38,458 nt of DNA from Fusobacterium sp. DD2 (lineage in GTDB: Bacteria; Fusobacteriota; Fusobacteriia; Fusobacteriales; Fusobacteriaceae): NCBI RefSeq assembly GCF_018205345.1, contig NZ_JADRHM010000017.1, positions 1 through 38,458 of the forward strand. Direction: 5' to 3'. The notes beneath the pieces were generated by a model, which saw only the letters and a list, made by a program, of their open reading frames with translations, was not told the origin of the DNA and ran no database searches. Positions 1 through 38,458 of this stretch are shown one piece after another (position 1 is the stretch's first letter; each line of letters opens with the position of its first letter). The translations under genes were made by a program, and so were the position numbers.

Positions 1-26
1 TGTCCATCTCTTAATCAATAAAATTC

Positions 27-55
27 TTGACATCCAAAGTCAAATATGTTAAATT
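27..55 (+). promoter_or_regulatory. Putative sigma70 promoter of the metal ATPase gene
   Basis: A perfect TTGACA stands at 27-32. It is followed after 17 bases by TAAATT at 50-55, a moderate -10 match. The ATPase start codon is at 119, leaving a 5' leader of about 55 bases that contains the G-rich repeat described separately. Confidence 0.5.
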
Positions 56-61
56 TAATTT

Positions 62-82
62 ATAGGGTATAGGGGTATATAC
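62..82 (+). promoter_or_regulatory. Candidate metal-sensor operator (G-rich repeat)
   Basis: Two near-copies of TATAGGG(G) stand in tandem at 61-77 between the promoter and the ATPase start. On the opposite strand this reads as runs of CCC(C) separated by TATA. CsoR/RcnR-family operators are built of G/C runs flanked by T/A, so a metal-responsive repressor site is plausible. No regulator gene lies in the window, and the identification is a weak inference from base pattern only. Confidence 0.25.
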
Positions 83-118
83 TATGTTTAATTTTTGATA
101 ATAAATACGGAGGCCAAT

Positions 119-2242
119 ATGACTAAGTTTGAATACGAAGTTTTAAATCTTGACTGTGCTGGTTGTGCAGGTAAAATCCAGGATAAAGCATCAAATATGA
201 AAGGAGTTAAAGAAGCAACTATAAATCTGTATAAAAAAAGATTTGTTGTGGAAGCAGATGGTGACTATGATGAGCATAATTTTTTAAAAGAGATAAATAT
301 ATTTGCTGATGCAATAGAACCAGGAACTAAAATACTTCCTCTTTCTGATAACCTTTTTGAGGAAGAAAATAACGATAAAATTGAAGATGAAGAAAAGGCA
401 GGAAAAAAAGAACTATTTCTTATTATCTTTGGAGTAGTTGCATTTATAGCATCAATAGTAGCTGGTTATTATAGTGAAACTACTAAACTGTCACTGGCTA
501 TTTTTGCTTACTTAATACTTGGTATAGATGTTATTGTACATTCACTTAAAAACTTAAACAAAGGAAATTTTATGGATGAAAACTTCCTTATGACAATTGC
601 CACTTTAGGAGCATTTTATCTTGGAGAAACTAACGAAGCTGTTGGAGTTATGCTATTTTACAAAATAGGTGAGTTTTTCCAAAGTAAGGCTGTATCAAAT
701 TCGAGAAAATCAATAAAAAAGCTTTTAGATATAAGACCAGAATATGCAAATATATTAAATGGAGCAGGAGAATTAATTCAGGTATCTCCTAAAACTCTGA
801 AAATTAATGATTTGATAATTGTTAAATCTGGAGAAAAAATTCCTGTTGACGGGATAATTACCAAAGGGACAAGTTCTCTAAACACATCTGCTCTTACTGG
901 TGAGTCACTTCCAGTAGATGTTACTATTGGAGATAATGTGCTTAGTGGTAGTTTAAATGGAAATGGTACTTTAGAAATAAGAGTTACTACTCTATTTCAA
1001 AATTCAACTGTAAGTAAGATTATTGAAATGGTTGAAAATGCAGGAAATAAAAAGGCAAAAGCTGAAAAATTTATAACAAAGTTTGCAAGATATTACACTC
1101 CAATAGTGGTAATTCTCGCACTTACTGTAGGACTTGGAATTCCACTAATATTTGGAAACTTCAATATGTGGTTTGGTAGAGCTCTGATATTTTTAGTTAT
1201 CTCATGTCCTTGTGCCCTTGTATTATCAGTACCACTTACTTTCTTTAGCAGTATTGGCCAGGCATCAAAACAGGGTATACTTATAAAAGGGGGAAACTAT
1301 CTAGAAGCTCTAAATTATGTCGATGCAGTTGTATTTGATAAAACAGGTACACTTACAAAAGGAAAATTTGCTATAGATAGAATTGAAGCAGTAGGTACAG
1401 ATGAAAAAGATTTACTTAAAACTGCTCAGATAGGTGAATTTTATTCATCACACCCTATTGGAAAAGCAATTCTTCAACAGAAAGATAGAGGTATTGATGA
1501 AACTCTTATTAACGGATACAATGAACTAAGTGGTTTCGGAGTAACATCTTATTACAATAACCAGATAATTATGGTTGGAAATTATGAACTGATGAAAAAA
1601 TACAATATAAAAGCTGAAGAGAAAGAATATCCTGGAACAATTATATATGTAGCAAGAGACAATGAGTTTTTAGGATATATCTATATATCTGATGAAATAA
1701 AAGAGGATTCTGCAGAAACTATCTCTTCACTTAAAAAGTATGGTATCGAAAGTTTTATGCTAACTGGTGATAATGCATCTATTGGAAAGAGTGTAGGAGA
1801 AAAACTAAAGATACAGTTATCAAATATATTTACAAATCTTCTACCACAGGATAAAGTTGCTAAGCTTGAAGAGATTAAAGCTTCACATAAAAATAACGTG
1901 GTATTTGTTGGGGATGGGGTAAATGATGCTCCTGTATTATCACTTGCAGATATTGGTATAGCTATGGGAGGCAGTGGTAGTGATATAGCTGTTGAATCAG
2001 CTGACGTTGTAATAATGAAAGATGAACCATCAAAAATATCTGATTTATTAAAAATTGCTCATATTAATAAAAAAGTAGTAATGGAAAATATTGTATTTGC
2101 ACTTGGTGTAAAGATAATAGTTATGATACTTGGTGTCTTTGGAATTGCAAATATGTGGATGGCAATATTCGCAGATGTAGGTGTTTCTCTTCTTGCTGTT
2201 ATCAACTCTTCATGGGGTGTAAATAGATACTTTAAAAAATAA
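119..2242 (+). CDS. Zn2+/Cd2+-type P1B heavy-metal-exporting ATPase
   Basis: An inner-membrane ATPase expected to pump divalent soft metals (Zn, Cd, Pb) out of the cytoplasm. The chosen ATG at 119 has GGAGG at 109-113; the TTG at 95 has no ribosome site. The 707-residue protein starts with a heavy-metal-associated domain carrying CAGC near residues 13-16, followed by an acidic linker and membrane segments. It has the CPC metal-binding motif at 363-365, the phosphorylated Asp407 in DKTGT, the HP pair at 445-446 and GDGVND at 598-603. The last membrane pair contains an ADVG (DxG) motif, typical of the Zn/Cd P1B-2 subgroup (ZntA/CadA), not copper pumps. No mer or cad regulator is adjacent. Family is certain; exact metal is inferred. 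Confidence 0.93.
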   Translation: MTKFEYEVLNLDCAGCAGKIQDKASNMKGVKEATINLYKKRFVVEADGDYDEHNFLKEINIFADAIEPGTKILPLSDNLFEEENNDKIEDEEKAGKKELFLIIFGVVAFIASIVAGYYSETTKLSLAIFAYLILGIDVIVHSLKNLNKGNFMDENFLMTIATLGAFYLGETNEAVGVMLFYKIGEFFQSKAVSNSRKSIKKLLDIRPEYANILNGAGELIQVSPKTLKINDLIIVKSGEKIPVDGIITKGTSSLNTSALTGESLPVDVTIGDNVLSGSLNGNGTLEIRVTTLFQNSTVSKIIEMVENAGNKKAKAEKFITKFARYYTPIVVILALTVGLGIPLIFGNFNMWFGRALIFLVISCPCALVLSVPLTFFSSIGQASKQGILIKGGNYLEALNYVDAVVFDKTGTLTKGKFAIDRIEAVGTDEKDLLKTAQIGEFYSSHPIGKAILQQKDRGIDETLINGYNELSGFGVTSYYNNQIIMVGNYELMKKYNIKAEEKEYPGTIIYVARDNEFLGYIYISDEIKEDSAETISSLKKYGIESFMLTGDNASIGKSVGEKLKIQLSNIFTNLLPQDKVAKLEEIKASHKNNVVFVGDGVNDAPVLSLADIGIAMGGSGSDIAVESADVVIMKDEPSKISDLLKIAHINKKVVMENIVFALGVKIIVMILGVFGIANMWMAIFADVGVSLLAVINSSWGVNRYFKK

Positions 2243-2246
2243 AAAC

Positions 2247-2452
2247 AAAGAGGCTGGTGTAGATTAATAAAAATTAAAATTCTCGGCATTAGAAATAATT
2301 ACGTTATTTATGCAGCGAAACAGAATACTGAAAATTTGACTGTTTGAACGAAGTGAGTTTCAAATTTTCTTTCTGTAAGCAATATAAATAGGAACTATTG
2401 ATAGCTTAGAGAATTTTATTTTTATAATTTTAGATTTACACCAACCTCTTTT
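2247..2452. repeat. Near-palindromic MITE/REP-like hairpin element between convergent genes
   Basis: The outer arms AAAGAGGCTGGTGTAGAT (2247-2264) and ATTTACACCAACCTCTTTT (2434-2452) are inverted copies with few mismatches. The complementarity resumes inside: AAAATTCTC near 2276 against GAGAATTTTATT near 2410, and CAGAATACTGAAAATTTGA near 2320 against TCAAATTTTCTTTCTG near 2360. The core GAACGAAGTGAGTTTC resembles the apex of many REP-like repeats. The whole stretch can therefore fold into one long interrupted hairpin. It has no coding capacity. It fills the gap between the stops of the ATPase and hflX and may act as a two-way terminator. No clear target-site duplication is visible. Confidence 0.75.
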
Positions 2453-2457
2453 ATATA

Positions 2458-4251
2458 CTATTTTTCTTCAATTAAATATTGTTTGCATCTATTATATGCT
2501 TCGTTATTTACTATTGCAGATATTTTAATTCCCTCTGGTTCAAATTCTTCAGATTCAACAATTGCATTTCTATGTAGATATGCACTCATAGAAGTATCAG
2601 AATATGGGATTAAATACTCACAAACTCTTGTTTTCTGAGGTAATTTTTCAACTATTACATCAAGAAGCTTTTCTATATTAATATTATTTTTAGCACTTAT
2701 TTCAACTACTGTATAAAGATTAAATTTTTCTCTTAAAATTGCAAGTTGCTCTTCAGAAGCCATATCACATTTATTTAATGCTAAAATCATAGGTTTATCT
2801 TTGGCATTTAACTCATCTAATACCTTTTCTACAGCATCTATCTGCTCTATCACTGTATCACTTGATGCGTCTACAACATGGACGATTAAATCAGCAAAAC
2901 TTACCTCTTCCAATGTCGATTTGAAGGCTTCAACAAGGTCATGAGGCAGTTTTCTTACAAATCCAACTGTATCTGTTATAGAAGCAATTCTTTTATCAGG
3001 AAGATAAATTGCTCTTGTTGTAGTATCCAAAGTGGCAAACAACATATTTTCAGCAAAAACAGCTTCTTTTTTAGAAGTATTATCAGCTGGATAAATGTCT
3101 GATAGTAAGTTTCTTAATGTTGACTTACCTACGTTTGTATAACCTACTAATGACACTTTAGGAATACCAGATTCCTCTCTTTTTTCTCTTTGAACATTTC
3201 TATTTTTTCTTATTTTTTCAAGTTCCTGTTTTAATGCATGTATATTATCCCTGATTCTTCTTTTATCTATCTCAAGTTTCTTTTCTCCAGGTCCTTTAGT
3301 TCCAACTCCTCCACCTGTTCTTGACATTGTAGTACCAAGACCTAAAAGTCTACCACTTCTATATTTAAGTTGTGCAAGTTCTACCTGTATTTTAGCTTCT
3401 CTTGTCTTAGCTCTTCTGGCAAAAATTTCAAGTATAAGTATTGTTCTATCTATTACTTTACAGCTTGTTATCTCTTCAAGATTTCTTACCTGAATACCAT
3501 TTAATTCGTCATCAAATATAATTAGATTTGCTCTTTTTAACTGTCTAAACATTGATAATTCCTGAGCTTTACCAGAACCTATAAAGAAACATGGATCAGT
3601 TTTAATCTTATTTTGCATAAACTGTCCGACTACCTCAACATTACATGCTCTTGCTAATTCTGCAAGTTCATCTAAGCTCTCTTTATTTCCAAGTCCAACA
3701 AGAATAGCATACTCTTTATCATCTTCAACAACATCTCTATTTTTTATAAGTTCTTCAGCATAAAGTATCTTATCCATCATAGGATAATTTAGAGCCTCTT
3801 CCAACTTTAACGGGTGTGTTGTCTCATATGTAAGCTGATTATCTTCAACATTACAAAATCCCATTGTTATTCCTGTGATTTTATCCTCATTAATACCAAT
3901 TGCTGCAATACAGTCAAGTTTTAATTTAATAAGAGCTGATATATCAATATTAGATAGTCTTGCACTTCCACTTGGATGTGTATGAATAACCCTTATCCCT
4001 GCAAGTCTTTTTTCTCTTACATCCATTATTGGCAGTTGAACACTTCCGCTATCTCCAATTGATATCTCTATTACATTCCCTTTTCTATCTATTGCAATAT
4101 TTATCTCTCTATTTATCTTATTACTGATGTCAGCAATAGTATAAAGCATCTCTTCCTCTATCAATTTGCTTTTTGTTACCTGAACCTCATGTAAAGAATC
4201 CAGTTCGTTTAATATATATTCTTTAATTCCGTCTATATTTCCTTTTATCAT
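2458..4251 (-). CDS. hflX: HflX-family ribosome-associated GTPase with N-terminal JAMM-like domain
   Basis: HflX binds the 50S subunit and rescues or splits stalled ribosomes, notably under stress. The 597-residue protein is about 170 residues longer than E. coli HflX. Residues 200-350 form the HflX domain, including the glycine-rich SRTGGGVGTKGPGE stretch near 310-323 and a coiled coil to about 360. The GTPase domain follows, with GYTNVGKST at 370-378, DTVGF, NKCD and a SAK motif. The extra N-terminus contains HTH at 90-92 followed by Ser100 and Asp103, exactly the HxH-x7-S-x2-D pattern of JAMM/MPN+ metalloproteases, with Glu62 as candidate upstream glutamate. The start ATG at 4251 has GGAG upstream. 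It diverges from the gene at 4469. Confidence 0.93.
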   Translation of the reverse strand: MIKGNIDGIKEYILNELDSLHEVQVTKSKLIEEEMLYTIADISNKINREINIAIDRKGNVIEISIGDSGSVQLPIMDVREKRLAGIRVIHTHPSGSARLSNIDISALIKLKLDCIAAIGINEDKITGITMGFCNVEDNQLTYETTHPLKLEEALNYPMMDKILYAEELIKNRDVVEDDKEYAILVGLGNKESLDELAELARACNVEVVGQFMQNKIKTDPCFFIGSGKAQELSMFRQLKRANLIIFDDELNGIQVRNLEEITSCKVIDRTILILEIFARRAKTREAKIQVELAQLKYRSGRLLGLGTTMSRTGGGVGTKGPGEKKLEIDKRRIRDNIHALKQELEKIRKNRNVQREKREESGIPKVSLVGYTNVGKSTLRNLLSDIYPADNTSKKEAVFAENMLFATLDTTTRAIYLPDKRIASITDTVGFVRKLPHDLVEAFKSTLEEVSFADLIVHVVDASSDTVIEQIDAVEKVLDELNAKDKPMILALNKCDMASEEQLAILREKFNLYTVVEISAKNNINIEKLLDVIVEKLPQKTRVCEYLIPYSDTSMSAYLHRNAIVESEEFEPEGIKISAIVNNEAYNRCKQYLIEEK

Positions 4252-4304
4252 CTTCTCAACTCCATATCAATCTATTATTTGATAAACAATAGTATATACA
4301 AGGT

Positions 4305-4334
4305 ATCATACCATTTTTTCCATGATTTTAACAA
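4305..4334 (-). promoter_or_regulatory. Possible hflX promoter
   Basis: On the minus strand TTGTTA (4334-4329) precedes TATGAT (4310-4305) by 18 bases. The -10 sits inside the small palindrome GGTATGATACC. The match to consensus is moderate, and a second -10-like TATACT at 4296-4291 is an alternative. Confidence 0.35.
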
Positions 4335-4410
4335 TATTTTTATAAAAATATCTTAAACTTTTCCATAATAAATGTGCAAACAAAATATTTTAATTTGCTA
4401 TTCAAAATTA

Positions 4411-4439
4411 TTGACAACAAAATAAAATAGTTGTAAAAT
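4411..4439 (+). promoter_or_regulatory. Sigma70 promoter for the small exported protein gene
   Basis: A perfect TTGACA at 4411-4416 and TAAAAT at 4434-4439 are separated by 17 bases, with TG just before the -10. The downstream ATG is 30 bases further on at 4469. Confidence 0.75.
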
Positions 4440-4468
4440 CAATTATCAAAATATCATTGGGAGGTTAT

Positions 4469-4861
4469 ATGAAAAAAATATTATTAAGTTTATTTATTGT
4501 AAGTGGTCTTACTGCTCTTGCTGGAGAGTACAGAGATGGACTTTACAGAGGAGTTTTTGTAAGTGGACAAGAAACACAGGTTGAAGTACAATTTAATTTA
4601 AAAAATGATATTATCTCAGCACCAAAATATAGAACTCTTTTTTACAAAGGACAGGATTATTTAAAAACTGATTCTTTAAAAGATCAAAAAGATAGATTTG
4701 AAGCAGCTCTTAAATCTACTGAAGGACAAAAGTTTAAACCTGCTCTTGAGACACTTTATACTCCTGGTGATATACCTAGGGCTGGTGCTTCTGTAAGAGC
4801 AAGTAAAATTAGAGCAGCTATGCAAAATGCTGTAAACAGTGGAGTTTATAAACCAGAATAA
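4469..4861 (+). CDS. Small exported FMN-bind-like protein
   Basis: A 130-residue protein of unknown function. The start ATG at 4469 has GGGAGG at 4459-4464; the upstream TTG is part of that site. It opens with a signal peptide (MKKILLSLFIVSGLTALAG), so the mature protein is periplasmic or outside. The remainder follows the outline of FMN-bind domains: a YRDGLYRG start, a beta-rich VEVQFNLKNDII segment, and a C-terminal GASVRASKIRAAMQNAV helix. In true FMN-bind proteins the flavin is attached to Thr in an S-G-A-T-type motif; here the position reads A-G-A-S, so covalent flavin is uncertain. It has its own promoter, and a riboswitch-controlled unit with a separate promoter follows. Confidence 0.6.
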   Translation: MKKILLSLFIVSGLTALAGEYRDGLYRGVFVSGQETQVEVQFNLKNDIISAPKYRTLFYKGQDYLKTDSLKDQKDRFEAALKSTEGQKFKPALETLYTPGDIPRAGASVRASKIRAAMQNAVNSGVYKPE

Positions 4862-4874
4862 ATATAAAAAAATC

Positions 4875-4903
4875 TTGAATTTAATATTTCAATGTGCTAT
4901 ATT
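4875..4903 (+). promoter_or_regulatory. Promoter of the fluoride-riboswitch transcript
   Basis: TTGAAT (4875-4880) and TATATT (4898-4903) are separated by exactly 17 bases. The expected transcription start near 4910 falls at the first base of the riboswitch aptamer, which supports the assignment. Confidence 0.7.
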
Positions 4904-4908
4904 CTATC

Positions 4909-4966
4909 AAAGGGAATGAAGTTCTCCCTTGGTAAAACCAAAACCGCTGATTAGCTGATGACTTCT
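4909..4966 (+). ncRNA. Fluoride riboswitch (crcB motif)
   Basis: The RNA has the family layout. A first hairpin, AAGGGA/TCCCTT, has a loop carrying ATGAAGTTC. It is followed by an extra TTGG/CCAA hairpin, the conserved AAAACCGC, a short GCT/AGC stem and the conserved GCTGATGACTTC at 4954-4965. The loop GAAGT can pair with ACTTC to form the characteristic pseudoknot. The AACCGCTGATTAGCTGATGACTTC region is very close to known crcB aptamers. Its 3' strand is also the 5' arm of the terminator at 4954-4993, so fluoride binding should block termination (ON switch). The controlled gene is a cation/proton antiporter, a known class of fluoride-riboswitch target. Confidence 0.92.
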
Positions 4967-4993
4967 GTTAAAAGCAGAGTTATCAGCTTTTTT
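4954..4993 (+). terminator. Fluoride-riboswitch expression-platform terminator
   Basis: GCTGATGACTTCTG (4954-4967) pairs with CAGAGTTATCAGC (4975-4987), followed by six T. The 5' arm is shared with the aptamer's conserved 3' strand, so aptamer and terminator are mutually exclusive. Confidence 0.88.
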
Positions 4994-5024
4994 ATTTATT
5001 CTATTATGAAAGAAGGAGAAAATC

Positions 5025-6200
5025 ATGTTATTCAGTCTTGCATTAATTTTTATTTTAGGAATGATTTTAGGAAGCATATTTAATAAATTAAAACTTCCAT
5101 CTCTACTTGGAATGCTTCTTACTGGTATTATCTTAGGTCCATATATGTTAAATCTTCTATCTCCAGATCTTCTACATATTTCTGCTGATTTAAGAAAAAT
5201 AGCTCTTATTATAATTCTTACAAGAGCTGGTTTAAATTTGGATATTAACGATTTAAAAAAAGTAGGACGGCCAGCAATATTAATGTGCTTTGTCCCCGCT
5301 TTATTTGAAATTACAGGAATGCTCATTCTTGCACCAAAACTGCTTCACTTATCATTTATTGAAGCTGGTATATTAGGAACTGTAATTGCTGCTGTATCAC
5401 CTGCAGTAATAGTACCAAAAATGCTAAAGGTAATGTCTGAAAATTACGGTACTAAAAAAAGTATTCCACAAATGATTATGGCTGGAGCTTCTGTAGATGA
5501 TGTCTTTGTAATAGTATTATTCACAGCTTTTACAAGTCTTGCAACTGGAGGCAGTGTTACACCTCTGGATTTTGTTAAAATTCCTACTTCAATTATATCA
5601 GGACTTGCTGTAGGAGTTATTATTGGAAAAATTTTATGTTCAATATTTGCAAAGATACATATGCGTGACAGTGCAAAAGTTCTTATTATTTTAAGTATAT
5701 CATTTCTTCTGGTGACAGTTGAGAATAAAATAACTGGACCATTTGGTTTTTCAGGACTTCTGGCTATAATGGCAATAGGTGGAACTATTCAAAAATGTAG
5801 AAATCAAGTTTCTATTAGACTTGCTCAAAAATATTCAAAATTATGGGTAGCTGCTGAAATATGCCTATTTGTATTAGTTGGTGCTACTGTTAATTTAAAA
5901 TTTCCAATTGCAGCTGGTTTTTCTGCAGTATTACTAATTTTTGCTGTCCTTATATTCAGAGTAATTGGTGTACTTTTATGTGTAACTGGGACAAAGCTTA
6001 ATTCTAAGGAAAGAATATTTACTATGATAGCATATACACCTAAAGCTACTGTACAAGCTGCTATTGGTTCTATTCCGCTTTCTATGGGACTAGCTTGTGG
6101 GAATGTAGTCCTTACAGTTGCTGTCCTTTCTATAATGATTACAGCTCCTTTAGGAGCATTTGCAATAGATATGCTATACAAGAAACTTTTAACAAAATAA
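5025..6200 (+). CDS. Cation/proton antiporter (CPA family) under fluoride control
   Basis: A 391-residue inner-membrane protein with about 11-12 hydrophobic segments and the fold of the sodium/hydrogen exchanger (CPA) family. It opens with the LPSLLGMLLTGIILGP segment seen in CPA transporters. The paired Asp158-Asp159 (ASVDDVF), in a membrane helix, are candidates for the ion-binding acidic pair. The start ATG has AGAAGGAG at 5011-5018. The gene is the only one behind the fluoride riboswitch and ends at a two-way terminator. Such antiporters recur among fluoride-riboswitch genes beside CrcB/Fluc and CLC-F. The likely role is to restore ion or pH balance, or possibly move fluoride itself, under fluoride stress; the transported ion is not known. 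No crcB is present in the window. Confidence 0.88.
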   Translation: MLFSLALIFILGMILGSIFNKLKLPSLLGMLLTGIILGPYMLNLLSPDLLHISADLRKIALIIILTRAGLNLDINDLKKVGRPAILMCFVPALFEITGMLILAPKLLHLSFIEAGILGTVIAAVSPAVIVPKMLKVMSENYGTKKSIPQMIMAGASVDDVFVIVLFTAFTSLATGGSVTPLDFVKIPTSIISGLAVGVIIGKILCSIFAKIHMRDSAKVLIILSISFLLVTVENKITGPFGFSGLLAIMAIGGTIQKCRNQVSIRLAQKYSKLWVAAEICLFVLVGATVNLKFPIAAGFSAVLLIFAVLIFRVIGVLLCVTGTKLNSKERIFTMIAYTPKATVQAAIGSIPLSMGLACGNVVLTVAVLSIMITAPLGAFAIDMLYKKLLTK

Positions 6201-6206
6201 TATAAA

Positions 6207-6256
6207 AATGCACCCTGTCTCTTAGCCAACTAAGAGTACGGGGTGCATTATTTTTA
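6207..6256. terminator. Bidirectional intrinsic terminator
   Basis: AATGCACCC (6207-6215) pairs with GGGTGCATT (6241-6249), with an inner CTCTTAG/CTAAGAG stem around a CCAA loop. T-rich runs lie on both sides, so it can stop the antiporter transcript and the opposing small-protein transcript. Confidence 0.9.
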
Positions 6257-6610
6257 CCAATTGTGATGGTGTCTACCTATTCTATATATACCATAACCAG
6301 CTCCACCTATCAAAGCAGAGTCAATTAACCAGTTTCTTCTTCTTTCCTCTTGCAATCTCTTGTAAGATATCTCTTTTTCAAAATTTAATTTTTCTCTTTC
6401 AAGATTTAAATATTCATTTTGAAAATATAGCTGAATTTCTTCTTTTGAGGGCATATTGAGTTGTCTCTCCTGCTCTCTATCTTTCTCAACCATTTTTTTA
6501 TATTCAGAATATTTTTTTATTCTCTCATTTACCATTTCATCAGTTGTAACTTCCTTACAATACACAGAAGCAGATAGAACTAAAAGTAAGAGACATAATA
6601 TTTTTTTCAT
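6254..6610 (-). CDS. Small exported coiled-coil protein, function unknown
   Basis: A 118-residue protein. The ATG at 6610 is preferred because AGAGGTGAT stands just upstream; an in-frame ATG at 6634 would put extra polar residues before the signal peptide. The N-terminus MKKILCLLLLVLSASVYC is an export signal. Cys18 could be lipid-attached, but Ser-Val-Tyr before it is a poor lipobox. Residues 30-90 are highly charged and helical (coiled coil). The end has a short hydrophobic glycine-rich stretch (SALIGGAGYGIYRIG) and a His-rich tail, HHHNW. It lies 40 bases after the FabG-type gene on the same strand and may be cotranscribed. I do not recognise the family. Confidence 0.65.
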   Translation of the reverse strand: MKKILCLLLLVLSASVYCKEVTTDEMVNERIKKYSEYKKMVEKDREQERQLNMPSKEEIQLYFQNEYLNLEREKLNFEKEISYKRLQEERRRNWLIDSALIGGAGYGIYRIGRHHHNW

Positions 6611-6650
6611 TTTATCACCTCTACAGAAATCCATAAAACCGTTTCTATGA

Positions 6651-7373
6651 TTATAAAGTCATTCCACCAGTTACTTCAATAACTTGTCCAGTTATAAATG
6701 AAGATTCATCACTTGCTAAGAATAATGCTGTATTTGCAATATCGTCAGCTGTTCCTAATCTTCCTAATGGAGTTCTTTCTAACATTCCTTCTATTGTTTT
6801 TTCTGATAATACATCAGTCATAGCACTTTGAATAAATCCTGGTGCTATACAGTTAGCTCTAATTTGAGCTCCTTTTCTTGCAAGTTCTTTTGCCCAGCAT
6901 TTAGACATTGATACTACTCCACCTTTTGTTGCTGCATAGTTAGTCTGACAGATATTTCCATAAAGACCAACTACTGAAGATAGTGTAATTATAGATCCAA
7001 TCTTATTTTTTGTCATTACAGGTGCTACAGCTTGTGTTATATTAAACACACCTTTTAAGTTAACATTAATTACAGCATCCCATTCATCTTCACTCATTCT
7101 TCTTAAGAAGTTATCTTTTGTAATTCCTGCATTATTAACTAGAATATCAATTTTTCCATATTCATCTGTAATTTTTTTAACAAATGCTTTTATTCCTTCT
7201 CTATCTGTAACATTTAAAATTTCATGTCTTACATTAGGTTGAGTAAATTCAGCTGGTCCCATATCACAAGATATAACCATCATTGCTCCTTCTCCAGCAA
7301 ATTTTTCTACAATTGCTCTTCCAATACCTCTTGCACTTCCAGTTACTACTGCTACTTTTCCTTTTAATCTATC
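6651..7373 (-). CDS. fabG: FabG-type short-chain dehydrogenase/reductase (3-oxoacyl-ACP reductase)
   Basis: A classical SDR of 240 residues, the family's usual length, expected to reduce 3-oxoacyl-ACP with NADPH in fatty acid elongation. A GTG at 7373 is the likely start: GAGGAGG lies 7 bases upstream, and the ATG at 7394 would include that ribosome site. The cofactor loop TGSARGIG is at 12-19, NNAG at 81-84, the catalytic Ser134 with Tyr147-x3-Lys151, and the Asn106 region NVNLKGV. The C-terminus SFITGQVIEVTGGMTL matches FabG. It stands away from other fatty acid genes, so a related role on another 3-oxoacyl substrate is possible. Confidence 0.85.
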   Translation of the reverse strand, partial: DRLKGKVAVVTGSARGIGRAIVEKFAGEGAMMVISCDMGPAEFTQPNVRHEILNVTDREGIKAFVKKITDEYGKIDILVNNAGITKDNFLRRMSEDEWDAVINVNLKGVFNITQAVAPVMTKNKIGSIITLSSVVGLYGNICQTNYAATKGGVVSMSKCWAKELARKGAQIRANCIAPGFIQSAMTDVLSEKTIEGMLERTPLGRLGTADDIANTALFLASDESSFITGQVIEVTGGMTL

Positions 7374-7421
7374 CACTATAAATCCTCCTCGCATTTTTTA
7401 TTTTTTACGCTATATACCTGT

Positions 7422-7451
7422 ATTATATCATAAGATTTTTAATTCTAGCAA
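7422..7451 (-). promoter_or_regulatory. Promoter of the fabG-like gene
   Basis: On the minus strand TTGCTA (7451-7446) and a perfect TATAAT (7427-7422) are 18 bases apart. The GTG start lies about 50 bases downstream. Confidence 0.55.
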
Positions 7452-7474
7452 GTTGATATTTTTTATCCATTTTA

Positions 7475-7503
7475 TTGAATTAATCGTTAATATATCGTAT
7501 AAT
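7475..7503 (+). promoter_or_regulatory. Promoter of the MORN-repeat protein gene
   Basis: TTGAAT (7475-7480) and a perfect TATAAT (7498-7503) are separated by 17 bases. The ribosome site GGGAGG and the ATG at 7531 follow closely. It diverges from the fabG promoter. Confidence 0.75.
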
Positions 7504-7530
7504 ATAAAGATAAAGTGATTGGGAGGACTT

Positions 7531-8190
7531 ATGAAGATATTGACGACTTTGATTTCACTATTTTTTTTATGCAGTGCTTTACTTATAACAGCACCAGAGA
7601 AATATTTGAAAACATATCATGCTAATGGGCAATTACAAAATAGTATATCTATAAAAGAGAATAAAAAAGATGGACCTTTACTAAGTTATTTTGAAGATGG
7701 TAAAATAGCAGTTAAAGGTTTTTTTAAAAAGGATAAAAGAGATAAACAGTGGATTTTTTATGATAAAAATACTGGAAAGATTTCTGCGATAGAAAATTAT
7801 AAAGATGGACTGTTAGAAGGTCAACAGTATTACTATCACAAAAATGGAAAAATCAGAACAAAAGGTGAATATAAAGCTGATGAAAGAACTGGTTTTTGGC
7901 AGGTTTATGATGAAGATGGAAACTTAGAAATGCAAAACATTTTTCTCGATGGTGAAAAAGTTGTAAGTGTAGCTATGTATGAACCAAATGGTAAGATTTC
8001 TTCCTCAGGTTTTTTAAAAAATGGTCAACGTGAAGGAGAATGGAAATACTTTGATGAAGAGGGTGCTCTTCTCTACGATGTAACATATGAAAATGGTGTA
8101 CGAAATGGCGAATGGAAAGCGTATACTAAGGATGGAAAAATACTCATTACAGGATTTTATAATAATGGAGTAATTTTAGGACTAGAATAA
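7531..8190 (+). CDS. Exported MORN-repeat (YwqK-like) protein
   Basis: A 219-residue protein. The ATG at 7531 follows GGGAGG at 7521-7526; the TTG at 7519 is not needed. A signal sequence (MKILTTLISLFFLCSALLITA) is followed by about eight repeats of roughly 22 residues of the MORN-2 type: YxxNGKIxxxGxYKxGxxxGxWxxYDxxG. Clear copies include NGKIRTKGEYKADERTGFW and NGQREGEWKYFDEEGALLY. MORN-2 repeats form extended beta-hairpin stacks. In fusobacteria and Bacteroidetes such exported proteins are common, with no known biochemical role. YwqK homologues are called antitoxins in some databases, but no toxin gene is adjacent here. It forms a single-gene unit ending at a hairpin. Confidence 0.8.
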   Translation: MKILTTLISLFFLCSALLITAPEKYLKTYHANGQLQNSISIKENKKDGPLLSYFEDGKIAVKGFFKKDKRDKQWIFYDKNTGKISAIENYKDGLLEGQQYYYHKNGKIRTKGEYKADERTGFWQVYDEDGNLEMQNIFLDGEKVVSVAMYEPNGKISSSGFLKNGQREGEWKYFDEEGALLYDVTYENGVRNGEWKAYTKDGKILITGFYNNGVILGLE

Positions 8191-8237
8191 AAAGCTGTGC
8201 TCCCTATAATAATATAGGGTTTGCACAGCCTTTTTTG
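8191..8237. terminator. Bidirectional terminator, copy A of the CTGTGC hairpin
   Basis: AAAGCTGTGC and GCACAGCC form the outer stem and CCCTATA/TATAGGG the inner stem, with T6 after it on the plus strand and T5 on the minus strand. It serves both the MORN gene and the autotransporter operon. A very similar hairpin lies at 17467-17517. Confidence 0.88.
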
Positions 8238-8264
8238 TTTCTATAGATATATACTTTTTTTATA

Positions 8265-11200
8265 CTAGAAGATTACTCTTAATCCAAGTCCTATTCTTCT
8301 ATTTTTACCTTTTGTATCATAACCAATATTTGCAGTAACTCCATATCTTTCATTGTCTATACCTATACTTAAGTCGGTTCTGACATTTCCTCTTCTGTCT
8401 TCTTTTTCACTTCTTAGTTTATACCAATCAGCAGTTGTTTCTCTTACTCTTGCTTTATTATGTCTATCATTTAATTCACCAAGTTCATCTTCATAAGCTA
8501 CATTAAGTTTTGTACTTAGATAATACTTATCATTTAAAATATGTTTATATCCAAGTTCTCCACCAATTTCTGGTCTTACTGATAGGTAATCATTTCCCTT
8601 AATTTCAAGTTTTACCTCTCCAGATTTTTCTTTGATATCTGAGTATCTTCCATATTCGGCTTTTACTGCTCCATATAGTTTGAAATTTGTAGATTCAGTC
8701 ATTCTGAAGTTCTTACTTAACTCATTTCTAAGAGCTACTCCATAAGACCAGTAATCTGATTTTGCACCGAATATTTTATCTACTACTAGATATTTTCTGT
8801 CCATCTTATTATATCCAACAAATCCTTCTCCAGATATTGTCCAGTTCAAGCTGTTGTTATAATCAAATGGCACTGACTTAAATACTCCAAACTTACCTTG
8901 AAGTTGTTTTTCTTTAGATTTACCAATGTCTTTAAATTTGAATCTATTTTCTACAAGTCCTGCATACCAACCTGAAGTGTCTCCAAGTTTAAGTGTTTCA
9001 TTTTCTCCTAAATATGCTACACCATATGCATCACTCTTGTAGTCTATTATTCCAGCAGTATCTGTTGAGTATTCTCCATTCATTCCAAATACTTTGACTT
9101 TATTAGAGTCTTTTGACATTGTACGCCATTCATCTTTTAGATATTTGAACTCTTTATCAAGTATTCTTCCTGTATCGTAAATTCTTTGTTCAACATTTGC
9201 ATATTGATGTCCCATCATCTCATCTACTGCCTGATTGAATAAAATTTCCTCATTTTTTCCGATTCCATTAATTTTATTAAATAGTTCCTTTTCTTTCGAA
9301 CCTAAACTATTCATACCATATCTTTGTTCCAATCCATCCAGGAAGTTGTATGTATTTTTATCTCCAGAAAACTCTGTATAAGGAATCTTTCTCATATAAA
9401 GTTTCTTGATTGTACCGTTATTTTTATCAAGTGTTGCTGTAGCCATCCATGTTAATCCTGCAGAGTAAACATTCCATTTAGATACATCAATGTTATTTAA
9501 AATTGATTGATTGTAAGGTTCAAGTATTCTGCTATCTTCAACTACTATAGCCTTACTGTTTGTATCCATTACTGCCTCTGTACCAACTAATAGATCTGCT
9601 TCTTCTGTCAGTTCTGCTAAGTTTTCTATTGGGTTAGTAAATCTGATTCCTGATGTATCCACATATATTCCTATTGAGTTTGCAGATACTGTTCCAGGTT
9701 TTACTCCCTTTGCTATAACAATTTCTGGTTCCTCTATTACTATTCCTTCAGGTGTCTGAAGTTTAATAACAGCTTGTATAGCTTCAGCAGGTGCCTCTAT
9801 TGTTACAGGTCCCACTGTTTTACTTGTTGCTCCTGTACCGTTATGTGTTTTCTTAGCTGTTCCACCTACAGTTATCGTACCGTAGTTTTTAAGAGTTCCA
9901 CCTTGTAGGTATACTCCTTGTCCACCTTTAGAATCTATATTTATTGTTCCTTCGTTTTCTAGAACTGCTCCTTTGTGTAGGTATACTCCTGTAACATGTT
10001 TGTAGTTTCCACTTCCAGTTGTGATAGTTCCTTTATTTATAACTTTAGCATCCTCTTCAGCATAGATACCTATTGTATGGTCTGCATCCAAAACTATTGT
10101 TCCTGTATTTGTAGCAGTACTTCCTGACTGAGTAGCAAACATTCCCACACTGTGTTTTCCTTTTACTTCAATACGACCTTTATTTTCTATAATTCCTGTA
10201 GTAGGATGTCCACCATTTTCTCCATTAACTCCTGCAGCCATACCTATAGAGAACAGACTGTCGTGAACATTTGTTTCCCCAACTATAAGTTTACCAGTGT
10301 TTACTGCTTTTGCTCCATTAATAGTGAACATACCGATGTTTCCAATACCATTTCTAAGATCTATTGTTCCACTATTTGAAGAGTTACCTACAGAGTAAAT
10401 ACCATAGTTTCCACCACTGCTTCCAATGTTTGAAATATTTGCACTGTTTTCTATTGTTCCAGTATGGTCAGTAGAGAATATAAATACTGAGTCAGTTGCA
10501 AGTTTTACATCTGTAACATTAGTTTTTACACTGTTTCCACTACCTTTATTAACAACACCAAATGATTCTTTACCAATTACCATAGTTGGCATATCGTTAA
10601 TCTCTATTCTTTTGTTTTGTCCCAATGCATAGATTCCAGATGCTCCATTTTGTCCAACTTCTACAGAGCCAGACACTGCAACATTTCCATCTAGAGAGTA
10701 GATTCCTATACCTTTCTCTCCAGCTTTGATAATTCCAGTACTTGTAATATTACCTTTTCCATATATTCCAACAGAGTTATTTCCAACTTGTATAGAAGAT
10801 CTGTTTGAAACTGTACAACCATTTGCAAATATACCTATATTAGGTTTTGTAATAGTTGTAGCATCACCTAAAGTGATATTTCCACTATTTATAATGGAAA
10901 CATTTTCTCCTGCAATTCCAATTTCATTTGCAGTTGAAGTTCCTGTTATATTACCTGTATTTGTAAATGTTCCAGCTCCATCTACATAGATTCCTATAAG
11001 TTTTCCATGTCCTGCATTATCCAGAGTAATATTTACATTGTTTGTACCATTAGTTTCAGCAGCCATATTATATGATATTGCAGTTCCTTGAGCATCTACA
11101 GCTCCAGAATATCTGTATTTGAAAATGTTATTGCTGTTAGTTGATTCAGCAATCGAATTACCAGTTAGATAAATTCCAACTCCCTTTTGTTTGGTTTCAA

Positions 11201-14200
11201 TTGTATAATCATTATTAAATACAACCTTACTGTTTTCACCTTGAATACCTATACTTCCTATACCTGCTGTGATATCTGAATTTCCACCTACATTTACAGT
11301 GATTACTCCACCATTTCGTCCTCTTACTGCTATACCAATACTTGTATCTTTTATCTCAATCTTTCCACTATTTAAAACTGTTACATCTGACCGAGGTCTA
11401 CCTGAGTTATTATCTGCATATATACCTATTGAATCATTACCAGAGATCTTGATATTTCCAGCATTTATAATATCAATTGGTTTTACTGTAGAACTAGCAT
11501 CTAAACCAAAATCAAATTGTTCATTTGCTTTAACTGATGAAACTATACCATATCCTTTTCCTGATATCTCTATTGATCCTGTAGCACTGTTTTCAATTTT
11601 ACTTCCATTTGTACCAAAGATTCCAGTTCCAGTATCAACTTTTATCTCTTTATTATTTTTAACTATTCCATAGTTTACAGCAAGTGCAGCTGTTTTATCA
11701 GTTGTTCCACCAGTTATATCAACAGTTCCCTCATTTATATATCCAGTTTGATTGTTATCTGACTGTGATGCACCTTTATTTGATGAAACAGTTAATCCTT
11801 TTCCAGTTGTTGAATAAATTCTCTTACCAGGATTAATAGTAACAACATCTCTTTCCATCTTAACACTATTGAATCCATCCAGCTTATCACTTAAATCAAC
11901 ATCTGTATCGATAGCTATCTTACCATTGATGTAATACAAAGAGATATTCTTTTCTGGATCTTCTAATATCAGATCTTTAACTTTCATATCAGTTTTAAGT
12001 TTAGCTGGTAAGTCATATATTCCATTCCAAGTAATATCCTCTCCATCTCTTATCTTTGTTAATTCTGCATCTTTTGATAGGTTAAGAGTTACTTTACCCA
12101 TTCCCTCATATTTAGCTGAATCTTTAGAATCTGCTGCATAATTAGTTGCATCTTCTACAGAACTCAAACTATCTTCTATAGGAATGAAACCGTTTGTCAT
12201 AACTACGTTAGTATCTTTATCAAATTTAATCTTAGGTATAGGGCTTGATTCATCTTGAATTGCATAGAATGGTATTGAGTCTCTCGATGCTCCATCACCA
12301 ACTGTAATCGTACCACCACCAAATTTTATCTCTCCACCATTTTTTGCAAATAGTCCAACAACTTTATCTCCAACAGTGATTTCATTATCTGCTCCGTTTA
12401 ATTCTACTTTACCTTTTTCAAGAGCATGAGCACCTGAACCATAGATTTCACTCTTACCAGATATTACAATCTTAGAATTTTCACCAGTAGCATAAGCACC
12501 GATGTTTTTCTTCAAGTAAGGTTTTGTATCTATGTCATTTTCAGCCCATTCATCTTTTGCAGTAACTGTTCCATCAATATTGATTTCTCCACCAGCTTTA
12601 GCATAACTTATTATTGAACCATAACCAAATGCTTTTGTATTTTTAGCATTGATAATTCCACCCTCTGCTGCATATGTAACAGGGTAGTATTCAATATCCC
12701 CTATTTTTTTATATCTGGCACTTGTATTTACATCTAATCCAAAATAAATTACACTTTTCTGATCTCTAAATGCATTTACAGTTTCTTCAGACATAGGTGT
12801 ATATCCATCACCAGGAGTAGTTCTTGTAGTTGAATCCCCCCAGTTACCTTTTGCATATGCAAAAATAGTTCCAGTAGCTGCCTCATTTACTGCATCATTA
12901 TATGAAGATTTGACTTTTGTAGCTTCTCCATAGTCTGTAATAGTTTCTGTTCTAAGTGCTACTCCACCTTTCTCTTTAGGAGTAGATGTGTTTACACCTG
13001 TTACTGCAACATCTATCTCAGTACCTCTATCTGCAACCAGTCCAAGGTTCTTCAATGAGTATTTACCAAATACCATATTAATATCATTAACATATAATCC
13101 ATGGATTTCATCAAGGTCAGCCCAAGGAGTCAGCTCCTGACCAAGGTCTCTACTAGGTGTAATTTTTACTGTTTTTTCTGTTCCATCTGTAGCTTTTACT
13201 TTAACTTCCCCTCTCTGTCCAGATTGACCAAGTAATACTGCAACGTTTTCTACATATTTATTGTTTCCTTTAACCTCTACCTTATCACCAGCTTCGTTGG
13301 TAGTTATTATAGTATTACCTATGTCTGTTTGTTCCTCAGCAAGTTCTCCAGTAGCTGTATCCAGAGCTAGTTTATTTCCTACAATAGCTTTTGCATTTAT
13401 TTCACCTTGATAAATACCTATTTTAGTTTGCTTCCATAACTTATCCCATTTTGCTCTATCATATGTAAATTTATATTCATCTGGAATTTTATATCCAGTT
13501 TTACCATCATTTATATACCATGAAACCATTTTCCATCCATCACGTATAAATACAGTTGTTTTGGGATATTCCTTTGTTCCATCTGGTAACAAATCTGAGA
13601 AAAAATATCCAACGTTACCATCACCATAAATCTCTGGAGATGATTTCAGATTGATTATCGGTGTCATTCCTGTTCCATACTGATCACGCACTCTTGCAAT
13701 ATATGCTCCTTTTTCCTTACCTACATCTATTATTTTTTGTAGGTTAGGTGCATATCCTAAATATGAGAAAATCAGGTTTTCTGATCCTTCCATTTTAAAT
13801 GTACCTTCTGGAGAGATATTATAGCTTCCCACAATACCTACAGTTGAAAAAATTGTATCATGTCTATATTTAACATCTACGTCCAGTCCACCAATAAAGG
13901 CTCCTCTTTGATATGGTGCGTGATAACTCCAACGTCCATTTTCCTGTCTATATGGAAAAATTTCATAATAAATACCTATACCGTCTACAGGGAAGAAGTA
14001 GAAAACAGTAGCGTCATCCCCTTTAATATCAACTGTAGTATCTTTAAAGGCAAACTTAGGAACCTGCCATGCCTCCAAAGCAAAGGCTGCTGTTTTATCA
14101 TATAAAGTAATATGAAGGTCATCAAATCTTGCATTCCAAACGTGGTGTATCGCTTCCATTCCTTCCTGATCATTGACTTTATGTACCTCAACATCTTTTA

Positions 14201-14405
14201 TTTTCTTACCAGTTTTAGGATCTATATTACTTATACTAGTTTTATCCCATGGATCTGTTCCTAAAATTCCATCATATGTTTCAATTGCTTTTTTATTTAT
14301 TCCACCTTGGCTATCATATATATAGTATTTTACATGAGTATGATCTTCTGCACCTTCCAGTTCTCCATTTGGTCCTTTATCCTTACCTGGTGGATCAATA
14401 GTCAT
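8265..14405 (-). CDS. Giant autotransporter adhesin: passenger and beta-barrel (C-terminal part of a frameshifted gene)
   Basis: The long open frame runs up to 14507; the ATG at 14405 is merely its first Met and has neither a ribosome site nor a signal peptide. It encodes 2046 residues of a type V (autotransporter) surface protein. Residues about 600-1550 are a beta-helix passenger full of repeats of the kind NxGxIxVGxxSxGIYxxxxxxxNxGTI. The last 280 residues or so (from about 1765) form the translocating beta-barrel, ending in Arg-Val-Ile-Phe, a typical outer-membrane C-terminal signature. Just before the ATG the frame encodes PEPNTKPFTGF, a segment that in fusobacterial autotransporters follows the N-terminal domain now in the other frame. 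The neighbouring frame at 14504-15172 supplies the missing signal and N-domain, so this is one gene interrupted by a frameshift. Binding target unknown; relatives such as RadD and Fap2 mediate coaggregation and host binding. Confidence 0.9.
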   Translation of the reverse strand: MTIDPPGKDKGPNGELEGAEDHTHVKYYIYDSQGGINKKAIETYDGILGTDPWDKTSISNIDPKTGKKIKDVEVHKVNDQEGMEAIHHVWNARFDDLHITLYDKTAAFALEAWQVPKFAFKDTTVDIKGDDATVFYFFPVDGIGIYYEIFPYRQENGRWSYHAPYQRGAFIGGLDVDVKYRHDTIFSTVGIVGSYNISPEGTFKMEGSENLIFSYLGYAPNLQKIIDVGKEKGAYIARVRDQYGTGMTPIINLKSSPEIYGDGNVGYFFSDLLPDGTKEYPKTTVFIRDGWKMVSWYINDGKTGYKIPDEYKFTYDRAKWDKLWKQTKIGIYQGEINAKAIVGNKLALDTATGELAEEQTDIGNTIITTNEAGDKVEVKGNNKYVENVAVLLGQSGQRGEVKVKATDGTEKTVKITPSRDLGQELTPWADLDEIHGLYVNDINMVFGKYSLKNLGLVADRGTEIDVAVTGVNTSTPKEKGGVALRTETITDYGEATKVKSSYNDAVNEAATGTIFAYAKGNWGDSTTRTTPGDGYTPMSEETVNAFRDQKSVIYFGLDVNTSARYKKIGDIEYYPVTYAAEGGIINAKNTKAFGYGSIISYAKAGGEINIDGTVTAKDEWAENDIDTKPYLKKNIGAYATGENSKIVISGKSEIYGSGAHALEKGKVELNGADNEITVGDKVVGLFAKNGGEIKFGGGTITVGDGASRDSIPFYAIQDESSPIPKIKFDKDTNVVMTNGFIPIEDSLSSVEDATNYAADSKDSAKYEGMGKVTLNLSKDAELTKIRDGEDITWNGIYDLPAKLKTDMKVKDLILEDPEKNISLYYINGKIAIDTDVDLSDKLDGFNSVKMERDVVTINPGKRIYSTTGKGLTVSSNKGASQSDNNQTGYINEGTVDITGGTTDKTAALAVNYGIVKNNKEIKVDTGTGIFGTNGSKIENSATGSIEISGKGYGIVSSVKANEQFDFGLDASSTVKPIDIINAGNIKISGNDSIGIYADNNSGRPRSDVTVLNSGKIEIKDTSIGIAVRGRNGGVITVNVGGNSDITAGIGSIGIQGENSKVVFNNDYTIETKQKGVGIYLTGNSIAESTNSNNIFKYRYSGAVDAQGTAISYNMAAETNGTNNVNITLDNAGHGKLIGIYVDGAGTFTNTGNITGTSTANEIGIAGENVSIINSGNITLGDATTITKPNIGIFANGCTVSNRSSIQVGNNSVGIYGKGNITSTGIIKAGEKGIGIYSLDGNVAVSGSVEVGQNGASGIYALGQNKRIEINDMPTMVIGKESFGVVNKGSGNSVKTNVTDVKLATDSVFIFSTDHTGTIENSANISNIGSSGGNYGIYSVGNSSNSGTIDLRNGIGNIGMFTINGAKAVNTGKLIVGETNVHDSLFSIGMAAGVNGENGGHPTTGIIENKGRIEVKGKHSVGMFATQSGSTATNTGTIVLDADHTIGIYAEEDAKVINKGTITTGSGNYKHVTGVYLHKGAVLENEGTINIDSKGGQGVYLQGGTLKNYGTITVGGTAKKTHNGTGATSKTVGPVTIEAPAEAIQAVIKLQTPEGIVIEEPEIVIAKGVKPGTVSANSIGIYVDTSGIRFTNPIENLAELTEEADLLVGTEAVMDTNSKAIVVEDSRILEPYNQSILNNIDVSKWNVYSAGLTWMATATLDKNNGTIKKLYMRKIPYTEFSGDKNTYNFLDGLEQRYGMNSLGSKEKELFNKINGIGKNEEILFNQAVDEMMGHQYANVEQRIYDTGRILDKEFKYLKDEWRTMSKDSNKVKVFGMNGEYSTDTAGIIDYKSDAYGVAYLGENETLKLGDTSGWYAGLVENRFKFKDIGKSKEKQLQGKFGVFKSVPFDYNNSLNWTISGEGFVGYNKMDRKYLVVDKIFGAKSDYWSYGVALRNELSKNFRMTESTNFKLYGAVKAEYGRYSDIKEKSGEVKLEIKGNDYLSVRPEIGGELGYKHILNDKYYLSTKLNVAYEDELGELNDRHNKARVRETTADWYKLRSEKEDRRGNVRTDLSIGIDNERYGVTANIGYDTKGKNRRIGLGLRVIF

Positions 14406-14503
14406 ATCCCAGAAACTAAAACCTGTAAATGGTTTTGTATTAGGTTCTGGTAGTTCAAGTGGTATCTTGATTTCTTTTATTACTGGTGGTTCCAGGCTCT
14501 TTC

Positions 14504-14509
14504 TTACTT
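14504..14509 (-). other. Frameshift site in the autotransporter gene
   Basis: The upstream frame stops at TAA 14506-14504. The downstream passenger frame is closed by TAA at 14510-14508. The change of frame must therefore lie in the six bases AAGTAA at 14509-14504 unless a stop was also created by substitution. There is no homopolymer longer than three A in the immediate site and no slippery heptamer. Confidence 0.75.
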
Positions 14510-15172
14510 AAGCTGCATATCAGGGATATTTCCCTTTGTAACCTCTATCTTTGGAAGATCAACTGTGATTTTGTTATCATTGAAAACTCTAGGTTTTACA
14601 GCAACGTTTACTTCAAAACCTACAATTGGTTCTATAGCTTTTTCATCTACAGCAATTCCATAGTTTAAATCTAAACCTTTTCTATTTGATGATAAAGCAC
14701 TACCAAACATAGTGTTAAATTTAAGTTTTGAGTACTGTGAACTTTCTACTGCAATTGATCTTATTATCTTATCGTTGCTTCTGGCAAATATTCCTTCATA
14801 TGGATATTTTTTATTTTTATCTCCTCTACCTTTGTAAGCCCCTTTATAATTATCCTGCACGTAGTTTAATCCAAACTGCCAGCTACTCCAAGGTGATTTT
14901 ACTACCTGATCCCCCTGTTCCATAAGCTGGATAAGCTCCAACTTGGCACCTTTCAATTTTTTACTATTCTTATCTTTTATAGTTTTAAGAGATTCTTCCA
15001 AGTTTGTTGCCTTATCATGTATCTCTTTACCTGTTAATATATTTTCCTGTGAAAAAGCATTGGTTCCTAACATTGCAAAAGACACGACCAATGCTGTAGA
15101 ATAACTAATAGTTTTGCATCTTTTAGCTATTGAACGTATACTATTTTTTAGATTCTCAAAATTATTAACCAT
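14504..15172 (-). CDS. Autotransporter N-terminal domain with signal peptide (5' part of a frameshifted gene)
   Basis: A 222-residue frame. The start ATG at 15172 has GGAGGAGAAAG directly upstream, 12 bases after the OmpA-domain gene. It begins with a long positively charged pre-region and a hydrophobic core (TALVVSFAMLGTNAFSQ), a signal peptide of the extended autotransporter type. It then has a helical segment and the ELIQLMEQGDQVVKSPWSSW block with YKGRGDKNKKYPYEG, which I recognise from the N-terminal domain of fusobacterial autotransporters. The frame ends in a proline-rich linker with ...IPDMQLK-stop. The continuing linker is in the adjacent frame. Alone it would be an exported fragment without a membrane anchor. 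Confidence 0.88.
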   Translation of the reverse strand: MVNNFENLKNSIRSIAKRCKTISYSTALVVSFAMLGTNAFSQENILTGKEIHDKATNLEESLKTIKDKNSKKLKGAKLELIQLMEQGDQVVKSPWSSWQFGLNYVQDNYKGAYKGRGDKNKKYPYEGIFARSNDKIIRSIAVESSQYSKLKFNTMFGSALSSNRKGLDLNYGIAVDEKAIEPIVGFEVNVAVKPRVFNDNKITVDLPKIEVTKGNIPDMQLK

Positions 15173-15184
15173 CTTTCTCCTCCA

Positions 15185-15700
15185 TTATTTATTTGAAATC
15201 TTTTCTAAATGCAGCTCAACTCTTCTGTTTGCTGCTCTTCCTTCTGGTGTTTTATTTGTAGCTATAGGGTCTGCATCTCCAAATCCTTTTATTTCTATAA
15301 TATGTTCTACTGGAAGACCAACCTCTATAAGTTTATCTTTAAAACTTTCAGCTCTTTTTAATGATAAAGATAAGTTGTACTGTTTAGTACCTATTGAGTC
15401 TGTATATCCATATATTTTTAGAGCAAAGTTATTTTTTATAATAAAATCTTTTAGCTCTTCAATTAAAGGGATATACTCATCTCTAATATTCCATTTATCA
15501 AATCCAAAATTCAAAGTTTCTTCATCTAAAAGAAGTGCAATCTTTGGTATTGTTACATCAACATTTTCTATTTCAAGAGCATTTATTCTGATACTGTTTT
15601 TTCTCATCTCAGTTGTTGTTAGCTTTTGAAATCCATAGCTTGAAATAGAAAGTATAAGCATTAGAAAGAACACCACTATTTTTGTTGATTTTCTAACCAT
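15185..15700 (-). CDS. OmpA-domain peptidoglycan-binding envelope protein
   Basis: A 171-residue exported protein with an N-terminal signal (KIVVFFLMLILSISSYG). From about residue 60 it has the OmpA C-terminal domain: LNFGFDKWNI, GYTDSIG, the NLSLSLKRAESFKDKL helix, KGFGDADPIATNKTPEGRAANRRVELHL. The Asp of GYTD and the Arg of NRRVE are the usual diaminopimelate-peptidoglycan contacts. It therefore probably ties the outer-membrane adhesin apparatus to the cell wall. The ATG overlaps the end of the upstream lipoprotein gene by 25 bases and has GTGAGG in that gene, indicating translational coupling. The autotransporter follows in 12 bases. Confidence 0.88.
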   Translation of the reverse strand: MVRKSTKIVVFFLMLILSISSYGFQKLTTTEMRKNSIRINALEIENVDVTIPKIALLLDEETLNFGFDKWNIRDEYIPLIEELKDFIIKNNFALKIYGYTDSIGTKQYNLSLSLKRAESFKDKLIEVGLPVEHIIEIKGFGDADPIATNKTPEGRAANRRVELHLEKISNK

Positions 15701-15918
15701 TGTTCAGCCTCACTTTCCAGAGGTTTAAACTCTGTTGAATACTCTATTTTTCCCTCATCTACAAGTTTATCAAGGTTTTTTGAATCACTTATACCCTTAT
15801 TATTACTTAAATATTCTTCTATATGATTTAATCTTTCTGTATTATACTCAACTACCTTCTGATTAGTACAAGCTCCAGCTACTACTAATGCTACAACCAT
15901 CATAATCACCTTTTTCAT
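15676..15918 (-). CDS. Small lipoprotein of the adhesin operon
   Basis: An 80-residue predicted lipoprotein. The signal MKKVIMMVVALVVAGAC ends in a lipobox-like AGAC, so Cys17 would be lipid-modified. The remaining 63 residues are polar and helical, with no known domain. TGAGGAT precedes the ATG. Fusobacterial autotransporter operons of the rad type carry small lipoproteins upstream of the adhesin, and this gene fits that pattern by position and size; a role in adhesin export or stability is inference. Confidence 0.78.
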   Translation of the reverse strand: MKKVIMMVVALVVAGACTNQKVVEYNTERLNHIEEYLSNNKGISDSKNLDKLVDEGKIEYSTEFKPLESEAEQWLENQQK

Positions 15919-15939
15919 AATATCCTCACAATCCCTTTC

Positions 15940-16305
15940 CTAGTAATCTGTTCTCTTTTTAAACTCATTTAGCTCTTTTTCCATAGCATCTATTTTTTCA
16001 TTTGCTGCATCGTAATCTTCTATATCCTTATTAATCTCATTAACTCTCTTTTTAATTCTTTGTATCTCAACATTCATTTTTTCACTGTCAGTCATGTTTT
16101 TTAATTTTTCTCTTTTTTCCCGTTCCAGCTTTTTCTTTTCCTCTTCGTCTTTTTTTCTCTCTTCTAAGGCTTTTCTTTCTTCCTCTTTCTTTGCTGCTTC
16201 TATTCTTCTATCAGCTTCTTTCAGGAGTCTTTCCTTTGCCTCATCTGCATAAGAAATACCTGATATTAGAAATAAAGTACTTAGTAATAAAATTATTTTT
16301 TTCAT
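15940..16305 (-). CDS. Exported coiled-coil protein of the adhesin operon
   Basis: A 121-residue protein. A cleavable signal peptide (MKKIILLLSTLFLISGISYA, about 20 residues) is followed by an almost continuous charged helix: Lys/Glu/Arg-rich from 25 to 70 and a second coiled coil to the end. Size and layout resemble FadA-type adhesins, but the typical FadA C-terminal block is not obvious. The start codon overlaps the upstream stop by one base (TAATG), with TTGGAGGAAAG as ribosome site inside the preceding gene. No enzymatic motif is visible. Confidence 0.72.
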   Translation of the reverse strand: MKKIILLLSTLFLISGISYADEAKERLLKEADRRIEAAKKEEERKALEERKKDEEEKKKLEREKREKLKNMTDSEKMNVEIQRIKKRVNEINKDIEDYDAANEKIDAMEKELNEFKKRTDY

Positions 16306-16772
16306 TATCTTTCCTCCAACTTATCTTTATTTAATCTCTCCTTATGCTTTAATATATCTTTTTCCTCTCTTGCTACACTTCTTACTACTCTTTCGTAGAA
16401 ATTAACCTTTTCATTTGCTAGCTTCTGTGTTTCTCTCAATTTTTCAATTTCAGTTTGAGGTTTCTTTTTACTCTCTTCTTCTACTTTTTTCTTCTCTTTT
16501 AGATACTCATTTACAGCATTCTCTGAACTGACATTCAGATTTTCTACTTTTACTTGCTTACTTTTCTTTTCTTGTTTTTGTTCTTTCTCAATTTGTTTTT
16601 CTTCTTCAATTTTTGCTTCTCTCTTAATTTTCTCTTCATACTGTATTTTTTCTCTTACTCTTTCAAGTGCAGCCATTTCATCTTTCCTTGTTTTATCCTC
16701 TACATTAGAATTAGAGCATGATGTTCCAAGTAGGTCAAGAAACAGGCATAGTAATATAATACTTTTTCTCAT
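16305..16772 (-). CDS. Charged coiled-coil lipoprotein of the adhesin operon
   Basis: A 155-residue predicted lipoprotein. The signal MRKSIILLCLFLDLLGTSC places a Cys at residue 19 after Gly-Thr-Ser, a fair lipobox. The mature part is extremely rich in Lys and Glu (EEEKQIEKEQKQEKKSKQ) and predicted entirely helical. GGGGGGAAGT precedes the ATG, and the gene lies 12 bases after the FadA-like gene. It may act as a periplasmic spacer or stalk for the adhesin complex; that is inference. Confidence 0.72.
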   Translation of the reverse strand: MRKSIILLCLFLDLLGTSCSNSNVEDKTRKDEMAALERVREKIQYEEKIKREAKIEEEKQIEKEQKQEKKSKQVKVENLNVSSENAVNEYLKEKKKVEEESKKKPQTEIEKLRETQKLANEKVNFYERVVRSVAREEKDILKHKERLNKDKLEER

Positions 16773-16784
16773 TTACTTCCCCCC

Positions 16785-17150
16785 TTACTCCAATATAGAT
16801 AATAGTCTATTTAACTCATTAAGTTTAGCTTCATCATCAGAAATCTTTTTATCAAGTTTTCTATAGTAATGTTCATACTCTTTAGCAAGTTTTTTGTACT
16901 CATCTCTATGCCATCTGATTTCTGAATCTCTTTTCAGCTTTTCCAAAGTCTTTTCTTTTCCCTCACTCTGCAATTTCAATTCCTGCAGCTCTTTTTCTAA
17001 ACTTACTTTCTCCCCTTTAAATTCTGCTACCTTCTCAGCTTCTTTCTTTTGCAGTTCCTGATATTCAGTTTCCATGCTGGCAACTGTATCTATATTTGCA
17101 TAGATACTTAAGCCACATATTGCGAAAACTCCAATCAATATTTTTTTCAC
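16785..17150 (-). CDS. FadA-family coiled-coil adhesin
   Basis: A 121-residue exported protein, close to the about 129 residues of FadA. The GTG start at 17150 has AGGGTGG upstream. The signal peptide MKKILIGVFAICGLSIYA is followed by a two-part alpha-helical hairpin. The C-terminal part, RWHRDEYKKLAKEYEHYYRKLDKKI, lines up with the FadA block RFYKSQYQDLASKYEDALKKLE. FadA forms filaments on the cell surface and binds host receptors in F. nucleatum; here the gene heads an operon ending in an autotransporter, as FadA paralogues often do in fusobacteria. Host binding is not implied by sequence alone. A promoter lies somewhere in 17151-17466. Confidence 0.8.
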   Translation of the reverse strand: MKKILIGVFAICGLSIYANIDTVASMETEYQELQKKEAEKVAEFKGEKVSLEKELQELKLQSEGKEKTLEKLKRDSEIRWHRDEYKKLAKEYEHYYRKLDKKISDDEAKLNELNRLLSILE

Positions 17151-17466
17151 TATAACACCACCCTCGCTCCTTTAATAATTTATTTCTTCAAACCTGTCTC
17201 CTATTTAGAAATTATAATTACGAACAAGCTTTTCCTTTTAATAACACAATTTTATCACTTTTTAGACTTTTTATAAAGAGGTATTAACACTTTTTTATTT
17301 TAAATTATTAATTTTTATACATTAACTTCTAAATAAAAACATCCAAAATAAACAATTTTCATATAAAATGTTCTATAATAATCTATTTTCTTAAATTTTA
17401 AGGCTATATATTTTTTATATTTAGACATATTTTAGACATATTAGTTCTGTTGATTTTAGTTCAATA
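17151..17466. other. AT-rich intergenic region upstream of the adhesin operon
   Basis: About 315 bases with no open frame worth calling. On the minus strand a TATAAT lies at 17216-17211, about 60 bases before the FadA-like start, without a convincing -35. A tandem direct repeat TTTAGACATAT occurs twice at 17420-17441. The rest is poly-A/T-rich. It must contain the operon's promoter and any phase or environmental control, but I can point to no firm site. Confidence 0.5.
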
Positions 17467-17517
17467 ACAAAAAAACTGTGCTCACTATGTATAAACATAG
17501 TTCTGCACAGCTTTTTT
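17467..17517 (-). terminator. Terminator of the ABC operon, copy B of the CTGTGC hairpin
   Basis: On the minus strand GCTGTGC follows the ATPase stop codon directly. It pairs with GCACAG, with inner ACTATG/CATAGT, then seven T. It is closely related to the hairpin at 8191-8237, in the same orientation. Confidence 0.85.
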
Positions 17518-18442
17518 ATATTTCTATACTGACTTTATCTCCAATTTTAAAATTTTTACTCTTTTCTCCATAGATACTCACACATACTTTTTCTTTTTCA
17601 TCACGTACTATAAAGAATGTATGACTGCCCATAAACTCTTTTGAAATAACTTTCCATTTACCATCACTTGCAAAATCCATTTTAATATCTTCAGGTCTTA
17701 CTATTTTCTTTTCTCCATTATCTTTAATAAAATTTACCTTTCCAATAAAATCAGCAACATACTCATTTGATGGTTTATAATATATCTCCTCTGGAGTTCC
17801 TATCTGTTCAATTATTCCATCTCTCATAATAACTATCTTATCAGAGATACTCAAAGCCTCTTCCTGATCGTGAGTTACAAATATCATTGTTATCCCAAGT
17901 TTTTTCTGCAATGCTTTGAGTTCTTCTCTCATATTTATCTTTAATTTTGCATCAAGATTACTAAATGGCTCATCTAAAAGCAATATCTTAGGAGAAAGTA
18001 CCAAAGCTCTTGCTAAAGCAACCCTCTGCTGCTGTCCACCACTTAGCTCATGAATTGAACTTTTCTCATATCCCTTTAGTCCAACTATCTCAAGATACTT
18101 ACTGGCTAACTCTTTCTGCTCTTTTTTATTCTTATTTTTATACTTCAGTCCATAACCAATATTCTCTATTACATTCATATGAGGAAAAAGTGCATAATCC
18201 TGAAATACAGTTGAGATATTTCTTCTTTCAGGTGGAATATTTGTTATCTCCTCATCTTCAAGATATATCTTTCCATTATCTGAATTTAAAAAACCACCTA
18301 TAACATTTAGTAAACTCGTCTTTCCACATCCACTTGGGCCTAAAAAAGATACAAGTTCACCCTTTTCAAGATTAAATGAGATGTCACTTATCCCTTTTTC
18401 ATTTTCAAATCTCTTTTTAATATTTTCAACTCTAAAATACAT
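17516..18442 (-). CDS. ABC transporter ATPase (PotA/FbpC type)
   Basis: The 308-residue ATP-hydrolysing subunit of the importer encoded by this operon, on the cytoplasmic face of the membrane. Walker A GPSGCGKT 35-42, Q-loop Gln81 (VFQDYALFPHM), signature LSGGQ 133-137, Walker B ILLLDEP ending at Glu158, H-loop His191. After about residue 235 comes a short TOBE-like regulatory domain that is smaller than in PotA. The start has AGGAGAG upstream. It follows the permease gene by 21 bases. The ATPase alone does not tell the substrate; the family handles ferric iron, spermidine/putrescine, thiamine, 2-aminoethylphosphonate and sugar phosphates. Confidence 0.92.
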   Translation of the reverse strand: MYFRVENIKKRFENEKGISDISFNLEKGELVSFLGPSGCGKTSLLNVIGGFLNSDNGKIYLEDEEITNIPPERRNISTVFQDYALFPHMNVIENIGYGLKYKNKNKKEQKELASKYLEIVGLKGYEKSSIHELSGGQQQRVALARALVLSPKILLLDEPFSNLDAKLKINMREELKALQKKLGITMIFVTHDQEEALSISDKIVIMRDGIIEQIGTPEEIYYKPSNEYVADFIGKVNFIKDNGEKKIVRPEDIKMDFASDGKWKVISKEFMGSHTFFIVRDEKEKVCVSIYGEKSKNFKIGDKVSIEI

Positions 18443-18463
18443 TCATCTCTCCTATATAATCAG

Positions 18464-20098
18464 CTATATCCTTTTTGCAGCTTTAGACACAATCACATTT
18501 AATGTAAAAGTAATAAGCGTTATTGCAATAGCTACAATAGATGCAACACCATATTCTCCCTGAGCAACGTAATTAAATAACAATACAGTTGCAACGTTGG
18601 CTCCTGGAGAAATAAGGAAAATTACTGCTCCAATTGTTGTCATAGTTGCTATAAAACAGTTGATAAATGAGATTAAAAATGCAGGTTTCAATGCTGGAAG
18701 AATAATATCAATAAATATATTCATCTTTCCTGCTCCTAAATCTCTTGCTGCCTTTTCAATATTTGGATTTATCTTTTCAAGAATTGCATCTCCAGTTTTA
18801 ATTCCAATACTCACCTGTCTAAATAGGCAGTTTAATATAACTATGGCTGCTGTACCTGTAAGAACCAGCCATCCACTGTGAAATGCAAGAATATATCCAA
18901 GTCCAAAAAACGTTCCTGGAATTATATATGGAAGTGTTGCAAAAAACTCCACAACCTTAATAAACTTACCCTTCATATCTCTGTTGTAATAAGCTATCAA
19001 TATGCCAATAATAGCTGAGAAAAATCCAGCAATAAAGGCATATATTATTGTTCTTACAAATACCTTTATTCCACTCATTTTAAACTTTTCCAGATATTCA
19101 AGTGTGAACTCAATTCCATGTGATGTAGAGTTATAAAATCCAGAAAAAAGTATTGTTCCATACTGCAATAATACTATTACAACAAATAACCATGCTGCCA
19201 TTCCTAATACAAGTTTTAATAAAAATGGAATCTCAAAAGAATTATCACCTAAGCCATTCTTTTTATTCTCACTGAAAAAGGTTGAGTTTTTCAATAATAT
19301 TTTTCTATATAAAAGAAAAGCAATAAGTGCCGGAATAATTAACAGTAAAGTCATTGCAGCAGCTTTTTGCATATTTCCCTCTCCAATTACAGTAAGGTAT
19401 GCCTCAGTAGCTAAGGTACTTTCACGTCCACCTATAATAATTGCACTTCCAAAATCTGCAAGACTCTTTGTAAAGATTATAAAGAATACTCCTACAAATG
19501 GAGAAACTGATAGTGGTAAAATAACTCTTTTTACAGTTTCCCACGGAGTGGCACCTAATGAACGTGATGCTGCAATAAGTGAATAATCAACATTTTTAAA
19601 AATCTCATATAGCATAAATGCTGCAAAGGATACCTCTCCTAGTATCTGTAACATCACTATTCCATGTAGTCCATAAGGGTTCATGTGAAGTCCCAAGATT
19701 TTATATGTTATAAGACCTCTTCTTCCAAATAGCATAATATACGAAATACCAAAAATAAATGGTGGTGATATCATTGAAAGCATCAGCAGATAGTAATAGA
19801 ATTTTTTTATAATTTTTCCTGAAAAAATCATATAAAAAGCTATAAAACTACCTAATATAGATGTTATCAGTGCTGAGAAAAATGAAGTTTTAAGAGAATT
19901 AAAAAGTAACTGATAGTTATCTTTAAATATCCCATGATAAAACTTCAGTGTAAACTCACCATTATCAATAAAACTTGTCCTTATAATTTGATAAATGGGA
20001 TAGAAGCAAAACGCAACTATCCCACTGATTACAGAAAGAAATATCAATTTGTATAATAGATTATCTTGCTTTATTTCCAAATCTCTTATTCCATTCAT
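18464..20098 (-). CDS. ABC importer permease, two fused membrane domains
   Basis: A 544-residue inner-membrane permease with two binding-protein-dependent transport domains in tandem, as in FbpB, ThiP and PhnU/V-like fusions. Each half has about six membrane segments and its own EAA loop: AASRSLGATPWETVKRVILP (first half) and KAARDLGAGKMNIFIDIILP (second half). These loops contact the ATPase. The ATG at 20098 lies 38 bases inside the solute-binding gene, with AAAAGG as ribosome site, suggesting coupled translation. A later start is possible but would cut the first helix. The gene completes a binding-protein, permease and ATPase set. Confidence 0.92.
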   Translation of the reverse strand: MNGIRDLEIKQDNLLYKLIFLSVISGIVAFCFYPIYQIIRTSFIDNGEFTLKFYHGIFKDNYQLLFNSLKTSFFSALITSILGSFIAFYMIFSGKIIKKFYYYLLMLSMISPPFIFGISYIMLFGRRGLITYKILGLHMNPYGLHGIVMLQILGEVSFAAFMLYEIFKNVDYSLIAASRSLGATPWETVKRVILPLSVSPFVGVFFIIFTKSLADFGSAIIIGGRESTLATEAYLTVIGEGNMQKAAAMTLLLIIPALIAFLLYRKILLKNSTFFSENKKNGLGDNSFEIPFLLKLVLGMAAWLFVVIVLLQYGTILFSGFYNSTSHGIEFTLEYLEKFKMSGIKVFVRTIIYAFIAGFFSAIIGILIAYYNRDMKGKFIKVVEFFATLPYIIPGTFFGLGYILAFHSGWLVLTGTAAIVILNCLFRQVSIGIKTGDAILEKINPNIEKAARDLGAGKMNIFIDIILPALKPAFLISFINCFIATMTTIGAVIFLISPGANVATVLLFNYVAQGEYGVASIVAIAITLITFTLNVIVSKAAKRI

Positions 20099-21077
20099 TT
20101 AATACCTTTTCTCTTTCATTTCCTAACTCTTCAATATTAATATTAATTAACTTAGACATATCCACATCTTTAATCTCTTTTGGAGTTGGTACACCATTTC
20201 TAACCATTGCTCTAGGATCTTCATTTCTTATAGCAATTTGTCCCTTTTCAGAAAGTGCCCAGTCAACAAATTTCTTAGCTGAGTCCATATTTTCAGCATT
20301 TTTAAATATAGCCATTCCAGCTGGAACCCAAGGAATCATATCTTCTGGGTAGATTGTAGTTACTGGATATTTCTTTTCCATTAGAATAAATTCTCCAGAC
20401 ATAGGAATTACTGCTACTGCAAACTCTCCTGAAACAACTTTCATTGGTGGTTCTCCACCTCTTTTAGCTAAAAATGGAATGTTTTTGTTTAACTCTTCAA
20501 AATATTTCCAAGCTTTATCATTTCCCATTTTTTGAATCAAATTATCAACAAAAGCATAGTTAGTACCTGATATTGCAGGATTTGCCATTATAACTTCATC
20601 TTTGTATTCTGGTTTTGCAATGTCTGCCCACACTTTTGGCATTGGTAATCCTTTATCTTCAAGTATCTCATTATTTACCATAAATCCAACTAGCACTAGA
20701 GATACACCTGACCAGTATCCATCTTTATCTCTATATTTTAAAGGAACTTCTTTCATTTCAGGTGAAATATATTTTTCAAGTAACCCTTTATTTTTTGCTG
20801 TTATAAAGCTGTCAAGTCCGCCACCAAACCATACATCTGCTGATGGTTTACCATTTTCTGCCTGTATCTTTGATAATACCTCTCCAGATGACATATCAAT
20901 AAAATCCACTTTAATTCCAGTATCTTTTGTAAACTGCTGGAATATCTTTTCCTTTCCTCCATAAGCTGCTACTACTTTTAAATTTTCTCCAAATAGGTTA
21001 AAACTTAATAAACCTAATAATGCTAAGAATAAACTAAGTGTTTTCTTCATAATTTTCAGATAGTTTTTACTATCCAT
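20061..21077 (-). CDS. ABC importer solute-binding protein (FbpA/AfuA/PhnS-like)
   Basis: A 338-residue periplasmic or lipid-free exported binding protein. A hydrophobic signal at residues 10-30 (MKKTLSLFLALLGLLSFNLFG) is followed by the family blocks ADVWFGGGLDSF, LVGFMVNNEIL, MANPAISGTNYAF and MIPWVPAGMAIFKNAEN. The fold matches ferric-ion and phosphonate/phosphosugar binders. The tandem Tyr pair that binds iron in FbpA is not visible at the expected place (AVAVIPMSGEF), which argues against iron. The ATG at 21077 has GGAGG only two bases away, so the inner Met at 21050 (MKKTL) may be the real start; a 6-bp GATAGT/ACTATC hairpin lies between them. It sits 11 bases after the PHP gene. Confidence 0.88.
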   Translation of the reverse strand: MDSKNYLKIMKKTLSLFLALLGLLSFNLFGENLKVVAAYGGKEKIFQQFTKDTGIKVDFIDMSSGEVLSKIQAENGKPSADVWFGGGLDSFITAKNKGLLEKYISPEMKEVPLKYRDKDGYWSGVSLVLVGFMVNNEILEDKGLPMPKVWADIAKPEYKDEVIMANPAISGTNYAFVDNLIQKMGNDKAWKYFEELNKNIPFLAKRGGEPPMKVVSGEFAVAVIPMSGEFILMEKKYPVTTIYPEDMIPWVPAGMAIFKNAENMDSAKKFVDWALSEKGQIAIRNEDPRAMVRNGVPTPKEIKDVDMSKLININIEELGNEREKVLNEWNKRFGNKAR

Positions 21078-21088
21078 TCCCTCCTTTT

Positions 21089-21706
21089 TTATAATTTTAC
21101 ATACATATTATTTCTGTATGCAAGTGGTTTACATTTATTTGTTTTAAGAGCCTCAATTAGCTCTTTTACATTGTTTACTCTGTAAGGTAATAATGTTGCA
21201 TAGATACCAACCTTTTCAATTATATGGGCATCACTGGAACCTAAAACCTGTACTCCTGTTTCATTTGCTGCTTTTACAGCAAGACCATTATGATAATCTG
21301 TGGTACTTCCATTATACCCTTCTACTGCAGTTAGACCTTTTACTTTGTATAACTTGTCTTCTAAACCTCTGTTGTTAGTCCTATATGGATGTGCTGCAGT
21401 ACAAGTTCCACCAAAGCTATGAACATAATCTATAAATTCCTGTGCATTCATCTGTTTTTCAGGTAATCTGTCTATACCAAAAGCTACAATATCACCATCA
21501 GTTGTTAAATATTCCACCCCAGGAAATATTGGAAAATCATATTTTTTTACAAGTTCCTCTATCTCATCTTTTACATCAACATTTTCATGGTTAGTAAGAG
21601 CTATTCCATCTAACCCTTTTCTCTTTGCTTCTTTTACAATCTCTTCTATTGACATGTGACTGTCAGGAGAATATTTGTTGTCATGTATATGCAAATCTAC
21701 TTTCAT
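21089..21706 (-). CDS. PHP-domain metal-dependent phosphoesterase
   Basis: A 205-residue cytoplasmic PHP-fold protein. All metal-ligand motifs are present: DLHIHD (His6, His8), TNHENV (His40), PGVEY (Glu65), AAHPYR (His106) and GSSDAH (Asp159, His161). Stand-alone PHP proteins of this size hydrolyse small phosphomonoesters or nucleotides; histidinol-phosphatase is another family role, but no his genes are near. GGAGAG precedes the ATG. As first gene of the ABC operon it may dephosphorylate the compound that is imported, which would suit an organophosphate transporter. Fold and active site are certain; the substrate is not. Confidence 0.85.
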   Translation of the reverse strand: MKVDLHIHDNKYSPDSHMSIEEIVKEAKRKGLDGIALTNHENVDVKDEIEELVKKYDFPIFPGVEYLTTDGDIVAFGIDRLPEKQMNAQEFIDYVHSFGGTCTAAHPYRTNNRGLEDKLYKVKGLTAVEGYNGSTTDYHNGLAVKAANETGVQVLGSSDAHIIEKVGIYATLLPYRVNNVKELIEALKTNKCKPLAYRNNMYVKL

Positions 21707-21742
21707 TATTCTCTCCTTTTCCTAATTCTTCGAACCTCCCTT

Positions 21743-21772
21743 ATTATATCAAATTTTCACAATAATTCATAA
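21743..21772 (-). promoter_or_regulatory. Possible promoter of the PHP-ABC operon
   Basis: A perfect TATAAT on the minus strand (21748-21743) with TTATGA 18 bases upstream, a weak -35. A GGGAGG shortly downstream is too far from the ATG to act as its ribosome site. Confidence 0.4.
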
Positions 21773-21814
21773 TTTTTTTATCAAATTTCCACTAAAAAAA
21801 TCATGATTAACTGC

Positions 21815-21850
21815 AAAAAAATAGTGCCAGAAATTATTTCTGACACTATC
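21815..21850 (-). terminator. Terminator of the purine operon
   Basis: On the minus strand ATAGTGTCAGAAAT pairs with ATTTCTGGCACTAT and is followed by seven T. It lies 28 bases after the purD stop. Confidence 0.9.
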
Positions 21851-21877
21851 TTAATATATGTGTGTGTATTAATGGTC

Positions 21878-23131
21878 TTATCTATAGAGAATTCCTATAT
21901 CTCTTCTCATATATTTATCTTTAAAATCTATTTTATCAGCATCTGCATAAGCTTTTTTTCTTGCTTCATCAAGATTTTTTCCAAGAGCTACAACATTTAA
22001 AACTCTTCCACCATTTGTAAGAAGTTTTCCATCTTCTGATTTTGCTCCTGCTACAAATGTCATTCCATCTACTTTATCAAGTCCTGTTATCTCATACCCT
22101 TTTGCATATTTCTTAGGATATCCACCTGATGCAAGTACAACACAGCAGGCTGATTTGTCACTCCATTTAACATCCAGAGTATCTAATTTTTTCTCAAGAC
22201 CTTTTTGAAGTATCTCAATAAAATCAGATTCAAGTAATGGAAGTACAACTTGAGTCTCAGGATCACCAAGTCTCATATTATATTCCAGAAGATAAACTCC
22301 TTTTTCAGTTATCATAAGTCCAAAGAATATGAATCCTGCAAAATCCATTTTTTCCTCTTTTATTCCTTTAAGAGTTGGATTTAATATATCTTTTAGAAAA
22401 GTGTCATAGACATCTTTAGTCACATATGGATTAGGAGCTATTGTCCCCATTCCACCTGTATTAAGACCTGTTTCTTTTTCTCCAATTTTTTTATGGTCTT
22501 TAGCACTTATAAAAGGCAGAATAACATTTGAATCTGTTACAGAAAGTATTGATGCTTCAACACCATCTAAAAATTCCTCTACTACTATTTCCTGTCCTGC
22601 ATCATTAAATACCTTATCCACCATAATCTCATCAACAGCTTTTAGAGCTTCTTCAAGATTTTTACAGATAAGAACTCCTTTTCCTGCTGCAAGTCCACTT
22701 GCTTTTACAACTAGAGGAAAATCAGATTTTTTTATATACTCTTTTGCTTTTAGAGGATCCTTAAATATCTCATATGTAGCAGTTTTTATTCCATATTTTT
22801 TCATAAAATCTTTAGCAAATGCTTTAGATCCTTCAAGCATAGCAGCCTTTTTATCTGGACCAAATATTTTTAAACCTGCAGCTTTAAATTTATCTACAAT
22901 ACCATCAACTAAAAGTTCTTCACTTCCAACTATTGTAAGGTCAATTTTATTTTTAACTGCAAAATCTAAAAGCTCTTCTGTTCCCTTTAAATTTACATTT
23001 TCTCCTTTTTCTAAAAGAGATATTCCTCCATTTCCTGGAGCACAATATATTTTTTCTACATCTTTATTTTCACTTATTTTCCAGCAAATGGCATGTTCTC
23101 TTCCACCACTACCAACTACAAGTACTTTCAT
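21878..23131 (-). CDS. purD: Phosphoribosylamine-glycine ligase
   Basis: GAR synthetase: joins phosphoribosylamine and glycine with ATP, step two of IMP synthesis, in the cytoplasm. The 417 residues match the family. The N-terminal VVGSGGREHAI block is at 4-14, the ATP-grasp core includes KASGLAAGKGV and EEFLDGVEAS, and the metal-binding end reads EYNMRLGDPE. AAGGAGAG precedes the ATG. It is the last gene of the nine-gene purine operon, 18 bases after purH and just before the terminator. Confidence 0.97.
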   Translation of the reverse strand: MKVLVVGSGGREHAICWKISENKDVEKIYCAPGNGGISLLEKGENVNLKGTEELLDFAVKNKIDLTIVGSEELLVDGIVDKFKAAGLKIFGPDKKAAMLEGSKAFAKDFMKKYGIKTATYEIFKDPLKAKEYIKKSDFPLVVKASGLAAGKGVLICKNLEEALKAVDEIMVDKVFNDAGQEIVVEEFLDGVEASILSVTDSNVILPFISAKDHKKIGEKETGLNTGGMGTIAPNPYVTKDVYDTFLKDILNPTLKGIKEEKMDFAGFIFFGLMITEKGVYLLEYNMRLGDPETQVVLPLLESDFIEILQKGLEKKLDTLDVKWSDKSACCVVLASGGYPKKYAKGYEITGLDKVDGMTFVAGAKSEDGKLLTNGGRVLNVVALGKNLDEARKKAYADADKIDFKDKYMRRDIGILYR

Positions 23132-23149
23132 CTATTCTCTCCTTAATAA

Positions 23150-24652
23150 TTAGTGTTTGAAATGTCTCATTCCTGTAAATACCATGGCAATTCCATTTTC
23201 ATTACATGCATCAATAGATTCTTTATCTCTAATTGATCCTCCTGGTTGTATTATAGCTTTTATTCCTGCTTTTGCACAACTATCTACAACATCTCTAAAT
23301 GGGAAGAAAGCATCTGATGCTAATATTGCTCCTTCTACTCTCTCTCCGGCTCTTTCTATTGCCTGGTTAGTTGGCCATATTCTATTTGTTTCTCCATTTC
23401 CTATTCCAATAGCCATTTTATCTTTTGCAACTACAATTGCATTTGATTTAACATGTTTTACTATTCTCATTCCAAATTCAAGATCACTCATCTCTTTAGG
23501 AGTAGGCTCTTTTTCTGTAACTACAGTGTAGTTGTTAGAAAACTCTTTATCTTCATCCTGAACAAGTATTCCACCATCTACTTTTACCATATTAAGTTTA
23601 TCTTGAGGTTTTGTATTACATTTTATAACTCTTAAATTCTTTTTACTCTTTAATACTTCCAGTGCTTTTTCACTAAATCCTGGAGCTATAACAATCTCAA
23701 GGAAAATTTTAACAAGTTCTTTTGCTGTTGCCTCATCAACTTCTCTATTCAAAGCAACTATACCACCAAATATAGATACAGGATCACATTCATAAGCTTT
23801 CATATATGCTTCATATACATCTTTTCCAAGAGCCGCACCACATGGAGTAGAGTGTTTTAATCCACAGCATGCTGGTTCTTCAAATTCATTTGCAACTTTC
23901 CAAGCTACATCCATATCTCTTATATTATTAAAAGATAATTCTTTTCCATTTAGTTGTTTGAAGTTTTTCATAGCACCATTTTCAGTTGTAGATACATAAT
24001 ATGCTGCTTTTTGATGAGGGTTTTCTCCATATCTCAAATTCATAGCTCTCTCATAAGATAGACTTAGATATTTTGGCATCTCCTCTTCTAATAAGAAATT
24101 TGAGATAGCTGCATCATATGCTGATGTAAGATTGAAAACTTTTCCAGCCAATCTTTTTCTAGTTGCAAAAGTAACTTCCCCTTTTTCCATCTCTTCTTTA
24201 ACTACTTTATAATCTTCAATATCACTTATTACAACAACATCTTTAAATGATTTTGCTGCTGATCTAAGCATTGTTGGTCCACCAATATCTATAAATTCTA
24301 CTTTTTCCTCAAATGAAATATCTTCATTTACTTTTTTAAAGAAAGGATAAAGATTTACAACAACCATATCTATTGTGTCTATGCCTCTTTCTTTTAAAGT
24401 ATTCATATGTTCCTTGTTATCTCTAATAGCAAGTATTCCACCATGAATAACTGGATGTAATGTTTTTACTCTTCCATCTAACATTTCAGGTGCCTTTGTA
24501 ATAGAGGCAACTTCAATTACTGGAATCCCATTTTCCTTTAGATGTCTGTATGTTCCACCAGTTGATATTATCTCCATTCCTTTTTCAATTAGAAATTTTG
24601 AAAATTCAACTACTCCAGTTTTATCGTATACTGATATCAATGCTCTTTTCAT
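23150..24652 (-). CDS. purH: Bifunctional AICAR transformylase / IMP cyclohydrolase
   Basis: Catalyses the last two steps to IMP using 10-formyl-tetrahydrofolate. The start is the ATG at 24652, which overlaps the purN stop (TAATG) and has GAGGAG upstream; a TTG two codons earlier is unlikely. The 500 residues comprise an N-terminal cyclohydrolase (MGS-like) domain with ISVYDKTG and the STGGT phosphate loop, then the transformylase with Lys266-His267 (GLKHSTPCG) and IQPGGSIRD near the end. It ends in RHFKH as usual. The formyl donor needed here is made by the fhs product encoded first in the same operon. Confidence 0.97.
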
Positions 24653-25236
24653 TAACAAACTCCTCTACTTTCCATTATTATTTTTATCGATTGTGGAAGC
24701 AATTCATGCTCCTGAACAAGAACTCTTTTTTGCAGTGTGTCTGGTGTATCCCCTTCCAAAACTGGAACTCTTATCTGTTTTATAATCTCACCGCTATCTA
24801 CACCTGCGTCAACAAAATGTACTGTGCAACCACTGACTTTTTCTCCTGCACCAATAACTGCCTCATGAACTCTTATTCCATACATTCCAGGTCCGCCAAA
24901 TTTTGGTAAAAGAGATGGATGAATATTTATAATTTTTCCTTTCCATTTCTCTACAAAATCCTTATCGATAATTGATAAAAAACCAGCCAGGACAATTAAA
25001 TCAACATTCTTTTCAGAAACTATCTTATCTATAGTTTTACACAGTTTTTCTTTTAGGATTTTTCTATCCAGGATATACCCCTGAATCCCAGCCTCTACAG
25101 CTCTTGTTACTCCGTAGCATTTTCTATCTCCAATTACCACTTCTATCTTACAGTTAAGCTCGTTATTTTTAACTTTATCAATGATAGATTGAAGATTTGT
25201 TCCTCCTCCTGAAACTAAAACTGCTATCTTAAACAT
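24652..25236 (-). CDS. purN: Phosphoribosylglycinamide formyltransferase (folate-dependent)
   Basis: Transfers a formyl group from 10-formyl-THF to GAR. The 194 residues contain SGGGTNLQ (9-16), the catalytic Asn104 and His106 in NIHPSLLP, and the Asp-containing loop DAGVDSG (143-149). No ATP-grasp PurT-type enzyme is present, so this step depends on folate. The gene overlaps the end of purM by 13 bases and uses a weak AAAAAGG site, which suggests coupled translation. Confidence 0.97.
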
Positions 25237-26225
25237 AGACCTTTTTCTCCCTTTTGCACATATCCAATTTCATATGCATCTTCACCAAATTCTTTTAAAT
25301 CTCTGATGACTCCATCTTTATCTTTAGGATCCACTACCAATACAAATCCTACTCCCATATTAAATGTACCATACATCTCATCTTCAGGTACATCTCCTTT
25401 TTTCTGAAGGTATCTGAAAATTTCTGGAACTCTTATTTTGTCTTTAAAGACAACAGGTTGATGTCCTTCACTTATAGTTCTAGGAAGATTTTCTGGTAAT
25501 CCTCCACCTGTAATATGAGCCATTCCTTTAATATTATATTTTTCAAGTAATGATAAAACAGGTTTTACATATATTTTTGTAGGTGTTAACAGTGCTGCAC
25601 CTATTGTAGTATCGTGATATTTTTCACTATAATCTGTAACTATCTTTCTAACAAGAGAGAATCCATTACTGTGCACTCCTGATGAAGGAATTGCTATTAA
25701 GATATCTCCCTCTTTTGTAGTGCTTCCATTTACTATTTTATCCTTTTCAACTACCCCAACACAGAATCCTGCAATATCATAGTCTCCTAGCTTATAAAAA
25801 CCAGGCATTTCAGCAGTTTCTCCACCTATAAGTGCTGCTTCAGATTGAAAACACCCTTCAGCTACACCTGATACAAGATCTGCTGCTACCTCAGCTTCAA
25901 GTTTTCCACAAGCTAGATAGTCTAGGAAAAATATTGGTTTTGCACCATGGCATAATACGTCATTTACACACATTGCCACAGCATCAATTCCAACTGTATC
26001 ATATTTTCTAGTTTTGAAAGCTATATCTAATTTTGTACCTACACCGTCAGTTCCTGAGACAAGTACAGGATTTTTATACCTTCCAAGTTCATACATAGCA
26101 CCAAAACTTCCAAGTCCATTTAATACCTGTTTGTTTTGTGTTCTTGCTACTGCTTTTTTCATCAGTTCTACTGCTTTGTAACCCTCTTCCTTATCTACTC
26201 CAGCTTCTTTATACGAAATTGACAT
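25224..26225 (-). CDS. purM: Phosphoribosylformylglycinamidine cyclo-ligase (AIR synthetase)
   Basis: Closes the imidazole ring by ATP-driven conversion of FGAM to AIR. The 333 residues are typical of PurM. Recognisable blocks are SGTDGVGTKLDIAF, MCVNDVLCHGAKPIFFLDY, GGETAEMPGFY and HITGGGLPENLPR. AGGAGGAAAAG precedes the ATG. It lies 17 bases after purF and overlaps purN. Confidence 0.97.
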   Translation of the reverse strand: MSISYKEAGVDKEEGYKAVELMKKAVARTQNKQVLNGLGSFGAMYELGRYKNPVLVSGTDGVGTKLDIAFKTRKYDTVGIDAVAMCVNDVLCHGAKPIFFLDYLACGKLEAEVAADLVSGVAEGCFQSEAALIGGETAEMPGFYKLGDYDIAGFCVGVVEKDKIVNGSTTKEGDILIAIPSSGVHSNGFSLVRKIVTDYSEKYHDTTIGAALLTPTKIYVKPVLSLLEKYNIKGMAHITGGGLPENLPRTISEGHQPVVFKDKIRVPEIFRYLQKKGDVPEDEMYGTFNMGVGFVLVVDPKDKDGVIRDLKEFGEDAYEIGYVQKGEKGLCLR

Positions 26226-26242
26226 CTTTTCCTCCTAATTTT

Positions 26243-27640
26243 TTATTCTTCAGTTGGCGTATCTACTGGATAAACTCCATTAAAACATCCTACGCAATAT
26301 TCGCAACCTTTTAATGATTTATACATATTTTCAAGAGATAGATAATCCAATGTATCTGCATTTATCTCTTTTCTTATCTCTTCTACTTCAAGTCTTGCAG
26401 CAATAAGCTCATTTCTGTGAGCTGTATCAATACCAAAATAACATGGATATTTTACTGCTGGTGATGCTGATAGAAAGTGAACCTCTTTTGCTCCTGCTCT
26501 TCTTACTATCTCTATCAATATTTTACTTGTTGTTCCTCTTACTAAAGAGTCATCAATTATAATAACTCTTTTTCCTTCAATATTTACTTTCAATGGATTT
26601 AATTTTACCATTACAGCTTTTTCTCTCAATTCTTGAGTAGGTTTGATAAATGTTCTTCCAATATATTTATTCTTAATCAATCCTACACCATAAGGTATTC
26701 CGCTCTCTTTAGCATATCCAATTGCTGCAGGAATTCCAGAATCTGGTACTCCTATAACAATGTCAGCATCTATTTTTTTCTGTCTTGCAAGAAGTTTTCC
26801 AGCTTCAACTCTTGATTCATATACATTAAGTCCATCTATTACACTATCAGGTCTTGCAAAATAAATATGTTCAAATGAGCACGGAGCTTTTTTATTATTT
26901 TCTGAATATTTAACAGATTTAACTCCATTTTCATCTATTATAACCATTTCACCTGGTAGTATATCTCTTATAAATGTTCCACCTACTGTATCTATTGCAC
27001 AAGATTCAGAAGCCAGTATATATGCTCCACACTTTGTCTGTCCAAGACACAGAGGTCTTATTCCATATGGGTCTCTTACTCCAATAAGTTTATTATCAGC
27101 AAGTATTGTAAGTGCGTAAGCTCCTTTTATAGCTCCAACTGTGCTTCTTATTGCCTCTTCTACATCTTTTGTAGATTTTCTAGCTATCATTTTTATGATA
27201 ACTTCTGAGTCCAGTGTTGTACTAAATGTTGAACCACCATCTTCAAGAAGCTCTCTTATTACCTTTGCATTTGTAAGATTTCCATTATGTGCAACTGCTA
27301 TTTGTCCCCATTTATATCTACTCTCTAGAGGTTGAGCATTTTCAAGTCTGCAAGCACCTGTTGTAGCATATCTAACGTGGCCAATGGCCGCGTTTCCAAC
27401 AAGATTTTCTAATATTTTCTCATTGAAAACGTCAGCAGCCAGACCCATTCCTTTATATGTTACTATTTCACCAAATTTTGAAACTGATATTCCTGCACTT
27501 TCCTGTCCTCTGTGCTGAAGTGAATAAAGTCCATAATATGTAAGTTGAGCTACCTCTTTAATGTCTTTAGCATAAACTCCAAACACTCCGCACTCTTCTT
27601 CCATTTTATCTTTTAAATCAAAGAAATCTGTGCAGTTCAT
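26243..27640 (-). CDS. purF: Amidophosphoribosyltransferase
   Basis: The committed step: PRPP plus glutamine to phosphoribosylamine. The 465-residue protein has a 16-residue propeptide before Cys17 (EEE-CGVFGV), the N-terminal glutaminase nucleophile released on maturation, as in the B. subtilis-type enzyme. The PRPP site VIIIDDSLVRGTTS lies near 355-368. Cysteines in APCSF, YPCYF and the final CEYCVGC fit the four ligands of the oxygen-sensitive 4Fe-4S cluster of that subclass, suited to an anaerobe. The ATG overlaps the purC stop by one base (TAATG), with GGGGGC upstream. Confidence 0.97.
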   Translation of the reverse strand: MNCTDFFDLKDKMEEECGVFGVYAKDIKEVAQLTYYGLYSLQHRGQESAGISVSKFGEIVTYKGMGLAADVFNEKILENLVGNAAIGHVRYATTGACRLENAQPLESRYKWGQIAVAHNGNLTNAKVIRELLEDGGSTFSTTLDSEVIIKMIARKSTKDVEEAIRSTVGAIKGAYALTILADNKLIGVRDPYGIRPLCLGQTKCGAYILASESCAIDTVGGTFIRDILPGEMVIIDENGVKSVKYSENNKKAPCSFEHIYFARPDSVIDGLNVYESRVEAGKLLARQKKIDADIVIGVPDSGIPAAIGYAKESGIPYGVGLIKNKYIGRTFIKPTQELREKAVMVKLNPLKVNIEGKRVIIIDDSLVRGTTSKILIEIVRRAGAKEVHFLSASPAVKYPCYFGIDTAHRNELIAARLEVEEIRKEINADTLDYLSLENMYKSLKGCEYCVGCFNGVYPVDTPTEE

Positions 27641-28356
27641 TATTCAGCCCCCAATCTCTTTAGTACTTCGATGTATGCTTCTTCTATTCCTCCTAGGTCT
27701 CTTCTAAATCTATCTTTATCTAGTTTTTTACCTGTTTCTTTATCCCATAATCTACAAGTATCTGGAGTGATTTCATCAGCTAGAAGAATTTCCCCTTTAG
27801 CATTTTTACCAAATTCAATTTTGAAGTCTATTAAAGTGATTCCAATTTTATCAAATGCAGCTTTTAAAAGATCATTTATTTTAGCTGTAGTTTTATATAT
27901 TTCAGCTAATTCTTCATAAGTAGCAAGTCCAAGTGCTACAGCATGGTGGTCATTAATTAATGGATCTCCATATTCATCATTTTTGTAGCAAATTTCAAAT
28001 ATTGTGTTACAAGGTTTTGTTCCTTCAGGCACTCCGACTCTTTTTGCCATTGATCCTGCAATAACGTTTCTAACTATTACTTCAAGAGGGAATATTTTAA
28101 CTCTTTGACATAATTGATCTCTGTCATTTAATACTTCTACTAAGTGAGTTTTAATTCCATTTTTTTCAAGCATTCTAAATAGCATTGCAGTAATTTTGTT
28201 GTTCATTATTCCTTTATTTACTATTGTTCCTTTTTTTGCTCCATTTCCAGCTGTTGCATCATCTTTGTAGTGAATAATTACTAAATTATCATCTGTAGTT
28301 GTGTAAACTTGTTTTGCTTTTCCTTCATAGATAAAATCTTTTTTTTCTACTGCCAT
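27640..28356 (-). CDS. purC: SAICAR synthetase
   Basis: Ligates aspartate to CAIR with ATP. The real start is the ATG at 28356 after GGAGG; the TTG at 28371 belongs to the ribosome site. The 238 residues carry [41 protein letters not shown] and [14 protein letters not shown], all standard. The SAICAR cleavage step needs purB, which is not in this window. The end couples to purF. Confidence 0.97.
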
Positions 28357-28404
28357 TTTTAATACCTCCAATAAAATTTAAATATTTTATATATTAATTA
28401 AATA

Positions 28405-28884
28405 CTATAACTCTACTCCCGAACCATTTTCAGCTATAAATTTCTCTTTCATTTCTTTTCTGAATTTTTTTAATTTTTCTTTTAATTCAGGATATTTCAA
28501 TGAAAGCATCTCCACTGCAACCATTCCAGCATTATATGAATTATTTAGTCCTACTGTTGCAACTGGAATTGATTTAGGCATTTGAACTATTGAAAATAGT
28601 GCATCCAGTCCATTAAAAGCAGCTTCTATTGGTACACCTACCACAGGCAGTATAGTTTTTGATGCTATCACACCAGGCAAATGTGCTGCAAGTCCTGCTC
28701 CAGCTATAATTACTTCACAACCGTTCTTCTCTAAATCTGCTAATGTTTCTTCAAGCTTTTCTGGAACTCTATGAGCTGATAATACATGAGCACTATATTC
28801 AACTCCAAATTCCTTTAAACATTTAGCAGCTCCACGCATCTTTTCTGTGTCTGACTTACTTCCAAAGATAATTGCTACTTTCAT
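28405..28884 (-). CDS. purE: 5-(carboxyamino)imidazole ribonucleotide mutase (PurE)
   Basis: Acts between AIR and CAIR. The start is the ATG at 28884, preceded by TAGGAGG; an upstream in-frame ATG at 28920 lies inside purL. The 159 residues have GSKSD (8-12), SAHR with His38, and AGLAAHLPG, the pattern of class I PurE, which normally works on N5-CAIR made by PurK. No purK is in the operon. The enzyme may depend on a distant purK, or on high bicarbonate, or carry out direct carboxylation. The gene lies 13 bases after purL. Confidence 0.95.
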   Translation of the reverse strand: MKVAIIFGSKSDTEKMRGAAKCLKEFGVEYSAHVLSAHRVPEKLEETLADLEKNGCEVIIAGAGLAAHLPGVIASKTILPVVGVPIEAAFNGLDALFSIVQMPKSIPVATVGLNNSYNAGMVAVEMLSLKYPELKEKLKKFRKEMKEKFIAENGSGVEL

Positions 28885-28897
28885 TTTTCCTCCTAGG

Positions 28898-31800
28898 TTA
28901 CTTAAAATATTTAACTCCATTTACAAATATTTTCTGATCTTTGTTACCATTTATATTTTTAAAAATGTTGTTACCATATCTTTCTGAGTGTCCCATCTTA
29001 CCAAATATTCTACCATCTGGTGATGTAATACCCTCTATTGCACAAGTAGATCCATTTGGATTGAATCTAAACTCATTTGTAGGTTTTCCCTCAAAATCTA
29101 CATATTGAGTTGCAACTTGTCCATTTTCAAATAATTTCTTAACAACTTCATCATTAGCAAAGAATCTTCCTTCACCATGTGAAACTGCAATTTCAAACTG
29201 TTCTCCTGGTTCCATATCTGCAAGCCATGGTGATTTATTTGAAACAACTTTAGTAGAAACGATTTGAGATACATGACGTCCTATTTTATTAAATGTAAGT
29301 GTTGGTGAATCTTCAGTTACTTTTCCTATCTCTCCATAAGGTAATAATCCTGATTTTATAAGAGCCTGGAATCCATTACAGATACCAAGTATCAATCCAT
29401 CTCTTTTTAGGAATCTGTCAAGTGCTTCAGCTATTTTTGGATTTGTAAGTACTGTTGCAATAAATTTACCTGATCCATCTGGTTCATCTCCTGAGCTGAA
29501 TCCACCTGGAAGCAGTAATATTTGAGAATTATCAAGTTCTTTTACCATTCTTTCAATTGAATCATTGATAAAGTCCTGAGTTATATTTCTAAATACAAGG
29601 ATATTTGATGTAGCTCCTGCTTTTTCAAATGCTCTTGCAGAATCATATTCACAGTTTGATCCAGGGAATGCTGGTACTAAAACTCTTGGTTTTGCAACTT
29701 TATTCTTACATACAATTATCTCTTTGTTCTTATATGGTTGCCAGATATAGTTTTCTTTATGTTCCTCAGTCTTGTAAGGAAATACAGGTGCTAATTTATC
29801 AAGCCATGCCTTTTCTCCCTTAGCCATCTCTATAACAACATCTCCAACTATAACTTCATATTTATCAATTGTCTTACCAATTAATTGAACATTTTCTCCA
29901 TGAAGCTCTCCTTCACTTTCAACTATAAATGTTCCATAGTTAAATCTGAATAGCTCATCACCTAAATTTTCTATCTTTGCACCTATTCTATTACCAAAGG
30001 TCATTTTACTAATCGCTTCTGCAACTCCTCCATTTCTTAAAGTAGTTGCTGCAACTATCTTTTTATTCTTAATATTTTCATATATATATTCAAAATTTTT
30101 CTTTAATTCTTCTATATTAGGCATACAGCTCTCAAGCATATGATGTCTTATAATATAGATATTGTGTCCAGCTTTTTTAAACTCTGGTGATATAATCTCA
30201 CTTGCTTTTACTGGTGCCACTGCAAAAGAGATTAATGTAGGTGGAACATGAATATCATTAAATGTACCACTCATAGAGTCCTTACCACCTATTGCTGGAA
30301 TTCCAAATCCTACCTGAGCTTGTATACTTCCTAGTAATGCTGCAAATGGTTTACCCCAATTGATTGGATTTGTACCTAACTTTTGGAAGTATTCCTGGAA
30401 TGATAATCTTACTTTTCTATAATCCCCACCAGCTGCAACTATTTTTGCAAGTGATTCAACTACTGCATATGCTCCTCCATGAAATTGTGACCATGATGAT
30501 ATATATGGATTGTATCCCCATGAAATAGCAGAAGCTGTATCAGTTTCTCCTTTTAATAGAGGTATCTTTTGAACGCTTACATCAGTAGGTGTCATCTGAT
30601 ATTTTCCTCCAAATGGCATCAATACTGTAGTACCACCTATAGTAGCATCAAATCTTTCTATCAATCCTTTTTGTGATGCAACATCTAATGATGAAAGCAT
30701 ATTGAACCATTTATCTTCAAGATTTTTTCCCTCATATCTATCTTTTAATAATGGATTTTCTTTCAAATCTATATCTTTTACTTCTACATCTGTTTCCTGA
30801 GTAACACCATTTGTATCTAAGAAATCTCTACAGATATCAACTATCTTTTTACCTTTCCATTTGATAACCAGTCTATTATCTGCTGTTACAACAGCTACTG
30901 GTGTAGCTTCAAGGTTTTCAGCAGCTGCAAGTTTCATAAATTTATCTTCATCTTTTGCTTCTATTACAACTGCCATTCTTTCTTGTGACTCAGATATTGC
31001 AAGTTCTGTACCACTTAATCCCTTGTATTTTACTGTTACCACATCTAGATTGATATCAAGCCCTGGTGCAAGTTCACCTATTGCAACTGAAACTCCTCCA
31101 GCACCAAAGTCATTACATTTCTTAATAAGTCTTGTTACTTCAGGATTTCTGAATAATCTTTGTATCTTTCTCTCTTCTGGTGCATTACCCTTTTGCACTT
31201 CAGCACCACATAGAGTAAGTGATTTATCTGTATGCTCTTTAGAAGATCCTGTTGCTCCTCCACAACCATCTCTTCCTGTTTTACCACCTAAAAGAATTAC
31301 TACGTCTCCAGGTTTTGGATCATCTCTTCTTACCCAGTCAGCTGGAACTGCTCCTACAACTGCTCCAACTTCCATTCTTTTAGCCTTGTATCCATCGTGA
31401 TATATCTCAGCTACATGTCCTGTAGTAAGTCCTATCTGGTTACCATAAGCTGAATATCCTGCAGCTGCACCTGTAGTAATTTTCTTTTGAGGTAATTTTC
31501 CAACCATAGTATCTTCAAGCTTTTCTAATGGATTTCCTGATCCTGTAACTCTTATTGCCTGGTAAACATATGCTCTACCAGATAGAGGGTCCCTAATCGC
31601 TCCACCCAGACATGTTGAAGCCCCTCCAAATGGTTCTATCTCTGTAGGATGGTTATGAGTTTCATTTTTAAACATCAATAACCATTTTTCTATTTTTCCA
31701 TCTACGTCTACATCAATATAAACTGAGCATGCATTTATTTCATCTGAAACTTCTAAATCATCAAGTTTTCCATTCTTTCTCATCTCTTTACCACAAATAG

Positions 31801-32626
31801 TTGCCATATCCATAAGTGATAAGTATTTTTTAGATATTCTATCTCCATGAACATCTTCTCTCATTTTTACATATTCATCAAAAGCCTTTTGAAGAACATC
31901 TCCAAATTTACTTTTTGGAAATACTATATTTTTTATCTTAGTTTCAAATGTAGTATGTCTACAGTGATCAGACCAATATGTATCCAAAACTTTGATTTCT
32001 GTTTCTGTTGGATCTCTGTGTTCCTGATCTTTAAAATATTTTTGTATGAATTTTAAATCTTCAAGTGTCATTGCCAAACCATAACTTTTGATAAATTCCC
32101 TCAATTTATCTTCATCATAGTCTATAAATCCTTTTAAAACTGGAACATCCTGTGAAGCTTCCCCTGCTTCGATTTCAAGTTTATCAAGTGATTTTTCTCT
32201 CATTTCAACTGGGTTTATAATATATTTTTTTACTTTTTCCAGTTGGTTATCATCTATATTTCCCTCTAATATGATGACCTTCCCACTTGTTACAACAGCA
32301 TCTTGATTTTTATCTGATATAAGTCTTAAACATTGCATAGCAGAGTCTGCTCTTTGGTCAAATTGACCTGGTAAAAATTCAACTGCGAAGTATTTTGCTC
32401 CCTTTGCATCTAATACATCACTAACATTGTCTGTTACTACTTCTGAAAATATAACTTTCTTAGCAGCTTCTAATTCAGCCTTCTCAATACTGAAAATATC
32501 ATAACAATTTACAATTCTTACTCTTTTTAAATCAGTTAAGTTTAAACTCTCTCTAAGCTCTTCACCTAATCTTTTAGCCTCTAAATCAAAACCTGGTTTT
32601 TTTTCAACAAAAATACGGTAGTTCAT
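28898..32626 (-). CDS. purL: Phosphoribosylformylglycinamidine synthase, single-chain
   Basis: Converts FGAR to FGAM with glutamine and ATP. At 1242 residues it is the long type joining the PurS-like, PurL and PurQ (glutaminase) parts in one chain, in contrast to the three-subunit enzyme of Bacilli. The synthetase core has TYWSDHCRHTTF near 215, ETHNHPTEIEPFGGA, and GKDSMSGTF. The C-terminal class I glutaminase has LPGGFSSGDEPDGSG, Cys1083 in GICNGFQ, and the His-containing SHGEGRF. GGAGGAG precedes the ATG. It follows fhs by 46 bases without a terminator. Confidence 0.97.
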   Translation of the reverse strand: MNYRIFVEKKPGFDLEAKRLGEELRESLNLTDLKRVRIVNCYDIFSIEKAELEAAKKVIFSEVVTDNVSDVLDAKGAKYFAVEFLPGQFDQRADSAMQCLRLISDKNQDAVVTSGKVIILEGNIDDNQLEKVKKYIINPVEMREKSLDKLEIEAGEASQDVPVLKGFIDYDEDKLREFIKSYGLAMTLEDLKFIQKYFKDQEHRDPTETEIKVLDTYWSDHCRHTTFETKIKNIVFPKSKFGDVLQKAFDEYVKMREDVHGDRISKKYLSLMDMATICGKEMRKNGKLDDLEVSDEINACSVYIDVDVDGKIEKWLLMFKNETHNHPTEIEPFGGASTCLGGAIRDPLSGRAYVYQAIRVTGSGNPLEKLEDTMVGKLPQKKITTGAAAGYSAYGNQIGLTTGHVAEIYHDGYKAKRMEVGAVVGAVPADWVRRDDPKPGDVVILLGGKTGRDGCGGATGSSKEHTDKSLTLCGAEVQKGNAPEERKIQRLFRNPEVTRLIKKCNDFGAGGVSVAIGELAPGLDINLDVVTVKYKGLSGTELAISESQERMAVVIEAKDEDKFMKLAAAENLEATPVAVVTADNRLVIKWKGKKIVDICRDFLDTNGVTQETDVEVKDIDLKENPLLKDRYEGKNLEDKWFNMLSSLDVASQKGLIERFDATIGGTTVLMPFGGKYQMTPTDVSVQKIPLLKGETDTASAISWGYNPYISSWSQFHGGAYAVVESLAKIVAAGGDYRKVRLSFQEYFQKLGTNPINWGKPFAALLGSIQAQVGFGIPAIGGKDSMSGTFNDIHVPPTLISFAVAPVKASEIISPEFKKAGHNIYIIRHHMLESCMPNIEELKKNFEYIYENIKNKKIVAATTLRNGGVAEAISKMTFGNRIGAKIENLGDELFRFNYGTFIVESEGELHGENVQLIGKTIDKYEVIVGDVVIEMAKGEKAWLDKLAPVFPYKTEEHKENYIWQPYKNKEIIVCKNKVAKPRVLVPAFPGSNCEYDSARAFEKAGATSNILVFRNITQDFINDSIERMVKELDNSQILLLPGGFSSGDEPDGSGKFIATVLTNPKIAEALDRFLKRDGLILGICNGFQALIKSGLLPYGEIGKVTEDSPTLTFNKIGRHVSQIVSTKVVSNKSPWLADMEPGEQFEIAVSHGEGRFFANDEVVKKLFENGQVATQYVDFEGKPTNEFRFNPNGSTCAIEGITSPDGRIFGKMGHSERYGNNIFKNINGNKDQKIFVNGVKYFK

Positions 32627-32672
32627 CTCTCCTCCACAATCCTTTTTTATTTTTTATTTTCTATATTAGATA

Positions 32673-34337
32673 CTAGAATAACCCGTCTATTCTTCCATTC
32701 TCATCAATATCAATCAGTTCTGCTGCTGGTTTTTTTGGTAGTCCTGGCATATCTATTATATCTCCTGCCATAGCTACTATGAATCCTGCTCCTGCTGATA
32801 TTCTAAGTTCATTTATTGTAACAACAAAGTCTCTAGGTCTTCCTAAAAGCTTTGCATCATCAGATAACGACTTTTGTGTTTTAGATATACAGATTGGTAA
32901 GTTTTCATATCCAAGTTCCTCTATTGTTTTTAACATCTTCTTAGCATTCTTACCAAATTCAACCCCAGATGCTCCATATATCTCTTTACATATTTTTTCA
33001 ATTTTTTCCTTAACACTTAATTCAAGTGGATATAATGGTTCAAAGTTATCAATTCCCTTATCAATCTCTTTTATTACCTTTTCAGCTAATTCTTCTCCAC
33101 CTTTTCCACCTTTTTCCCACACTTCACATAGTGCAACTGGTACATTTAACTCCTTACAATGTCTTTCAATAAATTCTATCTCTTTATCAGTATCAGTTAT
33201 GAATTTATTAATTGCAACTACTACTGGAACATTATATTTTTGCATATTTTCAATATGTTTATCTAGATTTTCAATTCCTTTTTCAAGTGCATCTAGATTT
33301 TCTTCTTTCAATTCTATTGCTCCACCGTGATGTTTTAAAGCTCTTATAGTTGCTACTACTACAATACAGTTTGGTTTTAAATTTCCTTTTCTGCATTTGA
33401 TATCAAGGAACTTTTCTGCTCCAAGATCAGCAGCAAATCCTGCTTCTGTAATTGTATAATCTGATAGTTTCATTGCCATCTTTGTAGCTAAAATTGAGTT
33501 ACATCCATGTGCAATATTAGCAAATGGTCCACCGTGAATAAGTACTGGTGTATTTTCAAGTGTTTGCACAAGGTTTGGTCTTATTGCTTCTTTAAGTAGT
33601 GCTGTTACAGCTCCTTCAATATGTAAATCTCCAACTTTTAATGCTTTTCCATCTCTTGAATATGCAAATATCATATTCTTTATTTTATCTTTAAGATCCA
33701 TTAAAGAGTTAGCAAGACATAAAGCTGCCATAATTTCAGATGCAACTGTTATTTGAAATGAGCTTTCTCTAGGAATTCCATTTGCCTTTCCACCAAGTCC
33801 AACTACTACTTGTCTTAAAGCTCTGTCATTCATATCTACTGCTCTTTTCCAACTTATTTTAGTAACATCAATGTTTAGAGCATTTCCTGAATTGAGATGG
33901 TTATCAATGCAAGCTGCAATAAGATTGTGTGCGGCACCTATTGCATGTAAATCCCCAGTAAAGTGAAGATTTATATCTTCCATAGGAATTACCTGTGCAT
34001 AACCTCCTCCTGTTGCTCCTCCTTTGATTCCAAATACAGGTCCTAGTGAAGGCTCTCTCAATGCTGCCATTGATGATTTTCCCATCCTGTTCATAGCTTG
34101 AGTTAATCCTACTGTTACAGTAGATTTTCCTTCTCCTGCTGGTGTCGGTGTAATAGCTGTTACAAGTACAAGTTTCCCATCTTTTTTATGTTCTAATCTT
34201 TTTAAAACATTCAGATCAACTTTTGCCTTATACTTACCGTAAGTATCAATATCATCTTCTGAAAGTCCTAGTCTCTTAGCAATTTCTACTATTTTGACCA
34301 TTTTAGCTTCCTGTGCTATTTGAATATCTGTTTTCAC
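32673..34337 (-). CDS. fhs: Formate-tetrahydrofolate ligase
   Basis: Makes 10-formyl-THF from formate, THF and ATP in the cytoplasm. The 554 residues are the usual length. The nucleotide loop [11 protein letters not shown] is at 63-73; other family blocks are [23 protein letters not shown] and [12 protein letters not shown]. The start is a GTG at 34337, six bases after GGGAGG. As first gene of the purine operon it supplies the formyl donor used by PurN and PurH, so C1 supply and purine synthesis share one control region, the riboswitch-like leader at 34361-34631. The GTG start comes 24 bases after the terminator's T-run. Confidence 0.97.
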
Positions 34338-34360
34338 TTTGAACCTCCCAAATTTTATTT

Positions 34361-34411
34361 AAACAAAAAGTCTAAGTGCACACTTATGCTGACATCAGCA
34401 CACACTTAGAC
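34361..34411 (-). terminator. Attenuator terminator of the purine operon leader
   Basis: On the minus strand GTCTAAGTG (34411-34403) pairs perfectly with CACTTAGAC (34378-34370). An inner TGCTGA/TCAGCA stem is closed by TG, and TTTTTGTTT follows. It stands between the aptamer and fhs, so it must be conditionally passed for the operon to be expressed. Its 5' arm is also the end of the leader ORF. Confidence 0.92.
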
Positions 34412-34487
34412 CTTCATTTATTATTATTATGTTATATAAATTTTTTAATTTAATTACTGATGTTCCATGTTTTAATCTAAATAACAT
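34395..34487 (-). CDS. 30-codon leader ORF of the purine operon
   Basis: ATG at 34487-34485 with an ideal AAAAGGAG six bases upstream; stop TGA at 34397-34395. The product starts MLFRLKHGTSVIKL, has four consecutive Ile codons (all ATA) near codons 20-23 and ends NEGLSVC. The last five codons and the stop (GGT CTA AGT GTG TGC TGA) are the 5' arm of the terminator hairpin. A ribosome at the end of this ORF would therefore cover that arm and allow read-through. The ribosome site is buried in the hairpin at 34493-34530. Nothing suggests an independent function for the peptide. Translation is predicted, not proven. Confidence 0.6.
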   Translation of the reverse strand: MLFRLKHGTSVIKLKNLYNIIIINEGLSVC

Positions 34488-34492
34488 TTCAA

Positions 34493-34530
34493 ACTCCTTT
34501 TAGTACTCATTCACATATACCAAAAGGAAT
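34493..34530 (-). promoter_or_regulatory. Shine-Dalgarno-sequestering hairpin of the leader ORF
   Basis: ATTCCTTTTGGT (34530-34519) can pair over 12 positions (two G-U) with ACTAAAAGGAGT (34504-34493), hiding the leader's AAAAGGAG behind a 14-base loop. A competing partner, TTTTTAGTA (34551-34543), can pair with TACTAAAA (34505-34498) instead, leaving the GGAG partly free. Two mutually exclusive pairings of this kind are what a switch needs. Confidence 0.5.
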
Positions 34531-34563
34531 ATAGTTCCATGTTACTAAAAACTACATCACTTT

Positions 34564-34628
34564 TCCCATAGCAGCTAATTTAAGGTTAGCCGTAGAAACT
34601 CCTGACCATATTACAGGTATATATGAGA
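34564..34628 (-). ncRNA. Guanine-riboswitch-like (purine) aptamer, contracted variant
   Basis: Stem P1 is TCTCATA/TATGGGA. P2 is CCTG/CAGG with loop AATATGG, P3 CGGCTAA/TTAGCTG with loop CCTTAAA. The loops keep the GG and CC that form the kissing interaction, and J2/3 has GTTTCTAC. The base matching C74, which selects guanine, is C (GCTATGG). Compared with the xpt-type aptamer it lacks one pair at the base of P2 and the nucleotides equal to C53 and A73 next to the pocket, and P2 has a U-U mismatch at the loop. Its position before fhs-pur fits a purine sensor. Class is strongly supported; ligand is open. Confidence 0.8.
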
Positions 34629-34637
34629 GTATTTATT

Positions 34638-34667
34638 TTTATATCTAAAGGTTATCACATATCTCGA
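34638..34667 (-). promoter_or_regulatory. Probable promoter of the fhs-pur operon
   Basis: On the minus strand TCGAGA (34667-34662) and TATAAA (34643-34638) are 18 bases apart. The predicted start near 34631 is just before P1 of the aptamer, as expected. The -35 is a 4 of 6 match only. Confidence 0.45.
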
Positions 34668-34691
34668 ATTTTGTCCATTACTTTTTCGATT

Positions 34692-35120
34692 TTAGCTTTT
34701 TTTAAGTCCTTCTATCCCTAAAATGTAACCAAATGTTCCAAATCCGTTAATTTGTCCCTTACATCCTGGAGCAGTTATTGATTTGTGCCTGAAATCTTCT
34801 CTAGCATAAATATTTGAAAGATGAACTTCTACAACTGGAATATCTATGCTTTTAATAGCATCTAATAAAGCAACTGAAGTATGAGTATACGCACCTGGAT
34901 TTATAACTATCCCATCAAATTTTTCCAAATAGGCTCTTTGAATAAAGTTAATCAACTCACCCTCTATATTACTCTGCAGTATTTCCACTTCAATTCTATT
35001 TCTTTCACAGTACCCTTGAATATATCTGCATAGCTCTTCATAAGTTCCTGTGCCATATACATTCTTTTCTCTTATACCTAAAAAATTAATGTTTGGACCA
35101 TTTATTACCATTATTTTCAT
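34692..35120 (-). CDS. aroQ: 3-dehydroquinate dehydratase, type II
   Basis: Dehydrates 3-dehydroquinate in the shikimate pathway. The 142-residue protein is a typical small type II enzyme. NGPNINFLG is at 7-15, the catalytic Tyr22 in the flexible loop, INPGAYTHTS at 73-82, and His100 in EVHLSNIYARE. The ATG overlaps the aroE stop (ATGA), with GGGGG upstream. Unlike the Schiff-base type I enzyme it has no active lysine. No clear terminator follows it before the purine operon promoter, so some read-through into the purine leader is possible. Confidence 0.95.
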   Translation of the reverse strand: MKIMVINGPNINFLGIREKNVYGTGTYEELCRYIQGYCERNRIEVEILQSNIEGELINFIQRAYLEKFDGIVINPGAYTHTSVALLDAIKSIDIPVVEVHLSNIYAREDFRHKSITAPGCKGQINGFGTFGYILGIEGLKKS

Positions 35121-35929
35121 ATTTTTCCCCCTAAGTATTTCAATAAATCTCTATATAATAAAGAATCAAATTTTCTATTCTGCCATATCTCTTCAGCTTT
35201 TATTCCCTGCTCTACCAGCATCGAAAGACCATTTACAGTTACTAATCCACATTCCCTTGCATTTTTTAAAAAAAGAGTTTCTTCAGGATTATATATTATA
35301 TCTGCAGCATATTTAAACTTTTTTAAAATTTCTTTACCAACTGGTGTTTTCTCTATATTTGGATACATTCCTAATGGAGTAGCATTTATTATAAGATCTC
35401 CTCTATCTATTTCATTATAATCTATCACCCTGATATATGGAAATCTTTCTAAAAGTTTTGGCTTTTTCTCTTCTGAATTACGGCTTACCAGATTTATCTC
35501 ATCTGCACCTAGTTTTTTTAAAGCTACAATTATAGATTTTGCTCCTCCACCAGTACCAAGTATATAACACTTTTTCCCTGTAACATCTATATTTTTTTCA
35601 TTTAGCATCTTAATAACACCATAATAATCAGTGTTATAACCATAGCTTTTATCCTCTTTAAGAAGTACAGTGTTTATTGCTCCTATCTCCTTTGCTTCAT
35701 CAGATATCCAATCTAACTTGTCAAATAGAACCTCTTTATATGGCACAGTTATATTAAAACCTGTTACTCCTTTTTCTCTAACTATCTCAAGGATATCTTT
35801 AGATTTATCTTTAGGTATTTCAATTAGGCTGTATTCCCCTTTTACCCCAATCTTTTCCAATATAAATTTATGAATTTCAGGAGAGAATGAATGACCTAAT
35901 TTTTCTCCTACTAAACCCAGTTTAACCAT
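35117..35929 (-). CDS. aroE: Shikimate dehydrogenase
   Basis: Reduces 3-dehydroshikimate with NADPH. The 270 residues include SFSPEIH (14-20) for substrate binding, the catalytic Lys65 in NITVPYKE, the Asn99/Asp101 pair in GYNTDYYG, and the cofactor loop GTGGGAKS near 123. It ends with the usual NGLSMLVEQG block and a short helix. The ATG overlaps the end of aroC by 8 bases; AAAGGAG is inside aroC. The gene order aroC-aroE-aroQ is translationally coupled throughout. Confidence 0.96.
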   Translation of the reverse strand: MVKLGLVGEKLGHSFSPEIHKFILEKIGVKGEYSLIEIPKDKSKDILEIVREKGVTGFNITVPYKEVLFDKLDWISDEAKEIGAINTVLLKEDKSYGYNTDYYGVIKMLNEKNIDVTGKKCYILGTGGGAKSIIVALKKLGADEINLVSRNSEEKKPKLLERFPYIRVIDYNEIDRGDLIINATPLGMYPNIEKTPVGKEILKKFKYAADIIYNPEETLFLKNARECGLVTVNGLSMLVEQGIKAEEIWQNRKFDSLLYRDLLKYLGGKI

Positions 35930-37007
35930 TTAATCCAGCTCCTTTTAGTTGATCCAAAATAGCTAATGCCATAACAGATTCCACTACTACAACAGCTCTT
36001 GGTACAATACATGGATCATGCCTTCCCTCAATTTGTAATTCACAATTTTCTTTTTTGCTAACATTTATACTATGCTGTTTGATTCCGATAGAGGGAGTAG
36101 GTTTTATCCCAACAGTTATATTGAGTGGCATTCCATTTGATATTCCACCTAATATTCCACCATTGTTATTGCTCTTTGCTTCAACTTTATCATTGCAGTA
36201 AAAATACTCATCATTTGCTTCACTGCCGTACATTCTTGTTATATCAAAACCTTTTCCAAATTCTATCCCTTTTACAGCTGGAATAGAAAACATAAGATGT
36301 GAAATTGTACTTTCTAAAGAATCAAAAAAAGGATTCCCTATTCCTGCTGGTACCCCAGTAGCCATACATTCAATAGTTCCTCCTACTGAATTTCCCATTT
36401 TTTTTGCTTTTAATATCTCTTCACGCATATCTTTTTCAGCACTGTCGTCTAGTACCTGAAACTCTTTTTTCTGACTTTCCCTTATTAAATCTATATCAGC
36501 CTTTTCAAATCTTATATCTTCAATATTTTTTATACTTTTTATATGTGAGTATATATTGATACCCTTTTCTTTCAATATCTCTCTTGCAATACTTCCAGCA
36601 TAAACTAATGGTGCAGTTAGTCTTCCAGAAAAATGACCTCCACCACGCACATCATTATATCCATGATATTTTACATATGCAGGATAATCACTATGTCCAG
36701 GTCTCATTACCTCTTTTAAAATTGAATAGTCTTTTGATTTCTTATCCTCGTTGGGAATAAAAACACAGATTGGTGCTCCTGTGGTAATTCCTTCAAATAT
36801 TCCACTTAATATTTGTGCTTCATCTTTTTCTTTTCTGGCAGTAGTTATGTTACTTGTCCCTGGTCTTCTTTTATTCATATAATATTTTATCTCTTCAAAA
36901 TCTATTTTAAAACCAGGTTCTATCCCATCAATATTTATTCCAATCCCTTTTCCATGTGATTCTCCAAATATTGACAATTTTATGTTATTTCCCCATACAG
37001 CACCCAT
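35922..37007 (-). CDS. aroC: Chorismate synthase
   Basis: Makes chorismate from EPSP with reduced FMN, the final shikimate step. The preferred start is the ATG at 37007 (MGAVWGNNIKLSIFGESHG), seven bases after AGG of AATAGGTGAG; ATGs at 37010 and 37028 are in frame but less well placed. At 361 residues it has normal length. Signature blocks are GESHGKGIG, RRPGTSN, MRPGHSDYPAYVKY, DVRGGGHFSGR and GRHDPCIVPRAVVVVE. It lies directly behind the rodA/ftsW-like gene. Other aro genes (aroA, aroB, aroK) are not in the window. Confidence 0.95.
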   Translation of the reverse strand: MGAVWGNNIKLSIFGESHGKGIGINIDGIEPGFKIDFEEIKYYMNKRRPGTSNITTARKEKDEAQILSGIFEGITTGAPICVFIPNEDKKSKDYSILKEVMRPGHSDYPAYVKYHGYNDVRGGGHFSGRLTAPLVYAGSIAREILKEKGINIYSHIKSIKNIEDIRFEKADIDLIRESQKKEFQVLDDSAEKDMREEILKAKKMGNSVGGTIECMATGVPAGIGNPFFDSLESTISHLMFSIPAVKGIEFGKGFDITRMYGSEANDEYFYCNDKVEAKSNNNGGILGGISNGMPLNITVGIKPTPSIGIKQHSINVSKKENCELQIEGRHDPCIVPRAVVVVESVMALAILDQLKGAGLNG

Positions 37008-37011
37008 CATC

Positions 37012-38232
37012 TCACCTATTTCTTTCATTTATATTCAAAACTATTCCCAATGCAACCATTACTGTAACAAGTGATGAACCACCATAGCTAAATAATGGCA
37101 TTGGAATACCAAATACAGGAAGCATTCCTATTGCAACACATACATTTATTAATACTTGTATAATAAGATATCCTGCAATCCCTATAGCAAGGAATTTTCC
37201 AAAATAATCCTTTGCATTCATTGCAATATTCTTTATTATGCTAAATGCTAAGAAAACGAATATTAATAGAGATACCATTCCTAAAAATCCAAATTCCTCT
37301 CCAAAGCATGCCATTACAAAGTCAGTTCTTATCTCTGGAAGATAATTATATTTCTGCACTCCATTAGCATATCCTTTTCCTATTAATCCACCATTACCAA
37401 ATGCATTTAGTGATTGACCTACCTGATATCCAAAAGAATTGTCATATTCATTTTTTATCAATCCGTCAAGAAAACTTGCAATTCTCTTTATTTTATAATC
37501 TGTAGAGTTTATTTCATCTTTTGAAAAAATATAATAAAATATACCACTTACAAATATTAAACCTATAGATGCAATTCCAGTAATCCATTTCAAGCTAAAG
37601 TTACTCATAAATAACATAAATGCAAATATCGCCAAATAGTGCAAAGCTGTTCCAAGATCTTGCTGTGCATATAATCCAATTATATAAAGTATAACTATTG
37701 GAATAATGGTAAAAAAAGTCCCCATTCCTTTCATTTTTTTCTCTTCACACTTTTCAAAAAGATGTGCAAGTATCATAATGTAAGGAATTTTTAAAATTTC
37801 AGCTGGCTGTACTGTAAAATTCTTAACTTTAATCCAACCAATTGCACCATTTATTCTTGGAACATATGTTGGAAGAAATCTATGTCCAAAATAAAGAAAT
37901 GCAAAAGCACCTAAAGAAAAAAGTAACATTACAAAACACACTTTATTTTTATTAAAAAACTTATAATTAAATCTTGAATAAAAAACTAGTCCAGCTACTA
38001 TTGCAATCCCCATAAATTTCACATGTGATAAAAGAATTCCATATCCTTTTGTAGAGATAGAATCAAAACTGGCACTTGCCATATTTATAATACTTACTCC
38101 AACAAAAATTGCTGCTACTGCTATTAAAGCTATTCGTCTCCTTTTGTAGCTTATTGCTTCATTGATTTCCTTGGTCTCTCTATCTATTCTATTTCTTTGT
38201 GCATATAAGTTTTCAGCAATATTTTTTTTCAT
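37012..38232 (-). CDS. rodA: SEDS-family peptidoglycan polymerase (RodA/FtsW)
   Basis: An inner-membrane glycosyltransferase that polymerises lipid II into peptidoglycan for elongation or division. The 406 residues have a 30-residue charged cytoplasmic start and about ten membrane helices. SEDS marks are INGAIGWIKV, QPAEILKIPYI, QQDLGTAL, GYQVGQSLNAFGNGG, the putative catalytic Asp304 in LPEIRTDF, and the C-terminal GIPMPLFSYGGSS. The name RodA is chosen over FtsW with moderate confidence, as no mreBCD, pbp2 or ftsZ gene is adjacent. GGAGGAAAG precedes the ATG. It is the first gene of a unit with aroC-aroE-aroQ. Confidence 0.9.
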   Translation of the reverse strand: MKKNIAENLYAQRNRIDRETKEINEAISYKRRRIALIAVAAIFVGVSIINMASASFDSISTKGYGILLSHVKFMGIAIVAGLVFYSRFNYKFFNKNKVCFVMLLFSLGAFAFLYFGHRFLPTYVPRINGAIGWIKVKNFTVQPAEILKIPYIMILAHLFEKCEEKKMKGMGTFFTIIPIVILYIIGLYAQQDLGTALHYLAIFAFMLFMSNFSLKWITGIASIGLIFVSGIFYYIFSKDEINSTDYKIKRIASFLDGLIKNEYDNSFGYQVGQSLNAFGNGGLIGKGYANGVQKYNYLPEIRTDFVMACFGEEFGFLGMVSLLIFVFLAFSIIKNIAMNAKDYFGKFLAIGIAGYLIIQVLINVCVAIGMLPVFGIPMPLFSYGGSSLVTVMVALGIVLNINERNR

Positions 38233-38266
38233 CTTTCCTCCATAGACAGTTTATGTTTTCTACATT

Positions 38267-38295
38267 ATTATACAAAAAATAAAAAAGCTTGGCAA
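38267..38295 (-). promoter_or_regulatory. Promoter of rodA-aro, with its -35 inside the 5S rRNA gene
   Basis: On the minus strand TTGCCA (38295-38290), in the closing stem of the 5S rRNA, and a perfect TATAAT (38272-38267) are exactly 17 bases apart. The spacer contains the T-rich tract behind the 5S gene. The rodA start lies about 30 bases after the predicted start site. Confidence 0.65.
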
Positions 38296-38405
38296 GTTCC
38301 TATCCTCCCAGGTCGTCTCCAACCAAGTACTTTCAGCGTTTACAGGCTTAACTTCTAGGTTCGGAATGTGTCTAGGTGTACCCCTGTAGCTTTTCTCACC
38401 AAGCT
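38287..38405 (-). rRNA. rrf: 5S ribosomal RNA
   Basis: Read on the minus strand the stretch begins AGCTTGGTG and ends CTTGCCAAGC, so the two ends pair as the terminal helix. In between are the 5S landmarks CACCTAGACACATTCCGAAC and AGAAGTTAAGCC. About 119 bases long. A T-rich tract follows, acting with the terminal stem as terminator. The rest of the rRNA operon must lie upstream, beyond the right edge of the window; 38406-38458 is spacer. Confidence 0.95.
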
Positions 38406-38458
38406 ATATTAACTATTTTTCTACACAGATTTCTACGTCATCTGTAAATCTATCATGA

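Follow-up and report, generated by a model that had tools for sequence, protein, structure and literature searches.

The leader of a de novo purine operon

The window, by which we mean the whole stretch of 38,458 nucleotides analysed (Fusobacterium sp. DD2, contig NZ_JADRHM010000017.1), carries on its minus strand a complete purine pathway in the order fhs-purL-E-C-F-M-N-H-D (names other than fhs were assigned by eye). Between an aptamer and fhs lie, in order of transcription, a hairpin enclosing a Shine-Dalgarno (SD) sequence, a short leader open reading frame (ORF) and an intrinsic terminator. The features are as follows.

34549..34646, minus strand: purine riboswitch aptamer RF00167 (guanine-type), P1-to-P1 34564-34628; cmscan 64.3 bits, E 4e-9
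34616..34626, minus strand: UCAUAUAUACC, the P1 5′ strand, J1/2 and the start of P2; target of the anti-P1 element
34517..34530, minus strand: AUUCCUUUUGGUAU, the anti-SD arm, which shares GGUAU with the anti-P1 element
34511..34521, minus strand: anti-P1 element GGUAUAUGUGA; forms 11 base pairs with the 5′ strand of the aptamer at -12.6 kcal/mol
34493..34506, minus strand: GUACUAAAAGGAGU, arm carrying the SD (AGGAG at 34498-34494)
34395..34487, minus strand: leader ORF MLFRLKHGTSVIKLKNLYNIIIINEGLSVC, 30 codons from ATG, ending in a TGA within the terminator 5′ arm
34361..34412, minus strand: intrinsic terminator GGUCUAAGUGUG...GUGUGCACUUAGACUUUUUGUUU; covariance model R1 matches 34365-34412
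32673..34337, minus strand: fhs, formate-tetrahydrofolate ligase, the first structural gene
28898..32626, minus strand: purL (long type), identified by eye from the sequence
21878..28920, minus strand: purE, purC, purF, purM, purN, purH and purD, in this order, named by eye

The window also contains a fluoride riboswitch aptamer (RF01734, 48.8 bits) on the plus strand at 4903-4974.

A previous inspection of the letters alone (the sequence-only reading) had described four elements stacked in this leader: an aptamer resembling the guanine riboswitch (34628-34564), a hairpin hiding a perfect SD (34530-34493), an ORF started by that SD (34487-34395) and a strong terminator whose 5′ arm is made of the end of that ORF. 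Each is present where it was placed, the terminator hairpin starting at 34412. The arrangement is more than chance: the whole leader folds more stably than 200 shuffles (z = -4.0), the probability that the ORF frame stays open is ∼3% (for this leader alone), and the layout is conserved phylum-wide.

The aptamer is a typical RF00167 member, its score exceeding the curated cut-off of 37 bits, and it is found upstream of fhs in all 12 genomes of the genus. Inspection by eye identified C74 and a J2/3 (GUUUCUAC) of the kind expected of the guanine-specific pocket (C74, U51, U47). Position 73 is G rather than A in every fhs leader of the genus. The xanthine-II, guanine-II and guanosine variants of this aptamer are defined by changes in J2/3 or J3/1 (PMC9295807); no such change was seen here by eye, and a variant aptamer with another ligand was rejected. 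No further structured RNA was detected in the leader, RF00167 alone exceeding its gathering score. A hairpin directly after the aptamer was also rejected: it is weak (-8 to -9 kcal/mol) and was flagged in G000 and G019, and in none of the other ten members of the genus.

A leader ORF that runs into the terminator

The terminator hairpin of the window folds at -21.1 kcal/mol and is followed by CUUUUUGUUU. Its 5′ arm, GGU CUA AGU GUG UGC UGA, consists of the last five codons of the ORF plus the stop, just as originally described. A simple terminator scanner failed to call it, probably because of a 6-nt bulge; the homologous hairpins are mostly near-perfect.

The genus falls into two branches, clade A (G000, G018-G022) and clade B (G023-G028), and in all 12 genomes fhs is preceded by an SD-led ORF, 27-42 codons long, and by the terminator (example peptides: MLFVDKKRKKLKNRLKKVFINKGIIVNLRVDINNGLSVY in G019 of clade A; MLSHKRIKKK..KV in clade B). 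Across six genera, all 27 fhs leaders with the terminator contain an SD-led ORF. These ORFs are 16-51 codons long and occur in all three frames relative to the 5′ arm; the end of the stop codon lies -1 to +39 nt from the start of that arm. The ORF frame is free of stops up to the terminator (in three g14 leaders the stop is right at the terminator); the other two frames of the same DNA contain 1-8 stops each. The sequence-only reading had held that its case would fall were homologous leaders to keep the terminator and lose or break the ORF; a search of these 27 leaders returned no such case. Within each branch of the genus the ATG and the arm stay a fixed distance apart modulo 3 (77/95/101/104 and 79/82/85 nt) despite at least five length changes; no such constancy holds between aptamer and ATG.

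The peptide itself is conserved weakly at most. Synonymous changes are no commoner than expected in clade A and mildly commoner in clade B, the sequence drifts and changes frame, and there is no significant Pfam match. That both sequence and frame drift, yet the ORF stays open as far as the terminator arm, suggests that selection maintains translation and not the peptide itself.

Several ways in which such an ORF might sense metabolites were considered and rejected. Amino-acid attenuation of the trp type finds no shared codon run (by inspection), nor was an antiterminator found. Sensing of ATP by an A-rich ORF is at odds with the composition of the leaders: A-richness is not common to g8, g9 and g12, and the A fraction ranges from 0.27 to 0.62 across genera. 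Sensing of formyl-Met through fhs would be expected to produce positive feedback if translation causes read-through.

Pairing partners of the terminator arm

In a conventional riboswitch the aptamer or its platform would pair directly with the terminator arm and the ORF would be incidental. The sequence-only reading had found no stretch of the aptamer suited to this role, and our calculations agree: in the window leader the best upstream partner of the arm pairs at -10.3 kcal/mol, weaker than the mean of shuffles (-11.6 kcal/mol), and neither an RNA-only antiterminator nor a platform in which P1 competes with the terminator was found. Of the 17 leaders tested, 15 likewise have no upstream partner for the arm that clearly outdoes shuffles, and no fhs leader with this terminator has lost its SD-led open frame. 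The same type of terminator does appear to be used conventionally elsewhere. In the guaA/guaB leaders of g7 and g13 (L212, L213, L214, L215) the aptamer is followed directly by a CUAAG terminator, with no ORF, and the P1 3′ strand apparently pairs with the arm as a classical antiterminator (by eye), a natural contrast to fhs. For the fhs leaders we regard direct control of this kind as highly improbable.

Predicted coupling of the aptamer to the leader Shine-Dalgarno

The hairpin at 34530-34493 hides the leader SD as had been claimed: 14 continuous pairs between AUUCCUUUUGGUAU and GUACUAAAAGGAGU bury AGGAG. The sequence-only reading had further proposed that ligand binding alters access to this ribosome site. 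A predicted structural basis for that proposal exists in all 12 members of the genus, and it includes a link from aptamer to ORF that the reading had missed. In the window leader an 11-nt complement of the aptamer P1 5′ strand (not the 3′ strand) overlaps the SD hairpin, with a pairing energy attained by 6 of 1000 shuffles. In clade A a complement of 11-12 nt to the aptamer 5′ strand is kept at the SD hairpin in 6/6 leaders (UCAUAUAUACC/GGUAUAUGUGA in the window). Clade B uses the P1 3′ strand (UGGGUGAAGUA/UACUUCAUCUG) in five leaders, with the segment that hides the start codon sitting within the hairpin of the 3′-strand partner; G023 pairs best via the 5′ strand. An anti-P1 helix is thus present in 12/12 leaders of the genus, and in nine of the 11 tested its best duplex is matched by ≤0.6% of shuffles (G020, 2.8%; G023, ∼5%).

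Because the 5′ half of the clade A anti-P1 element is part of the anti-SD arm, the helix that breaks the aptamer and the hairpin that hides the SD are mutually exclusive. When either state was enforced, the SD was more accessible in the anti-P1 state in 12/12 ensembles and the AUG in 11/12 (about unchanged in G019), a gain that is partly built in, since forcing the anti-P1 helix opens the SD partly by construction. On passing from the aptamer state to the anti-P1 state in the window leader, accessibility rises from 0.01 to 0.64 for the SD and from 0.06 to 0.89 for the AUG; the two states are equal in ensemble energy (-41.0) without ligand. Even without ligand, the aptamer state is the more stable one by 3-7 kcal/mol in G022 and most of clade B. 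Covariation in the SD hairpin (five sequences) was no better than in column shuffles.

The leader therefore has, as a structural prediction, the defining property of a translational platform, ligand-dependent SD sequestration exclusive with an anti-aptamer helix, with the difference that it applies to the leader ORF and not to a structural gene. Outside the genus, toggling P1 alone left access to the SD unchanged, and we claim the coupling of aptamer and SD for the genus only. In G082 the gap between P1 and the leader SD is 0 nt, which leaves little room there for any other platform. At the level of sequence and predicted fold, we regard it as established that the elements exist and are conserved, that the pairings exclude one another and that an RNA-only antiterminator is lacking. 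The riboswitch seems to be wired into the ORF and terminator in the window's genus.

Distribution across the phylum and beyond

An automated survey of aptamer loci in the phylum found an SD-led ORF ending at a terminator in 31 of 36 leaders of fhs, purL and purE, and in one of 41 other aptamer leaders, the sole case being a probable glutamine synthetase III. The remaining loci in the latter set precede permeases, adenosine deaminase, guaB and others. The difference is pronounced (Fisher p = 3e-15), although the test ignores kinship and the counts share ancestry; shuffling leads one to expect ∼1 ORF among the 36 and 0.1 among the 41. A conserved SD-led ORF that ends in or beside an intrinsic terminator, the mark of a ribosome-dependent leader-peptide attenuator, is a feature both of all 27 fhs leaders with the terminator and of these 31 de novo purine aptamer leaders. 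At L012 a purine aptamer, a 47-codon leader ORF and a terminator precede a likely type III glutamine synthetase (the GSIII_N match is weak, below cut-off).

The terminator covariance model also matched in a second family: it picked out fhs leaders in four genomes there, each with an aptamer and an ORF, as well as purL leaders in which aptamer, ORF and terminator are all present. The purE leaders of two further genera have the same layout with unrelated terminator sequences. One family member's leader is identical to a leader from an Ilyobacter assembly. In genus g5 a ZMP/ZTP riboswitch (RF01750) precedes fhs instead (L176, L159, L168).

Beyond the phylum, 30 guanine-riboswitch loci, purE among them, were drawn from genomes chosen as Firmicutes. 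Among the 28 that could be placed there was one marginal ORF flag, before an AzgA-type permease.

These comparisons bear on a further explanation, in which a trans-acting RNA-binding protein recognizes the CUAAGU/ACUUAG stem and the ORF is a passive spacer or encodes a functional small protein. The base of the stem is indeed strongly conserved in sequence across genera with seemingly unrelated ORFs. However, similar stems occur away from evident leaders in g8 and g14, so that the terminator looks partly lineage-typical; the purE leaders share the layout despite their different terminators; and the peptides drift, change frame and lack a significant Pfam match. We give this explanation very little credence, less than any other considered here.

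Matches of the terminator model to g8 repeats were rejected as leaders, being generic terminators. Short, near-identical copies of GGTCTAAGTGTAAT...ACTTAGRCTTTTT (L220, L221, L227) are scattered in g8 genomes and are perhaps dispersed terminators.

The ORF and terminator apart from the aptamer

The pairing of ORF and terminator also occurs without an aptamer: at fhs in five genomes (G043, G049, G050, G053 and G058) and apparently, by eye, at hpt and at an FAD-oxidoreductase gene (hpt has a clear phosphoribosyltransferase match, whereas the oxidoreductase identification depends on a weak one). In these aptamer-less leaders the ORF ends in or beside the same terminator (FAD-dependent oxidoreductase: L216, L218, L219, L222, L224, L226; hpt: L217, L225, L228), and the hpt and oxidoreductase leaders would extend ribosome-dependent attenuation in the family to a broader set of genes. 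Conversely, in purE leaders and in several purL leaders the aptamer is immediately followed by a terminator-like hairpin, and a second terminator comes after the ORF.

Both observations are to be expected if there are two independent controls in series, the aptamer acting by some other route and the ORF with its terminator forming a separate ribosome-dependent attenuator that senses translation or purine-nucleotide status by way of RNA polymerase-ribosome coupling, as in pyrBI. Within the genus this is harder to sustain. No conserved terminator or antiterminator follows the aptamer there besides the SD-hiding element, so that under independent control the aptamer would lack an output; the anti-P1 element overlaps the SD hairpin; and the genera share no conserved run of A that might sense ATP (A fraction as above). 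We consider independent controls in series rather unlikely, though a serious competitor. Yet because the module is found without an aptamer, and elsewhere behind aptamers that have their own terminator, the riboswitch is probably one of two inputs to it, the second probably being something like translation capacity, or purine nucleotides acting via the coupling of polymerase and ribosome.

A proposed riboswitch-ribosome relay

The explanation we favour, and hold with somewhat better than even confidence, is a relay riboswitch: the aptamer gates the leader ORF, whose translation decides the fate of the terminator before fhs-purLECFMNHD. Binding of guanine (or hypoxanthine) would stabilize P1 of the aptamer and keep the anti-P1 element from invading. 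GGUAU would then be free for the anti-SD arm and the leader SD and AUG would be hidden; the leader would stay free of ribosomes, so that the terminator would form and transcription would end before the operon (off). Without ligand, the anti-P1 element would invade the aptamer 5′ strand and break the SD hairpin, allowing a ribosome to translate the ORF and cover the terminator 5′ arm near the stop, such that the polymerase reads through (on). The identity of the ligand, translation of the ORF, the timing of ribosome relative to polymerase and this off/on polarity are what we infer from the arrangement. The overall interpretation offered by the sequence-only reading, in which the ligand governs the leader's ribosome site and translation then decides termination, is partly supported.

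In E. coli, a stop codon placed a few bases from an intrinsic terminator cut termination from ∼90% to <10%, and efficiency was restored once translation was removed (PMC4824070). Terminators in the first ∼100 bp of an E. coli ORF mostly escape repression by the ribosome unless the polymerase pauses (PMC4824070). The arm of the window terminator begins only 77 nt downstream of the AUG, and the relay would therefore depend on a pause or on tight coupling. The step from ribosome to terminator is the weakest link of the relay.

Relation to known systems and significance

Riboswitches are usually classed as transcriptional or translational. Leader peptides of the trp/his type provide a different logic, in which the position of the ribosome on the leader ORF decides the terminator; the fusobacterial leader differs from these in that neither a regulatory codon run nor an antiterminator hairpin was found in it. 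Closer is E. coli pyrBI, where a short leader ORF enters the terminator, a ribosome close behind the polymerase blocks the hairpin, and UTP is sensed through polymerase pausing. Both systems serve a nucleotide-biosynthesis operon with an ORF that runs into the terminator, and the attenuator proposed here would work alike; pyrBI, however, has no riboswitch, whereas initiation on the fusobacterial leader is apparently gated by the aptamer. The Firmicutes RF00167 guanine riboswitches (purE, xpt and others) share the aptamer family, the kind of gene and the expected off-switch logic, but at the loci placed here any terminator follows the aptamer without an intervening leader ORF, the one marginal flag aside.

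Parts of the proposed relay have been described separately. The B12 riboswitches of M. tuberculosis with upstream ORFs (metE, ppe2) control the SD of a leader ORF, and ppe2 needs its translation; the relay there proceeds by termination-reinitiation at an AUGA overlap, with no intrinsic terminator (PMC11260477). In the SAM-II leader of S. meliloti metA an SD-hiding riboswitch is followed by AUG1 and an intrinsic terminator, the latter out of reach of any aptamer structure; AUG1 was found not to be used, however, and no effect of the ribosome on the terminator was shown (PMC9373788). We found no published purine riboswitch acting via a leader ORF on a terminator in the open-licence literature.

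The layout is widespread in one phylum. It accompanies whichever biosynthetic gene comes immediately after the aptamer leader, be it fhs, purL or purE, and almost all the purine-transport and salvage leaders surveyed lack it. This recurrence at genes for making purines, and near absence from those for transporting them, makes it look like a real, undescribed relay between riboswitch and ribosome. That the Fusobacteriota as a whole control de novo purine synthesis in this way, the aptamer reaching the terminator only via the ribosome on the leader ORF, seems to us an evenly balanced proposition. If true, a translational switch would drive a transcriptional decision via the ribosome. A single metabolite would then have outputs of both kinds, and the terminator would also be open to another signal (translation or nucleotide status). 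The relay would constitute an expression platform of a new kind. It would also mean that transcription and translation are effectively coupled in Fusobacteriota, evidence for such coupling outside the well-studied phyla.
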